Shown piece after piece: positions 1 through 55,193 of a stretch of 55,193 bases of DNA. Each line of letters begins with the position of its first letter. Within the stretch, counting starts at the first letter, position 1. The translations under genes and the position numbers were made by a program. The notes under the pieces were generated by a model. It worked only from the letters and a program-made list of their open reading frames with translations, was not told the DNA's origin and did not search any database. The stretch is taken from assembly GCF_028292925.1 (NCBI RefSeq), contig NZ_JAQGLK010000035.1, positions 1 through 55,193 of the forward strand, written 5' to 3'. The stretch comes from Sphingomonas bacterium (GTDB taxonomy: Bacteria; Pseudomonadota; Alphaproteobacteria; Sphingomonadales; Sphingomonadaceae).

Positions 1-452
1 CGTACAATGTGGAATTCCTGTTCACGCCGGGCCGGGTCACGATGATCCAGGAAGCCTATATGCAGGTGCGCCGCGTGTTCACCGACGGGCGCCCGCTCCC
101 CGACGATCCCGATCCCACCTTCAACGGTTCCTCGATCGGCCATTGGGAAGGGGACACGCTGGTCGTCACCACCATCGGCCTGAGGGAGGGCGGCACGATG
201 GGCCGCTGGGGCATAACGTACAGCGACAAGGTACGGCTGACCGAGCGCATCCGCCTCGACCCGAAGGACAAGGACCTTCTGGTGATCGACACCACCTTCG
301 AGGATCCAAAGGCCCTCGCCGCGCCGTGGCACTCGACGGCGCGCTTCAAGCGCCAGCGCGGGCTCGATCAGATCGAATTCGTCTGTGCCGAGAACGATCG
401 CAATCCGATCAACGAGAAGGGGGAGGTCGAATTCCTCAACGTCCGCAACTGA
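1..452 (+). CDS. C-terminal part of an uncharacterised protein (5' end outside window)
   Basis: The reading frame is open from the window edge (codons in phase from base 3), so this is the 3' part of a longer gene. About 149 residues are visible. They carry a GHWEGDTLVV block, a preceding DGRPLP segment and a C-terminal VCAENDRNP stretch. I associate this pattern with a family of uncharacterised proteins common in sphingomonads and related proteobacteria, whose homologues usually have an N-terminal signal peptide (not visible here). No catalytic motif is recognisable, so no function is assigned. The gene ends 122 bases before the convergent EAL gene. Confidence 0.8.
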   Translation, partial: YNVEFLFTPGRVTMIQEAYMQVRRVFTDGRPLPDDPDPTFNGSSIGHWEGDTLVVTTIGLREGGTMGRWGITYSDKVRLTERIRLDPKDKDLLVIDTTFEDPKALAAPWHSTARFKRQRGLDQIEFVCAENDRNPINEKGEVEFLNVRN

Positions 453-574
453 CCGATCATCGGCCCGACGCATCGGCCGTCACCGGGCGACAGGGCAGCC
501 TGCCGACACACGGACGAAGGCGCGTGCCTGGCGAGAGCCGATCGGGCCGTTCCGATGGATCGGCGATCGGCGCG

Positions 575-2341
575 TCAGGCGGCGGCCTTCATCATCCCAT
601 GCTGGCCGAGCCATCGCTCGAAGTCCGGCAGCTCCATCGGTCGCGCGAAGAAATAACCCTGGCCCTCGTCGCATTTCATGGCGGAGAGCATTTCCGCCGC
701 TGCCCCCGTCTCGATGCCTTCGGCGACCACCCGGTAGCCCAGATCGTGCGATAGCGAGATCATCGAACGCACCAGGGTCTGCTCCCGCTCACCCAGCGCC
801 AGATCGCGGACGAACGACTGGTCGATCTTGACGACTTCGGCGGGCAGCCGCTGAAGGTAGGCGAGGCTGCTGTAGCCGGTGCCGAAATCATCGATGGCGA
901 GGCGGACGCCGGCGACTTCAAGTGCCTCAAGCTGCCCGATCGCTTGCGCCGGATTGTCCATGACGGCGCTTTCGGTAACCTCCAGTTCGAGCATCTCCGC
1001 CGGAACGCGGTGCTCCAGCAGATATTGCTGAACCCGAACCGCAAAGTCCTTTTCCTCCAGGTTTGCCGCGGACACGTTGATCGACAGCTGGAGCCTCAAT
1101 CCGGCCGCCCACCAGGCGCCGAGCTGCTTCAGCCCCGCACCGAGCACCCATGCGGTGATCGGCCGGGCGAGCGAGGTCTGTTCGACGATCGGGATGAACT
1201 CGCCCGGCGAGACCTCCCCCAGGGTAGGGTGCGACCAGCGCAGCAGGGCCTCGGCACCGATGCAGGCCCGCGTGGCGAGATCGACCCGCGGCTGGAAGAC
1301 GAGGCGCAGTTGGCCGGGCTCGTACAGCGCCGCGCCGAAATCGTTGAGCAGGCGGAACTGGCGGCGGTGCACGCCGTCCTTCTGCGGGGAGTAGACGCTC
1401 ACCGGCGGATCCGAAGCGCGCGCCTCCAGCGCGGCGCTGTGCGCCGTCCGCAGCACGTCCCGCGACGAAGTTTCACCCGCAAGAAAGGGCGCCACGCCGA
1501 TCGTGGCGGACATGACGAAGCGAACGTTCGATGCCTCGCGTACCTGTTCCAGTATCGAAGCGAGCATCGCGACGTAGGTCTGCTGGTCGACATCGCGCAA
1601 GGCGAGGAAGGCGAACTGGGTCGCCGCCACATGATAGAGGGTGCGCTCCGCACCGAGAACCGCCCGGAGCGCGCGTGTCCCTTCCTGCACCATGTCATCG
1701 AGGAAGCGGGAGCCCATGACGCGAACGCCATCGCTCAGCTGCTCGGGGCGGGCGAGGTCGACGAGGACGGCGAGCCGGCAGCGGCCGGGCTCGTCCCGTC
1801 CAAGGTCGTCGATGTCGTCGAGGAACTGGGTGCGGTTGGGCAGCCCGCTGAGCGGATCGATCCGGCCCAAAGCGTGCTGCAACTCGATCTGCGACATGAC
1901 CATCTTCGCAAGATCGTTCAGTGCCGCCATCTCGGCTGCGGACGCCCCGCGTGGTTCGGTGCCGAGCACGCACAGCGCCCCCAGGCCATAACCATCGCGC
2001 GTCACGAGCGGCGCCCCGGCATAGAAGCGCACACCCTGCCCCGCCAGAACGCTGCCGGCATAGCCACTGTCGGCCAGCAGATCGGGGATAACCACCATCT
2101 CGGCACTCTCGGCAACCTGCGCGCAGGGCGCTTTTTCGCGCGGGATCGAGGTGTGCTCGACGCCGACGCGGGACTTGAACCATTGCCGGTCGCGATCGGT
2201 GAGCGAGACGGCGGATATCGGCAGGCCGAAGATCTGGCTGGCCATCCGCGTGATGCGATCGAAGCTTTCGCTCGGCGGGGTATCGAGCAGGTTCAGCTTG
2301 CGCAGCGCATCCAGGCGGGCGTCTTCATTCGGGTCAGGCAT
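575..2341 (-). CDS. GAF-GGDEF(degenerate)-EAL cyclic-di-GMP phosphodiesterase
   Basis: Predicted cytoplasmic protein of 588 residues with three domains: GAF (about 15-150), GGDEF-like (about 160-310) and EAL (about 330-580). The EAL domain keeps the expected catalytic and metal motifs: EALLRW, the glutamate in LELEVTES, the paired aspartates of IDDFGTGYSS, VVKIDQSF, VAEGIET and DEGQGYFFARP. It should therefore hydrolyse c-di-GMP. The GGDEF half has the domain-opening DPLSGLPNR, but its signature loop reads AATQFAF, so cyclase activity is very unlikely and it may act as a sensor or allosteric unit. I chose the ATG at 2341 (MPDPNED), where the GAF homology begins; an in-frame ATG at 2560 would run back over the start of the divergent oxidoreductase gene. 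The input signal of the GAF domain is unknown. Confidence 0.9.
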   Translation of the reverse strand: MPDPNEDARLDALRKLNLLDTPPSESFDRITRMASQIFGLPISAVSLTDRDRQWFKSRVGVEHTSIPREKAPCAQVAESAEMVVIPDLLADSGYAGSVLAGQGVRFYAGAPLVTRDGYGLGALCVLGTEPRGASAAEMAALNDLAKMVMSQIELQHALGRIDPLSGLPNRTQFLDDIDDLGRDEPGRCRLAVLVDLARPEQLSDGVRVMGSRFLDDMVQEGTRALRAVLGAERTLYHVAATQFAFLALRDVDQQTYVAMLASILEQVREASNVRFVMSATIGVAPFLAGETSSRDVLRTAHSAALEARASDPPVSVYSPQKDGVHRRQFRLLNDFGAALYEPGQLRLVFQPRVDLATRACIGAEALLRWSHPTLGEVSPGEFIPIVEQTSLARPITAWVLGAGLKQLGAWWAAGLRLQLSINVSAANLEEKDFAVRVQQYLLEHRVPAEMLELEVTESAVMDNPAQAIGQLEALEVAGVRLAIDDFGTGYSSLAYLQRLPAEVVKIDQSFVRDLALGEREQTLVRSMISLSHDLGYRVVAEGIETGAAAEMLSAMKCDEGQGYFFARPMELPDFERWLGQHGMMKAAA

Positions 2342-2540
2342 GATGCCGCCATAGATCAACGTCCGCACCGCGGCGGTTAAGCGAAGTGGTAAACATCTGG
2401 AACCTTTCCCTTTCCCGCGGAACGCCCGCGCCTGATGCACTACCCCCGAACTCGCCGCACCGCGCCGGCGATGCCCGGCCGATGTGAACATCCATCGGGG
2501 TCGAGGCGTTGTTGCGCCACCGAGCGAGGAGTGCGGATCG

Positions 2541-4817
2541 ATGGCCGACGAGAAGGACACCGTTCACTACAAAGGCTCCGAGGGCGGATGGGGCTCCTTG
2601 CGCGGGATCGCCGAGATCCTGGTAAAGGAGGTCGATCGGCCTGCCGTGCTCGATACGCTGCGACGGCAGAACAAGGCCGGCGGTTTCATGTGCGTATCGT
2701 GCGCCTTCACCAAGCCGGCCCATCCCCACGCTTTCGAGTTTTGCGAGAACGGCGCCAAGGCGACGATCTGGGACCTGACCAGCCGCCGCTGCACGCCCGC
2801 TTTCTTCGCCAAGCACACGGTGAGCGAGCTCAGGGGCTGGAAGGATTACGATCTTGAGCAGACGGGCCGGCTGACCCACCCGATGCGCTACGATCCGGCG
2901 AGCGACAAATATGTGCCCTGCGAATGGCAGGAAGCGTTCGACGCGATCGGCGCCGAGCTGAAGGCGATCGATCCGGGATCGGCGGTGTTCTACTCGTCCG
3001 GGCGCGCCAGCCTGGAAACGGCCTACCTCTACGCGCTGTTCGCCCGGCTGTACGGCCACAACAACCTGCCCGATTCCTCGAACATGTGCCACGAGACGAC
3101 GTCGGTCGCGCTGAAGAAGCTGATCGGGTCATCGGTCGGGACCTCGGTGCTCGACGACTTCCGCCTGTGCGATGCCATCTTCTTCTTCGGCCAGAATCCC
3201 GGCACCAACAGCCCCCGGCTGCTGCACCCGCTACAGGAATGCGTCCGGCGCGGCGCCAAGATCGTCACCTTCAATCCGGTCCGCGAAAAGGGGCTGGAGA
3301 GCTTCAAGAACCCGCAGAGCCCGATCGAGATGCTGACGCCAAAGGCGACCCAGATCTCCCACCTCTACCTGCAGGTGACGGCGGGCGGCGACATCGCGGC
3401 CATGATGGGCATGATCAAGCACGTGCTCGCGGCCGAGGAGAAGAAGTGGGCGGAGCACAAGCACCACGTCCTCGACGTCGATTTCCTTCAGCAGCACACC
3501 CAGGGCTTCGAGGAGGTCAAGGCCAAGGCGGAGGCGACGAGCTGGGATGAGATCGAGCGGGAATCCGGGCTGGCGCGGGCGGACATCGAGGAGGCGGCGG
3601 ATGTCTACATCAACGCCCACCGCACCATCGCTATCTACGGCATGGGACTTACCCAGCAGGTGCACGGATTCCAGAATCTCGCGATGCTGGTCAACCTGAT
3701 GCTGCTCAAGGGCAACATCGGACGCGACGGCACCGGCATTTCGCCGATGCGCGGCCATTCCAACGTGCAAGGCCAGCGCACCGTCGGCATCTCCGAAAAG
3801 CCCGATCTGGTGCCGCTGGATACCATCGCCGCGCAGTTCGGGTTCGAGCCCCCGCGCGAGGAAGGGATGAACACGGTCAAGACCTGCGAGAAGGTCCTGT
3901 CGGGTGAGGTGAAGGCGTTCATCGGCCTCGGCGGCAACTTCCTGCGCGCGATTCCCGAACGCGAGAAGATGGAGGCCGCCTGGACGAACCTCGATCTCAC
4001 GGTACAGATCGCCACCAAGCTGAACCGCAGCCACCTTATCAATGGCAAGGTCGCCTATCTGTTGCCGTGCCTGAGCCGGACCGAAGAGGACATCCAGGCA
4101 TCCGGCCCGCAGAAGGTGACGATGGAGGACACGTTCAGCTGCATCCATGGCTCCGTCGGCAAGGCCAAGCCGGCGAGCAAGCACCTGCTGTCCGAACCGG
4201 CGATCGTGGCCGGTATCGCCAGGGCGACACTACCGCCCAGGCCGGACGTGAAGTGGGACGAGTGGGTGGCCGATTACGACCTGATCCGCGACCTGATCGA
4301 GACCACATATCCCGATGAGTTTCACGACTTCAACCAGCGCGTGTTTACGCCGGGCGGCTTCTACCGCGGAAATTCGGCGCGCGAGCGGATATGGAAGACG
4401 GAGAGCGGCAAGGCCCAGTTCACGGTGCCCTGGAACAAGAACGCCTTCGGCGTGGACGACGCGCCGGGCCGCTGGAGGCTGATCACCATGCGCTCGAACG
4501 ATCAGTTCAACACGACGATCTATGGCTATTCGGACCGGCTTCGCGGGATCGAGGGCACGCGCGACGTGCTGCTTATGAACCCCGAAGACATCGAGGCCGC
4601 CGGGCTCAAGGAGGGCCAGGTGGTGGGGCTGGCGAGCGACGCGGGCGACGGTGTCGACCGGCAGGTCGGCGGGCTGGCCGTGACGCCCTTCCTGCTGCCG
4701 CGCGGCTGCCTTGGTTCCTACTACCCCGAAATGAACCCTTTGATCCCGCTCTGGTATCATGACGAGGAATCGAAAACGCCCGCGGCCAAGAGCGTGCCTG
4801 TCCGGATCGTCGCCTGA
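2541..4817 (+). CDS. FdhF/YdeP-family molybdopterin oxidoreductase
   Basis: A 758-residue relative of formate dehydrogenase H and E. coli YdeP, expected to bind a molybdenum bis-MGD cofactor in the cytoplasm; no Tat signal is visible. N-terminal cysteines C51, C54 and C68 match the YdeP-type cluster region (CVSC, then FEFCENG). C183 in NMCHE lies where formate dehydrogenases have the Sec/Cys molybdenum ligand. The C-terminal third (from about 640, with RSNDQFNTTIYGYSDR) is the molydopterin dinucleotide-binding domain. The start at 2541 is preceded by a good CGAGGAG ribosome site; an upstream in-frame ATG at 2484 lacks one. The physiological substrate of YdeP-type enzymes is not established. 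The cytochrome oxidase operon begins 100 bases downstream in the same direction, so electron delivery to cytochrome c is possible but only inferred. Confidence 0.92.
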   Translation: MADEKDTVHYKGSEGGWGSLRGIAEILVKEVDRPAVLDTLRRQNKAGGFMCVSCAFTKPAHPHAFEFCENGAKATIWDLTSRRCTPAFFAKHTVSELRGWKDYDLEQTGRLTHPMRYDPASDKYVPCEWQEAFDAIGAELKAIDPGSAVFYSSGRASLETAYLYALFARLYGHNNLPDSSNMCHETTSVALKKLIGSSVGTSVLDDFRLCDAIFFFGQNPGTNSPRLLHPLQECVRRGAKIVTFNPVREKGLESFKNPQSPIEMLTPKATQISHLYLQVTAGGDIAAMMGMIKHVLAAEEKKWAEHKHHVLDVDFLQQHTQGFEEVKAKAEATSWDEIERESGLARADIEEAADVYINAHRTIAIYGMGLTQQVHGFQNLAMLVNLMLLKGNIGRDGTGISPMRGHSNVQGQRTVGISEKPDLVPLDTIAAQFGFEPPREEGMNTVKTCEKVLSGEVKAFIGLGGNFLRAIPEREKMEAAWTNLDLTVQIATKLNRSHLINGKVAYLLPCLSRTEEDIQASGPQKVTMEDTFSCIHGSVGKAKPASKHLLSEPAIVAGIARATLPPRPDVKWDEWVADYDLIRDLIETTYPDEFHDFNQRVFTPGGFYRGNSARERIWKTESGKAQFTVPWNKNAFGVDDAPGRWRLITMRSNDQFNTTIYGYSDRLRGIEGTRDVLLMNPEDIEAAGLKEGQVVGLASDAGDGVDRQVGGLAVTPFLLPRGCLGSYYPEMNPLIPLWYHDEESKTPAAKSVPVRIVA

Positions 4818-4917
4818 TCGGCGGCCGGGGTTCGATGCACTAAGCCGCGCTGGATCATCAGGTGGGATCGGCGGCTCGTCCGGACTTGACCGGCGGCGCG
4901 GGTCGGCCGATCCCGTC

Positions 4918-5391
4918 ATGGTGACTAAGTTGCTCCACAGATCGGTTCTGGCGCTCGCGCTCGTTGCCGCAGGATGCAGCCAGGAGGCGCGCATGCTCGG
5001 GCCGGACCTGCCGCAGACGCCACCCAACGGTGCGGACGATCCGCGCGCCGCCAAATATGACGGCAACGCCTATCAGATCTCGCAAGGGGGCCGCTACTTC
5101 GCCTGGTACGGGTGCGCCGGTTGCCACGGATCGGATGCGAAGGGGCGGCTCGCCCTCGCCGATATGCAGTGGCGCCATGGCGGCGCACTGGACGAGGTCT
5201 ATGCGTTCATCGCCCGCGGGCACCCCGGCAAGCTCGCCCGCTACGGCGATCTCATCCCGCCCGAGCAGGTTTGGCAGCTTACTGCCTACGTCCGCAGCCT
5301 GCCCGAACTTGCCCCCGAACGACGCCGCCGGCAGGATCTCGATCAAGTCGGCGAGCCGCAGGGCCGCACCTGGTCAGGCCCGGTCGAGTGA
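4918..5391 (+). CDS. Lipoprotein cytochrome c, first gene of the oxidase operon
   Basis: A 157-residue protein with a lipoprotein-type signal (basic start, hydrophobic stretch, ALVAAGC lipobox) and a single haem c site, CAGCH, at about residue 66. Later segments DLIPPEQVWQLTAYVRSLP match the C-terminal helix of class I cytochromes c. It should be a membrane-tethered periplasmic electron carrier. I start at the ATG at 4918; a GTG directly after it at 4921 would serve equally well. Its stop codon overlaps the GTG start of coxB in a GTGA arrangement, so translation is probably coupled. Position and type suggest it feeds electrons to the oxidase encoded downstream. Confidence 0.85.
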   Translation: MVTKLLHRSVLALALVAAGCSQEARMLGPDLPQTPPNGADDPRAAKYDGNAYQISQGGRYFAWYGCAGCHGSDAKGRLALADMQWRHGGALDEVYAFIARGHPGKLARYGDLIPPEQVWQLTAYVRSLPELAPERRRRQDLDQVGEPQGRTWSGPVE

Positions 5392-6398
5392 CCCTGCGCC
5401 GCGCCGCCGCGCTTGTCGGTATCCTTGGGCTGGCCGGGTGCGGTGGGGCCCAGTCGCCGCTTGCCCCGGCGGGGGAGCAGGCGGCGAGCATCGCGTCCCT
5501 CTTCTGGCTGATGATGGCGGTGTGCGGGTTCATGTACCTGCTCGTGCTGGGCTTTCTCGGCCTCGGCCTGTGGCGGGCACGGCACACGGCCGGTGTGGGG
5601 GCCGAACCGAACATCGACCCGGCGGATCGCGGCCTCACGCGCACCCTGCTGTTCTGGGCCGGGCTGGTGGTCGGCGGGCTAACCCTGCTGATCGTCGGCA
5701 GCTTCCTGGTGGACCGGACGATCGCGCAGGCACGCGCACGAACCGCGATCGAGGTCCGCGTCACCGGGCACCAGTGGTGGTGGCGCATCCACTATCGCGA
5801 TCCCGTTTCAGGCGCCTGGATCGAGAGTGCCAACGAATTGCACCTGCCCGTCGGGCGCACCACCCGCGTAACGCTGGGGTCGGCCGACGTGGTGCACAGC
5901 TTCTGGGTTCCCAACATCGCGCAAAAGCTGGATCTCATCCCCGGCTTGCAAAACGTGGTCGATCTCACCCCTACCCGCACCGGCTGGTTCCGCGGCCAAT
6001 GCGCCGAGTTCTGTGGTGCCCAGCACGCGCATATGGCGTTCGACGTCAAGGTCGACACACCTGCCGAGTTCGACCGCTGGCTTGCCGGCCAGGCGCGTGC
6101 CGCGGCCCTGCCGACGGACGCCGCGGCGATCCGCGGGATGCGGATCGTCTCCACCGGCCCATGCGCGATGTGTCACGCCGTTCGTGGCACCCGCGCGGTC
6201 GGCAGGCCGGGGCCAGACCTCACCCATATCGCCTCCCGCCGTTCGATCGCCGCCGGCACGCTGCCGATGAGCCGCGGCGGTTTGCAGGGCTGGATCGTAC
6301 AGCCCCAGGCAGTGAAGCCCGGCACCATGATGCCGCCGACGCCCCTTTCCCCCGCCGATGCCGATGCGGTATCGCGCTATCTCGCCGGACTGAAATGA
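5388..6398 (+). CDS. coxB: Cytochrome c oxidase subunit II with fused C-terminal cytochrome c
   Basis: A 336-residue caa3-type subunit II. It opens with a lipoprotein-like signal (GLAGCGG, Cys at about 18) and has two transmembrane helices (about 30-60 and 80-105). The CuA cupredoxin domain follows, with QWWW, HSFWVP and the full CuA ligand loop CAEFCGAQHAHM starting near residue 205. A C-terminal cytochrome c domain carries CAMCH near residue 260 and a probable Met ligand in GTMMPPTP. The fusion means electrons can pass from a c haem directly to CuA. The start is GTG at 5388, overlapping the previous stop. Its own stop overlaps the coxA ATG in an ATGA junction. All metal ligands are present, so the subunit looks functional. 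Confidence 0.95.
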   Translation: MTLRRAAALVGILGLAGCGGAQSPLAPAGEQAASIASLFWLMMAVCGFMYLLVLGFLGLGLWRARHTAGVGAEPNIDPADRGLTRTLLFWAGLVVGGLTLLIVGSFLVDRTIAQARARTAIEVRVTGHQWWWRIHYRDPVSGAWIESANELHLPVGRTTRVTLGSADVVHSFWVPNIAQKLDLIPGLQNVVDLTPTRTGWFRGQCAEFCGAQHAHMAFDVKVDTPAEFDRWLAGQARAAALPTDAAAIRGMRIVSTGPCAMCHAVRGTRAVGRPGPDLTHIASRRSIAAGTLPMSRGGLQGWIVQPQAVKPGTMMPPTPLSPADADAVSRYLAGLK

Positions 6399-8314
6399 AC
6401 GCATCGCCAGATCAGGCACCCGGCGCACCGGATCCGCAGGCCGCCGAACTCGCCCGTAGCTGGGGCGACCCTCCAGGCATCTGGGGCTTCCTGACGACGG
6501 TGGACCACAAGCGCATCGCCGCACGCTACATCCTTACCGTCGTCGTGCTGATGTTCCTGGCCGGCATGCTCGCGCTCGACATGCGGCTCCAGCTCAGCCA
6601 GCCCGACATGACCCGCATGGGGCCGCAGCTCTATAACGAGAGCTTCACGCTCCACGGTTCGACCATGCTGTTCCTCGTCTCCGTGCCGGTTATGGAGGCG
6701 ATGGCGATCTGGCTGGTGCCGCTGATGCTCGGCCAGCGTGCGCTCGCCTTCCCACGGCTCGCGGCATTCAGCAACTGGCTGTATATCGGCGGCGTGATGA
6801 TTCTCTGGGTGCCGCACGCGCTCGGCATCACGCCCGATCTCGGCTGGTTCGAATATCCGCCGCTCTCGGGCCCTGCTTATTCGCCCGGTCACCGTGCCGA
6901 TATCTGGGCGCAGATGATCACCTTCACGGAGGTCGCGGCGCTCGCCGCCTCCGTGAACATCGCCGTCACCATACTCAAGATGCGGCCACCCGGCATGACG
7001 CTGTCGCGGATGCCGCTGTTCATCTGGGCGATGCTGATCGCCTCGCTGATGACCATCTTCGCGCTGCCCGCGGTCATGCTGGTGACGAGCATGCTGATCG
7101 CCGATCGAATGGTCGCAACGCAGTTCTTCACGCCGGCCGCGGGCGGCGACGTCATTCTGTTCCAGCACCTCTTCTGGTGGTTCGGCCATCCGGAGGTCTA
7201 CATCATCTTCCTGCCCGCCACGGGCTTCGTCTCGGTGATCGTGGAAACCTTCTCCCGCCGGACGATCTTCGGCCATGTCGCGCTGGTGCTGTCGATGCTC
7301 GGCATCGCCGCGCTCGCCTTCGGATTGTGGGTCCACCACATGTTCGCGGTCGGATTGCCGCGGCTCGGCAACGACTTCTACACCGCGGCGAGCATGGCGG
7401 TGGCGCTGCCGGCGGGTATCCAGGTGTTCTGCTGGATCGCGACGCTGTGGAGCGGAAGGCCGCGCTTCGATACGCCGCTGCTCTGGGTGATCGGGTTCAT
7501 CACCACGTTCGTCATAGGCGGCCTGTCGGGCATCATGACCGCATCGGCGCCGCTCGATCAGCAGCTGACCGACACCTATTTCGTGGTCGCTCACTTCCAC
7601 TACGTGCTTGTCGGCGGCGCGATGTTCCCGCTGTTCGGTGCGTTCAGCTACTGGTTCCCGAAAGCGACCGGCCGCATGCTTTCGGAGTTCTGGGGCAAGG
7701 TCAGTTTCTGGCTGATCGTCGGCGGGTTCAACCTCGGCTTCTTCCCCATGCACATCCTGGGGCTGCAGGGGATGCCCCGCCGGGTCTACACCTATCCCGA
7801 GGCGATGGGCTGGGGCCCGCTCAACCTCGTCGCCTCGATCGGCTCCGCCATTGCCGTCGCGGGCGGGCTGGTGTTTGTCGCCAATGCCTGCTGGAGCCTG
7901 TACCGTGGCAAGCGCGCGGGCCCGAACCCGTGGGGCGGCTCCACGCTCGAATGGGCCACTGCCTCGCCCCCGCCGGTTTACAATTTCGATCACACGCCCG
8001 TCGTGGACAGCCTTACTCCGCTGTGGACGGCCAAAGGCGGGTTGCCAGTCATGGATGGTATGGCGCGGGATCGGCGGCAGGTGCTCGTCACCTCCCTCAT
8101 CGATGCGGTGCCGGAATATCGGCACAAGAGCCCGAAGCCGTCGATCACCCCGTTGCTCGCCGGGCTGGCGGTGACGGCGTTGTTCGTCGGCAGCATCTTC
8201 ACGCCGTGGGCGCTCGTCTGGGGAGCGATCCCGATCGCGATCACGCTGACCATCTGGTTCTGGCCGCAGCGAGAGCGGGCGGATACCGGCCCGCTGAGAA
8301 AGCGCGCACGATGA
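6395..8314 (+). CDS. coxA: Cytochrome c oxidase subunit I lacking canonical proton-channel residues
   Basis: The 639-residue catalytic subunit of an A-type haem-copper oxidase. Haem and CuB ligands are intact: H87 (LHGST), H265 and the cross-linked Tyr Y269 in GHPEVY, H314-H315 (VHHMF), and H400 and H402 (AHFHYV); E267 is also present. Compared with Rhodobacter sphaeroides CoxI recalled from memory, the D-channel Asp132 position is Ala116 (GQRALAFPR instead of GAPDMAFPR). Asn121 is Ile105, Asn139 is Ala123, and the K-channel Lys362 is Gln343 (AGIQVF instead of TGIKIF). The C-terminus adds about 100 residues with two further hydrophobic segments. The start overlaps the coxB stop and the stop overlaps the coxC start. 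It reduces oxygen to water at the membrane; whether it pumps protons is open. Confidence 0.96.
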   Translation: MNASPDQAPGAPDPQAAELARSWGDPPGIWGFLTTVDHKRIAARYILTVVVLMFLAGMLALDMRLQLSQPDMTRMGPQLYNESFTLHGSTMLFLVSVPVMEAMAIWLVPLMLGQRALAFPRLAAFSNWLYIGGVMILWVPHALGITPDLGWFEYPPLSGPAYSPGHRADIWAQMITFTEVAALAASVNIAVTILKMRPPGMTLSRMPLFIWAMLIASLMTIFALPAVMLVTSMLIADRMVATQFFTPAAGGDVILFQHLFWWFGHPEVYIIFLPATGFVSVIVETFSRRTIFGHVALVLSMLGIAALAFGLWVHHMFAVGLPRLGNDFYTAASMAVALPAGIQVFCWIATLWSGRPRFDTPLLWVIGFITTFVIGGLSGIMTASAPLDQQLTDTYFVVAHFHYVLVGGAMFPLFGAFSYWFPKATGRMLSEFWGKVSFWLIVGGFNLGFFPMHILGLQGMPRRVYTYPEAMGWGPLNLVASIGSAIAVAGGLVFVANACWSLYRGKRAGPNPWGGSTLEWATASPPPVYNFDHTPVVDSLTPLWTAKGGLPVMDGMARDRRQVLVTSLIDAVPEYRHKSPKPSITPLLAGLAVTALFVGSIFTPWALVWGAIPIAITLTIWFWPQRERADTGPLRKRAR

Positions 8315-8928
8315 CCGATCCCATCCCCAGCCGCATCGTCGGCGATCTGTCGCACTTGCCCGAAAGCGCCATGGGTGCGCGCAACATGGTCTGGTGGGGC
8401 AATATCGGCTTCATGGCGATCGAGGGCACCGCCTTCGTGCTTGCGGCCGGCACCTATCTCTACCTGATGAGCCAGAGCGCCGCCTGGCCTCCCCCCGGCG
8501 ATCGTCCGCCCGATCTGCTATGGGGCATCATCTTCACGGTGGGGCTGCTGCTCAGCGCCCTGCCGAACCTCTGGGTGTTCCGCTCTGCGCGCCGCAAGGA
8601 TGCCAGGGCGGTCCGTCGCAGCACGCTGGCGATGGCGGTGATCGGTGCCGCCCTCCTGATCCCGCGTGGGTTGGAATTGGCGCACCTCAACGTCCCCTGG
8701 TATGGGGACGCCTATGGATCGGTGCTGTGGATGCTCATGGTGCTCCACACCAGCCACATCCTCACCGACTGGGGCGATACCTGCGTGCAGGCGCTCTGGC
8801 TCTATACGCACAAGATCGGGGACGATCAGTTCGCCGACGTCGAGGATAATTCCAATTACTGGACCTTCGTCGTCCTGAGTTGGCTGCCGATCGGCGCGCT
8901 CGTCTATCTCGCGCCGAGGCTGGGATGA
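8311..8928 (+). CDS. coxC: Cytochrome c oxidase subunit III-like membrane protein
   Basis: A 205-residue, five-helix membrane protein of the short subunit III class (a typical CoxC is about 200 or 260-290 residues). Landmarks are WWGNIGFMAIEGTAF near the start, the second helix with GLLLSALPN, and a C-terminal LHTSHILTDWGD that ends in TFVVLSWLP. In the family these helices bind lipid and stabilise the catalytic core. ATGA overlaps at both ends (with coxA upstream and the small membrane protein downstream) support membership of one co-translated operon. Confidence is slightly lower than for coxA and coxB because subunit III sequences are weakly conserved. Confidence 0.88.
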   Translation: MTDPIPSRIVGDLSHLPESAMGARNMVWWGNIGFMAIEGTAFVLAAGTYLYLMSQSAAWPPPGDRPPDLLWGIIFTVGLLLSALPNLWVFRSARRKDARAVRRSTLAMAVIGAALLIPRGLELAHLNVPWYGDAYGSVLWMLMVLHTSHILTDWGDTCVQALWLYTHKIGDDQFADVEDNSNYWTFVVLSWLPIGALVYLAPRLG

Positions 8929-9269
8929 GCGACACTCCCCCGCTTTCCCGCGGCGAACGCGTCCGGCCGTGGCTGGCGCTCGTATTGCCACCCACCGCCT
9001 GGTACGTGTTCGAGTTAGGCCTTGCGAGCGCGCTGAAAGAAGCATGCGGGCCGGTCGGCGGCTGGCTGGGAATCGTGTGGGGCGCGGCGAGCCTCGTCGT
9101 CTGCGCGGCTGCCGCCGCACTTGCCTGGCCCTATGCCGGCCCGGCGGGGGATCAGACGCCGCCGCGGCAATGGCTCGCACGGGTGGCGTTGCTCCTGTCC
9201 GGCATCTTCGCGCTGGCCATCGCCTTCCAGACGCTCGGCGTCCTGATCGTGCCGCCGTGCGTGCGTTGA
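8925..9269 (+). CDS. Small three-helix membrane protein in the oxidase operon
   Basis: A 114-residue hydrophobic protein with about three transmembrane helices (roughly 17-37, 46-66 and 84-106). I do not recognise a named family. Its place, overlapping coxC by an ATGA junction and overlapping the CtaG gene, suggests a small accessory subunit or assembly helper of the oxidase, comparable in position to subunit IV proteins. No metal-binding motif is visible. Three cysteines (in EACGP, VVCAA and PPCVR) are present without obvious pattern. The function is inferred from context only. Confidence 0.75.
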   Translation: MSDTPPLSRGERVRPWLALVLPPTAWYVFELGLASALKEACGPVGGWLGIVWGAASLVVCAAAAALAWPYAGPAGDQTPPRQWLARVALLLSGIFALAIAFQTLGVLIVPPCVR

Positions 9270-10165
9270 TACGCCTCGCGCTGCTGCCGGCGCTGGCCCT
9301 CGCTGCGCCGGCCATGGCCCATGCCGGCCACGATCATCGAAACCCTCCCGGCTGGACATGGGATCCCTGGATCTCAGGCCCGCTGCTTCTGTCGGCACTG
9401 ATATTCGCGTTCGGCTGGCGAAGGCTGCATGCCCGCTCGGCAGGTGGGCGGGCACGGCTCGTCCGCCGTGCCTGGCTGTTCGCGGGCGGCTGGCTGGCGA
9501 TGGCCGGCGCCCTCGTCTCCCCGCTGCACGAGGCAGGGGAACGCTCCTTCACCGCCCATATGCTGGAACATGAGCTGCTGATGCTGGTGGCAGCCCCGCT
9601 GATCGTTCTGGCCGAGCCGCTGTCGGCGATGCTCTGGGCCTTTGCCCCCGATGCCCGGCGCGCGATCGGCAACGTCTCCAGCAGCGGTCCGGTCTCCGCC
9701 GTCTTCTCGGCACTCACGGGCGCGATCACCGCAACCGCGATCCAGTCGGCGATATTGTGGATCTGGCACATGCCCGCTTTGTTCGATCTGGCACTGGCCA
9801 GCGAGGGGTGGCACGCAACCCAGCATCTCTGCTTCGTGGTCAGCGCGCTCTTGTTCTGGACCGCCATGCTCGGCCGCCGCGGCGGCGGCGCGGGTGAGCC
9901 CGGCGCCCGCGCGCTTGCCGCATTATGCCTGCTCGCGACTTCGCTGGTCACGGGCGCGCTCGGCGCACTCATGGCCTTCTCCGAAAGCCCCTGGTATGCG
10001 GGCTATGCCCGTCTCGCCCGTGCACCTTTCGGCCTCAGCCCCGCGGAGGATCAGCAGGTCGCCGGCCTCATCATGTGGATTCCGGGTGGCCTGCTCCACG
10101 CGGTCGCTGCCCTTCTACTGTTTCGCTCCGTGATAGCGCCACAGAGAGCCGCCAATGCCCCATAG
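9257..10165 (+). CDS. ctaG: CtaG-type (caa3) cytochrome c oxidase assembly factor
   Basis: About 302 residues with an N-terminal hydrophobic segment followed by HAGHDH and then roughly seven transmembrane helices. Conserved histidines include HMLEHELLM, IWHMPALFD and ATQHLCF, the pattern of the caa3_CtaG family, which is tied to assembly of the copper site of caa3 oxidases. This is unrelated to the Cox11-type protein also called CtaG. I start at GTG 9257, which overlaps the previous gene by 13 bases; a TTG at 9266 overlapping its stop is an alternative. The gene overlaps the following cytochrome c gene by 11 bases. No Sco-type or Cox11-type gene is seen nearby, so this is the only copper-assembly candidate in the operon. 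Confidence 0.88.
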   Translation: MRALIRLALLPALALAAPAMAHAGHDHRNPPGWTWDPWISGPLLLSALIFAFGWRRLHARSAGGRARLVRRAWLFAGGWLAMAGALVSPLHEAGERSFTAHMLEHELLMLVAAPLIVLAEPLSAMLWAFAPDARRAIGNVSSSGPVSAVFSALTGAITATAIQSAILWIWHMPALFDLALASEGWHATQHLCFVVSALLFWTAMLGRRGGGAGEPGARALAALCLLATSLVTGALGALMAFSESPWYAGYARLARAPFGLSPAEDQQVAGLIMWIPGGLLHAVAALLLFRSVIAPQRAANAP

Positions 10166-10565
10166 CCTGCGCTTCGTCCTGCTGCTCACCGGGCTCGCCA
10201 CCCTGGCCGGTATCGCTTCGGTCGCCGTCCTGTACGGGCAGGACGCGGCACAGGCACGCACCACGGCGGAGCAGATCACCGGCGGTCATGCCGATGCCGG
10301 AAAGGCTGCGATGCTCCGCTATGGCTGCGGCGCGTGCCACCAGATCCCCGGCATCTCCGGCGCGCAGGGCCAGGTCGGCCCGTCTCTCCGCGCCATCGGC
10401 ACGCGATCCGAAATTGCAGGCGTGCTCGCCAACGATCCGCAAAACCTCATCCGCTGGATCCGCGATCCGCAGGAAGTCGTACCCGGCAACGGCATGCCGG
10501 ATCAGGGCATCAGCGAAGGCGATGCGCGCGACATCGCGGCCTATCTCTACACGATCCGGCGCTAG
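10155..10565 (+). CDS. Membrane-anchored cytochrome c, last gene of the oxidase operon
   Basis: A 136-residue protein with an N-terminal hydrophobic anchor or signal (residues about 7-28) and one haem c site, CGACH, near residue 58. A probable axial Met lies in NGMPDQGIS, and the C-terminal helix DARDIAAYLYTIR is of class I type. It overlaps the ctaG 3' end by 11 bases. It is the third c-type haem in the operon, after the lipoprotein cytochrome and the CoxB domain, and is likely a periplasmic electron donor held at the inner membrane. Confidence 0.9.
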   Translation: MPHSLRFVLLLTGLATLAGIASVAVLYGQDAAQARTTAEQITGGHADAGKAAMLRYGCGACHQIPGISGAQGQVGPSLRAIGTRSEIAGVLANDPQNLIRWIRDPQEVVPGNGMPDQGISEGDARDIAAYLYTIRR

Positions 10566-10679
10566 GCAGCGTGGACGGTCGATTGTCCGCAGCGCGAGGG
10601 AGTCGATGGACCTGTCTTTTTGCAGGCGGGCCCGGGGCGAGCGGGTCGCCCCCCCTGAATGCGCCATCGGGCGGGAACC

Positions 10680-10754
10680 TGGCTGGGGCGGCAGGATTCG
10701 AACCTGCGGATGGCGGCACCAAAAGCCGCTGCCTTACCACTTGGCGACGCCCCA
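10680..10754 (-). tRNA. tRNA-Gln (anticodon TTG)
   Basis: Read on the minus strand, the acceptor stem TGGGGCG pairs with CGCCCCA, followed by discriminator G and an encoded CCA (complement of 10680-10682). The anticodon loop is CTTTTGG with anticodon TTG, and the T-arm has GGTTCGAATCC. The 75 bases have no intron. The gene lies between the oxidase operon and the epimerase gene. Confidence 0.97.
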
Positions 10755-10851
10755 CCATCGCGGTTGCCGGCCTTATAGCCGCCCTTGCTCCGGTGGGAAG
10801 CCTCGACGCGACGCTTACCGTCGGTTAGGTCGCGGCGACCAAGCAAGGCGG

Positions 10852-11859
10852 ATGAACGACATGACGATCCTGGTGACGGGAGCCGCGGGCTTCATCGGCT
10901 TTCACGTCGCGGAGCGGCTGCTGGCGCGTGGCGATCGCGTGGTCGGCATCGACAATCTGAACGATTACTATTCGGTGGCGCTCAAGCAGGATCGGCTGGC
11001 GGTTCTGCGCGAGCGGCACGGCGATCGCTTCCGCTTCGTGCGCGTCGATTTCGCCGACCACGCCGCGCTGGATGCCGGGATCGGCACCGAGGATTTTACC
11101 CGCATCGTCCACCTCGGCGCGCAGGCCGGCGTGCGCTATTCGATCGAAAACCCGCGCGCCTATGTCGAGGCGAACCTTGTCGGGCATCTCAACATCCTCG
11201 AGATCGCCCGCCACCGTGCGGTCGATCAGCTCGTCTATGCGTCGTCGTCTTCGGTCTATGGCGGCAACGCCACCCTGCCGTTCCGGGTGGAGGACCGTGT
11301 CGATCGGCCGCTGTCGCTCTACGCCGCGACGAAGAAGGCGGATGAGTTGATGAGCGAGACATACGCCCATCTCTATCGCCTGCCGCAGACCGGGCTGCGG
11401 TTCTTCACCGTCTACGGGCCGTGGGGCAGGCCGGACATGGCAATGTGGATCTTCACGCGCAAGATCCTGGCGGGCGAGCCGATCCCGGTGTTCGGCGAAG
11501 GCAATATGCGCCGCGACTTCACCTACATCGACGATATCGTCACCGGCATCGTCGCGGCGCTGGACAACCCGCCGGCAGACGATGGCGCGGAAAAGGCCGG
11601 CGGCAGCATCGCCCCGCACCGGCTCTACAATATCGGCAACAACAATTCCGAAGAGCTCGGCGCGATGATCGGCCTGATCGAGGCGGCATGCGGCCGCCCG
11701 GCGATCCGCGATCTACACCCGATGCAGCCCGGCGACGTCCGCGAGACCTATGCCGACATCAGCGCCATCCAGCGTGATCTGGGCTTCGCGCCGACTACGC
11801 CCATTTCCGTCGGCGTGCCGAAATTCGTCGACTGGTATCGCGGCTATCACGGGCTCTGA
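10852..11859 (+). CDS. NAD-dependent epimerase, UDP-glucuronate 4-epimerase type
   Basis: About 335 residues of the extended short-chain dehydrogenase family. The N-terminal Rossmann motif is TGAAGFIGFH. The catalytic SSSSVYG serine and the YAATK tyrosine/lysine pair are present, and RRDFTYIDDIV and the C-terminal sugar-nucleotide domain follow. The DNLNDYY and FTVYGPWGRPDMA segments are typical of enzymes that convert UDP-glucuronate to UDP-galacturonate for capsule, exopolysaccharide or lipopolysaccharide synthesis. Two starts are possible: ATG 10852 directly after AAGGCGG, or ATG 10861 with better spacing and the usual family N-terminus (MTILVTG). No other polysaccharide gene is adjacent, so the pathway cannot be narrowed further. 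Confidence 0.9.
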   Translation: MNDMTILVTGAAGFIGFHVAERLLARGDRVVGIDNLNDYYSVALKQDRLAVLRERHGDRFRFVRVDFADHAALDAGIGTEDFTRIVHLGAQAGVRYSIENPRAYVEANLVGHLNILEIARHRAVDQLVYASSSSVYGGNATLPFRVEDRVDRPLSLYAATKKADELMSETYAHLYRLPQTGLRFFTVYGPWGRPDMAMWIFTRKILAGEPIPVFGEGNMRRDFTYIDDIVTGIVAALDNPPADDGAEKAGGSIAPHRLYNIGNNNSEELGAMIGLIEAACGRPAIRDLHPMQPGDVRETYADISAIQRDLGFAPTTPISVGVPKFVDWYRGYHGL

Positions 11860-11904
11860 GCAAGCGGGGCTCGATCATCGCGGCCCCGTCCGCTCGATCG
11901 CGGA

Positions 11905-13005
11905 TCAGAACAGCCGGTGTACCCAGCCGTGCGGATCGGGGGCATGGCCACGCTGGATCGCGACGAGTTCGCTTCGCAGCCGCTCGGTCGTCTGACCGGC
12001 GACGCCGTTGCCGATCGTGAACTCGCCATCCGCGCCGCGGACCCGGCCGATCGAGGTGACGACCGCCGCCGTACCGCAGGCGAAAGCCTCCACCAGCCGG
12101 CCGCTCGCCGCATCCGCCCGCCACTGATCCAGCGCATAGGGCTCCTCGCGCACCGTCAGCCCGCCGGCGCGCGCCAGCGTGAGCAGCGAATCGCGGGTGA
12201 TGCCGGGCAGGATCGTGCCGGTGAGCGGCGGCGTGGCCAGTGTGCCGTCGTCGAACACGAAGAAGATGTTCATGCCGCCGAGCTCCTCGACCCAGCGGCG
12301 CTCGGCCGCGTCGACGAACACCACCTGATCGCACCCGTGGGCGATCGCCTCGGCCTGCGCCTGAAGGCTGGCCGCGTAATTGCCGCCGCACTTGGCCGCG
12401 CCGGTGCCGCCGGGCGCGGCCCGCGTGAAATTGTCCGAAACCCACAGCGTGATGCCGGCATTGCCGGTGCCGTTGAAATAGGCGCCCGCGGCGGAGGCGA
12501 TCACCAGATAGAGATACTCCTTGGCCGGGCGCACCCCCAAAAACGTCTCGCTGGCGAACATGAAGGGGCGCAGGTACAGGCTGCCGCCGTCCCCGCCGGG
12601 GATCCAGGCCCGGTCTATTTCGACCAGCCGGCGAACCGATTCCAGGAAGATGTCCTCCGGCAGCTGGGCCATCGCCATCCGCTCGGCCGACTGGCGGAAG
12701 CGGCGGGCGTTCGCCTCCGGCCGGAACAGGGCGGTGCCGCCATCCTCCAGCCGATAGGCCTTCATGCCCTCGAAGATTTCCTGCGCGTAGTGGAGCACCG
12801 CCGCCGCGGGATCCAGCTCCAGAGGCGCGCGCGCCTGGATGCGGGCATCGTGCCAGCCGCGATCCTCGCTGTAGCGGACTACCGCCATGTGATCGGTGAA
12901 GACGCGGCCGAAGCCGGGGGAGACCAGCCGCGTGGCCCGTTCGTCGGCGGGTACGGGGGCAGCATGGGGCTCCAACCGGAACGTCAGCTTGTCGTCGCCG
13001 CTCAT
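11905..13005 (-). CDS. ilvE: Branched-chain amino acid aminotransferase
   Basis: A 366-residue fold-type IV PLP enzyme, close to the usual size for the long bacterial/eukaryotic BCAT form. Recognisable blocks are QEIFEGMKAYR, LYLRPFMF, the catalytic lysine in AAKCGGNYAAS, VEELGGMNIFFV, and the PLP-phosphate loop with FACGTAAVV. It catalyses the last step of leucine, isoleucine and valine synthesis, and the first step of their degradation, in the cytoplasm. The ATG at 13005 is preceded by AGGA with suitable spacing; upstream in-frame Met codons fall in the promoter region of the divergent MarR gene. The 85-base gap between the two starts is a natural place for control by that regulator. Confidence 0.95.
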   Translation of the reverse strand: MSGDDKLTFRLEPHAAPVPADERATRLVSPGFGRVFTDHMAVVRYSEDRGWHDARIQARAPLELDPAAAVLHYAQEIFEGMKAYRLEDGGTALFRPEANARRFRQSAERMAMAQLPEDIFLESVRRLVEIDRAWIPGGDGGSLYLRPFMFASETFLGVRPAKEYLYLVIASAAGAYFNGTGNAGITLWVSDNFTRAAPGGTGAAKCGGNYAASLQAQAEAIAHGCDQVVFVDAAERRWVEELGGMNIFFVFDDGTLATPPLTGTILPGITRDSLLTLARAGGLTVREEPYALDQWRADAASGRLVEAFACGTAAVVTSIGRVRGADGEFTIGNGVAGQTTERLRSELVAIQRGHAPDPHGWVHRLF

Positions 13006-13090
13006 TACGTCTTCCTGCCTTGCCGCCGCACCGCGAGCTGTTCGCCCAAACCCTTGCCAAACGTCTAGCGCGCTGGCACGATACGTCAAC

Positions 13091-13579
13091 ATGGCTGTCC
13101 CATCCGCTTCGCCACTTTTCCTGCGTGAGCCTGAGATACGGCGCGGCGTGGAACTGCTCTACTTCGGCTATAGCCATCTCACCCGATCGATCGATCGCCG
13201 GCTGAGCGAACAGGGCCTGGGCCGCGCCCACCACCGCGCGCTTTACTTCGTCGCGCGGGATCCGGGGATCACCGTCGGCGAATTACTGAAACTGCTCGGC
13301 ATCACCAAGCAGTCGCTGGGCCGCGTGCTGAGCGAGCTGGCCGAACGCAACCTGATGGAGACCCGTCCGGGCGAGCAGGACCGGCGCCAGCGGCTGCTGA
13401 GCCTGACGGCCGCCGGAGCGGAGCTGGAAGCAGAATTGTTCCAGTCGCTGCGCGAGCGGCTGTCCGCCGCTTATGCCGAGGCAGGGCATAGCTCCGTCGC
13501 CGGGTTCTGGACGGTGCTGGAAGGGCTGATCCCGGCAGAGGATCGCCAGCGGGTGCAGGATCTGCGCCGCGGCGGCTGA
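13091..13579 (+). CDS. MarR-family transcriptional regulator
   Basis: A 162-residue winged-helix protein. After an N-terminal helix (LLYFGYSHLTRSID) it has the DNA-binding helix-turn-helix with TVGELLKLLGITKQSLGRVL and the wing with ETRPGEQDRRQRLLSLT, the usual MarR D-x-R signature. The C-terminal helices would form the dimer interface. It is divergent from ilvE and convergent with proC. Regulating itself and perhaps ilvE is a reasonable guess from position; no ligand can be predicted. The ATG at 13091 was chosen because the homology starts just after it and the upstream extension would enter ilvE. Confidence 0.9.
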   Translation: MAVPSASPLFLREPEIRRGVELLYFGYSHLTRSIDRRLSEQGLGRAHHRALYFVARDPGITVGELLKLLGITKQSLGRVLSELAERNLMETRPGEQDRRQRLLSLTAAGAELEAELFQSLRERLSAAYAEAGHSSVAGFWTVLEGLIPAEDRQRVQDLRRGG

Positions 13580-13584
13580 AGCCG

Positions 13585-14394
13585 TCAGCCGCGGGCAGCG
13601 GCCGCCATGTCGGCATTGCGCCGTGCCGATGCGACGAGCGTCCGCTCCATCAGCGCCATGATCCCGTCCGGCCGGTCGAGAACGTTGAGGCCCTCGCGCG
13701 TGCTGCCGCCGGGGCTGGCGACACGATCGGCGATCGTGGCCGGCGTCTCGTCCGCTGCGGCGGCCAGCAGCGCCGATCCCTCGACCGTGGCCAATGCCAG
13801 CCGCGCCGCCTGATCGGCAGGCAGGCCGAGCCGCACACCGGCCGCAGCCATCGCGTCGATGAAGCGGAACAGGAACGCCGGGCCGCACCCGGAGAGCGCC
13901 GTCACCGCGTCGAACGAGCCTTCATCGGCGATCCACTCGACGATCCCGAGCGGGGCCATCAGCGCCGCCGCGGTGGCGGCCTCGGCGTGCCCCAGCCCTT
14001 CGCCGTGCAGCGCCATCACGCCGCGGCCGATCGATACCGCCATGTTCGGCATCACCCGCACGACGGCGCGGGGGGCAGGAAAGCGCGCACGCAGCGATCC
14101 GATCTCCACGCCCGCCAGGATGGATACCAGCAGCGTATCCGCGGCCAGAAGCGGGGCGAGCGCGGGCGCAACCACGTCGATCTGCTGAGGCTTGATAGCA
14201 AGGACCAGCGTGGCGGGTGGCGCCACGCCCTGAGGCGGAGCGGTGCGGCGCTGCACGCCATCCGGCAATGGAGCCGTTCCGTGGTCGATCACGGTGATGG
14301 CGCCGGGATCGACCCCGGCGGCGATCCAGCCGCGCAGCATCGCCCCGCCCATATTGCCGGCGCCGACCAGCCAGAGCGGTCCATCGAGCTGCAT
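13585..14394 (-). CDS. proC: Pyrroline-5-carboxylate reductase
   Basis: A 269-residue cytoplasmic enzyme that reduces pyrroline-5-carboxylate to proline using NAD(P)H. The N-terminal dinucleotide motif is GAGNMGGAM. VLAIKPQ, VRVMPNM and the C-terminal family signature around SPGGSTREGL are all present, and length is normal. The gene starts 26 bases downstream of the ybjN-like gene on the same strand, so the two are probably co-transcribed. The upstream extension of the frame (to 14769) runs antiphase through ybjN and is not real. Confidence 0.95.
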   Translation of the reverse strand: MQLDGPLWLVGAGNMGGAMLRGWIAAGVDPGAITVIDHGTAPLPDGVQRRTAPPQGVAPPATLVLAIKPQQIDVVAPALAPLLAADTLLVSILAGVEIGSLRARFPAPRAVVRVMPNMAVSIGRGVMALHGEGLGHAEAATAAALMAPLGIVEWIADEGSFDAVTALSGCGPAFLFRFIDAMAAAGVRLGLPADQAARLALATVEGSALLAAAADETPATIADRVASPGGSTREGLNVLDRPDGIMALMERTLVASARRNADMAAAARG

Positions 14395-14420
14395 TGCATT
14401 GAACTCCGGCGACACGTTGC

Positions 14421-14930
14421 TCAGGCTTCGCCCTGGGTTTCGATCAGGGCGGCGGCGATCGCCTCCTGCGGCGTCTTGTCGGCCCACAGCACGAACTGGA
14501 ACACCGGGTAGAAACGCTCGCACTCGTCGATCGCGGCCTCGACCAGCGTTTCCGCCTGATCGAGCGAGAGCTGCGCCTCGCCGCTGGCATCCAGCAGCGC
14601 CGCATGGCGGAACAGCAGCATTCCCGAAGACGCCCACATCTCGAAATGCCCGATCCACAATTGCTCGTTGATCAGCCCCAGCGTTTCGTAGAGCGGCCCG
14701 CGCTTGTCGGCGGGCACGCGGATGTCGGGCAGCGCCAGGAACTGCAGCACGCGATCCTCGTCGCGCCACACCGCGCGCAGCTCGTACTGCGTCCAGCTGC
14801 CCTGGAAGGTTGCGACGATTTCTTCGTCGGCACTCCGTTCGAACGACCAGCCATGGGCAGCGAAATACTGTTCGAGCGTATCGATCGGGGCGCTGGCATC
14901 GCGCACATTCTCGTAATCGTCGACAGTCAT
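14421..14930 (-). CDS. YbjN-domain protein
   Basis: A 169-residue acidic cytoplasmic protein of the YbjN (type III chaperone-like) fold, visible from QGSWTQYELRAVWR through RFYPVFQFVLWADKTPQEA. Members are linked to stress and motility phenotypes in enterobacteria, but the molecular role is not settled. Here it sits directly upstream of proC and downstream of ubiK. The ATG at 14930 (MTVDDYEN) is chosen because the further upstream in-frame sequence is proline/arginine rich and unlike the domain. Confidence 0.85.
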   Translation of the reverse strand: MTVDDYENVRDASAPIDTLEQYFAAHGWSFERSADEEIVATFQGSWTQYELRAVWRDEDRVLQFLALPDIRVPADKRGPLYETLGLINEQLWIGHFEMWASSGMLLFRHAALLDASGEAQLSLDQAETLVEAAIDECERFYPVFQFVLWADKTPQEAIAAALIETQGEA

Positions 14931-15035
14931 CCGCGCCGCTCCAATGGCACCCTCGCAGGGGCTACGGTGAACCGGCCGCCTGCCACTGGCAAGCGGCAAG
15001 CGGCGCGGACACAGGAAAAGCTGTGGATCAATCGC

Positions 15036-15341
15036 TTAGAAGACAGAGGGCGCACCGATATCGACGCTGCCGCCATCGGCGGCGCCCGGCGCCGTCGCCG
15101 CGGACTTCGCTTCCATCGCGTCCAGCCGGGTGCGCAGCATCGCGGCTTCCTCGCGCGCGGCGGCGGCCATCGCCTTGACCGCTTCGAATTCGTCGCGGCT
15201 GACGAAATCGAGCCCGCCCATCCACTCCTTGGCGCGCTCCTTGAACGAGCTTTCGGCCTCGCGGCCCATCCCGGCGATCGTGCCGGCGGCACCGTTCACG
15301 ATCTTCACGAAATCGTCGAACAGGCGGTTTTCGGATTGCAT
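15036..15341 (-). CDS. ubiK: UbiK-family accessory factor (BMFP domain)
   Basis: About 101 residues with the typical order NRLFDDFVKIVNGAAG, an amphipathic segment, DFVSRDEFEAVKAMA and a C-terminal coiled coil of about 30 residues. UbiK helps the ubiquinone-biosynthesis complex work under aerobic conditions, and the family also has membrane-fusogenic members (BMFP). I choose ATG 15341 because an AAGGA ribosome site lies nine bases upstream; the ATG at 15350 would be directly against that site. The C-terminus is rich in Ala, Gly and Asp, as often seen. Ubiquinone is needed by respiratory complexes, but not directly by the cytochrome c oxidase in this window. Confidence 0.88.
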   Translation of the reverse strand: MQSENRLFDDFVKIVNGAAGTIAGMGREAESSFKERAKEWMGGLDFVSRDEFEAVKAMAAAAREEAAMLRTRLDAMEAKSAATAPGAADGGSVDIGAPSVF

Positions 15342-15370
15342 GGGGTTCATTCCTTACGCGAAACAGGTGT

Positions 15371-15925
15371 TCAGAGCGTGATCTGGGTGCTCGCACCCGC
15401 CGGCGCAAGCTTCTCCGCGCCGGGGTTCATCGCGGCGATACCGTAATTGAGGGCAGCCGCGAACAGCAGCCAGGCCAGATAGGGCAGCATCAGCAGCCCG
15501 GCCCGCTGGCGGATGCGGCGGAACAGGATCGTCGTCGCCACCGCGCTCACGAAGATCAGCCCGATCAGCCACAAGGCGGCATGCACCCGGTGCGCCGCGA
15601 AGAACAAGGGCGACCACGCCAGGTTGAGCGCCAGTTGAACCCCGAACATGCCAGCCGCGATGCCCCGCCCCCGCGCGCCACGGGCCTGCCAGACGATCGC
15701 CAGCGCCAGCCCCTGCATCACGTAGAGGATCGTCCACGCCACCGGGAACGCCCAGGCCGGCGGCATGAAGGCAGGCTTGGCCAGTCCCGCGAACCAGGGA
15801 TTGTCGTACCCGGAATTGGCGAGCACGCCGGAGAGCATGCCCAGCAGCAGGACCAGCGGCACGGCAATGAGCGCCCGGCGGACCAGCGCCATCCGTAACT
15901 GCCCCGACGACGCCAGCTGCCCCAC
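15371..15925 (-). CDS. tspO: TspO/MBR-family tryptophan-rich sensory protein
   Basis: A 184-residue, five-helix membrane protein. Family blocks are NPWFAGLAKPAFMPPAW, the region around WTILYVM, LNLAWSPLFF and the last helix with PYLAWLLFAAALNYGI. TspO proteins bind tetrapyrroles, and in alphaproteobacteria they affect porphyrin and oxygen responses. The start is GTG at 15925, preceded by a strong AGGAAGGG; an internal ATG at 15892 lacks a good site. It begins nine bases after the RND permease stop, suggesting co-transcription with the efflux pair. Confidence 0.92.
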   Translation of the reverse strand: MGQLASSGQLRMALVRRALIAVPLVLLLGMLSGVLANSGYDNPWFAGLAKPAFMPPAWAFPVAWTILYVMQGLALAIVWQARGARGRGIAAGMFGVQLALNLAWSPLFFAAHRVHAALWLIGLIFVSAVATTILFRRIRQRAGLLMLPYLAWLLFAAALNYGIAAMNPGAEKLAPAGASTQITL

Positions 15926-15934
15926 CGTCCCTTC

Positions 15935-18900
15935 CTATTCCGCGGCCTGCGGCGCGGCCAGCGCGGCATCCAGCCTGCGGCTGACCGCATCGGGAGATCC
16001 GGTGCGGCGGGCGAGCAGGACGTACAGGATGGGGATCAGGAACAGGGTGATGATCGTGGCCAGGCTGACGCCCCAGACGACGACCACGCCGATCGCCCGC
16101 CGCGCGCCCGCCCCTGCCCCGCCGGCCAGCATCAGCGGCACCGCGCCGGCGACGGTGGCGATCGAGGTCATCAGGATCGGCCGCAGCCGGCGGCTGGCGG
16201 CATCACGGATCGCTGCGCCGATCGCATGCCCCTCGTCCCGCAACTGGTTGGCGAACTCGACGATCAGGATGCCGTTCTTGGCGGCCAGGCCGACCAGCAT
16301 GACGATCCCGACCTGGCTGTAGAGGTTGAGCGTCTGGCCCATCGCCGCCAGCCCGATCACGCCGCCGGCCACCGCCAGCGGCACCGTCGTCACGATCACC
16401 GCCGGATGGACGAAGCTTTCGAACTGCGCGGCGAGCAGCAGGTAGACGACGAGGATCGTCAGGCCGAATACCAGCCAGATCGAGCTGCCCGCCTCCCGGA
16501 ACGCCTGGCTCTCGCCGCGATAGCCGAGCGAGGTGACTTCCGGATTATCCCGCGCAGCCGCCTCCAGGAAGGCAAGCGCGTCGCCCAGCGCGTAGCCGGG
16601 GGCAAGCCCGCCGGTCAGCGTGATCGCACGCGATTTGTTGAACCGGCCCAGCTCGCGCGCACTCGCCGTCTGGCGGGTGGTGACGAGGTTGGAGAGCGGG
16701 ATCAGCTGCCCGGTGCGGCTGCGCACATAGACGACGGACAGATCCTGTTCGCTGCCGCGATTGGGCGCATCGGCCTGGACGAGGACGCGATATTCCTCGC
16801 CGCGATCGACATAGGTGGAAACGCGCCGCGATCCCATCAGCGTCTGCAAGGCTTGGCTGATATCGTCCACCGACACGCCGAGATCGCCGGCCCGTGCGGT
16901 ATCGACATCCAGCAATAGCTGCGGCTTGCTTTCCTTGTAGTCGGAATCGATGTTGACGATGCCCGGATTGGCGCGTGCCGCCACCATGATCTTGTCCCGC
17001 GCGCGGGCCAGATCGGGGTAGCTGGCGCCCGTGATCACCAGGTTGATCGGCTGCCCCCGCCCGCGCCCCAGCGACGAGGGTGAGGAGGCGAGCCCGCGCA
17101 AGGCCGGCAGGTTCTGCAGGCTCTTGTTGATCTTTCCGACGACATCGCCGGTCGTGTCGGTCCGCTCTTCCCAGGGCTTCAGGAAGATGGTCAGCCGGGC
17201 CTCGCTGAAATCCTCCGATGCGCCGAAGCCGCCCGGCACGCGGCCGATCGTCTTGCGGATCGCGCCTTCGTCGATCATCGGATTGATCTCCGCCTCCACC
17301 GCGCGGAGGTAGGCGTCCATCGCATTGAAGCCGGTGCCCTCCGGCCCGGCCATCTGCACCTGGACGATCCCGGTATCCTCGCCCGGCGCGAGTTCCGACT
17401 TGAGCGTCAGGAACAACGCCGCGGCGATCGCCAGGAACGCGACGACACCGAGCAGCACCGGCAGCGGCCGCCGCAGCGCGCCATCCAGCAGCGATCCGTA
17501 GCGCGTCTCGACCCACGTCAGCCGCGCCTCCACCCACAAAGCGAGCCGGCCGCGTTTCTCGCGGCGCAGCAGCTTGGAACAGAGCATCGGCGCCAGGCTG
17601 AGCGCCAGGAAGCCGGACAGCGCGATCGCCCCGATCATCGCCGCCGCCAGTTCGCGGAACAGCAGCCCGGTCTGCCCGGCCAGGAACATGACCGGCACGA
17701 ACACGGCGCAGACCACCAGCGTGGTCGAGATCACCGCAAAGCCGACCTGCCGGGTGCCGAGATACGCGGCGACGATCGGAGACTCGCCGCCCTCGATCCG
17801 GTGATACACATTCTCCAGCACCACGATCGCGTCGTCGACGACCAGCCCGATCGCCAGCACCAGCGCCAGCAAGGTGAGCAGGTTGATCGAGAAGCCGAAC
17901 ACCCACAGCACCGCGAACGTGCCGAGCAGGCAGATCGGCACCGTCACCGCGGGAATGAGCGTCGCCCGCCACGATCCCAGGAACAGGAAGATGACGAGCA
18001 CGACGAGCACCGCCGCCTCACCCAGCGTATGCCATACCGCATCGATCGCGGCTGAAATGAACAGCGAACTGTCCGATCCGATATCCACCGTCACATTGGA
18101 CGGGATCGTGGCCCGCAGCTGCACCATCACCTGCTTGGTGGCATCCGCCACGGCCAGCGTGTTCGCGCCGGACTGGCGGACGATGCCCAGGCCGATGCTG
18201 TTGACGCCGTTCGAGCGAAAGACCTGGTAGGGATTCTCCGCCCCCTCCTCCACCCGCGCGACATCGCCCAGGCGGACCAGATAGCCGCCCGCGCCCCGGC
18301 CGACGATCAGTTGGGTGAAGTCGGCCGGCTTGGCGAACGGCCGGTTGACGCGGATCGTGACGTTCTGGGATCGCGCCTCGATCCGCCCGGCGGGCAACTC
18401 GACATTCTGGCTGCGCAGCGCACGCTCGATGTCGGCCGGCGTCAGCCCGAACGCGGCGAGCCGATCGGGCCGCAGCCACACCCGCGTCGAGGGCCGCGCC
18501 TCGCCGCTGACCTGCACCGTGGCGACGCCGTCGATCGCGGAGAAACGATCGACGACGTTGCGATCGACATAATCGCTGAGCTGCAGCTGCGACCAGCCCT
18601 TGGCCGAGAAGACGATCCACATCACCGGCTGTGCATCGCTGTCCACCTTGCGCACTTCGGGCGCGAGAACGTCGTCGGGCAGGTCGTCCGCCACGCCGGC
18701 GACGCGATCGCGCACGTCGTTCGCTGCGCTGTCCACCGACCTGCCGGGCGCGAATTCGATCGAGATCGAGGATCGGCCGTCGCTGGATCGCGAGCTGATC
18801 GTCTGGATCCCCTCGATCCCCGCCAGCCGCTCCTCGATCACCTGCGTCACCCGGCTTTCGACCACGCTGGCGGCGGCGCCAAGATAGGTCGTATCGACGG

Positions 18901-19036
18901 AGACGACGGGCGGATCGGTATCCGGATATTCCCGCACGGACAGGCTGAGGAAGGCAACGACGCCGACCAGCGTCAGCAGGATCGCGAGCACGGCGGCGAA
19001 GACCGGGCGGCGGACGGAAAGGTCGGATATCTGCAC
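15935..19036 (-). CDS. RND efflux transporter, inner-membrane permease
   Basis: A 1033-residue pump of the HAE-1/AcrB class with the usual 12 helices and two large periplasmic loops. It begins SDLSVRRPVFA. The proton-relay aspartates in helix 4 (VVDDAIVVLENV) and the lysine of helix 10 (AAKNGILIVEF) are present, so it should be active. Start codon GTG at 19036 has AGAGGG upstream. It lies 12 bases after the adaptor gene and needs an outer-membrane TolC-like partner, which is not in the window. Substrate is unknown; the subgroup includes multidrug, triclosan and dye pumps. Confidence 0.95.
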   Translation of the reverse strand: MQISDLSVRRPVFAAVLAILLTLVGVVAFLSLSVREYPDTDPPVVSVDTTYLGAAASVVESRVTQVIEERLAGIEGIQTISSRSSDGRSSISIEFAPGRSVDSAANDVRDRVAGVADDLPDDVLAPEVRKVDSDAQPVMWIVFSAKGWSQLQLSDYVDRNVVDRFSAIDGVATVQVSGEARPSTRVWLRPDRLAAFGLTPADIERALRSQNVELPAGRIEARSQNVTIRVNRPFAKPADFTQLIVGRGAGGYLVRLGDVARVEEGAENPYQVFRSNGVNSIGLGIVRQSGANTLAVADATKQVMVQLRATIPSNVTVDIGSDSSLFISAAIDAVWHTLGEAAVLVVLVIFLFLGSWRATLIPAVTVPICLLGTFAVLWVFGFSINLLTLLALVLAIGLVVDDAIVVLENVYHRIEGGESPIVAAYLGTRQVGFAVISTTLVVCAVFVPVMFLAGQTGLLFRELAAAMIGAIALSGFLALSLAPMLCSKLLRREKRGRLALWVEARLTWVETRYGSLLDGALRRPLPVLLGVVAFLAIAAALFLTLKSELAPGEDTGIVQVQMAGPEGTGFNAMDAYLRAVEAEINPMIDEGAIRKTIGRVPGGFGASEDFSEARLTIFLKPWEERTDTTGDVVGKINKSLQNLPALRGLASSPSSLGRGRGQPINLVITGASYPDLARARDKIMVAARANPGIVNIDSDYKESKPQLLLDVDTARAGDLGVSVDDISQALQTLMGSRRVSTYVDRGEEYRVLVQADAPNRGSEQDLSVVYVRSRTGQLIPLSNLVTTRQTASARELGRFNKSRAITLTGGLAPGYALGDALAFLEAAARDNPEVTSLGYRGESQAFREAGSSIWLVFGLTILVVYLLLAAQFESFVHPAVIVTTVPLAVAGGVIGLAAMGQTLNLYSQVGIVMLVGLAAKNGILIVEFANQLRDEGHAIGAAIRDAASRRLRPILMTSIATVAGAVPLMLAGGAGAGARRAIGVVVVWGVSLATIITLFLIPILYVLLARRTGSPDAVSRRLDAALAAPQAAE

Positions 19037-19048
19037 CGCCCGCGCCCT

Positions 19049-20119
19049 CTACCGCGCGTCGGCGGTTTGCGACGGCGGGCGTCGGGGCGCGGCGTTGCCG
19101 GGACCGGCCAAGCGAACCTTCATCCCGTCGGTAAGCTTGACGACGCCTTCCGCGACGATCCGGTCACCGGGGACGAGCCCTTCGAGCACCTCGACATGAT
19201 CGCCCTCCCGCGCCCCGATACGCACCGTCACGCGGCGTACGGTGCCGTCCGGCTGCAGCCGATAGACGAAGCGTTCGTCGCCCTGCCCGACCGCGGCAAG
19301 CTCAGGGATGGCCGGTGCGGTCCGCGAACGCCCCTCGATCGCCACGTTCATCAGCATGCCCGGCTTCAGCCGGCGATCGCCGTTGGCCAAGATCGCGCGC
19401 ACCAGTACCGCGCGGGTCGCGGGATCGATCACCGGATCGATGGTCGCGATACGTCCGCGGAACGGCTGATCGGGGAAGGCGGCGGCCCGCGCCACGATCG
19501 GCTGGCCGACGGAGAGGGTCGACAGGATGGTTTCGGGCACCGGAAAGTCGAGCTTGATCTGGGACGTGTCGCTGATCGTCGCAATCTCCGTCCCGGCGCT
19601 CACCACCGCACCTGCGGAGATCATCCGGAGCGAGGCGAAGCCGGCGAACGGGGCCCGGATAACCCGGTCGCCGATCGAGGCGCGGGCCTGCGCCGCCATC
19701 GCCTGCGCCGAATCCGCCGCGGCAACCTGCGCGTCCAGGCTGGCGTTGGTGGCAAAGCCCCGCTGGCGGAGTTGCTCGAGGCGGGCGAGTTGCTGCCCGG
19801 CGTTGCGCGCACGGGCCTGCGCATCGGCCAGTGCGGCGGTCTCCTGTCCCTGCGCCAGCACCGCGATGACCTGACCGGCGCCGACGTAGCCGCCATCGGT
19901 GAAGTTCAGTTGCACGATCCGCTCGGTCACGGGGGCGGAGAGCGTCACCTGCTCGCGTGCGCGCGCCGTGCCCACGGCATCGATCCGGTCGACGAAGCGC
20001 GCCGCCTGCACTACCGCGGCGGTGACCAGCGGGGCCGGAGTGTCGCCGCGTTTTTCCTCACGCGCACCACCGCAGGCAGCCAGCGCAAAGATCGGCAGAA
20101 AGGATAGGGCAAGTCGCAT
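19049..20119 (-). CDS. RND efflux periplasmic adaptor, lipoprotein
   Basis: A 356-residue membrane-fusion protein. The N-terminus is a lipoprotein signal with an ALAACGG lipobox. A lipoyl/barrel-sandwich segment (VTERIVQLNFTDGGYV), a short coiled-coil hairpin (about 95-150) and the beta-barrel and membrane-proximal domains follow, ending in VAEGVVKLTDGMKV. It links the permease to an outer-membrane channel. I start at ATG 20119 (MRLALSF), which places the signal correctly. It is the first gene of the efflux operon. A short perfect inverted repeat lies 44 bases upstream of the start and could be an operator. Confidence 0.93.
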   Translation of the reverse strand: MRLALSFLPIFALAACGGAREEKRGDTPAPLVTAAVVQAARFVDRIDAVGTARAREQVTLSAPVTERIVQLNFTDGGYVGAGQVIAVLAQGQETAALADAQARARNAGQQLARLEQLRQRGFATNASLDAQVAAADSAQAMAAQARASIGDRVIRAPFAGFASLRMISAGAVVSAGTEIATISDTSQIKLDFPVPETILSTLSVGQPIVARAAAFPDQPFRGRIATIDPVIDPATRAVLVRAILANGDRRLKPGMLMNVAIEGRSRTAPAIPELAAVGQGDERFVYRLQPDGTVRRVTVRIGAREGDHVEVLEGLVPGDRIVAEGVVKLTDGMKVRLAGPGNAAPRRPPSQTADAR

Positions 20120-20162
20120 AGCCTGCCGACGAGGGCTAATCCGTTGCACCGGCCGTAGCAAT

Positions 20163-20173
20163 ACGTGGCACGT
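20163..20173. promoter_or_regulatory. Short perfect inverted repeat upstream of the RND operon
   Basis: ACGTG-G-CACGT forms an 11-base perfect inverted repeat between the tlyA stop and the adaptor start. Placement and size suit an operator for a local repressor of the efflux operon, but no regulator gene is adjacent. It could also be chance in GC-rich DNA. Confidence 0.3.
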
Positions 20174-20206
20174 CACAATTTTTTACGCATCCGGATGGCG
20201 GAAATA

Positions 20207-20947
20207 TCAGTCAGGACTGTGCTTTGCCGCGATCAGGAATTCGATATTGCCTTCAGGCCCGGTAATCGGGCTCGGAACGATGCCGACGACGGTCCATTCC
20301 CGGCTTCCCACCCACGCGGCGACCTCCGCGCAGACCCGCGCGTGCACCTCGGGATCACGCACCACCCCGCCCTTGCCGACTTCCTCGCGCCCTGCCTCGA
20401 ACTGCGGCTTGATCAGCGCGACGAGGCGCGCATCGCGCCCGGCAAAGCCCAGCGGGGTGGCAAGCACCTTTTCCAGCGCGATGAAGCTTGCATCACACAC
20501 GATCAGGTCGATCGGCTCGGGGATCTCGGCCGCGGTCAGGTGGCGGGCGTTGGTCTTTTCGTGAACGATCACGCGATCGTCGGACCGAAGCTTCCACGCC
20601 AGCTGGTTGGTGCCGGAATCGACCGCATAGACCCGCACCGCACCCCGCGTCAGCAGCACGTCGGTAAAGCCGCCGGTGGAGGAGCCGACGTCCAGCGCCA
20701 CGCAGCCCGCCGGGCTCCACCCGAAATGATCGAGCGCGTGGGCGAGCTTCACGCCGCCGCGCGATACCCAGGGATGATCGCGCCCGCGCACCTCGATCGG
20801 GACGTCCTCGGCAATCGTCTGGCCGGCCTTGGCGACGCGCGATTCGCCGGCGAAGACCAGTCCGGCCAGGATCAGCGCCTGCGCGCGCGTCCGGCTCTCG
20901 GCCAGTCCGCGATCGACGAGCAACTGATCGGCACGCATTCTTTTCAT
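20207..20947 (-). CDS. tlyA: TlyA-family rRNA 2'-O-methyltransferase
   Basis: A 246-residue protein with an N-terminal S4 RNA-binding domain (RADQLLVDRGLAESRTRAQALI) and a FtsJ-like Rossmann methyltransferase domain. The SAM motif is DVGSSTGGFTD, followed by IVCDASFI and LIKPQFEAGR. TlyA methylates cytidines of 16S and/or 23S rRNA at the ribose. Older annotation as a haemolysin has weak support. The ATG at 20947 gives MKRMRAD; ATG 20938 is also possible. It lies upstream of the efflux operon on the same strand with an 87-base gap. Confidence 0.93.
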   Translation of the reverse strand: MKRMRADQLLVDRGLAESRTRAQALILAGLVFAGESRVAKAGQTIAEDVPIEVRGRDHPWVSRGGVKLAHALDHFGWSPAGCVALDVGSSTGGFTDVLLTRGAVRVYAVDSGTNQLAWKLRSDDRVIVHEKTNARHLTAAEIPEPIDLIVCDASFIALEKVLATPLGFAGRDARLVALIKPQFEAGREEVGKGGVVRDPEVHARVCAEVAAWVGSREWTVVGIVPSPITGPEGNIEFLIAAKHSPD

Positions 20948-21002
20948 GGCCGCTGCCCATGGCGCATCGCTTCGCCGCGGGAAAGAGACCGGCGGTCGAA
21001 CG

Positions 21003-21031
21003 TTGCTTGTCCACCATAGCGGTAGTAATAT
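21003..21031 (+). promoter_or_regulatory. Candidate sigma-70 promoter for the serine hydrolase gene
   Basis: TTGCTT at 21003-21008 and TAATAT at 21026-21031 are separated by 17 bases, and the ATG follows 50 bases after the -10. It is one of the few AT-rich spots in the intergenic region between two divergent genes. Confidence 0.4.
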
Positions 21032-21081
21032 GGTTGGCGGCGTGATGGGGACACTCCATCGACAAGGCCAGGAGACGACGC

Positions 21082-21741
21082 ATGTTGCACATCGCTTCCG
21101 AGACGGCGGGCCGCCGGCCGACGATCCTCACCGTTCCGGGCCTCGGCAATTCCGGCCCGACGCACTGGCAGACCCTGTGGGAGCAGGCGGACCGCGATTG
21201 CGTGCGCGTCGCTCTCGGCATGTGGTGCGATCCGCGCCGCAACGCCTGGGTGACCCGGCTGGAGCAGGCGATCCGCACTGCCGAGGCACCTGTCGTCCTT
21301 GTCGCGCACAGCCTGGGATGCGTGGCGGTCGCCTGGTGGGCGGCCCTGGCCGGCCAGCAATGGGGTGCGCCGGTCGCGGGCGCGCTACTGGTCGCGCCGC
21401 CGGATGTGGAGCGTGCGGATGCCTGTCGCGAGATTGCCGGCTTCGCCCCCGCGCCGCGGGTCAGCCTGCCTTTCCCGTCGATCCTGGTGGCCAGTGACGA
21501 CGATCCCTATTGCTCCGGCCAGCGCGCGTTCGACATGGCCCGGCTTTGGGGGAGCCATTTCGTCGATGCCGGCGCGTGCGGGCACATCAACGCGGACAGC
21601 GGCCTGGGCTGGTGGGGTGAGGGCCGCGCGTTGCTCGATCGCCTGATCGGTGCTGCGGAGGGCCCCGTCGCGCACGGCGCGGGACGGGCCGCCGCCCAGC
21701 CACTGCTGGACGGCGGTATCGACAGGCGGGCGCGTAGCTGA
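21082..21741 (+). CDS. RBBP9/YdeN-type alpha/beta serine hydrolase
   Basis: A 219-residue cytoplasmic hydrolase. The family opening VPGLGNSGPTHWQ is followed by the nucleophile elbow AHSLGCVAVAWW, an aspartate in VASDDDPY, and the catalytic histidine in AGACGHINADSGLG. The pattern matches the small serine hydrolases of the RBBP9/YdeN group; natural substrates are generally unknown. A clear AGGAG ribosome site lies seven bases before the ATG. The last 35 residues are polar and beyond the usual domain end. The gene is convergent with the cytochrome c gene, 19 bases away. Confidence 0.9.
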   Translation: MLHIASETAGRRPTILTVPGLGNSGPTHWQTLWEQADRDCVRVALGMWCDPRRNAWVTRLEQAIRTAEAPVVLVAHSLGCVAVAWWAALAGQQWGAPVAGALLVAPPDVERADACREIAGFAPAPRVSLPFPSILVASDDDPYCSGQRAFDMARLWGSHFVDAGACGHINADSGLGWWGEGRALLDRLIGAAEGPVAHGAGRAAAQPLLDGGIDRRARS

Positions 21742-21760
21742 CGCCGCCCGCTGCCGTTCG

Positions 21761-22150
21761 TTACTTCAGCGAACTGACGTAGTCGGCGATCGCCGCGGCC
21801 ACTTTCGGATCCTTCTGGCCGACGTAGATCATCTTCGTGCCGGGAACCATCTTCTTGGGATCGGAGATGTAGGTCGCGATCTTGTCTCGCGTCCAGGTGA
21901 TCTTCGACGCCTTCATGGCCGGCGAGTAGGTGTAGCCCGGAACCGTGCCCGCCTTGCGGCCGGCGACGCCCCACAGGTTCGGGCCGATACCGGATTTCTC
22001 GCCAGCCGCCACCTTGTGGCAGACGCCGCACACGGCGAAGGCCGGCGGCTTCGGCGCGGGCGCCGCCGCCGCGGGCTGCGCCGCAATCCCCGCCATCGCC
22101 GAGGCGACGACTGCACCAATCAACCGCACCCGCAGATCACCCGACGCCAT
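21761..22150 (-). CDS. Soluble periplasmic cytochrome c (c2-like)
   Basis: A 129-residue protein with a signal peptide (ending near AQPAAAA), one haem site CGVCH, KSGIGPNLWGVAGR and the axial-Met region with MVPGTKMIYVG. This is the class I cytochrome c2/c550 layout, typical of the mobile carrier between complex III and cytochrome c oxidases. GGAGG lies five bases before the ATG. It is not part of the oxidase operon but could be one of its donors. Confidence 0.92.
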   Translation of the reverse strand: MASGDLRVRLIGAVVASAMAGIAAQPAAAAPAPKPPAFAVCGVCHKVAAGEKSGIGPNLWGVAGRKAGTVPGYTYSPAMKASKITWTRDKIATYISDPKKMVPGTKMIYVGQKDPKVAAAIADYVSSLK

Positions 22151-22379
22151 GCATTCCTCCGTTGAAGCCAGTCACTTGTTCCGTGCTTGCCTATAACCCC
22201 CCGGGGCATGAACGTCGCTTTAATCTCTGCGACGCGATGAAATATCCCGCCTGCGCGACGAATGCGGCTGCAAACTCCATTGATCCATGATAAGAATAAA
22301 GGCCATTAGGCGGGCTGGCGATGACGGGGAGGCGGGCGTGTCGCACCCGGTCCGAAGGTCGACCGGTGGGAGGAGTATC

Positions 22380-22658
22380 ATGATCAGGTCCGAACTCGTG
22401 TCGATGTTGGCCACGGATAACCCCGATCTGGCGCTGAAAGAGGTTGAGCGCGTCGTGGATGCGTTCTTCGACGGGATCAGCAGACATCTGGCGCGCGGCG
22501 GCCGGGTCGAACTGCGCGGCTTCGGCGCCTTTTCCACGCGGCCGCGCACCGCGCGTACGGGCCGCAATCCGCGCACCGGCGAGGCCGTCGATGTCGACGC
22601 CAAGCACGTCCCCTATTTCAAGCCCGGCAAGGACATGCGCGCACGCCTGAACGTGTGA
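22380..22658 (+). CDS. ihfB: Integration host factor subunit beta
   Basis: A 92-residue HU/IHF-fold DNA-bending protein. [15 protein letters not shown] at the N-terminus is of IHF-beta type; VELRGFGAF and the beta-arm signature [13 protein letters not shown] with the intercalating proline are complete, and the end is [12 protein letters not shown]. It works as a heterodimer with IHF alpha (not in this window) in transcription, replication and recombination. The ATG at 22380 is preceded by GGAGGAG; the in-frame ATG at 22287 is not needed. Terminal ihfB genes often follow rpsA, which is not the case here. Confidence 0.95.
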
Positions 22659-22731
22659 CGCCTATGCTCTTGACCGATCGCCCCGCGCCTGCCTTGGCTG
22701 TCGGCAGCGCGCAACGGCGGCGCGCAGGCGG

Positions 22732-22816
22732 GCGGACGTGGCGAAACCGGTAGACGCGGCAGACTTAAAATCTGCTTCCCGATGGAGTGCGGGTTCGAGT
22801 CCCGCCGTCCGCACCA
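22732..22816 (+). tRNA. tRNA-Leu (anticodon TAA)
   Basis: Acceptor stem GCGGACG pairs with CGTCCGC, followed by A and an encoded CCA. The anticodon stem-loop is GCAGA-CTTAAAA-TCTGC with anticodon TAA. A long variable arm (CTTCCCGATGGAG) and the T-arm GGTTCGAGTCC are as expected for a class II tRNA of 85 bases. Confidence 0.97.
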
Positions 22817-22862
22817 TTCCGCAAAAGGGGCGTCCCGCGTCCGGCGCGCCTGGGGTTGCGCA

Positions 22863-24413
22863 ATGATCCGCGCCCTGCCCCTGCCCCTGCTGCTCGCCCT
22901 ACTCGCCCTGCTGGTCGGCTGCACCCAGGCGGATCGCGCCGCACCACCTCCGCCGGATCGCCTGATCCGCATCGCCGATGACGAGGCGAAGGGGCTCGAT
23001 CCGCAGAAACTCTCCGACCTTGCGACCCTTCGCATCGCGGCCGAACAGTTTGAGGGGCTCACCCGCTTCTCGGCTGCCGGCACCGTCGAACCCGGGCTGG
23101 CCAGCGGCTGGCGCGTTTCGCCCGATGGGCGAACATGGCGCTTTCCGCTTCGCCGCGCGCTGCGGTTTGCAGACGGCGTGGCGATCGGGCCGGAAACCTT
23201 CGTGCGCGGCTTCGCCCGGCTGCTCGATCCGGCAACGGCATCGCCCCACGCCGTCCTGTTCGCGCCGATCGCTGCGGTGCGCGGCGAGGCGGATGCCGTG
23301 ATCGTGCGGCTCCGCGCGCCTTTCCCCGCTTTGCCCGAGCTGCTGGCGCATCCGGCGATGGCGGCGCTGCCCCTGCACCGCATCGATGCCGCCGGAGACC
23401 GCTGGACCGCCGATCGCCCGATCGTCGCCTCCGGCGCGTACCGGCTGGTGGCGTGGGCGCCGCATGACCGCCTGACGCTGGCCGCCAACCCCGCCTGGCA
23501 CGACGGCCGGCCCGCGATCCCCGCGGTCGAATGGCGGCCGATGGAGGACAGGCTCGCGGCGCTGCGACTGTTTCGTGCGGGCGGTGCCGATCTGACCGGC
23601 GACTTTCCCGCCAGCCGCCTGCCCTGGCTGCGCGCCAACCTGCCCGGCGCGGTGCATATCGCCCCGTATCGCGGCGCTTATTATTTCGTGTTCAACCTCC
23701 ACGATCCGAAGTTCGCCGACGTCCGTGTCCGCCGCGCGCTCAACATGGCGGTCGAGCGGCGCTGGATCGCCGGGCCGCTGATGGCGATCGGCACGCAGCC
23801 CGCCTGGGGAGTGATCCCGCCCGGCACCGGCGGCCTGCCGGATTATCGGCCGGACTGGGCGGATTGGCCGCGCGCGCGCAGAATGGCGGCAGCGCGGGCG
23901 TTGCTCGCCGCTGCCGGCTATGGGCCGGGGCATCCGCTCAGCTTCGATATCCGCTTCAACAGCGATGCCGATCATCGTCGTGTGTCGATCGCACTGGCGG
24001 CGATGTGGCGGCCGCTGGGGGTGGAGGCGCGGCTGCTGAACAGCGAATCGGCCCTGCACTTTGCGGCGCTGCGCCGGCGTGAATTCGGCATCGCCCGCTC
24101 CGGATGGATCGCCGACATCGCCGCGCCGGAAAACTTCCTGGCAGTGCATCGCAGCGATGCGGGCGCGATCAACTATTCGGGCCATGCCGATCCACGCTAC
24201 GACACCGCACTGGCCGCGGCCGCTGCCGAACCGGATTCGGCGGCCCGCGCGATCGGCATGCGACGGGCGGAGACGATACTCATGGAGAATGCGCCGGTGC
24301 TGCCGATCTATTATTATGTCAGCCGCGCGCTCGTCGCCCGCCGGGTCGTCGGCTGGCGCGACAATCCGGCAAACGTTCACCCCAGCCGCACGCTCACCCT
24401 GGCGGGGCGCTGA
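22863..24413 (+). CDS. Peptide-type ABC transporter substrate-binding lipoprotein (SBP family 5)
   Basis: A 516-residue periplasmic lipoprotein: hydrophobic signal with lipobox ALLVGC, then a family-5 solute-binding fold of the OppA/DppA type. Recognisable pieces are [46 protein letters not shown], and the domain-II segment with [15 protein letters not shown]. The usual ligand class is oligopeptides, but no permease or ATPase gene is adjacent. The stop overlaps the start of a second, related lipoprotein gene by one base. I start at ATG 22863, since an earlier in-frame ATG lies inside tRNA-Leu. Confidence 0.9.
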
Positions 24414-25855
24414 TGCGGCCTGCGCGCGCCTTGCTGCTGCTCGCCGCCGCCGCCGCCGCGCTCGGGGGCTGCAGGCAGCCGGCAAAGGACGGTCCGATCG
24501 ATGTAAGCGCGATCGGCGCGGCGCCCGCGCTCCGCGATGCCAACCGCGCGGCGCTCCAGCCGAACGATCGCGTGCTGCTCGGTGCCGTGGCGCAGGGCCT
24601 CGTCCGCTTCGATGGCAACGGGCAGATCGATCCCGGCGTCGCGCGGCGCTGGGCCGTGTCCGACGACGGGCTCTATTACACGTTCCGCATCGATGCCGGC
24701 GGCCGCGTCGATGCCGGGGCGGTCGCCGCCAGCCTGCGCCGCGCGATCGGCCGTGCGAGCCGGAACGCGCTGAAGCCGGTGCTGGGCGCGATCGACGAGA
24801 TCGTCGCCGTCACGCCCGAGGTGGTCGAGATCCGGCTGCATGCGCCGCGGCCCAACCTGCTCCAGCTGCTCGCGCAGCCGGAACTCGCGCTCCGGGTCGG
24901 CGCGGGGGGCGCAGGGCCGTTCCGGATCACGGCACGCGACGCGCATTCGCTGCTGCTGGCCCCGGTCGCGGCCGAGCCGGCAGCGCCCGGCACGCCGATT
25001 CCGGGCGAGGTCCGGCTGTGGGCGGAGCGGGCGGCACTCGCGATCGCCCGGTTCGGCGCGGGCCGCTCGTCCGTGGTGCTCGGCGGAAGTTTCAACGATC
25101 TGCCGATCCTCCGGCAATCCCGCATCGATGCGCGGCTGCTGCGCATCGATCCTGTGTCCGGGCTGTTCGGGCTGACCTTTGCCGATACGTCGGGTTTTGC
25201 CGGCAGCAGCGAGAACCGCCGCGCACTGGCAATGGCGATCGATCGGGAACGCCTGACCGCAGCCTTTGACGGCGCGGAATGGCGGAGCAATGCGACCTTG
25301 CTGCCGCCCGGTGTCGCCGATCTGCCTACCCCTGCCCGGCCCGACTGGATCGATACGCCGCTCGATGCGCGCCAGGCTCTCGCCCGCGCGACGGTGGCGC
25401 GCTGGACCGAGGAGCAACAGGGCGCGGCGCCGACGATCCGGATCGCGCTGCCCGTCGGGCCGGGCGCCAACCTGCTGTTCGCCGCGCTCCGGCGCGACTG
25501 GCGCGGGATCGGGGTTCGCGCCGAGCGTGTCGCACCCGACTCGCCGGCCGACGTGCGGTTGATCGATGCCGTCGCCCCCGCCGACGTTGCCAGCTGGTAT
25601 CTGCGTCGTTTCACGTGCGATCTCAGCCGGGTGTGCAGCGAGGAGGCCGATGCGCTGCTGATCGCCGCACGCGATGCCACCACGCTGGCGGAGCGGGCGG
25701 GCTTCCTGGCCGGTGCGGATGCCCGGCTGACGGCGATCACCGCCTTCGTGCCGCTGGCGATGCCGCTACGCTGGTCGCTGGCCGAGCCCGGCCGCATTGG
25801 GCTTCAGCCCAACGCGCGCGGCATCCATCCGCTCGATCATCTGCGCGGGCGGTGA
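24413..25855 (+). CDS. Second, divergent substrate-binding lipoprotein (SBP family 5-like)
   Basis: A 480-residue lipoprotein (lipobox AALGGC) sharing the family-5 layout with the gene before it: DRVLLGAVAQGLVRFD, GVARRWAVSDDGLYYTFRID and a later ENRRALAMAIDRERL. It is more eroded than its neighbour; for example, the usual peptide-binding core between residues 200 and 300 is shortened. The ATG overlaps the previous stop (TGATG), so the pair is co-translated and may have arisen by duplication. It might form a two-protein binding unit or have taken a non-transport role. tRNA-Lys follows 61 bases downstream. Confidence 0.85.
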   Translation: MRPARALLLLAAAAAALGGCRQPAKDGPIDVSAIGAAPALRDANRAALQPNDRVLLGAVAQGLVRFDGNGQIDPGVARRWAVSDDGLYYTFRIDAGGRVDAGAVAASLRRAIGRASRNALKPVLGAIDEIVAVTPEVVEIRLHAPRPNLLQLLAQPELALRVGAGGAGPFRITARDAHSLLLAPVAAEPAAPGTPIPGEVRLWAERAALAIARFGAGRSSVVLGGSFNDLPILRQSRIDARLLRIDPVSGLFGLTFADTSGFAGSSENRRALAMAIDRERLTAAFDGAEWRSNATLLPPGVADLPTPARPDWIDTPLDARQALARATVARWTEEQQGAAPTIRIALPVGPGANLLFAALRRDWRGIGVRAERVAPDSPADVRLIDAVAPADVASWYLRRFTCDLSRVCSEEADALLIAARDATTLAERAGFLAGADARLTAITAFVPLAMPLRWSLAEPGRIGLQPNARGIHPLDHLRGR

Positions 25856-25916
25856 AGCACCGCTGCCGCATCGGTTGACCATCCGGCCCGCCACCAATAG
25901 GAGGCCGGGCGACGCG

Positions 25917-25992
25917 GGGCTCGTAGCTCAGTCGGTAGAGCAACGGACTTTTAATCTGTAGGTCCCGGGTTCGAATCCCGGCGAGCCCACCA
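25917..25992 (+). tRNA. tRNA-Lys (anticodon TTT)
   Basis: Acceptor stem GGGCTCG pairs with CGAGCCC, then A and an encoded CCA. The D-arm is AGCTCAGTCGGTAGAGC, the anticodon loop CTTTTAA has anticodon TTT, and the T-arm GGTTCGAATCC is standard. The gene is 76 bases long. Confidence 0.98.
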
Positions 25993-26004
25993 CGTCGGCC
26001 CATC

Positions 26005-27369
26005 GTGGGGCACCACACCGGCTCGTCGGCGGCTCGACCGGCTTCAGCTTCACACATTCGCTCATCGCAGCCAGTGCCGGCCCTTCTGCCGGGCGGCACC
26101 CCGCCCTATCTGGATAGCGACGTGATCGCCGATGTTCCGCCCCCTGCGCCGCCGCCGGCCATCGTGATCCCGGTGCCGCCGGCCCCGATCCTCCTGCCGC
26201 TCACGCCGCCGCCCGCCGCCACCGCCGATCCGCCGCCGGGACGGCTGCTCTCGACCATCGAGGCGCTTGCCCGAGACGCGCAGGAATATGCCGCCGCCAA
26301 CGCGGTGGGCGCCGACGAGGCGATGCGCCGCTTGCAGGCGCAGGAGGAGAGCATCGCCGTCACCGATCGCCTGGCCATCGCCTACCGCGATCGGCTGGCG
26401 GGGATCGCGATCGAACACAGCCCCGCCTACCGGATCATCGTCTTGCTCACCGGCAGCGAGGCGGTGCCCGATCAGAGCGTGTCCGCCGGCGGCCTGACGG
26501 TGCCGATCCTGTTTCGCACCGGCGCGGCGGCAACCCGCGATCGGCTGCTGGCGACGATCACCGAGCATCGGCTGGCGATACTGGATGCGTTGCCCGGCCC
26601 CGCCGGCGTGGGGATCGATCCGCGGAGCGGGGAGATCGTGGTGACGGTGAAGGCGCTGACCGGCGGGAGCGAGGAGGCGCTGGCGCGCTCGGCCGAGTTC
26701 AGCACGCTCACGGGTGTCCCGGTCCGCGTCCGCCTGCTGGATCAGACGGAAGCGAACCTCAGCGCGGTGGGCGGATCGCGTGTCGAGGGCATTGACGACA
26801 CGACCGGCCGGCGGGCCGCCTGCACCACCGGGTTCGTGGTGACCGATCAGGCGCGCACCGGCATCCTCACCGCCGCGCACTGCCCCTATACGCTGGTCTA
26901 TCGCGATCCTGCCGGCACGATCGTGCCGCTCACCCAGGCCGGGGCATGGGGCGCGCGCTACCAGGACGTCCAGATCCAGCTGGGCCCGACGGCCCTCTCC
27001 CCCCTGTTCTTCTCCGATCGCGAAAAGAGCGTGCTGCGCCCCGTCACGCGGTGGCGCAACCGGGCGAGCACCCGCGCCGGCGACGTGGTCTGCCACCGGG
27101 GCGAGCGGACCGGCTATAGCTGCGCGCAGATCGAACTCGTCGATTATGCGCCGCCGGGCGATCTGTGCGGCGGCCCATGCGACGCGACATGGGTAACCGT
27201 GGCCGGGCCGTCGTGCGGCGCGGGGGATAGCGGCGGCCCGGTATTCGCCGGCACGACGGCGTTCGGCATCCTGAAAGGCGGCAGCTACCGCCGCGACGGC
27301 GGCTGCACCTTCTATTACTATATGTCGACAGACTATCTGCCGGCCGGCTGGACCCTGCTGTACCGCTAG
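26005..27369 (+). CDS. Trypsin-like (S1) serine protease with proline-rich N-terminus; start uncertain
   Basis: Up to 454 residues. The C-terminal half is a chymotrypsin-fold protease: H292 in TAAHC, a probable Asp321 in YQDVQIQ, and S409 in GAGDSGGPV. Cysteines 273/293, 363/373 and 404 are placed for disulfides. Residues 80-250 resemble a pro-region of the streptogrisin/alpha-lytic type. Residues 43-78 are a proline-rich stretch. Disulfides and a pro-region imply export, yet no signal peptide is visible in this frame and the first possible codon is a GTG only 13 bases after tRNA-Lys. Either the true start is non-standard, export uses another route, or the 5' end is damaged. Confidence 0.8.
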   Translation: MGHHTGSSAARPASASHIRSSQPVPALLPGGTPPYLDSDVIADVPPPAPPPAIVIPVPPAPILLPLTPPPAATADPPPGRLLSTIEALARDAQEYAAANAVGADEAMRRLQAQEESIAVTDRLAIAYRDRLAGIAIEHSPAYRIIVLLTGSEAVPDQSVSAGGLTVPILFRTGAAATRDRLLATITEHRLAILDALPGPAGVGIDPRSGEIVVTVKALTGGSEEALARSAEFSTLTGVPVRVRLLDQTEANLSAVGGSRVEGIDDTTGRRAACTTGFVVTDQARTGILTAAHCPYTLVYRDPAGTIVPLTQAGAWGARYQDVQIQLGPTALSPLFFSDREKSVLRPVTRWRNRASTRAGDVVCHRGERTGYSCAQIELVDYAPPGDLCGGPCDATWVTVAGPSCGAGDSGGPVFAGTTAFGILKGGSYRRDGGCTFYYYMSTDYLPAGWTLLYR

Positions 27370-27392
27370 GTGCTGACTGGCCCGGCCTGATC

Positions 27393-27435
27393 TGCCCGGC
27401 CCCGCTCCGCTGCCCGGCCCCGCTCCGCTGCCCGG
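27393..27435. repeat. Tandem 18-base repeat in the intergenic region
   Basis: The unit TGCCCGGCCCCGCTCCGC occurs twice without gap (27393-27410 and 27411-27428) and is followed by seven bases of a third copy. It lies in the 280-base gap between the S1 protease and S9 peptidase genes, 24 bases after the protease stop. I see nothing else in this gap apart from the ribosome site of the S9 gene. It could be a slippage product. Confidence 0.85.
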
Positions 27436-27649
27436 AATGAAACCACGACGGCGTTCTGCTCGGCCGATGGAGCGACGTCAGCCGGCGCGGGCCTGCCGCC
27501 CAGACACCTTGTTCCCAGGCCGCACTCCCGTCGTTCCCGGCGGCCCATTCACGGTGGCGATCCCGCGGCCCCGCACGCCGCCCGCATCGATGTTGACCCG
27601 ACTGCCGCCCCTTGCGACTGACCGGGGGAACGATTCCGAGGATTTGTCG

Positions 27650-29599
27650 ATGCTTCGTCCCCTGCTCGCCACCGCCGCGCTCGCCGCCGCGCTGCAACCC
27701 GCGGCCGCGCAGGTTTCCGCCCGGCCCGTGCCGCCCCCCGCCGTCGCCACCCGCCAGGTAGGAAGCGCCACGCTGGAGGGCGTGCCCGCCATCCCCGCCG
27801 ATGTCTCGGCTGCCGTGCAGAGATACCAGAACAGCCGCTCCGCCCTGTTCGAGGATTGGCTGCCCGACGGATCGATGCTCATAGCCACCCGCTTCGGTGC
27901 GACGCAGCAGATCCACCACGTCGCCGGCCCCGGCGCCGCGCGCACCCAGATCACCTTCGGCGATGAACCCGTCTCCGCGGCCCTCGCCATTCCCGGCAGC
28001 GATCGTTTCCTGCTCAGCCGCGACAATGGCGGGGACGAGTGGTTCCAGCTCTATGCGCGCGGGCTGACCGGCACGGCGACGCAGTTGACCGAACCCGCCA
28101 CCCGCAACGGATCGCCGGTGTTCAGCAAGGACGGGTCGTTGCTGGTCTGGTCGCGTGCCACCAAGGGCAGCGCCGCCTACAGCCTGCGCGCCCTGGATCC
28201 GCAGGCGGGCGGCCCCGCGCGCGAGATCTACAAGTCGGACGGGGCGATTTCCCCTGCGGCGATCACCCCGGACAAGGCCCGCTTGATCTTCGTGCGCGGC
28301 ATATCGAACCGCGAGGACCAGCTTTTCGAACTCGATCTCGCCAGCGGCAAGGCGACCCGCGTCGCTGCCAAGGCTGCCGCAGCGGTCTATCAGGATCCGC
28401 GCTACCTGCCCGGCGGCAAGAGCATCCTCGCCATTTCGGACCGCGACAGCGACACCCGCCGGCTGGTGGAGATCGACATCGCGACCGGGAGGATGACGGT
28501 GCTCACCCCCGATCTGAAGTGGGACGTCGAAAGCTACGACCTGAGCGACGATGGCCGCGTGCTGGCCTATTCGGTGAACGAGGACGGTTTTTCCCGCATC
28601 GTCGTGCAGGATCGCGTCACCCGCCGCGCTTTGCCCCAGCCGGCGGTGCCGAAGGGCGTGCTGACCGCGCTGAAGTTCACCCCCGACGGCAGGAGGCTGG
28701 CGATCGGGCTGACCGGCGCGGCCTCGGCCGGCGACGTCTGGGTGTGGGACATGGACGGTGCGCAGCTCGTGCGCTGGACGACGTCCGAGCTCGGCGAGCT
28801 CGATCCGGCCACCCTGGCGGAGCCCGAGCTGATCCGCTTCAAGTCGTTCGACGGGCTTTCCATTCCCGCTTTCGTCTACCGCCCCAAGGGGGTTGCCGCG
28901 GGAACGAAGACGCCCGTCATCATCGACATACATGGCGGGCCGGAGGCACAGACCCGGCCGATCTGGAACTACGGCGCGCAATATTTCGCCGATGTGCTGA
29001 AAGCGACGGTGATCCTGCCCAACGTCCGCGGCAGCGACGGTTACGGCAAGCGTTACCTGAACCTCGACAACGCCGAGAAGCGCGAGGATTCGGTGAAGGA
29101 TATCGGCGCGCTGATCGATTGGATCGGCACGCAGCCGGGACTCGATGCGGGCAAGGTCGCGGTGTACGGCCAATCCTATGGCGGCTACATGTCTCTGGCG
29201 GTGATGACGCACTATTCGGACAGGCTGGTCGGCGGGGTCGAACGCTACGGCATCAGCAACTGGGCGTCGTTCCTGAACAATACGGAGGCGTATCGCCGCG
29301 ACAATCGCCGCGCCGAATATGGCGACGAGCGGACGGCGAAGATGCAGGCCGTGTTTGCCAGGATCTCCCCGCTGGGCAATGTCGCGCGGATCACCAAGCC
29401 GATGCTGGTGATGCAGGGCGCGAACGATCCCCGCGTGCCGAAATCGGAGTCCGATCAGGTTGTCGCGCGGCTGCGCGCGAACGGCAACGATGCCTGGTAC
29501 GTCCTGTTCGCGGACGAGGGCCACGGCTTCCTGAAAAAACCGAACAATGATCTGCGCCGCGAAGTGGAGACGGTGTTCCTGCGCGGGCTGTTCCGTTGA
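27650..29599 (+). CDS. Exported S9-family prolyl oligopeptidase
   Basis: A 649-residue protein with a Sec signal peptide (LLATAALAAALQPAAAQ), an N-terminal beta-propeller (about 60-390) and a C-terminal alpha/beta-hydrolase domain. The catalytic triad is visible: Ser in GQSYGGYM (near 508), Asp in GANDPRV (near 591) and His in DEGHGF (near 624). DIHGGPEAQTRP carries the oxyanion region. The family cleaves short peptides, often after proline or by releasing dipeptides, here in the periplasm. GAGGA precedes ATG 27650. Its stop overlaps the TTG start of corA. Confidence 0.94.
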   Translation: MLRPLLATAALAAALQPAAAQVSARPVPPPAVATRQVGSATLEGVPAIPADVSAAVQRYQNSRSALFEDWLPDGSMLIATRFGATQQIHHVAGPGAARTQITFGDEPVSAALAIPGSDRFLLSRDNGGDEWFQLYARGLTGTATQLTEPATRNGSPVFSKDGSLLVWSRATKGSAAYSLRALDPQAGGPAREIYKSDGAISPAAITPDKARLIFVRGISNREDQLFELDLASGKATRVAAKAAAAVYQDPRYLPGGKSILAISDRDSDTRRLVEIDIATGRMTVLTPDLKWDVESYDLSDDGRVLAYSVNEDGFSRIVVQDRVTRRALPQPAVPKGVLTALKFTPDGRRLAIGLTGAASAGDVWVWDMDGAQLVRWTTSELGELDPATLAEPELIRFKSFDGLSIPAFVYRPKGVAAGTKTPVIIDIHGGPEAQTRPIWNYGAQYFADVLKATVILPNVRGSDGYGKRYLNLDNAEKREDSVKDIGALIDWIGTQPGLDAGKVAVYGQSYGGYMSLAVMTHYSDRLVGGVERYGISNWASFLNNTEAYRRDNRRAEYGDERTAKMQAVFARISPLGNVARITKPMLVMQGANDPRVPKSESDQVVARLRANGNDAWYVLFADEGHGFLKKPNNDLRREVETVFLRGLFR

Positions 29600-30564
29600 G
29601 CGTCGTCGCCGCCTACCTTTACCGTAACGGGCGGCGCGTCCGCGAGGTCGCGATCGACGAGCGCGTCGATTGCCCGGGGGACAAATCGGAATTCGTCTGG
29701 ATCGGCATCGCCGACCCCACCGAGGACGAGATGCGGACGCTGCAGCAATGCTACGATCTTCACCCGTTGGCGGTGGAGGACGCGATCAAGGCCGATCAGC
29801 TGCCGAAGGTCGACATCTATGGCGACCAATTGTTCGTCGTCGCGCGCACCGCCAACCTGGAAGGCGACGAAATACGCTACGGGGAAACCGCGATCTTCGT
29901 CGGCCACAGCCATATCATCAGCGTCCGCCACGGATCGGCGCGCCCGCACAAGATGCTGCGCGCGCAACTGGAGGCGGCGCCCGGCCAGCTCGTCCACGGC
30001 GTCGATTATGTGCTGCACGCCGTCCTCGATTTCGTCGTCGACGGCTATCTGCCGCTGATCGACACGATCGAGGACGAGGTGCTGGACATGGAACAGCGCA
30101 CGCTCGGCAGCTTCCTCGGGCGGGAAGAGATCAACCGCATCTTCACGCTGCGTCGCGAACTGATCCGCTTCGGCCGCGTGCTGGGGCCGATGGGCGAGGT
30201 CGCCGCCAAGTTCGTCCGGCTCGACCTGCCGTGCATCGATGCCGAGGCGCGTCCTTATTTCAGCGACGTGCTGGATCATGTCCGCCGCGTGCAGACGATG
30301 GTCGATGGCCTGCGCGAAGTGCTGACATCGGTGTTCGAGCTGAGCACGCTGCTGGAACAGCAGCGCACCGGCGATATCACCCGGCAGTTGGCGGCGTGGG
30401 CGGCCATCCTGGCAGTGCCGACGGCGATCGCCGGCATTTACGGCATGAACTTCCAGAACATGCCGGAACTGCGCACGCACTACGGCTATTTCGTCGTGCT
30501 GGGGGTGATCGCCGCGACCTGCGTGGCGCTCTACGTCCGCTTCCGCCGGGTCGGCTGGCTCTGA
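29596..30564 (+). CDS. corA: CorA-family divalent metal ion channel
   Basis: A 322-residue protein with a cytoplasmic alpha/beta domain, a long stalk helix and two C-terminal membrane helices. The first membrane helix ends with the selectivity motif YGMNFQNMP. The family takes up magnesium, sometimes cobalt, nickel or zinc. The start is a TTG at 29596 that overlaps the S9 peptidase stop (TTGA); the next Met is 45 residues in and would remove conserved sequence. Coupling to a peptidase gene has no obvious functional meaning. Confidence 0.93.
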   Translation: MSVVAAYLYRNGRRVREVAIDERVDCPGDKSEFVWIGIADPTEDEMRTLQQCYDLHPLAVEDAIKADQLPKVDIYGDQLFVVARTANLEGDEIRYGETAIFVGHSHIISVRHGSARPHKMLRAQLEAAPGQLVHGVDYVLHAVLDFVVDGYLPLIDTIEDEVLDMEQRTLGSFLGREEINRIFTLRRELIRFGRVLGPMGEVAAKFVRLDLPCIDAEARPYFSDVLDHVRRVQTMVDGLREVLTSVFELSTLLEQQRTGDITRQLAAWAAILAVPTAIAGIYGMNFQNMPELRTHYGYFVVLGVIAATCVALYVRFRRVGWL

Positions 30565-30583
30565 GCGCCGCCGCGCCTGGCGT

Positions 30584-33346
30584 TCAGGGCGGTGTCGGCG
30601 AACAGCGTAGCGCCCGGCCAGCGCCCCCCTCATCCGGGATCGGATCCGGCGCAGCGCTCCCCTTCCACACCTGCACCGCGGCGCGCCCGCGATTGTTCGC
30701 ATAGAACCGGCCGAGCGCGCCGGGCAGCATCGCATCGTTGACGAACAGTCGCAGCGTTCCCGTCATCTCCGGCGCGAACTGCGCAACGTATCCGCCGCTG
30801 TTCGGATCGCACACGAAGGGCGGCCGCTCGATCTGGACGTGGCGGCCGAACAATCCCTCGGGCAACCACGAACCGTGTGTTTCCTGCACCGCGACGATCG
30901 GCTGCAGCCACCCGGCCAGCGTCACCCGCCGGAACGGCATGGCGACCGCGTCCCGCCACCACGGCAGATCGGCCGAGTGGCCTATTCCGGGGCTCGCGGC
31001 AGCGTTGTGCTCCGACCAGCCTTCCGGCTCGTTCCGCCGCGGCCGGGCATTTCCCAGCACCGTCAGCCGGATCGAGTATTCCTCGCCTGCCTCCAGCGAT
31101 CGGCGCGCGCTGGTACAGGGCGATGCGATGTCCATCTCGAAGGTCGTCGCGCTTTTGCCCACAGGCGGATAGGCGGTCTTGTCCCGGCACAGCGCATCGA
31201 GGCGTTCGCTGAGCGGAAAGATCGCGACCAACGAAATGACGGCCGCCAGCAACAGCAGCGTGCCGAGGATCAGCGACCATCCCGCGATCGTCGGCGCGAT
31301 CCGCCACTTAAGCAGCACCGCCAGCCGCTGATACCAGTTCCGCTCGCGCAGCCGGGCGATGCGGGTGCGGCCCGGTGCCGGGGCGCCCCGCGGATCGTAT
31401 CCCAGCGCGACCCGCCACGCTTCCCGCGCGCGGCCGCGCAGCTTCAGGGAGTAGCTGCGGCTCCACCAGAACAGCAGAGTCAGCGCCAATCCCATCAGCA
31501 GCGCGAACAGGAAATTGCGCGAAAAGGCCTCGACCCACGGCCCCGCATAGCCGCCGCTGAGCCGATCGATCAGCGACAGGGCCGGCCCGGCAACGCAGCG
31601 TGCATCGGCGCAGAAGCGCCATGGATGCGCCGGGTCCAGCAACCTTTCCCAAAGCGGCATCGACAGCAGGAGCACGCACAGCAATGCGCTCAGGAAGTAT
31701 TGCATCCGGCGCACGCCGACCATGTCCCACGTCCGCTCCTGCCGCTCGAACCAGCCGTCCGGGCCGCGATCCTGGCGCCGCTCTTTGCGCATCGCCCTTG
31801 CGACGGTCACGTCCAGCGCCCGCTGGGAGAGCCCGCTCTTCTTGGCGAACACGACATCGAACCGCTGCGGCAGGCCGACGGGGGCGTAATTGTCCGTCCC
31901 GCTATGGATCCGCTCCACGACGCTTTCGTGCACGCGGACGGAGGTGAGCAGGCCGTGGTCGCCGCGGATATGATCCGCCAGCGCCGCGATCTCTTCCGAC
32001 GGATCGGTGTCCGGCCGATCCGCCACCGCGAAGTCGCGATCGGCTATCTCTGGATCGCGCGTCGCGCGGGTTACCCGCGCCAGCGCCTCCTGCTGGGGGA
32101 AGGCGGGATCGCGCCAGTCGACCATGGCTGCGATGCGTCGCGGCTGGTAGCGGTAATAGGCGCTCAGCCCGACGCGGCTGTCATGGATCGGGCCGTACAC
32201 GTTCGCCGTGGTGGCGATCCGCCGTTCCAGATCCGGCACCAGCCGCACCGCGCCGTCAAGTTCGTCGATCATCCACAGCAGGGAGACGAAACTGAGGCTC
32301 TCGTCCGGATAGCCGCCGCCGACATCGGCGTGCATGCCCGAAAACCAGACCTGCTTCAGCCGCCCATCCGGCACCTGCCGGATCTCCTCGTGTAACTTGC
32401 CGCCGCTCGCCACGCGAATGTGGCCGCCCCAGCGGACCAGCATTTCCTCGCGCACCTCGTCCCATAGCAGCGGCTGGAAGGCATCGCGTTCATCGTCCAG
32501 AGCCAGCGCGTGCCGGGCCTTGGCCACGCGTGGCGACAACTCGTAATTCGGCATCGTCAGTGGCCAGATCCAGTCGTCGATGCCGCGGGTTATCTCGATG
32601 ATCGGCCCGCCATAGGCCGCCACCGTGTCCCACACCCCCACGAAGGCAATATCGGTGAAGCAGTTGCGCGCCGGATCGTAGCGGATCCGCCCCGTGATCC
32701 GGCGATGCCGTTCGAGCACCCAGTCCCGCGCCGCACGGACGATACGGGCGACGGCGCGGGCCGGCGAGCGGTTGGGCCACGCCTCGCCGGCGAACGCGCG
32801 GTAGGCGGCACGGGCCAGGTAGGCGAGCTGATCCTCGTCGGCCGGCTGGTGGGGACTGGGGATTTCATCGGCCGTGCCGCCGCGCACGATGCCTTGCCGG
32901 GCAATCAGCCCGGTCAGCAGCCGGATGGTGAACGCGCCGCGGCTGAAACCGAACAGGAATATCTCGTCGCCCGGCATCCAGTTGCGGCAGAGATACTTGT
33001 AGAGCATCAGGATATTGGACTTCAGCCCGATGCCGAAGATCCCGCCGAGCATCGCCAGCGGACGGAAGGCCGACGTGCCGACGCCGTTGCTGTAGAACGC
33101 GATCTGCACCGGCGCGCCATCGCGCGCCGGGCCGAGATCGGCCGCTTCGTACAAGCGCCATACGTTGGTCTTGAACAGCTTGCCGCTGCTGTTCCCGGTC
33201 CCATCCGAAAACAGCAGGATGCGGCGCGGGGCGCGCCGTAGCGCCTGCATTGCCCCAGTAGCTAACGTGGCGAATGCCGTGGCGACCGATGCGCCTGCGT
33301 CGCTGCGATCCTGCCGATCGCCCCCCGCCGAAGTCACCGCTTCCAT
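30584..33346 (-). CDS. DUF2235 alpha/beta hydrolase with membrane segments
   Basis: About 920 residues. The N-terminal 450 form a DUF2235 domain: LLFSDGTGNSSG, the nucleophile elbow FGFSRGAF (near 134), GVWDTVAAYGG and WFSGMHADVGGGY with the candidate catalytic His. Known DUF2235 members include type VI secretion phospholipase effectors. Here the C-terminal half has three hydrophobic helices (near 550, 612 and 690) and a last domain of about 200 residues, so it looks like a resident membrane protein. No vgrG, immunity or secretion gene is nearby. ATG 33346 is preceded by GGGGGAAG; an ATG at 33484 is less likely. Convergent with corA, 19 bases apart. Confidence 0.85.
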   Translation of the reverse strand: MEAVTSAGGDRQDRSDAGASVATAFATLATGAMQALRRAPRRILLFSDGTGNSSGKLFKTNVWRLYEAADLGPARDGAPVQIAFYSNGVGTSAFRPLAMLGGIFGIGLKSNILMLYKYLCRNWMPGDEIFLFGFSRGAFTIRLLTGLIARQGIVRGGTADEIPSPHQPADEDQLAYLARAAYRAFAGEAWPNRSPARAVARIVRAARDWVLERHRRITGRIRYDPARNCFTDIAFVGVWDTVAAYGGPIIEITRGIDDWIWPLTMPNYELSPRVAKARHALALDDERDAFQPLLWDEVREEMLVRWGGHIRVASGGKLHEEIRQVPDGRLKQVWFSGMHADVGGGYPDESLSFVSLLWMIDELDGAVRLVPDLERRIATTANVYGPIHDSRVGLSAYYRYQPRRIAAMVDWRDPAFPQQEALARVTRATRDPEIADRDFAVADRPDTDPSEEIAALADHIRGDHGLLTSVRVHESVVERIHSGTDNYAPVGLPQRFDVVFAKKSGLSQRALDVTVARAMRKERRQDRGPDGWFERQERTWDMVGVRRMQYFLSALLCVLLLSMPLWERLLDPAHPWRFCADARCVAGPALSLIDRLSGGYAGPWVEAFSRNFLFALLMGLALTLLFWWSRSYSLKLRGRAREAWRVALGYDPRGAPAPGRTRIARLRERNWYQRLAVLLKWRIAPTIAGWSLILGTLLLLAAVISLVAIFPLSERLDALCRDKTAYPPVGKSATTFEMDIASPCTSARRSLEAGEEYSIRLTVLGNARPRRNEPEGWSEHNAAASPGIGHSADLPWWRDAVAMPFRRVTLAGWLQPIVAVQETHGSWLPEGLFGRHVQIERPPFVCDPNSGGYVAQFAPEMTGTLRLFVNDAMLPGALGRFYANNRGRAAVQVWKGSAAPDPIPDEGGAGRALRCSPTPP

Positions 33347-33388
33347 CTCGCTTCCCCCGAATCGACTGGAGCGGAGTGTGGATCGTGG

Positions 33389-33417
33389 AATACAACATCG
33401 CAACTGAGGGCCTTCAA
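33389..33417 (-). promoter_or_regulatory. Candidate promoter for the DUF2235 gene
   Basis: On the minus strand TTGAAG (33417-33412) and TGTATT (33394-33389) are separated by 17 bases, and the chosen ATG is 42 bases further on. Support is moderate; matches to consensus are partial. Confidence 0.3.
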
Positions 33418-33572
33418 CAACATCTGCCAGTTTGACTTGATATCCTTTCCCAACAACTTGGATTGTGCTTTTTCGGGATTTCACGGCCGGGATTGCGCGC
33501 GCATCGCCAGGCTGTCCCGCCCGTGCATTTCCGCGAGTGGCGCAACGATCCGCAGCCGCCTATATCCAGGGC

Positions 33573-35210
33573 ATGCTACGCCTGAGCGAACTGAAGCTGC
33601 CCCTCGGCCATCCGCCCGAGGCGCTGGAAAATGCCGTCCGCGCCCGGCTCGGCGTGGGCGAAGGCGTGCCGATTGAATTCACCGTCGCCCGGCGGGCCAA
33701 CGACGCGCGGCGCAAGTCGGCGATCCTGATGGTCTATTCGGTCGATGTCACCGTCGCCGACGAGGCGGCGCTGCTCGAACGTTTCGCGGGCGATCCGCAC
33801 GTCCGCCCCACGCCGGATACCGGCTACGGCTTCGTCGCGCGCGCTCCGGCCGGCGGCCCTGCCACTCGGCCGGTGGTGATCGGTGCCGGGCCGTGCGGCC
33901 TGTTCGCCGGGCTGATCCTGGCCCAGATGGGCTTTCGCCCGATCATCCTCGATCGCGGCAAGGTCGTGCGGGAGCGTACGAAGGATACGTGGGGCCTCTG
34001 GCGGCGCGGCGTGCTCGATCCGGAATCGAACGTCCAGTTCGGCGAGGGCGGCGCGGGCACCTTTTCCGACGGCAAGCTGTGGAGCCAGATCAAGGATCCC
34101 CGCCACCTCGGCCGCAAGGTGCTGACCGAATTCGTGAAGGCCGGCGCGCCGCCGGAGATCCTGACGGAAGCGCATCCCCACATCGGCACCTTTCGGCTCG
34201 TCACGATGGTCGAACATATGCGCGAGACGATCCAGTCGCTTGGCGGCGAATATCGCTGGCAGAACCGCGTCGACGATCTCGACATCGCGGTCTCGGCCGA
34301 CGGCAGCCGCCGTATCCGCGGGCTGCACCTCCACACCGGCGAGTATCTGGCGGCGGATCACGTCGTCCTCGCCGTCGGGCACAGCGCGCGCGACACGTTT
34401 GCGATGCTCCACGCCCGCGGCGTCCATGTCGAGGCAAAGCCCTTCTCGGTCGGGGTTCGGATCGAGCATCCGCAGTCGTGGATCGATCGCGCCCGCTTCG
34501 GCGATTGCGCGCGCCACCCCGATCTCGGCGCGGCCGCCTACACGCTGTCGCATCACTGCACGAACGGCCGCACCGTCTACAGCTTCTGCATGTGCCCGGG
34601 CGGGCGCGTGGTGGCCGCCGCGTCCGAACCGGGCCGCGTCGTTACCAACGGCATGAGCCAATATTCCCGCGCCGAGTTCAACGCCAATTCCGGGCTGGTG
34701 GTCGGCATCGATCCGGTGCGCGACTATCCGGGGCACCCGCTGGCCGGGATCGAGCTCCAGCGCCGGCTGGAGGAACGCGCCTTCGTCGCCGGCGGGTCCA
34801 CCTACGCCGCGCCCGGCCAACGCCTCGGCGATTTCGTGGCCGGCCGCCCCTCGACCGAACTTGGCGCGGTCATCCCGTCGTACAAGCCCGGCGTGACGCT
34901 CACCGATCTGGCCACCGTGCTGCCCCGCTTCGTGGTGGAGGCGATGCGTGAGGCGCTGCCCGCGTTCGGCCGGCAGATCCCCGGCTACGATCACCCCGAT
35001 GCGATGCTGACGGGGGTGGAGACGCGCACCTCCTCGCCGATCCGGGTCACGCGGGGGCGGGACTTCCAGAGCCTCAACACCGCCGCTTTGTTTCCCGCCG
35101 GCGAGGGCGCGGGCTATGCCGGCGGCATTCTCTCCGCCGCGATCGACGGTATCAAGGTGGCCGAAGCGGTGGCGCTATCGATCACCGGCGGAGCGCGCGC
35201 GGCCGCCTGA
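33573..35210 (+). CDS. FAD-dependent oxidoreductase (COG2509-type)
   Basis: A 545-residue flavoprotein. After about 95 residues of a ferredoxin-fold-like N-terminal domain comes the FAD motif VVIGAGPCGLFAG. NVQFGEGGAGTFSDGKL, EAHPHIGT, a second dinucleotide region with VVLAVGHSARDTF and the C-terminal FPAGEGAGYAGGI follow. This arrangement is that of a widely distributed uncharacterised dehydrogenase group; the reaction is not known. Cysteines in SFCMCPGG may be redox-active. The gene starts 226 bases from the divergent DUF2235 gene. Confidence 0.9.
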   Translation: MLRLSELKLPLGHPPEALENAVRARLGVGEGVPIEFTVARRANDARRKSAILMVYSVDVTVADEAALLERFAGDPHVRPTPDTGYGFVARAPAGGPATRPVVIGAGPCGLFAGLILAQMGFRPIILDRGKVVRERTKDTWGLWRRGVLDPESNVQFGEGGAGTFSDGKLWSQIKDPRHLGRKVLTEFVKAGAPPEILTEAHPHIGTFRLVTMVEHMRETIQSLGGEYRWQNRVDDLDIAVSADGSRRIRGLHLHTGEYLAADHVVLAVGHSARDTFAMLHARGVHVEAKPFSVGVRIEHPQSWIDRARFGDCARHPDLGAAAYTLSHHCTNGRTVYSFCMCPGGRVVAAASEPGRVVTNGMSQYSRAEFNANSGLVVGIDPVRDYPGHPLAGIELQRRLEERAFVAGGSTYAAPGQRLGDFVAGRPSTELGAVIPSYKPGVTLTDLATVLPRFVVEAMREALPAFGRQIPGYDHPDAMLTGVETRTSSPIRVTRGRDFQSLNTAALFPAGEGAGYAGGILSAAIDGIKVAEAVALSITGGARAAA

Positions 35211-35236
35211 GGCGCGCTCTCCGCCGGGTCGAAGGT

Positions 35237-35452
35237 TCAGGCCTGCCCGCTCGCCGATCCGGTTCCCGCGCTGCGTACGACGGCGCCGGTGCCATCGTCG
35301 GTCAGGTTGACGCCTTGGGCCGCCGCCTCGGCGATGGCGGCGGCCGGGTTCGGGGAAATCGCGCCCTGGCCGCGATCGCTGTCCGGCAGTGCCTCGGCAA
35401 GGCTCGCAGGATCGTTCTCGGTCGGGTCGATGCTGTCGGGGTCGGTCGCCAT
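35237..35452 (-). CDS. Small acidic protein of unknown function
   Basis: A 71-residue protein rich in Asp, Ala, Ser and Gly, with no cysteine, no membrane segment and likely disordered. A strong AAGGAG ribosome site seven bases before ATG 35452 and its place just downstream of the glutaredoxin gene, on the same strand, argue that it is a real gene. I do not recognise a family. Confidence 0.65.
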   Translation of the reverse strand: MATDPDSIDPTENDPASLAEALPDSDRGQGAISPNPAAAIAEAAAQGVNLTDDGTGAVVRSAGTGSASGQA

Positions 35453-35486
35453 CGTTCGCTCCTTGTTGCGCAGCTGTTTGCGGGGA

Positions 35487-35735
35487 TCAGGCACTCGCCA
35501 GATATTGTTCCAGATCGTCGCTCCCGCCGATCCGCTCGCCATCGATGAACACCTGCGGGGTTGTCGCAACCCCCTGCTCTTCCTGGAAGGCATCGACTTC
35601 CTCGCGCGATCGCAGGATCCGGTCGTCGACCTGGAAGCCTTCCTGCTCCAGCATCTGCTTGGCGCGTACGCCGAACGGGCAGGTATGTTCGGGCAGCACC
35701 ATCCGGTACAAAGTCGCGCTACGATCTTCCGCCAT
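35487..35735 (-). CDS. Glutaredoxin-family protein
   Basis: An 82-residue thioredoxin-fold protein. HTCPFGVRAKQML holds a single active-site cysteine (CPFG rather than CPYC), so it is of monothiol or GST-N-like type. The cis-proline region ATTPQVFIDGERIGGSDDLEQYL is standard for glutathione binding. AAGGA precedes the ATG. It lacks the CGFS motif of iron-sulfur-carrying monothiol glutaredoxins. The small acidic protein gene follows 34 bases downstream. Confidence 0.9.
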   Translation of the reverse strand: MAEDRSATLYRMVLPEHTCPFGVRAKQMLEQEGFQVDDRILRSREEVDAFQEEQGVATTPQVFIDGERIGGSDDLEQYLASA

Positions 35736-35877
35736 CGTGGATGTCCTTCTTCAAGGCCGCGCCGGGTCCGCGCGCCGGATGCACAGCGAAGCATCGGCCA
35801 GAGCGTTCCGCAGTGGCGGCCCGGCCTGCATTGTCTTAGCCTGCGGGCAATCCAGCCACCATGCCCCGGAAACCCCG

Positions 35878-37737
35878 ATGACCGATCTCAGCCGCCGCCA
35901 GGCGCTCGCCCTCTCCGCGCTCGCCACGCTGGCGGGGGCCCTGCCCGCCTGGGCGCAGGACGGCGCCACCGCCGCCGCGGCGTGGGACCTGAGCGAGCTC
36001 TACCCCAGCGACGCGGCATGGGAGGCGGCGCGCAAGGCGACCCTTGCCGAGGTGCCCGCGATGAGAAACTGGGCCGGGCGGCTCGGCAGCGATGCGCCGA
36101 CGATGGCTGCCGCGCTCGTCGCCGGATCCGATCTCAACCGCACGATCAGCCGCCTGTACGTCTATGCCAGCCTGAAGGCGGACGAGGATGTCCGCATCGC
36201 CGCCAACCAGGAAAGGCGCGCGCAGATCATCGATCTCTACACCGCTCTGGGCGAGGCGACGGCGTGGATGGCGCCTGAACTGCTCACCGTCGGGCAGGCC
36301 AGGATCGATGCGTTCGTGGCGCAGAATGCGACGCTGAGGGAGCGATTCTCCTTCTTCCTCGCCAACACGCTGCGGCAGGCGCCACACACGTTGACCCCGG
36401 AGGGGGAGGCGATCCTGGCCAGCGCGACCACGCCGTTGCAGGGCCCGCAGGAGATTAGCGGCCAGCTCCGATCGTCCGATATTCCGTGGCCGACGATCAC
36501 CCTGTCCACGGGCAAATCGGTGCGGCTGGACAGCCAGGGCTATACGCTCAACCGCGATGCGCCGAACCGCGACGATCGCAGGCGGGTGTTCGATGCCTTC
36601 TTCGGCGCGCACCAGGCGTTCCGCAGCTCCTTCGGCGCGACCTATGCGGCGAACGTCCGTGGCGACATCTTCACCGCCAAGGCGCGCAGATATCCCACCT
36701 CGCTGGCGGCCGCGCTCGCCACCGCCAACGTGCCCGAGGCGGTCTATCGCACGCTGGTGGCGCAGGCCAACGAGGGTTTGCCGCAGCTGCACCGATATTT
36801 CGATCTGCGCCGCCGGATGCTGAAGCTGCCGGATCTGCACTATTACGACATCTATCCGCCGCTCGTGTCGCAGGATCGCAGGATCTCGCTGGCCGAAATG
36901 CGGGCCACCACGATCGCTGCGGTAAAGCCGCTCGGCCCGGATTACGTCGCGCGGATCGGCAAGGCGACGGCGGCGCGGTGGATGGACCCCTATCCGCGCC
37001 CCGGCAAGCGCCCCGGCGCGTACATGAATCCCGGCGCATTCGACGTGCATCCTTATCTGCTGCTCAACCTGGGCGAGAATTACGAGGGCATGTCGACGTT
37101 CGCGCACGAATGGGGCCACGCCGTCCACTCGCTGCTCGCCGCTTCCGCGCAGCCGTTCGACAAGGCCGACTACCCGATCTTCCTGGCCGAGATCGCCTCC
37201 ACCCTGAACGAGCAGCTTCTTGCCGCACACATGCTGGGGCAGGCGAAGACGAAGCAGGAGAAGCTCTTCTACCTCGGCCAGCAGATGGAGAGCCTGCGCA
37301 GTACATTCTTCCGCCAGACGATGTTCGCCGAGTTCGAACTGAAGGCGCACGACATGGCCGAGGCGGGCGAGGGCCTCTCCGGCGAACGTTTCACCGCCGT
37401 ATATCTCGATCTGCTCAAGCGGTATCATGGTCCGCGAATGACGATCGATCCGGTCTATGCGGCCGAGTGGGCGTTCATTCCGCACTTCTACAACAGTTTC
37501 TACGTGTTCCAGTACGCCACCTCGATCTCGGCCGCGTCCTACTTCGCGCGGGCGATCCTGAGCGGCGGCGCGAGGGAACGCGACAATTATCTCGGCGTGC
37601 TGAAGGCCGGCGGTTCGGACTACCCGACGGAGATATTGAAGCGCGCGGGGCTGGATATGGCCACGCCCGCGCCGTACCGGGCGCTTGTCGCGACGCTCAA
37701 GGAGACGCTGGATCAGGCGGAGGCGCTGCTGGCCTAG
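35878..37737 (+). CDS. pepF: Exported M3-family oligoendopeptidase (PepF-like)
   Basis: A 619-residue zinc metallopeptidase. The N-terminus LSRRQALALSALATLAGALPAWA has twin arginines and a hydrophobic stretch, consistent with Tat or Sec export. The zinc motif HEWGH lies in FAHEWGHAVHS, with the downstream glutamate in FLAEIASTLNE; the family tail FIPHFYNSFYVFQY is present. M3B peptidases cleave short oligopeptides; most PepF proteins are cytoplasmic, so export is notable. Its last 41 bases overlap the end of the convergent cation transporter gene. Confidence 0.92.
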   Translation: MTDLSRRQALALSALATLAGALPAWAQDGATAAAAWDLSELYPSDAAWEAARKATLAEVPAMRNWAGRLGSDAPTMAAALVAGSDLNRTISRLYVYASLKADEDVRIAANQERRAQIIDLYTALGEATAWMAPELLTVGQARIDAFVAQNATLRERFSFFLANTLRQAPHTLTPEGEAILASATTPLQGPQEISGQLRSSDIPWPTITLSTGKSVRLDSQGYTLNRDAPNRDDRRRVFDAFFGAHQAFRSSFGATYAANVRGDIFTAKARRYPTSLAAALATANVPEAVYRTLVAQANEGLPQLHRYFDLRRRMLKLPDLHYYDIYPPLVSQDRRISLAEMRATTIAAVKPLGPDYVARIGKATAARWMDPYPRPGKRPGAYMNPGAFDVHPYLLLNLGENYEGMSTFAHEWGHAVHSLLAASAQPFDKADYPIFLAEIASTLNEQLLAAHMLGQAKTKQEKLFYLGQQMESLRSTFFRQTMFAEFELKAHDMAEAGEGLSGERFTAVYLDLLKRYHGPRMTIDPVYAAEWAFIPHFYNSFYVFQYATSISAASYFARAILSGGARERDNYLGVLKAGGSDYPTEILKRAGLDMATPAPYRALVATLKETLDQAEALLA

Positions 37738-38695
37738 GTTCCGCCGGCGCCGCCTTCCGCTCCAGAAAGCGGTGGCGGGCCTCGGCAAACAGGCGCGGCG
37801 TCTGCGGCTTGACGAACAGCAGGTGGACCTCGGGCCGCTCGCCCCGCAGCCGCTTCTCCAGCCGGTCCACCGCCTGCTCGATCGCCGCGGTCGTCAGCGC
37901 ATCGTCGAACTCCACGCTGAGCATCACCAGCACCTGATCGGGCGCAAGCTGCACGGTGATCACGTCGTTGACGCCGATCAGGCCCGGCGTGTCGCAGGCG
38001 ATCCGGCGCGCCGCCTCGTCCAGCACGGCATCGCCGCGCTCGCCGATCAGCAGCCCCTTGCTCTCCCGCGCCAGTACGATCGATACCGCCGCCAGCAGCA
38101 GCCCGATCGCGATCGAGGCCGCACCGTCGAACCGCGGCTCATCGAACTGCACCGCCGCCCAGGTGCCGACCAAGGCGAACCCGATGCCGATTATGGCGGC
38201 GCTGTCCTCCAGCAAAACCATGAATTGCGGCGGGTTCTTGCTGGCGCGGACCGCCGCCCACCAGCCGAGATCGCCCTTGCTCGCGGCGAAACCACGCGCT
38301 GCGACGATCCACGATCCGCCCTCGAACAACATCGACAGGCCGAGGACGACGTAGCTCACCGTGGGGCTGACGATCGGTTCGGGATCGCGGATGTGGACGA
38401 TCCCCTCGTAGATCGACACACCCGCGCCCAGCGCGAACAGCAGCAAAGCGACGATGAAGCTCCAGAAATACAGCTCCCGGCCATAGCCGATCGGGTGCCT
38501 GGAATCGGGCGTCTTGCGCGATCGGCGCATGCCGTGGAGCAACAGCACCTCGTTGCCGGTATCGACCAGACTGTGCACCGCTTCCGACAGCATCGCCGAC
38601 GATCCGGTGACGAACGCCGCGATGCACTTGGTAACCGCCACCAGCAGGTTACCGATCAAAGCAGCAACCACCGCTCCCTTCCCGCTCTCCGCCAC
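37697..38695 (-). CDS. Cation diffusion facilitator transporter
   Basis: A 332-residue CDF protein with about six membrane helices and a C-terminal cytoplasmic domain. Metal-site residues fall in SEAVHSLVDTGNE (the H/D pair of helix 2) and in VLLEDSAAIIG (helix 5, usually H/D-x3-D; here E-D). RRSRKTPDSRHPIGYGRE is the typical loop of the Fe/Zn-type subgroup. It exports divalent metal using the proton gradient. The start is GTG 38695; no ATG lies before the first helix. The 3' end overlaps pepF by 41 bases. Confidence 0.9.
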   Translation of the reverse strand: MAESGKGAVVAALIGNLLVAVTKCIAAFVTGSSAMLSEAVHSLVDTGNEVLLLHGMRRSRKTPDSRHPIGYGRELYFWSFIVALLLFALGAGVSIYEGIVHIRDPEPIVSPTVSYVVLGLSMLFEGGSWIVAARGFAASKGDLGWWAAVRASKNPPQFMVLLEDSAAIIGIGFALVGTWAAVQFDEPRFDGAASIAIGLLLAAVSIVLARESKGLLIGERGDAVLDEAARRIACDTPGLIGVNDVITVQLAPDQVLVMLSVEFDDALTTAAIEQAVDRLEKRLRGERPEVHLLFVKPQTPRLFAEARHRFLERKAAPAEPRPAAPPPDPASP

Positions 38696-38744
38696 GTCAG
38701 GCAGATCGCATGCGCGGGGCGCGCGGGCGCCGACATTGTGAGGT

Positions 38745-38766
38745 GGCTGTCATTGCGGCAACAGCC
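38745..38766. promoter_or_regulatory. Inverted repeat between the CDF transporter and amidohydrolase genes
   Basis: GGCTGT and ACAGCC are separated by ten bases in the 189-base gap between two divergent starts. It could be an operator or a transcript hairpin. No regulator gene is adjacent. Confidence 0.3.
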
Positions 38767-38884
38767 GTTTACGCGCCACAAGGTTCCCGCACGCCTGCAC
38801 CGATCGGCCATGTCCGGGCGGGGGGCCACGCATGGCGGATTACGCCGCCAGTTCCGTCCTATGGGGGCAAGGGGAATCATCACG

Positions 38885-41863
38885 ATGGCGCGCAGGATCA
38901 AGACGTCTCTCATGGCCGCAGCCGCGGTGTTGCTGGGCGCAGCACCGCTGGCCGCGCAGATGCCGGGCCAGCCGGGTTTTCCGGCAAGCAAGATCATCGG
39001 CTTCGACGTCCACGAAGGCACGTCGATGTCGGTCTCGGTGTCGCCGGACGGGCGCATGCTGGCGGTCGATCTCCAGGGCAGCCTCTGGATCGTGCCCGCA
39101 CGCGGTGGCCGGGCCAGGCGGATCACCGACTATTTCAACGATGCGCGCCAGCCGGTCTGGTCCCCCGACGGCAAGAGCCTGGTCTATTTCGCCTATCGCG
39201 ACGGCAATTACGATCTGTGGACCGTCTCCGCCGACGGCACCGGGGCGAAGAAGCTGACCGACGGCGTCTTCGACGATCGCGAGCCCGCTTTCTCGCCGGA
39301 CGGCAAGTTCATCGCCTTCTCGTCCGATCGGGCGGGCCAGGGCGCCCCGACCTACAATATCTGGACGATGGAAATCGCCAGCGGCAAGCTGCGCCAGATC
39401 ACGGCCGATGCGTTCGAGGATCGCATGCCGACATGGTCGCCGGACGGGCGCGAGATCGCCTATTCCAGCCCGCGCGACAAGGTGAACGCGATCTGGGCGA
39501 CGTCGCTTGCCGATGGCCGCGAACGGATGTTGCGGCAGAGCGCGAGCCGGATCGACGCGCCTTCCTGGGGGCCGAAGGGACAGCTTGTTGCGATCACCTC
39601 GGACGACAATGGCAGCCGGCTCGAGATGGACGGCGTGGCCGTTTCCGGCACCGAGAACGTCTTTCCGTTCCGCCCGTCCTGGGTGAAGGGCACGTCCGAT
39701 TTCTATTACGTTTCCGACGGCAGGATCCGGAAGCGTTCGGGCAAGCGGACCGCGACGATCGATTTCACCGCCCACCTCGAGGTCACGCGGCCCGATTACG
39801 TGCGCGCCCGGCACGATTACGATTCCACCGCGCCGCGCCGTGCGCTCGGCATCGAACGTCCGATGATCTCGCCCGATGGCAGCCGGATCGCGTTCGTTGC
39901 GCTCGGCGATCTCTATGTCGCGTCGGTGAAGGGCGGCACGCCCGAAAACCTGACGAAGGATCATGCGATGGATTCCGATCCCGCATGGTCCCCCGATGGC
40001 GGGAGCATCGTCTACACCTCCGACAAGTCAGGCGGGCTGCCGCAATTGTGGATCCGCGACCTGAAGACCGGGCGTGATCGCAAAGTGACGAACATCGATA
40101 CCCAGCCGCTCGGCGCGTCCTGGTCGCCGGACGGCGATCGCGTCGCCTATATCGATGTCGACGGTCGCTGGGGCGTGGCCGGCGTGTGCGTGATCGACGT
40201 GCGCACCGGCAAGATCACCCGGCTCCAGGCCTCCCTGCCGCAGCCCGGCAGCCCAAGCTGGTCGGCGGACGGCAAATATGTCGCGATCAGCCTGTCGAAG
40301 CTCTTTTCCAAAAGCTTCCGGGAGGGCACCAATCAGCTCTACGTCATCCCCACCGATGGCAAGAGCCCGCCCTTCTGGCAGGTGCCGGACGCGAACGTGG
40401 GGATCGATACGCGCGGCGGCGGCGGCCCCGCCTGGTCCCCCGACGGCACGAAGATGGCGGCGATCTACGAAGGCCTGCTCAAGATCTGGCCGGTCTCGCC
40501 CGAAGGCGCGGCGCTCGGGCCGATGAGCAGCTACACCTCCGAAATCGCCCACTATCCGACGTGGACCGCGGATTCGCGGAAGATCCTCTACCAGTCGAAC
40601 GACAAGCTGAAGACGATCGACGTCGAAACCGGCAAGATCGCCGAAATCCCGTTCAACCTGACCTACACGCTCGCCAAGCCCACCGGCCGCACCGTGATCC
40701 ACGCCGGCGCGCTGGTGGATTCGGTGCGCGATGTGACGCAGGCGAACAAGGATATCGTGATCGACGGCAATCGGATCGTCGAGGTCCGCGATCATGATCC
40801 CGCGCTCCACGCCGCCGCCGCCCGCGTCGTCGATGGCACCGGGCTCACCGCGATCCCCGGCCTGATCGAACATCACGCTCATTCGCAAAAGGATTTCGGC
40901 GCCGCATCGCACCGCGCCTGGCTGGCCTACGGGATCACCACCGTCCGTGATCCCGGCAACCAGGTCTATTACGGGATCGAGGACCGCGAGGCGCAGGAGG
41001 CGGGCGTCCGCATCGGCCCCCGTTTCTACACCAACGGGCCGCTGCTCGAATGGCAGCGCGTCTATTACAAGATGGGCGTGGCGGTATCCGGCCCGGCCCA
41101 TCTGGAACGCGAGCTGGAACGCGCCCGCATCCTGCACCACGACATCATGAAGAGCTACGTGCGGATGCCGGATCTCCAGCAGCGCCGCATCGTCGAGGCG
41201 GCGCATGCGATGGGCGTGCCGGTGACCGGCCACGAAATCTTCCCGGCGGCGTTCGTCGGCGTGGATGCGACCGAGCATATGGGCGCGACCAGCCGGCGCG
41301 GCTATTCGCCGAAGCAGGGGCCGCAGGGCCGCGCCTATGAGGATGTGATCCAGCTGTTCGGCAAGAGCCAGCGGACGGTGACACCCACCCTGTTCGGATC
41401 GCTGACATCGTATCTGGAGAAGAACCCGGCGTTCAAGAACGATCCGCGGGTGAAGCTCTATCCGCTGTGGGCACAGGAATCGGTCGCCTCGTCGGGTGCC
41501 GATTTCTCGGCGGCGGCGGCCGGGCTGCCCGGCGCGCTGAAGGCGGTGAAGGACATGTGGGATGCCGGCGCGCTGGTGACCGCCGGCACCGATACGACGA
41601 TCGCGATCAACCTGCTTTCCGAAATCGCCGCCTATGTCGATGCCGGGCTGACGCCGTTCCAGGCGCTGCAATCCGTCACCGTCAACCCGGCCAGGTCGCT
41701 CAACCTGGATGCCGGCACGATCGAACCCGGCAAGCTGGCCGATATCGTCCTGATCCAGGGCGATCCGCGGCAGAACATCGCCAATACGTTCAACGTCCGC
41801 AAGGTCGTGATGAACGGCCGGCCCTACGACATGGACGAGCTTCTGAACCCCACGAGCAAATAA
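38885..41863 (+). CDS. Exported amidohydrolase with N-terminal TolB-like beta-propeller
   Basis: A 992-residue protein: Sec signal (SLMAAAAVLLGAAPLAAQ), a seven-to-twelve-blade PD40/TolB propeller with many SPDG/SADG repeats (about 40-580), and a metal-dependent amidohydrolase domain (about 600-992). Active-site landmarks are HHAHS (near 662), MKSYVRM with a possible carboxylated lysine, GHEIFP, EHMGAT and the aspartate of AGTDTT. Related proteins are imidazolonepropionase- or prolidase-like enzymes of the same two-domain build; the actual substrate is unknown. AAGGGGA precedes ATG 38885; an in-frame ATG at 38861 would put the site inside the gene. Confidence 0.92.
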   Translation: MARRIKTSLMAAAAVLLGAAPLAAQMPGQPGFPASKIIGFDVHEGTSMSVSVSPDGRMLAVDLQGSLWIVPARGGRARRITDYFNDARQPVWSPDGKSLVYFAYRDGNYDLWTVSADGTGAKKLTDGVFDDREPAFSPDGKFIAFSSDRAGQGAPTYNIWTMEIASGKLRQITADAFEDRMPTWSPDGREIAYSSPRDKVNAIWATSLADGRERMLRQSASRIDAPSWGPKGQLVAITSDDNGSRLEMDGVAVSGTENVFPFRPSWVKGTSDFYYVSDGRIRKRSGKRTATIDFTAHLEVTRPDYVRARHDYDSTAPRRALGIERPMISPDGSRIAFVALGDLYVASVKGGTPENLTKDHAMDSDPAWSPDGGSIVYTSDKSGGLPQLWIRDLKTGRDRKVTNIDTQPLGASWSPDGDRVAYIDVDGRWGVAGVCVIDVRTGKITRLQASLPQPGSPSWSADGKYVAISLSKLFSKSFREGTNQLYVIPTDGKSPPFWQVPDANVGIDTRGGGGPAWSPDGTKMAAIYEGLLKIWPVSPEGAALGPMSSYTSEIAHYPTWTADSRKILYQSNDKLKTIDVETGKIAEIPFNLTYTLAKPTGRTVIHAGALVDSVRDVTQANKDIVIDGNRIVEVRDHDPALHAAAARVVDGTGLTAIPGLIEHHAHSQKDFGAASHRAWLAYGITTVRDPGNQVYYGIEDREAQEAGVRIGPRFYTNGPLLEWQRVYYKMGVAVSGPAHLERELERARILHHDIMKSYVRMPDLQQRRIVEAAHAMGVPVTGHEIFPAAFVGVDATEHMGATSRRGYSPKQGPQGRAYEDVIQLFGKSQRTVTPTLFGSLTSYLEKNPAFKNDPRVKLYPLWAQESVASSGADFSAAAAGLPGALKAVKDMWDAGALVTAGTDTTIAINLLSEIAAYVDAGLTPFQALQSVTVNPARSLNLDAGTIEPGKLADIVLIQGDPRQNIANTFNVRKVVMNGRPYDMDELLNPTSK

Positions 41864-41876
41864 ACGGGGGATCGGC

Positions 41877-41908
41877 AGGGAGCGCGCCGCCGCCGCCGCG
41901 CGCTCCCT
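41877..41908 (+). terminator. Strong hairpin after the amidohydrolase gene
   Basis: AGGGAGCGCG pairs perfectly with CGCGCTCCCT (10 bp, 12-base loop), starting 14 bases after the stop and followed by TT. It probably ends the amidohydrolase transcript. The remainder of the 384-base gap to the TonB receptor (41864-42247) holds no convincing gene: two short open frames there lack ribosome sites and family likeness. Confidence 0.6.
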
Positions 41909-42194
41909 TTGGCTGGTGAGCGGCGGCGACCTCCACGTCCGCCCGACCGGCGTTTCATCGAGCAGCGCGCCCGGTTCCCAGCCGGTATCGAACCAGCAGG
42001 TCATATCCAGCGCCTATGCCCGACCTCGCAGGTCGGCGTTGGCTTCGCGGCGTTAGGCACGGGATACGCCCCGGCTGTCGGCCAGGATCGCCGGCATGCT
42101 GCCGATCGAGCGGGGGCCGACCATTCCGGTCTCGTGGCCCGTGCCGGTGGTGAGCCGCTGCACGCGCGGCCCGGCGATCCCCCGTGAAACGAAC

Positions 42195-42226
42195 GGGGGC
42201 GCGAAGCCTTGCGGCCGCGCGCCCCC
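42195..42226 (-). terminator. Hairpin after the STN-type TonB receptor gene
   Basis: GGGGGCGCG and CGCGCCCCC form a 9-bp stem with a 14-base loop, 22 bases beyond the receptor stop on the minus strand. There is no clear T-run, so it may be a hairpin-only terminator. Confidence 0.5.
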
Positions 42227-42247
42227 GCCTGTCCCCCGTGGTTCGGC

Positions 42248-45200
42248 CTAGAACGCCTTCTTGATGCTCGTGTACCAATAGCGGGCCTGCGGCTGATAGA
42301 CGCTCGACAGGTAGCCGGCCGAGGAAAGCGGCGGATCCTTGTCGAAGATGTTGCGCGCGCCGATCTGGATGGTCGTGCCGTCCATCATGCCGTTCTCGAA
42401 CGTGTACTGGCCATAGAGGTTGACGGTTGTCTGCCCCTTCACGACGAAGGCGTTGGTCGCCGCATCGCGCACCGCATTTTCGTACACGTCGTCGATGAAC
42501 TGGGTGAAGGCGCCGATCGTGACCGGGCCGGACTGCCAGCTGAACGTCGCCGCGATCCGCCAGCGCGGCTGGCCGTCGCGGCCGACGACATCGCCGCCGC
42601 CCTGGATCGGCACGCCGGCATTGACCAGCCCGGCGGCCCGCCCCTCGATCACCTGCTGCACGCCCGTGGGCGCATCGACGACATAGCTGATCAGCCGCGA
42701 TGCGTTGACGTTGAGCGAGAAGTTACCGACGCTGGTGTCGCGCAGGCGGTAATCGAGGTTGAAATCGATACCCTGCACCGTCACCGGCAGCAGATTTTCA
42801 AAGTTGGCGATCACGTAGAGCAGCTCGCCCACCGGCGCGAGCCCGGTGCCGGCGGCCAGCGCAACGTCGTCTGCGGTCGGCGCGCGGCGCACCACGTTGG
42901 GGTTGCTGCTGCCCTGCGCGCGCAGCAGGTAATCCAGGTTCAGACCGTTCTGGTAGTCGAGCAGGCCGACGACGTTCTTCTGCCGGATCCGCCAGCGATC
43001 GACCGTGAAGGTGACGTTGCCGAGCCCGTAGGGCAGCGGCGGCGTGAGCACGGCGCCGAAGCTCCAGCTTTCCGACTGTTCCGGCTTCAGGTTGGGGTTG
43101 CCGCCGCTGCGGCGCAGGACGGAGATGGAGCGCGCGCATTGCGAGAAGTTGGCGATGCGGCGCGCCCGCAGATCCGCCTCGCACAGCACGTAATCGATGC
43201 CGGTGTTCACCCGGTCCAGCGTGGAGGTGTTGATCACCTCCAGGTTCGGCGCGCGGAAGCCCTGCGACCACGAACCGCGCAGCTTCATGCCCTCCAGCAG
43301 ATCCCACGATCCGGCGATCTTCGGCTTCGCCACGCTGCCGACATCGCTATAATCCTCGTATCGGCCGGCAAGCTGGAAATCGAGCGAGCGGACGAGCGGT
43401 ATCTCCATGTCCGGGCTGACGATCGGCACCGCGAGTTCGGCATAGGCCGATTTCACGTTGCGCTTGCCCAACACGTCCGGGCTGGGGCTCGCCCCCGCCA
43501 GATCGGATCCGTAGAAGATTCCGGTCACCGCATCGGTATAGGTCGTGTCGGTCCCCGCGATGCCGCCCTGCCGCGCATCGCGGTTGTCGTTGTAGAATTC
43601 GCGGCGATATTCGATGCCGGCCGCAAGCCCGATGTTAAGCCCGCCCCAGATCTCCAGCAGATGATTGTTCGAGATCTTGAGGTCGGCCAGTGCCAGCGAT
43701 GTGCGGGTGCGCCGGGTCGCCTTGATCTTGAAGCTGTCGATCGTCGCCTGATTGTTGATCGAGGTATCGCCGATCGAAGGGTTCGCCGGATCGCCGCCGT
43801 TGAACGGATTGTAGGCATCCGACGTGGTCTTGTTGATCGCCTGTTGCAGCAACGTGTTCGACAGGCCGTCGGCAACGTCCCTGGCGGTCGCCCAGGTGTA
43901 GAGGCCCGCCGTCTCCCAGTTCCAGCCACCGATCGCGCCCTTCAGCCCGCCGAGGAAGCGATACTGGTAGTTCGTGACCTCGACCGTGCGGGGCCCCACA
44001 TCGACATAGTTGAGCGCGCTGATCGATACCGGCAGGCCGGCGGCGGGGATGTTCAGCCCCGGCAGGCGGTTGGGCGAGCCGACCGCGCCGAGTGGGTTCC
44101 AGTAAGCGTTGGCGGCCACGGTGATCGGGATGTTGGCGAGCGACCCGCCCGAACCGACGGTGGCTTCGGTCTTGCCGCGATAGAAACCGGCCTCGCCGAA
44201 GTAGCTGATATCGTCGGTCAGATCATAGTTGAGGAACCCGAACAGGTTGATCCGGCGAACCGATGCCTGGGTGGTCAGATCCTCGAACGTGCCGGGCGCG
44301 TCGAACCGCAGGTTCGAATCCACCGTGGCCATTTCGGTGGTGCCGTTGCCGTCGTCGTAGCAGACGCCGGGCGTGCCGGTGGCGACGCGGCAGCCCGCGC
44401 TGCTCGTCGGCTGGTTGTGGAACTGGCGGGACGCGTTGGTCAGCGCAACGCCGTTGCTGGTGATCACCCCGGCGCCGGTTGCCCGGAACGTGCCCCACGG
44501 CGTGCTGGTGCTGGTGCCGTTGAACGCGTTCACACCCGCGAACGACGTTCCCGCGACGGAGCTGCGACGGTCCACGTTGGCCGTGTAATCCTGATCGCGC
44601 AGGTACAGCTTGGATTTCTGGGCATAGCCCGCAAACAGCGAGACGTTGCCGCGCCCTTCGTTGAAATCCTTGCCCGCCAGGCCGTTGACGGTGAACTCGC
44701 GCAGGTTGGTGCCCTCGGCCAGGCCATATTGGGCATCGAGGTTCGCGCCGTTGAATTTGGACTTGAGCACGTTGTTGACGACGCCCGCCACCGCGTCCGA
44801 ACCATAAAGCGCCGCGGCGCCGTCGCGCAGCACCTCCACCCGCTCCAGCCCGCCGACGGGGATGGTGTTCGAATTGTAGCCGAAGGTCGGCACGCCGGAA
44901 TCGATCACGCCGGTGATCGCCTGCGATGTCGGGTGCAGCACGGTGCGCCGGCCGTTGATCAGCAGCAGCGTGTTGCCCTGGCCGAGCCCGCGCAGGCTGA
45001 CCGTCGAGACGTCGCCGCGCGCGGCGTTGGCGTTGCCGCCGCCGAGCACCTGTTCGTTGAAGGTCACGCCGCCAAGCTGCGGGATCGAGCGGAACAGATC
45101 GGCCCCGGATACCGCGGCCACCGCCTCCATCTGTTCGGCGCCGACCACGTTCACCGGCAGCGCGCCGGTGATCCGCGCGCCCTTGATCTGCGAACCGACG

Positions 45201-45658
45201 ACGACGATGTCGCTCTGCGGATCGGGCGCCTGGTCGGCCGCGGGCAGTGCGCTGGTCGGGCTGTCCGATACGGTGCCGGGGATTTCGGCCTGGGCCAGCA
45301 CGACCGGGCGGAACGCCGCCTGCTGCGGTGCGCCTGCTTTCGCCCGCATATTCGGATCGCGCAGGATGATCACGTCGTTGCGGTCGCTGGCGATCGCCAG
45401 GCCGGTGCCCTGGATCATCCGCTTCAGCGTCTCGCGCGCGTCGTGCGCGCCGACGAGGCGGGGGGTGCGGATGTTGCCCAGCCTTTCGGACGGGGCGATG
45501 ATCTGCAATCCGCTCTGCATCGCGAATACAGGCAGCGTCTTGGCCACCTTGCCCTCGGGCAGATCGAACATGCGCTGCTGCGCCTGCGCCTCGCCCGCCC
45601 ATAGCCCCAACATCGTCGCACCCAGCAGCGCCGCTCTCGCGGCCCGATTCCTCGTCAT
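42248..45658 (-). CDS. TonB-dependent receptor with STN signalling domain
   Basis: A 1136-residue outer-membrane receptor. A signal peptide (to about 27) is followed by an STN/secretin-like domain (about 31-90, with FDLPEGKVAKTLPVFAMQSGLQI), a TonB-box-like DIVVVGSQI, the plug (VNVVGAEQM to VVNNVLK) and a 22-strand-type barrel ending in aromatic IKKAF. The STN domain contacts a FecR-type inner-membrane protein when ligand binds; a sigma factor and FecR gene lie directly upstream and divergent. The start at 45658 is preceded by AAGGGGG; longer in-frame extensions enter the intergenic region. Ligand unknown; the neighbouring gamma-glutamyltransferase-like gene hints at peptides or amides. Confidence 0.94.
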   Translation of the reverse strand: MTRNRAARAALLGATMLGLWAGEAQAQQRMFDLPEGKVAKTLPVFAMQSGLQIIAPSERLGNIRTPRLVGAHDARETLKRMIQGTGLAIASDRNDVIILRDPNMRAKAGAPQQAAFRPVVLAQAEIPGTVSDSPTSALPAADQAPDPQSDIVVVGSQIKGARITGALPVNVVGAEQMEAVAAVSGADLFRSIPQLGGVTFNEQVLGGGNANAARGDVSTVSLRGLGQGNTLLLINGRRTVLHPTSQAITGVIDSGVPTFGYNSNTIPVGGLERVEVLRDGAAALYGSDAVAGVVNNVLKSKFNGANLDAQYGLAEGTNLREFTVNGLAGKDFNEGRGNVSLFAGYAQKSKLYLRDQDYTANVDRRSSVAGTSFAGVNAFNGTSTSTPWGTFRATGAGVITSNGVALTNASRQFHNQPTSSAGCRVATGTPGVCYDDGNGTTEMATVDSNLRFDAPGTFEDLTTQASVRRINLFGFLNYDLTDDISYFGEAGFYRGKTEATVGSGGSLANIPITVAANAYWNPLGAVGSPNRLPGLNIPAAGLPVSISALNYVDVGPRTVEVTNYQYRFLGGLKGAIGGWNWETAGLYTWATARDVADGLSNTLLQQAINKTTSDAYNPFNGGDPANPSIGDTSINNQATIDSFKIKATRRTRTSLALADLKISNNHLLEIWGGLNIGLAAGIEYRREFYNDNRDARQGGIAGTDTTYTDAVTGIFYGSDLAGASPSPDVLGKRNVKSAYAELAVPIVSPDMEIPLVRSLDFQLAGRYEDYSDVGSVAKPKIAGSWDLLEGMKLRGSWSQGFRAPNLEVINTSTLDRVNTGIDYVLCEADLRARRIANFSQCARSISVLRRSGGNPNLKPEQSESWSFGAVLTPPLPYGLGNVTFTVDRWRIRQKNVVGLLDYQNGLNLDYLLRAQGSSNPNVVRRAPTADDVALAAGTGLAPVGELLYVIANFENLLPVTVQGIDFNLDYRLRDTSVGNFSLNVNASRLISYVVDAPTGVQQVIEGRAAGLVNAGVPIQGGGDVVGRDGQPRWRIAATFSWQSGPVTIGAFTQFIDDVYENAVRDAATNAFVVKGQTTVNLYGQYTFENGMMDGTTIQIGARNIFDKDPPLSSAGYLSSVYQPQARYWYTSIKKAF

Positions 45659-46020
45659 GTCCCGGTAATCCCCCTTTGAGCGGCGCCGCCCCGCTGATTG
45701 CGGGTTCGGCATCCTGTTCACGCACATGACGATGCACCGGCGGGCCGGCGTACCGCCGATCACCGCCTTGCGGCGTCCGTCTCTGGTCGTTCTTTCCGGC
45801 ACCCGGCCGGCGTGGCGTTGCACATGCGGATCCCCGTACGATGGAGTTCCGGCATCCCCTTCCCGAGGTGGCGGCGTCGCGGCCGCCTGTGCGATGTCTG
45901 CCCGGCAGCGTCTCTTGGAGCCGGCGCAGCGCGCTTGAACGATTAAGACAGCTCCGCGTCAGGTTTCCGCCATCGCCCGCTTCAATAAAGTGCGCGCACC
46001 CCGAAACCTCATGCGCTGCG
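45659..46020. other. Divergent intergenic region between the TonB receptor and sigma factor
   Basis: These 362 bases separate the two starts and must hold both promoters. I see no convincing gene; the open frames that cross it (both strands) are extensions of the flanking genes without ribosome sites. A ribosome site for the receptor (AAGGGGG) lies at its left end. No clear sigma-70 or ECF -35/-10 pair could be fixed by eye. Confidence 0.6.
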
Positions 46021-46662
46021 ATGCACAATAACCGCTTGCTTTCACGTGCCGTTCATCATCCACTGACAGTCGTGAACGTGATTCCCCCCAACCGGGCCGA
46101 GTGGCTGGCGCGCCACATCTGCCCGCACGAGCCGGCGCTTCGCCGCTGGCTGACGCGCCGCCCGTCGTTCCGTTACGATATCGACGATATCGTGCAGGAG
46201 GCTTACGCAAAGCTCGCTTTGCTGGCGTCGGTCGAACATATCACCAATCCTCGCGCCTATTTCTTTCGCACTGCGTTTTCGATTCTGGTGAACGAGACGC
46301 GCCGTGCGCAGGTCGTATCGATCGATAGTCTGGGGGAACTTGGTCGCCTGGACGCGGAGTCGCAGGAAGTAGCACCCGACATACAGGCCGAAAGCCGGCA
46401 GGAGTTACGCCAGGTCGCCGAGGCGATCGCACAACTTCCGGTCAAGTGCCGCGAAGCGTTCATTCTGCGCAAGGTTCACGGGCTGTCGCAGCGCGAGTGC
46501 GCCGTTCATCTCGGTATTTCGGAAAGCACCGTGGAAAAACATGTCGGCCGTGGCATCCGCCATCTGGTTCGGATATTCGGGCGTGGCGGAAAAGCGGGGG
46601 CTCCTGCGTCTATGGTCCGAATGCCGGATGCGGGAAATTATGCCGAGGCGCGAAACGAGTGA
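46021..46662 (+). CDS. ECF sigma factor, FecI-like
   Basis: A 213-residue sigma factor with region 2 (about 40-100, YDIDDIVQEAYAKLA and NPRAYFFRTAFSILVNETRR) and region 4 (about 135-190, LPVKCREAFILRKVHGLSQRECA and LGISESTVEKHVGRG). The wording is that of the FecI/cell-surface-signalling group. It should direct polymerase to the promoter of the divergent TonB receptor and perhaps its own operon. The start is uncertain: ATG 46021 or an in-frame GTG at 46072 or 46078, which would fit family N-termini (NVIPPNRAEW). It overlaps fecR by 23 bases. Confidence 0.9.
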   Translation: MHNNRLLSRAVHHPLTVVNVIPPNRAEWLARHICPHEPALRRWLTRRPSFRYDIDDIVQEAYAKLALLASVEHITNPRAYFFRTAFSILVNETRRAQVVSIDSLGELGRLDAESQEVAPDIQAESRQELRQVAEAIAQLPVKCREAFILRKVHGLSQRECAVHLGISESTVEKHVGRGIRHLVRIFGRGGKAGAPASMVRMPDAGNYAEARNE

Positions 46663-47689
46663 CGAGATCGACGAGCGGGCCGCTCAGTGGGCGGCTCGGG
46701 TCGATAATGCGCCGCTCGATCCCGCAGAAGAAGCCGAACTCCAGGCGTGGCTTGCCGGCGATGCGCGACGGCTTGGCGCCTATGCGCGCGCGCGCGCCAT
46801 TCTTGTCCGCGTCGAGGTCGCACGGGCGCTGGGCGCGGGATACGATCCCGATCGCTTCCTCGCCGTCGATGGTAGCGGCGACTGCGGCGATGGCGGCCAG
46901 GATGATAGCCACGCCGGAGAGGACGTCGTCGGTAGAAATCCCGACATCTCGCGCCGCCGCATGCTCTGGCTGTCCGGCACCGCGGCCGCCGTCGCCGCGG
47001 TGGCCGGCGGCACGATCGGGTTCGACCGGCTGAGCCGCGGCCGCTACTACGAAACGGGAGTGGGCGAGATGCGGCGGATCGCCATGCCCGATGGCAGCAT
47101 CGTCAACCTCAACACCGCCAGCGCGCTCTACGTCCGCTTCGACAGCGCGCGCCGCGCCGTTTTCCTGGATGCCGGCGAAGCGCAGTTCGAGGTCACGAAG
47201 GACCCGGCGCGGCCGTTCGTCGTTACAGCGGGCAGCACCAGCGTGCAGGCGATCGGCACCGCCTTCTCCGTCCGGCGGGAGCCCGACGCCAAGGTAAGCG
47301 TCGTGGTCAGCGAAGGCGTGGTCGAGGTAGCCCGCGCCGGCAATGGCACCAAGCCGGTGACCCTCGCCCGCAACATGCGCGCGCATGCCGATGCCCATGC
47401 CGACACGCCCATCGACGCCGATACCGTCGATCCGGAACTGGTCCAGCGGCAGCTCTACTGGCGCGAGGGCAAGATCGCCTTCACCGATGCGACACTGGCC
47501 GACGCCGCGGCGGAATTTGCCCGCTACAATGCCGAACGCATCGTCATTCCCGATCCGGCACTCGCCGCGAAGCGGATCAGCGGGCTGTTCGTGGCGACCG
47601 ATCCGGCCGGCTTCGCGGACGCCGTCGGGGCGATCTTCGGAGTGGATATCCGCCGCGACGGCACGGCGATCACCATCACGGCCGGCTGA
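46640..47689 (+). CDS. FecR-type anti-sigma/sigma regulator
   Basis: A 349-residue inner-membrane protein. It has an N-terminal cytoplasmic DUF4880-like segment (ERAAQWAARVDNAPLDPAEEAELQAW split over residues 12-38), one membrane helix (about 108-128, after RRRM) and the periplasmic FecR domain (RRIAMPDGSIVNLNTAS onward) with a C-terminal STN-contact part (ITITAG). Between the first domain and the helix is an unusual Gly/Asp-rich linker (about 76-100). I choose ATG 46640 (GGGA upstream); ATG 46628 is also possible. It should hold or activate the sigma factor depending on receptor occupancy. Confidence 0.92.
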   Translation: MPRRETSDEIDERAAQWAARVDNAPLDPAEEAELQAWLAGDARRLGAYARARAILVRVEVARALGAGYDPDRFLAVDGSGDCGDGGQDDSHAGEDVVGRNPDISRRRMLWLSGTAAAVAAVAGGTIGFDRLSRGRYYETGVGEMRRIAMPDGSIVNLNTASALYVRFDSARRAVFLDAGEAQFEVTKDPARPFVVTAGSTSVQAIGTAFSVRREPDAKVSVVVSEGVVEVARAGNGTKPVTLARNMRAHADAHADTPIDADTVDPELVQRQLYWREGKIAFTDATLADAAAEFARYNAERIVIPDPALAAKRISGLFVATDPAGFADAVGAIFGVDIRRDGTAITITAG

Positions 47690-47764
47690 GACCCGGCGAA
47701 CGGGCGCGCGGCATTCGTCGAACAAGGGGGCGGACCGTCGGGCCGCGACAGGGAGATCACGAGC

Positions 47765-49681
47765 ATGAGCCGTAACGACAGCGAAGACGCGTCCCCCGCG
47801 ACCTTGAGCCGGCGTGACTTCGCCGCCCTCGCCATCGGTGGGGCCGCAATCGTCGGCGGGGCGCAGGGCACATCGGCGCAGACCGGCCGCCCGGCCGTGG
47901 CCCCGGTTGCGCCCCCTGCCCCCGGCCCCGTCGAGCCGACCCGGCTGGTGAGCGCGGGCGAGACGCTGCGCCCCGAGATCGTGGGCGACTTCGGCATCGT
48001 CGCGGCCGGGCGCCATTATGCGGTGGCCGCGGGCACCCGGATGCTGATGGCCGGCGGCAATGCGACGGATGCGGGGGTTGCCGCGGTGTTCGCGGCCGCC
48101 GTGACCGAGATCTCGCACTTCGGCTTTGGTGGCGAGGCACCGACAATCATATACGACGCGAAGACGAAGAAGGTCTCCGTCGTCAACGGCCAGGGCACCG
48201 CCCCCGCGCTTGCCACGCCGGACAGGTTCGCCAGCGCCGGTATCATCCCCGGCAACGGCCCGAACGGCGGCACGGTGCCCGCGATGGTCGATGCGATGGC
48301 GCGCGCGCTGCAACTGAACGGCACGATGACGCTGGCGCAGGTACTGGTTCCCGCGATCGAGCTGGCGGACGGCTTCGTCATGTACAATTTCCTGGCCGAG
48401 GTGTTCGCCAGCCAGAAACAGGCCACCTCGAAGTGGAAGTCCGCCTACGACACCTATTATCCGGGCGGTAAGCTGCCGGTGACGGGTGAGATCTACCGCC
48501 AGCCCAATCTGGCCCGCACGATCCGTACCATCGCAGAGGCCGACGCGGCGGCGTTCAAGCGGAACAAGGATCGCAAGGCCGCGATCCAGGCCGGCCGCGA
48601 CGCCTTCTACAAGGGCGACATCGCCCGCCGGATCGGCGCCGCGATGGAAGCCGATGGCGGCCTGATGCGGTATGAGGATCTCGCCAGCTATCAGGGCAAG
48701 GTCGAGGCGCCGGCGACGGCGGACGTGTTCGGCTACCGGGTCTGCAAAGGCGGCTTCTGGAGCCAGGGCCCGGCGATGCTGATGGGCATGAGCATCGCGG
48801 AGGCGGCCGGGATCGGCGCGATGGTGCCGGACAGCGACGCCTATCTCCACACGCTCGCGGAATCGATCAAGCTGGCGTTCGACGATCGCAATGCCTTCTT
48901 CGGCGATCCCGATTTCGCTACCGTTCCGATGAAGGGGCTGCTTTCCCGCGAATATGCCGCCGAACGCGCGAAGCTGATCGGGCCGCGCGCCTCGCTTGAA
49001 CATCGCTTCGGCAACCCCTGGGCGCATGAGGGCCGGCCGCGCACGACCCCTGCCTTCACCCCGCACATGCTGAAGCCCACGGGCGGCCCGAGCGCCGACA
49101 CCACCGCGATCGAGGTGGTCGACGCGCAGGGCAATCTGTTCAGCGCGACGCCGAGTTCCGGCTGGCTGCTGGGCGGCGCCTATATCGCCGGCGACACGGG
49201 CGTGCCGATGAGCAACCGGATGACGGTGTTCGATCTCGATCCCGCCAGCCCCAACGTGCTCGCCCCCGGCAAGCGGCCACGGACCACGCTGTCGCCGTGC
49301 ATGGTGCTGAAGGATGGCGCGCCGTTCCTGGCGATCGGCACGCCGGGCGGCGACAACCAGGATCAGCAGATCATGAACGTGCTGCTTCGCATCCTGGCCT
49401 TCAACCAGCCGCTACAGGCCGCGATCGAGGCGCCGCGGATCAACTCCAACCATTTCCACGGATCGTTCGCGGTGAAGAAGGATGCGCCCGGCGTGCTGGA
49501 AATCGAAAACCGGGTGCCCGAAGCGGTTCGCGCCCAACTGGCCGCGCGCGGCCACAAGCTCGACGTGCTCGGCCCCTACGGCGTGTCGACGGGCATCGTG
49601 GCGGTGGGGGTGATGCCGGGATCGGGAACACTGCGTGGCGGTGCGGACGTGCGGCGGGAGCGGTACGTCTTCGGCTGGTAG
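47765..49681 (+). CDS. Tat-exported gamma-glutamyltransferase-like Ntn hydrolase
   Basis: A 638-residue protein with a Tat-type signal (LSRRDFAALAIGGAA) and a gamma-glutamyltranspeptidase fold. FGFGGEAPTIIYD and GTVPAMVDAMARA belong to the large subunit; self-cleavage should expose T446 of DTTAIEVVDAQGN. In classical enzymes the nucleophile is followed by Thr-His, here by Thr-Ala, and the oxyanion glycines read GTPGGDNQDQ, a form I associate with the YwrD/oxamate-amidohydrolase-like branch. Activity on gamma-glutamyl peptides or other amides is likely; exact substrate unknown. It lies 75 bases after fecR in the same direction and ends 26 bases before the convergent HAD gene. Confidence 0.9.
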   Translation: MSRNDSEDASPATLSRRDFAALAIGGAAIVGGAQGTSAQTGRPAVAPVAPPAPGPVEPTRLVSAGETLRPEIVGDFGIVAAGRHYAVAAGTRMLMAGGNATDAGVAAVFAAAVTEISHFGFGGEAPTIIYDAKTKKVSVVNGQGTAPALATPDRFASAGIIPGNGPNGGTVPAMVDAMARALQLNGTMTLAQVLVPAIELADGFVMYNFLAEVFASQKQATSKWKSAYDTYYPGGKLPVTGEIYRQPNLARTIRTIAEADAAAFKRNKDRKAAIQAGRDAFYKGDIARRIGAAMEADGGLMRYEDLASYQGKVEAPATADVFGYRVCKGGFWSQGPAMLMGMSIAEAAGIGAMVPDSDAYLHTLAESIKLAFDDRNAFFGDPDFATVPMKGLLSREYAAERAKLIGPRASLEHRFGNPWAHEGRPRTTPAFTPHMLKPTGGPSADTTAIEVVDAQGNLFSATPSSGWLLGGAYIAGDTGVPMSNRMTVFDLDPASPNVLAPGKRPRTTLSPCMVLKDGAPFLAIGTPGGDNQDQQIMNVLLRILAFNQPLQAAIEAPRINSNHFHGSFAVKKDAPGVLEIENRVPEAVRAQLAARGHKLDVLGPYGVSTGIVAVGVMPGSGTLRGGADVRRERYVFGW

Positions 49682-49707
49682 GCGGCCGGAGGGCCAGTAG
49701 CCGGCGG

Positions 49708-50373
49708 TCAGCCGGCGAGCGGCGAGCCCGCATAGTCCGCAAGCAGGGCGGCGACATCGTCATAGATGCACATGGCGCCCGCCCCGCGCAGCGCCTCGTC
49801 GCTGAACTTGCCCGATCGCAGCGCGACGGTGGCGATGCCGCATTTCGCCGCGGCGGAAACATCGTAGGGCGTGTCCCCCACCACGATGACCTCGTCGGGG
49901 CCGAGCGGCGCGACTTTCTTCAGCGCGGTCGCAAAGATGTCCGGCGCGGGCTTGGTATTCTCGACGTCGTCCGCGCTGGTCGCCGCGGCCACCAGATCGC
50001 GGATGTCGAGCAGATCGGTATAATGGTCCAGTTCCGATTTCGCAGCGGAGGAGGCGAGCACCACTTTCTGCCCGGCCTGGTGGACGCGGACGATCAGCTC
50101 GCGCGCGCCCGGGAAGGGCTGCACCTGATCGAGGTAACGGGCCTTGAACACATCGCCATGGGCATCGCCCAGCCGCTCGTGGGTGGCCTCGTCGCTTCCG
50201 GGAAGCAACGTCGGCACCAGATTGTCGGCGCCCTTGCCGATCTGATCGTGGATCACCTGCCGATCGAAGTGCACGCCCTCGCCGCGGAACACCTCTTCCC
50301 AGGCCAGAACGTGCTGATCGTTCGAATCGACCAGCGTTCCGTCGATATCGAACAGGATGGCCTTGATGGGCAT
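49708..50373 (-). CDS. HAD-family phosphatase
   Basis: A 221-residue cytoplasmic hydrolase of the phosphoglycolate phosphatase/beta-phosphoglucomutase-like class. All four HAD motifs are visible: DIDGTLVDS (I), LASSA (II), the lysine in TKPAPDIF (III) and VVGDTPYDV (IV), with a helical cap domain at about 17-85. Substrate cannot be told from sequence. ATG 50373 is preceded by GGAAGCGAG; the longer frame upstream is not protein-like. Confidence 0.93.
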   Translation of the reverse strand: MPIKAILFDIDGTLVDSNDQHVLAWEEVFRGEGVHFDRQVIHDQIGKGADNLVPTLLPGSDEATHERLGDAHGDVFKARYLDQVQPFPGARELIVRVHQAGQKVVLASSAAKSELDHYTDLLDIRDLVAAATSADDVENTKPAPDIFATALKKVAPLGPDEVIVVGDTPYDVSAAAKCGIATVALRSGKFSDEALRGAGAMCIYDDVAALLADYAGSPLAG

Positions 50374-50653
50374 GCGTCGGCTCGCTTCCGTGCAGAGGAA
50401 AGGGCTGCCGGCCGTCAACGGCCAGCCTGATGGACTGACGAACTGGTGAACTGGTGAACGGCGATGCCGGCGGCGCTGTTCCGCCGGGCGAGAAAATGCG
50501 GCGCCAAGGGCGGCGTGCGGCGTCTGGGATCCGCCTTGCGCGCCGGAGAGCCTTTCCCCGCCGGGGCTATGCCGGTAGCGATCGCCACGAACCCGCACCG
50601 CGACGGATCCGCGCGGCACGACACAGGATGACCCGCCTCATGAGATACTGGCG

Positions 50654-51634
50654 ATGACACCACCCGCCATTCTGCGCAGGCTGATCCCGGATCCGTTCAT
50701 CCTGGCCTTGCTCGTTACGCTGCTCGTGGCGACGTTGCTGCCGGCGCGTGGTCAGGCGGCGGTAATGGTCGGCTGGCTGTCGACCGCGGCGGTACTGCTG
50801 CTGTTCTTCTTCCACGGTGCCAAGCTCGCGCGGGAAACCGTATTCGCCGCCTTGCTGCACTGGCGGCTGCACGCCGTGATCCTCGGCTCGACGTTCGTCA
50901 TGTTTCCGCTGCTGGCGATGGCCGTCTCGCGCGCGTTTCCGGCGCTGATGCCGCAGCCACTGTGGATCGGCATCCTGTTTCTGGCGGCGCTGCCATCGAC
51001 GGTGCAGTCGTCGATCGCGTTCGTCTCGATGGCGCGGGGCAACGTGCCCGCGGCGATCGCATCGGCATCCGCCTCGCAACTGCTCGGCGTGCTGGTGACG
51101 CCGCCCCTGATCTCGCTGATGGCCGGGGCCCACGGGGCGCAGGTGTCGCTCAGCCAGATCGGATCGGTCATGATGCTGATCCTGGCGCCGTTCGTCGCCG
51201 GCCATTTGCTGCGGCCGTGGATCGGCGGCTGGGTGCAGCGCCACAAGCCGGCGATCGCCATCACCGATCGTGCGGCGATCCTGATCGCGGTCTACAGCGC
51301 CTTTTCCGCCGCGGTGATCGAGGGCGTCTGGAGCCGGGTGCCGCCGGCCACGTTCGGCGTGCTCGTCGCGATCTGCGGCGCGATGCTCGCTTTCGCGTTG
51401 ATCTTCACCCATTTAGCCGGCCGGCTGCTCGGCTTCAGCCGGGAGGACGAGATCACGATCCTGTTCTGTGGTACGAAGAAATCGTTGGTGCAGGGTGTGC
51501 CGATGGCGCGCGTTCTGTTCGCCGGCCCCGATCTGGGGCTCATCCTGCTGCCGATCATGGTGTTCCACCAGATGCAGCTGATGGTCTGCGCCTGGATCGC
51601 GCGCCGTTATGGGGAGAGGAAGGACGATGTGTGA
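50654..51634 (+). CDS. Bile acid:sodium symporter family transporter (YfeH-like)
   Basis: A 326-residue membrane protein with nine to ten helices. LFFFHGAKLA, LAALPSTVQSSIAFV, the duplicated SASQLLGVLVTPP and GTKKSLVQGVP match the SBF-like/YfeH group rather than the arsenite exporter Acr3. Members move organic anions with sodium or protons; bile acids are not implied for this organism. The last eight bases overlap the start of the HD-domain gene, so both are likely translated together. About 280 bases (50374-50653) separate it from the HAD gene; I see no gene in that stretch. Confidence 0.9.
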   Translation: MTPPAILRRLIPDPFILALLVTLLVATLLPARGQAAVMVGWLSTAAVLLLFFFHGAKLARETVFAALLHWRLHAVILGSTFVMFPLLAMAVSRAFPALMPQPLWIGILFLAALPSTVQSSIAFVSMARGNVPAAIASASASQLLGVLVTPPLISLMAGAHGAQVSLSQIGSVMMLILAPFVAGHLLRPWIGGWVQRHKPAIAITDRAAILIAVYSAFSAAVIEGVWSRVPPATFGVLVAICGAMLAFALIFTHLAGRLLGFSREDEITILFCGTKKSLVQGVPMARVLFAGPDLGLILLPIMVFHQMQLMVCAWIARRYGERKDDV

Positions 51635-52355
51635 ACCGGAATGGCCCCAGGCGGGGCGGGAACGGATGATCGTGCCGGCCCCGGTCGGCACCCGCGGCAC
51701 CGGAATCGAGATCGACGAGCCCGGCATGCTCCGCCGCATGGATGCGGATCACGTCTTCATGATGGGCGACAACCCGGCTTTGCCGCGCATGCCCGAAAAG
51801 CCGCGGCTGCTGGATTTCTTTCGGCTGCGCTTCCAGGGCATCACCGCGCGCCACCTGCTGACGAGCGCGGGCCGCGCGCTGGACGACGGTCAGGACGAAA
51901 AGGTGGTGCTCGCCTGCCTGCTCCACGATATCGCCAACGGTGCGCTGATCCGCAGCGATCATGGCTATTGGGGGGCACAGCTGATCGCCCCCTATGTCGA
52001 TGAGGAGGTGGCCTGGGCCGTCCAGTACCACCAGCCGCTCCGCTATTTCGCCGACGAGGCGTTCGGATACGCCTATCCCGAAAGCTACAACGCCTTCTTC
52101 GGGCCGGACTATGTACCGCCCGATTATATCCGCCGCGATGCCGAACATGCCCGCGGCCACCGCTGGTACAAAACGGCGCGGCTGGTCACGCTGTACGACA
52201 TCTACTTCTTCGACGACACGCCCGCCCCCGATCCGGAGCGGTTCGCCGACATCATCGGCCGCCACTTCCGCGAGCCGGCCGAGGGGCTTGGCTTCGACGG
52301 ATCACCGACCGCGCACATGTGGCGGACGATGATCTGGCCGAACAACTTCCTCTAG
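51627..52355 (+). CDS. HD-domain protein with a dinuclear-metal signature
   Basis: A 242-residue protein. Metal ligands of an HD domain are present in the extended order: H76, H100-D101 (LLHDIANG), H112 (DHGYWGA), H135 (QYHQPLRYF) and D191 (TLYDIYF). The two extra histidines (112 and 135) distinguish it from simple mononuclear HD phosphohydrolases and match dinuclear HD enzymes. That group includes the diiron oxygenases PhnZ and myo-inositol oxygenase, and some phosphodiesterases. YHQPLRYF followed by PESYNAFFGP resembles the PhnZ-type region in placement, from memory. The gene overlaps the symporter gene by eight bases and ends within a hairpin. Confidence 0.88.
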   Translation: MCEPEWPQAGRERMIVPAPVGTRGTGIEIDEPGMLRRMDADHVFMMGDNPALPRMPEKPRLLDFFRLRFQGITARHLLTSAGRALDDGQDEKVVLACLLHDIANGALIRSDHGYWGAQLIAPYVDEEVAWAVQYHQPLRYFADEAFGYAYPESYNAFFGPDYVPPDYIRRDAEHARGHRWYKTARLVTLYDIYFFDDTPAPDPERFADIIGRHFREPAEGLGFDGSPTAHMWRTMIWPNNFL

Positions 52356-52382
52356 GAGGGTCCGGCCGGGGCCGGACCCTCC
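52355..52382. terminator. Bidirectional terminator hairpin between convergent genes
   Basis: GGAGGGTCCGGCC pairs perfectly with GGCCGGACCCTCC (13 bp, minimal loop) in the 36 bases between the HD gene stop and the second TonB receptor stop. It can serve both transcripts; no long T-run is visible on either side. Confidence 0.65.
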
Positions 52383-52391
52383 CGAGCCCTC

Positions 52392-55193
52392 TTAGCCGCC
52401 GAAGCGGACGCGCGCGCCCATGCGGAAGGCGCGGCCGACGGGATCGAACAGCACCTGGTTGGTGCCCAGATTGCCGCTGGGGATCGCCGGCGGATCGCGA
52501 TCGAGCAGGTTGTTGACCGCGCCGAACAACTCGAACTCGCGCCCGCTGCCCACCGCGACCTTCAGCGTCCCCGAGACATCGAGGTAGAAGCGGCCCGGAA
52601 CCCGATTGTTGTTCACGCTGGTCGGCAAAGTCGTCGCGTAATTCTCATCGTCCGGCCCGACGAAGCTGACATTGTAGCTGCCCGACGGGATGTAGCGGCC
52701 CTGGAAGGTGAGCGAACCTGGCCCCTTGGTGTAGGTGACGAGGCCGTTGATGGTATAATCCGGCACGCCCAAAACGGTGCCGGCGCGCGATCCGGTCTGC
52801 CCGGCGCGGTCGAGCGAACCGGCGCTGTCGGTGGTGATCAGATCCTCGGTAATCGTCGCCAGCGCACGCAGCGCGAGATCGCCGATGTCACCGAGCGACT
52901 GGCGATAGTCGAACTCGATGTCGAAGCCCTTGGTCTTCACCGAATTGGCGTTGAGCAGGATATCGGACACCTGCGTCACCGTGTTCGACGCATCACGCAC
53001 GATCAGCCCGCAGAACTCCGTCGCGCCCTGGGCGCAACGCTGCACCAGCGTCTGCGCGCCGAGCAGGCCGATCGCATCGTCGACCTTGATGTTGAAGTAA
53101 TCCACCGACAGCCGCATCCGCGACAGGAACCCGCCGGTGGGCGAGAGCACGATGCCTGCGGTGAAGCTGTCCGCCTTCTCCACGTCCAGCAGCGGGTTGG
53201 ATCCGCGGATCAGCACGGGATTGGCCTGCAGCCCGGTAACGGGGTCGGTCAGCCCGATCGTCGTCTTGGTCTGCGGCCCGACCAGTTCGCTGAGGTTGGG
53301 CGCCCGGATATCGCGCGATCGCGTGACGCGCAGCCGAACCGCACGAACGGGCTCGTACACGCCGCCGACCTTCCACGTCGTGACGGTGCCGCTGTTGCTG
53401 TAATCGGTGTAGCGCACCGCGCCGTTCAGCTCGAGATTGTTGGCAAAGCTCAGATCGTGCAGCAGGGGCACGATCGTCTCGGCATAGGCCTCCTTCACGG
53501 TCTGCTTGCCGTTCGTGGCCGAGCCGTTCAGCACCCAGAAGCCATTGACCGCAGAGATCGGATCGGTGGTGCCGCTGATCGTGTTGCGGCGATATTCCCC
53601 GCCGACGGACAGCGATACGGACCGATCCTGCCACAGCTTGAACAGATCGCCGCTCAGGTTGACGGCGGCGACCTGCTGGGTGTTGCGCGTCTTCTGGAAG
53701 CCCGATCCGAGCACGTAGGCGCGCGCCGCATCGCCGAACCGCCCCTCGCCGATCAGGTTGATCGGCACGCAGGCGGCATCGTCATTGGCGGTGCTGGCAT
53801 CCGCATTGACCCGGCAGACGATCGATCCATCGGCGCGGCGCACGGCATCGAACGCCTTGCGCAGGTTGCCGTTGATCGGATCGTTGGTGTTGATCTGCGT
53901 GAAATCGGTGCGGCCATACTGGTAATAGGCATCCCACCGCCAGCCGCCGCCGATCGTGCCGTCCACCCCGGCGACGCCGCGATAGGTCTTGGTGGTCGAC
54001 ACGGCCTGCGGGCTGCCGAGATCGAAGCCCGAGCGGCCGAACGTCGCCTGCGCGATGTTGTTGGCGCGCATCGTCTGCGCGATCGAGGCCGGCAGGTAGG
54101 GGTTGTCGACCTTGAGGTTGCCGATCAGCGATCCGTTGAAGTCGCGGAAGGTGGACGACAAGGTCGTGCCCTTCACCCGGCCATAGGACAGGTCGACATA
54201 GGTCCTGATCGCATCGGTCAGTTCGTAGGTGGTCGTGTTGTAGAAGCTGTACCGCTCGACCGGCACCTTCAGCAGCAGGCTGGAAAGATACGGGTTGCGG
54301 CGATGCCCGTCGCCGCCGATCATGAACAGCGGACCGGCAAAATCGCCATAGACGAAGCGCCCGGGCGTACCATCGGCGTTGAACTTGACGCCGCGCAGCG
54401 GATCGTTGGCGACGTTGGCGTAGATCGGCTGGCCGGCGGCGTTGAGCGAGCGGTTGATCAGCCCGCCCGGCGACACCGTCGACGGATGCACGTCTGACGT
54501 GATGATGCTGGACGGCTGGCCGCGATTGCCGGCGGGGTTGTTGCCGACGATCGATCGTTCCTGGGCGCACCAGTCGCGCGCCTCGTAGCAGCCGGCCAGC
54601 CCCCCGTTATTCTCGTACTCGCCGGCGAATACCGTATGGCCGCGCTCGCCGAAGGCGGTGCCGGCAACGACGCTGACGAACTGGTTGGAATCGTCGCCCC
54701 GCTCCGAAATGCCGCCCTGAATCTCCGCCTTCAGCCCGGTGAACTTGCGGTTGAGGATGAAGTTGACGACACCGGCGACGGCATCCGAGCCATAGACGGC
54801 GGAGGCGCCCCCGGTGACGACCTCGGTTCGCTGAACCAGGCCGGACGGGATCAGGTTGATGTCCACCGTCCCTTCGGACGTGCTCGGTACGAAGCGCCGC
54901 CCATCGACGAGGACGAGCGTCCGCGGCGCGCCGAGCGCCCGAAGATCGAGCACGCGCGCACCGACGTTGCCGCCGAAGGTCTGCTGGTTGGAAGGCGAGG
55001 AAGATGCACGGAAGCTCGGCAGCTGATTGAGCGCGTCGGCGACGTTGGTGATCGCCAGCGCCTGCAACCGCTCGGTGCCGACCACCGTGACCGGGGTCGG
55101 CGCGGAGAAGCCGGAACGGGCGATGCGCGATCCGGTGACGACGATCGTCTCGGCTTCGATCGGCGGCTCGGCGGCGGCGGCCGGCGCGGCGGC
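52392..55193 (-). CDS. TonB-dependent receptor (5' end outside window)
   Basis: At least 933 residues are visible; the frame remains open to the window edge, so the signal peptide and the first residues are missing. Near the truncated start is a TonB-box-like ETIVVTGSRI, then a plug (VTVVGTERLQ, GVRxLDLRALGAPRTLVLVDG pattern, GGASAVYGSDAVAGVVNFIL) and a barrel rich in alternating strands ending RMGARVRFGG. It transports an unknown substrate across the outer membrane with TonB energy. The residues present do not include an STN domain, but one could lie upstream. The gene is convergent with the HD-domain gene across a terminator hairpin. Confidence 0.93.
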   Translation of the reverse strand, partial: AAAPAAAAEPPIEAETIVVTGSRIARSGFSAPTPVTVVGTERLQALAITNVADALNQLPSFRASSSPSNQQTFGGNVGARVLDLRALGAPRTLVLVDGRRFVPSTSEGTVDINLIPSGLVQRTEVVTGGASAVYGSDAVAGVVNFILNRKFTGLKAEIQGGISERGDDSNQFVSVVAGTAFGERGHTVFAGEYENNGGLAGCYEARDWCAQERSIVGNNPAGNRGQPSSIITSDVHPSTVSPGGLINRSLNAAGQPIYANVANDPLRGVKFNADGTPGRFVYGDFAGPLFMIGGDGHRRNPYLSSLLLKVPVERYSFYNTTTYELTDAIRTYVDLSYGRVKGTTLSSTFRDFNGSLIGNLKVDNPYLPASIAQTMRANNIAQATFGRSGFDLGSPQAVSTTKTYRGVAGVDGTIGGGWRWDAYYQYGRTDFTQINTNDPINGNLRKAFDAVRRADGSIVCRVNADASTANDDAACVPINLIGEGRFGDAARAYVLGSGFQKTRNTQQVAAVNLSGDLFKLWQDRSVSLSVGGEYRRNTISGTTDPISAVNGFWVLNGSATNGKQTVKEAYAETIVPLLHDLSFANNLELNGAVRYTDYSNSGTVTTWKVGGVYEPVRAVRLRVTRSRDIRAPNLSELVGPQTKTTIGLTDPVTGLQANPVLIRGSNPLLDVEKADSFTAGIVLSPTGGFLSRMRLSVDYFNIKVDDAIGLLGAQTLVQRCAQGATEFCGLIVRDASNTVTQVSDILLNANSVKTKGFDIEFDYRQSLGDIGDLALRALATITEDLITTDSAGSLDRAGQTGSRAGTVLGVPDYTINGLVTYTKGPGSLTFQGRYIPSGSYNVSFVGPDDENYATTLPTSVNNNRVPGRFYLDVSGTLKVAVGSGREFELFGAVNNLLDRDPPAIPSGNLGTNQVLFDPVGRAFRMGARVRFGG

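Follow-up and report, generated by a model that had tools for sequence, protein, structure and literature searches.

The window, that is, the whole stretch of 55,193 nucleotides analysed in the present study, carries a cytochrome oxidase gene cluster whose genes are tightly packed from an FdhF/YdeP-family gene to a second cytochrome c gene (Table 1). The product of coxA matched the Pfam COX1 profile at 468.8 bits over the entire profile. The short subunit III gene found no match in the Pfam search, and the small protein encoded after it found none in the Pfam and NCBIfam searches at E 0.001. The host genome (2.81 Mb, 224 contigs, approximately 95% complete) contains one further Pfam COX1 gene, on contig C216, which encodes a canonical aa3 subunit I (L001) with every canonical channel residue present.

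Table 1. Genes, codons and ligands of the oxidase cluster in the window
Feature	Position	Strand	Basis
Molybdopterin oxidoreductase of the FdhF/YdeP family, opening the cluster (start inferred)	2541..4817	+	TIGR01701, 918 bits
Small cytochrome c, lipoprotein-like on visual inspection (start inferred)	4918..5391	+	Cytochrome_CBB3, PF13442
coxB, subunit II (start inferred), with CuA site and C-terminal cytochrome c domain (CAMCH)	5388..6398	+	PF00116, PF00034, TIGR02866, motifs
CuA ligands of coxB: C207, C211, H215, M218, H172 (numbering from base 5382)			
coxA, A-family subunit I, ATG at 6395 to stop at 8314, 639 aa, two extra C-terminal membrane helices	6395..8314	+	PF00115, PDB matches, model
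E101 codon (helix II)	6695..6697	+	Alignment of 176 rows
I105 codon (N121 position)	6707..6709	+	Alignment
A116 codon (D132 position)	6740..6742	+	Alignment
A123 codon (N139 position)	6761..6763	+	Alignment
E179 codon (G198 position, helix IV)	6929..6931	+	Alignment of 176 rows
E267 codon (E286 position), retained	7193..7195	+	Alignment
A340 (T359) to Q343 (K362) codons	7412..7423	+	Alignment
Short subunit III (start inferred)	8311..8928	+	Weak NF050119 and CyoC matches; conserved neighbour
Small protein (start inferred)	8925..9269	+	Similar gene in 23/80 loci (best 80 of 587 relatives)
Caa3_CtaG assembly factor (TTG start, inferred)	9266..10165	+	PF09678, 167.9 bits
Second c-type cytochrome (start inferred)	10155..10565	+	PF00034

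The fold, the sequence kinship, the six His ligands and the Tyr of helix VI are all those of an A-family haem-copper oxygen reductase. The predicted model of CoxA (mean pLDDT 90.7, pTM 0.92) was matched to 50 listed structures with Z scores of 38.6 to 46.6; bo3, caa3 and aa3 oxidases are among these matches, with bo3 first, and the R. sphaeroides structures, including the D132A and K362M mutants, gave Z scores of 42.2-44.1 and an rmsd of 1.8-1.9 Å. The C-terminal tail of two helices (to residue 625) aligned with the final helices of subunit I from bo3 and caa3, and in the model it appears closer to these helices than to a separate COX4.

The types of COX operon have been described by Degli Esposti (2014, PMC4013037) and Degli Esposti and co-workers (2019, PMC6431628), and, within the parts of these descriptions considered herein, the operon in the window resembles A1 subtype a. 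Several features are shared with subtype a or a-II, including the position as a second alphaproteobacterial oxidase, the two-helix tail of subunit I, the short subunit III and a nearby Caa3_CtaG gene. In addition, the fusion of subunit II with cytochrome c is described as frequent there, and coxB in the window also carries a cytochrome c domain. However, that account (PMC4013037) treats the tail as a fusion with COX4, whereas here it aligns with the bo3/caa3 helices, and the parts considered make no mention of channel residues for this subtype. The COX3 of the subtype is described as having five helices. The CoxMNOP oxidases of Bradyrhizobium, Rhizobium etli and Pseudomonas KF707, compared by their published descriptions as far as these go (PMC4274787, PMC5492768), are also alternative aa3/caa3 enzymes, partly of the same kinds of hosts; CoxM of KF707 is reported to carry two haems c, whereas subunit II in the window has one.

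Proton-channel residues of subunits I and II

The Asp, Glu and Lys residues of the D and K channels are regarded as essential in the model enzymes of the A family and form the basis of the A/B/C classification. Herein, CoxA was numbered by alignment to the canonical subunit I of the host, which in its own alignment to R. sphaeroides 1m56 retains the Asp, Asn, Thr and Lys residues of the channels. In R. sphaeroides numbering, N121, D132 and N139 of the D channel are replaced by I105, A116 and A123, and T359 and K362 of the K channel by A340 and Q343. H87, H265, E267 (E286), Y269 (Tyr288), H314, H315, H400 and H402 are kept. These results match exactly the five substitutions named in the original prediction, together with its intact haem a, haem a3 and CuB ligands, its His-Tyr motif and the Glu retained at the channel end; the expectation that the oxygen chemistry should work is supported at the sequence level, as the ligands and the tyrosine are kept. 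Alignments were made using MAFFT in two modes, with HMMER alignments and later-fetched rows as further checks, and the agreement of all of these led to the rejection of misalignment as an explanation; the HMMER alignments of CoxA with aa3-600 quinol oxidase and mycobacterial aa3 revealed identical substitutions.

Oxidase types have been defined by Sousa (2011) using proton-channel residues (PMC3084760, footnote of Table 2). In the terms of this footnote, Glu278 (E286) in helix VI of the A1 fingerprint is present in CoxA as E267, Asp124, Asn113 and Asn131 of the D channel are A116, I105 and A123, and Lys354 and Thr351 of the K channel are Q343 and A340; the Thr, Ser and Tyr that mark the B type in place of Lys354, Thr351 and Ser291 are Gln, Ala and Ser in CoxA. 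The possibility of a B- or C-type enzyme was rejected on the basis of the PDB sequence matches, among which those to ba3 were remote (E 7e-9 to 7e-6), and of these residue states. The ba3 and cbb3 oxidases also have no D-channel acid, and ba3 has Val at the N121 site according to Table 2 of PMC12901375; however, they keep a K-type channel and have no E286, whereas in the oxidase of the window the K residues are absent and E286 is kept. The canonical A1 aa3 oxidases (R. sphaeroides, P. denitrificans and the host's own) share the fold, the metal ligands, E286 and Tyr288 with this enzyme, but they retain D132, N121, N139, K362, T359 and Glu101 of subunit II, all of which are replaced here, and carry Gly instead of Glu at position 179.

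The same positions were compared in 176 aligned relatives, comprising an earlier set of 147 rows and 29 loci fetched later; these rows share ancestry, and their counts are not counts of independent events. The Lys362 site is Gln in 130 rows, Lys in 40 and another residue in six. Among the 130 Gln rows, the 132 site is Asp in 36, Glu in four, Asn in 72, Ala in eight, Ser in seven, Thr in two and Gln in one, so that an acid is absent in 90, which is also 90 of all 176. With Q343 in 130/176 rows and a non-acid at position 116 in 90/176, each arising by a single change on the 47-row tree described below, the substitutions reflect more than chance. Among the 90 rows that lack an acid at 132, 66 have Ala at the T359 site; the E286 position is Glu in 90/90, the six His are kept in 90/90 and the tyrosine in 89/90. 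The lower D region is very apolar in the sub-branch of the window (I105, A116, A123, A124, A181, A182).

New carboxylates accompany these losses. First, E179 in helix IV, at the G198 position, is Glu in all 130 rows with Q343 and Gly in all 46 others. The 29 later loci, added once the rule was apparent from the 147 rows and representing the best matches of their search rather than a random draw, all obey it (20 with Gln at the Lys362 site and Glu at 179; nine with a residue other than Gln at the Lys362 site and with Gly at 179). When 110 Gln rows are compared with 34 Lys rows, eight columns switch from one fixed residue to another, and the change from Gly to E179 is the only exceptionless one besides the defining change from Lys to Q343. 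Second, E101 in helix II is Glu in 113/130 Q343 rows and Gln in the remaining 17, and Glu is observed there in 0/40 Lys362 rows. Third, the N207 position is Glu in 93/130 Q343 rows. In the six rows whose Lys362 site holds Ala, Gly, Ser or Thr, position 179 is Gly and Glu286 is replaced by Trp, showing that loss of the Lys alone does not demand E179. The earlier statement that both channels are erased is therefore accurate for the D and K fingerprint residues, which are gone, but incomplete, as the region is re-lined by E179, E101 and the Glu at the N207 site.

Changes in subunit II were also observed, which, like the new carboxylates, do not figure in the original prediction. The Glu at the mouth of the K channel (Glu101) is absent in 84/84 rows of the clade, the four columns on either side offer no other acid, and the CuA ligands are kept in 84/84. 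Among the Lys-bearing rows, this Glu is present in 14/16, the others having one gap and one Ile. The 147-row set also contains 24 Gln rows from outside the group; a subunit II lay in the fetched stretch of 14 of these, with 12 non-acid residues and two gaps at this site. Taken by residue identity, the K channel has been lost in subunits I and II together. A reduced K route, in which waters held by Q343, S280, S333 and Y269 would carry protons and make a new path unneeded, is consistent with the constraint on this region, as S333 is conserved in 130/130 and S280 in 119/130 Gln rows and Q343 is invariant in the clade. We nevertheless consider it quite unlikely, given the missing mouth acid of subunit II, the Ala at the T359 site in most Asp132-less rows and the statement, in the portion of PMC8239185 concerned, that residues at both ends of each channel are essential.

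Spread, selection and order of the changes

A scan of GTDB genomes provided a best 80 of 587 confirmed relatives of some kind, with identities of 54-84%. These 80 include Sphingomonas, Sphingobium, Novosphingobium, Aureimonas, Bradyrhizobium, Rhizobium, Sinorhizobium and Mesorhizobium, as well as Roseomonas relatives, members of the Burkholderiales, a single Acidobacteria MAG and others. In a set comprising the host and 58 relatives, one other genome (G012, 77%) carried a full-length match above 50% identity, indicating a patchy distribution of the operon, and the operon is plasmid-borne in records from Sphingobium (S. yanoikuyae CC4533), Rhizobium and Paraburkholderia. By position, coxB and subunit III each adjoin coxA in 79 of the best 80, CtaG is present in 72, and a cytochrome c gene lies before coxB in 73 and downstream of coxA in 77, some of the 80 loci ending at contig edges. 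A homologue of FdhF/YdeP (at least 45% identity over 300 aa) was observed in the flanks of 41 of these 80 loci, on the same strand in 31 and the opposite strand in 10, and in 36 of the 59 loci with full flanks. A literature search for YdeP beside cytochrome oxidase found no account of such a linkage.

Comparisons of coxA with four relatives using the Nei-Gojobori method gave dN/dS values of 0.143 (L003), 0.229 (L005), 0.197 (L010) and 0.149 (L008), for GC-rich genes at a dS of 0.54-0.94, indicating that coxA is under purifying selection. The haem and CuB His residues are kept in all of the best 80 of 587 relatives, and the tyrosine in all except L009. This one row without the cross-link tyrosine would fit a decaying or inactive paralogue, but decay is most improbable in view of the dN/dS of 0.14-0.23, the ligands and tyrosine kept in the Asp132-less rows and the constancy of the coxB and subunit III neighbours, and a pseudogene was rejected on the dN/dS and the retained ligands. 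The original prediction had argued from the complete operon that the gene is not decaying, a view that the low dN/dS and the ligands kept in relatives strengthen, and it had proposed a phylogeny to see whether a clade shares the loss. The loss is indeed common to a wide clade, with a single change each for Lys362 and Asp132 on the tree described below.

A maximum-likelihood tree of 47 rows was built with the nine trait columns left out, and no long branches were flagged; this tree was relied on rather than a quick tree of 84 of the 147 rows, in which the long branches L147 and L115 may meet falsely. The loss of Lys362 maps to the base of a 38-row group (support 100/99), the gain of E179 to a 35-row group (97/91) and the loss of Asp132 to a 23-row group with modest support (86/85), and parsimony requires one change each for K362, E179 and D132. 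The tree thus indicates one loss of Lys362 followed by one loss of Asp132. The sub-branch of the window, with Ala at both D132 and N139, is the most eroded. The sister lineage on this tree consists of the COX1-3 fusion oxidases of Proteobacteria (e.g. S. meliloti pSymA, L145), which share Gln at the Lys362 site, the loss of N121 and the carboxylates E101, E179 and E207, but differ in keeping an acid at 132 (36 Asp and three Glu in the 39 Gln rows outside the Asp132-less group). As expected of a fusion, 38 of these 39 rows are at least 800 aa long; 15 of them were fetched later and lie outside the tree.

The sharing of this state across a wide clade marks it as an old, selected design, and the oxidase represents a clade-wide, selected rewiring of a known type. 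The loss of the K channel in family A is already in print, and K- and D-channel variants are reportedly listed in supplementary files of Degli Esposti et al. (2021). The loss of both Asp132 and Lys362 with the gain of E179 was not found in a full-text literature search, although the older work of Pereira (2001, 2002) may hold part of it.

Possible routes for protons

Herein, we propose that the cluster encodes an accessory caa3-type oxidase in which the active site is fed by a single route that is centred on E179 and leads to Glu286, pumping being low or absent, and we assign this reading a probability of roughly 0.4 (0.42). First, as the tree indicates, a lineage of A-family oxidases gave up the K channel and subsequently lost the mouth acid of the D channel. 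Second, the protons for water formation would pass through E179, and E101 where present, to E267 (E286) and then to the binuclear centre. The entry is more likely to be cytoplasmic, and the branch without Asp132 may keep that entry in altered form; the earlier stage, with an acid at 132 and E101, E179 and E207 added, points to such an entry. Third, with neither a separate K route nor a mouth acid, little or no pumping might be expected, which would fit an accessory oxidase retained beside a canonical one; the enzyme would then work beside the normal aa3 oxidase, probably as an electron outlet of low coupling. This reading is favoured because E179 is present in every Q343 row and in none of the others, with single changes on the tree, and it is supported by the loss of the K-entry Glu of subunit II, the kept active-site His and CuA ligands, the dN/dS values and the canonical oxidase of the host. 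The literature searches yielded no biochemical datum for any member of the clade.

The position of E179 was estimated from the helix limits of the model. E179, 12 residues into helix IV, would lie near the depth of E267, and E101 would be separated from the N121 position by roughly one turn of the helix; that E179 or E101 faces the old D channel is argued from helix periodicity and depth. The channels of A-type oxidases, in the relevant part of PMC8239185, have an ionisable residue at the mouth and at the end and none inside, with E286 isolated, and the D channel carries six of eight protons and the K channel two. If E179 lies where we infer, the clade departs from this rule. Several observations stand against the E179 route. 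By periodicity, E179 is approximately 100 degrees off the face with the S197, S200 and N207 positions, the lower D region is very apolar in the sub-branch of the window, E179 is missing from the six rows with neither Lys nor Gln at the Lys362 site, and the support for the Asp132-less group is only 86/85. Also, near the old D mouth, R44 and K195 are present in 90/90 and R115 in 89/90 rows without an acid at 132, and these positive residues would be no help to proton uptake there.

Further residues accompany the loss of Asp132 in the same 90 rows. Q173, T176, T or S178 and T, N or S at 90 are each present in 90/90, and D37 in 82/90. Judged by the helix limits of the model and the general topology, residues 90, 173, 176 and 178 should fall in the outer half of helix II or helix IV. 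Periplasmic proton uptake, as in the cytochrome c-dependent NO reductase, is therefore kept as the chief rival: the cytoplasmic mouth would have closed, a polar path along helix IV would have opened between the outside and E179, and the Asp132-less branch would be non-electrogenic and non-pumping. In the 39 Gln rows outside this group, Q173 and T178 are found in none and T90 in five, consistent with such a path, as are the positive old mouth and Thermus ba3, which in the section of PMC12901375 concerned has an inactive D-pathway and Arg at the D132 site. However, the acid kept at 132 in all 39 outside rows points to a cytoplasmic entry when E179 arose, R115 is present in 39/39 of them (R44 in 16, K or R195 in 33), so that part of the positive charge at the mouth predates the loss of Asp132, and T176 also occurs in 15/39. 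In view of both sides, we regard periplasmic uptake as unlikely.

The H-pathway proposed for bovine oxidase was considered in the Asp132-less group of 86 rows, which is defined by locus and includes L114 with Glu at 132, the 90-row counts going by residue. R64 is conserved in 86/86 and Y395 in 85/86 of these rows, and we take these residues to be the equivalents of bovine R38 and Y371. However, 72/86 rows have Ala, Ser or Val in place of H413, and 86/86 have Ile, Val or Leu in place of S382, so that this path is also weakened, and its role in bacteria is disputed in the part of PMC12901375 that treats it. It is very unlikely that this pathway carries the protons.

A broader proposal was also considered. 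An A-family lineage might have replaced both textbook paths by one helix IV Glu route near Glu286, its Asp132-less branch perhaps drawing protons from the outside without pumping; this combination is doubtful, but if true, the enzyme would be the mirror image of the B and C oxidases, which kept only the K-type path. In either case, the clade is a widespread, selected lineage whose oxygen chemistry appears intact without Asp132, Lys362 or the Glu of subunit II. E179 is a candidate substitute acid that is open to mutation, and a natural enzyme of this kind makes testable what haem-copper oxidases minimally need to feed and pump protons. Moreover, the intermediate stages are still extant, one with the Lys lost and the Asp kept and the other with both lost.

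A third A-family group with tryptophan in place of Glu286

Among the 176 aligned subunit I rows, a third A-family group was observed, comprising the relatives L116, L117, L123, L154, L155 and L156. In the alignment of these six rows, D132, N121 and N139 (R. sphaeroides numbering) were all retained, Glu286 was replaced by Trp, and the Lys362 site was occupied by Ala, Gly, Ser or Thr. Position 179 (window coxA numbering) was Gly in all six, and the motif GHPWVY was observed in the first three members, which represented the group in the 47-row maximum-likelihood tree as the sister of the rows carrying Glu at position 179.

Residue variants and gene fusion in relatives

Asp132 was replaced by Glu in L167, L168 and L169, three long proteins (832-852 aa) with Gln at the Lys362 site; thus, an acid of different length is seemingly tolerated at this position. 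In one relative, L009, the cross-link tyrosine was replaced by Asn and the His ligands were all intact. In Paraburkholderia L144, the subunit I lacking Asp132 was annotated as a single ctaD of 866 codons, apparently joined to subunit III. Therefore, Asp132 loss and this fusion can apparently co-occur and are not mutually exclusive.

Neighbours of the oxidase operon

The FdhF/YdeP-family gene was linked to the oxidase in 41 of the 80 matches listed, lying immediately upstream in Sphingobium and Rhizobium records and downstream in a Paraburkholderia record; any functional connection with formate would be hypothetical. The tRNA gene directly behind the operon might be an insertion point for a patchily distributed cluster.

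Features bordering the oxidase operon
Feature	Position	Strand
Divergent neighbour, presumably a GAF/GGDEF/EAL-like signalling protein (from reading the translation)	575-2560	-
FdhF/YdeP-family oxidoreductase	2541-4817	
tRNA-Gln	10680-10754	-
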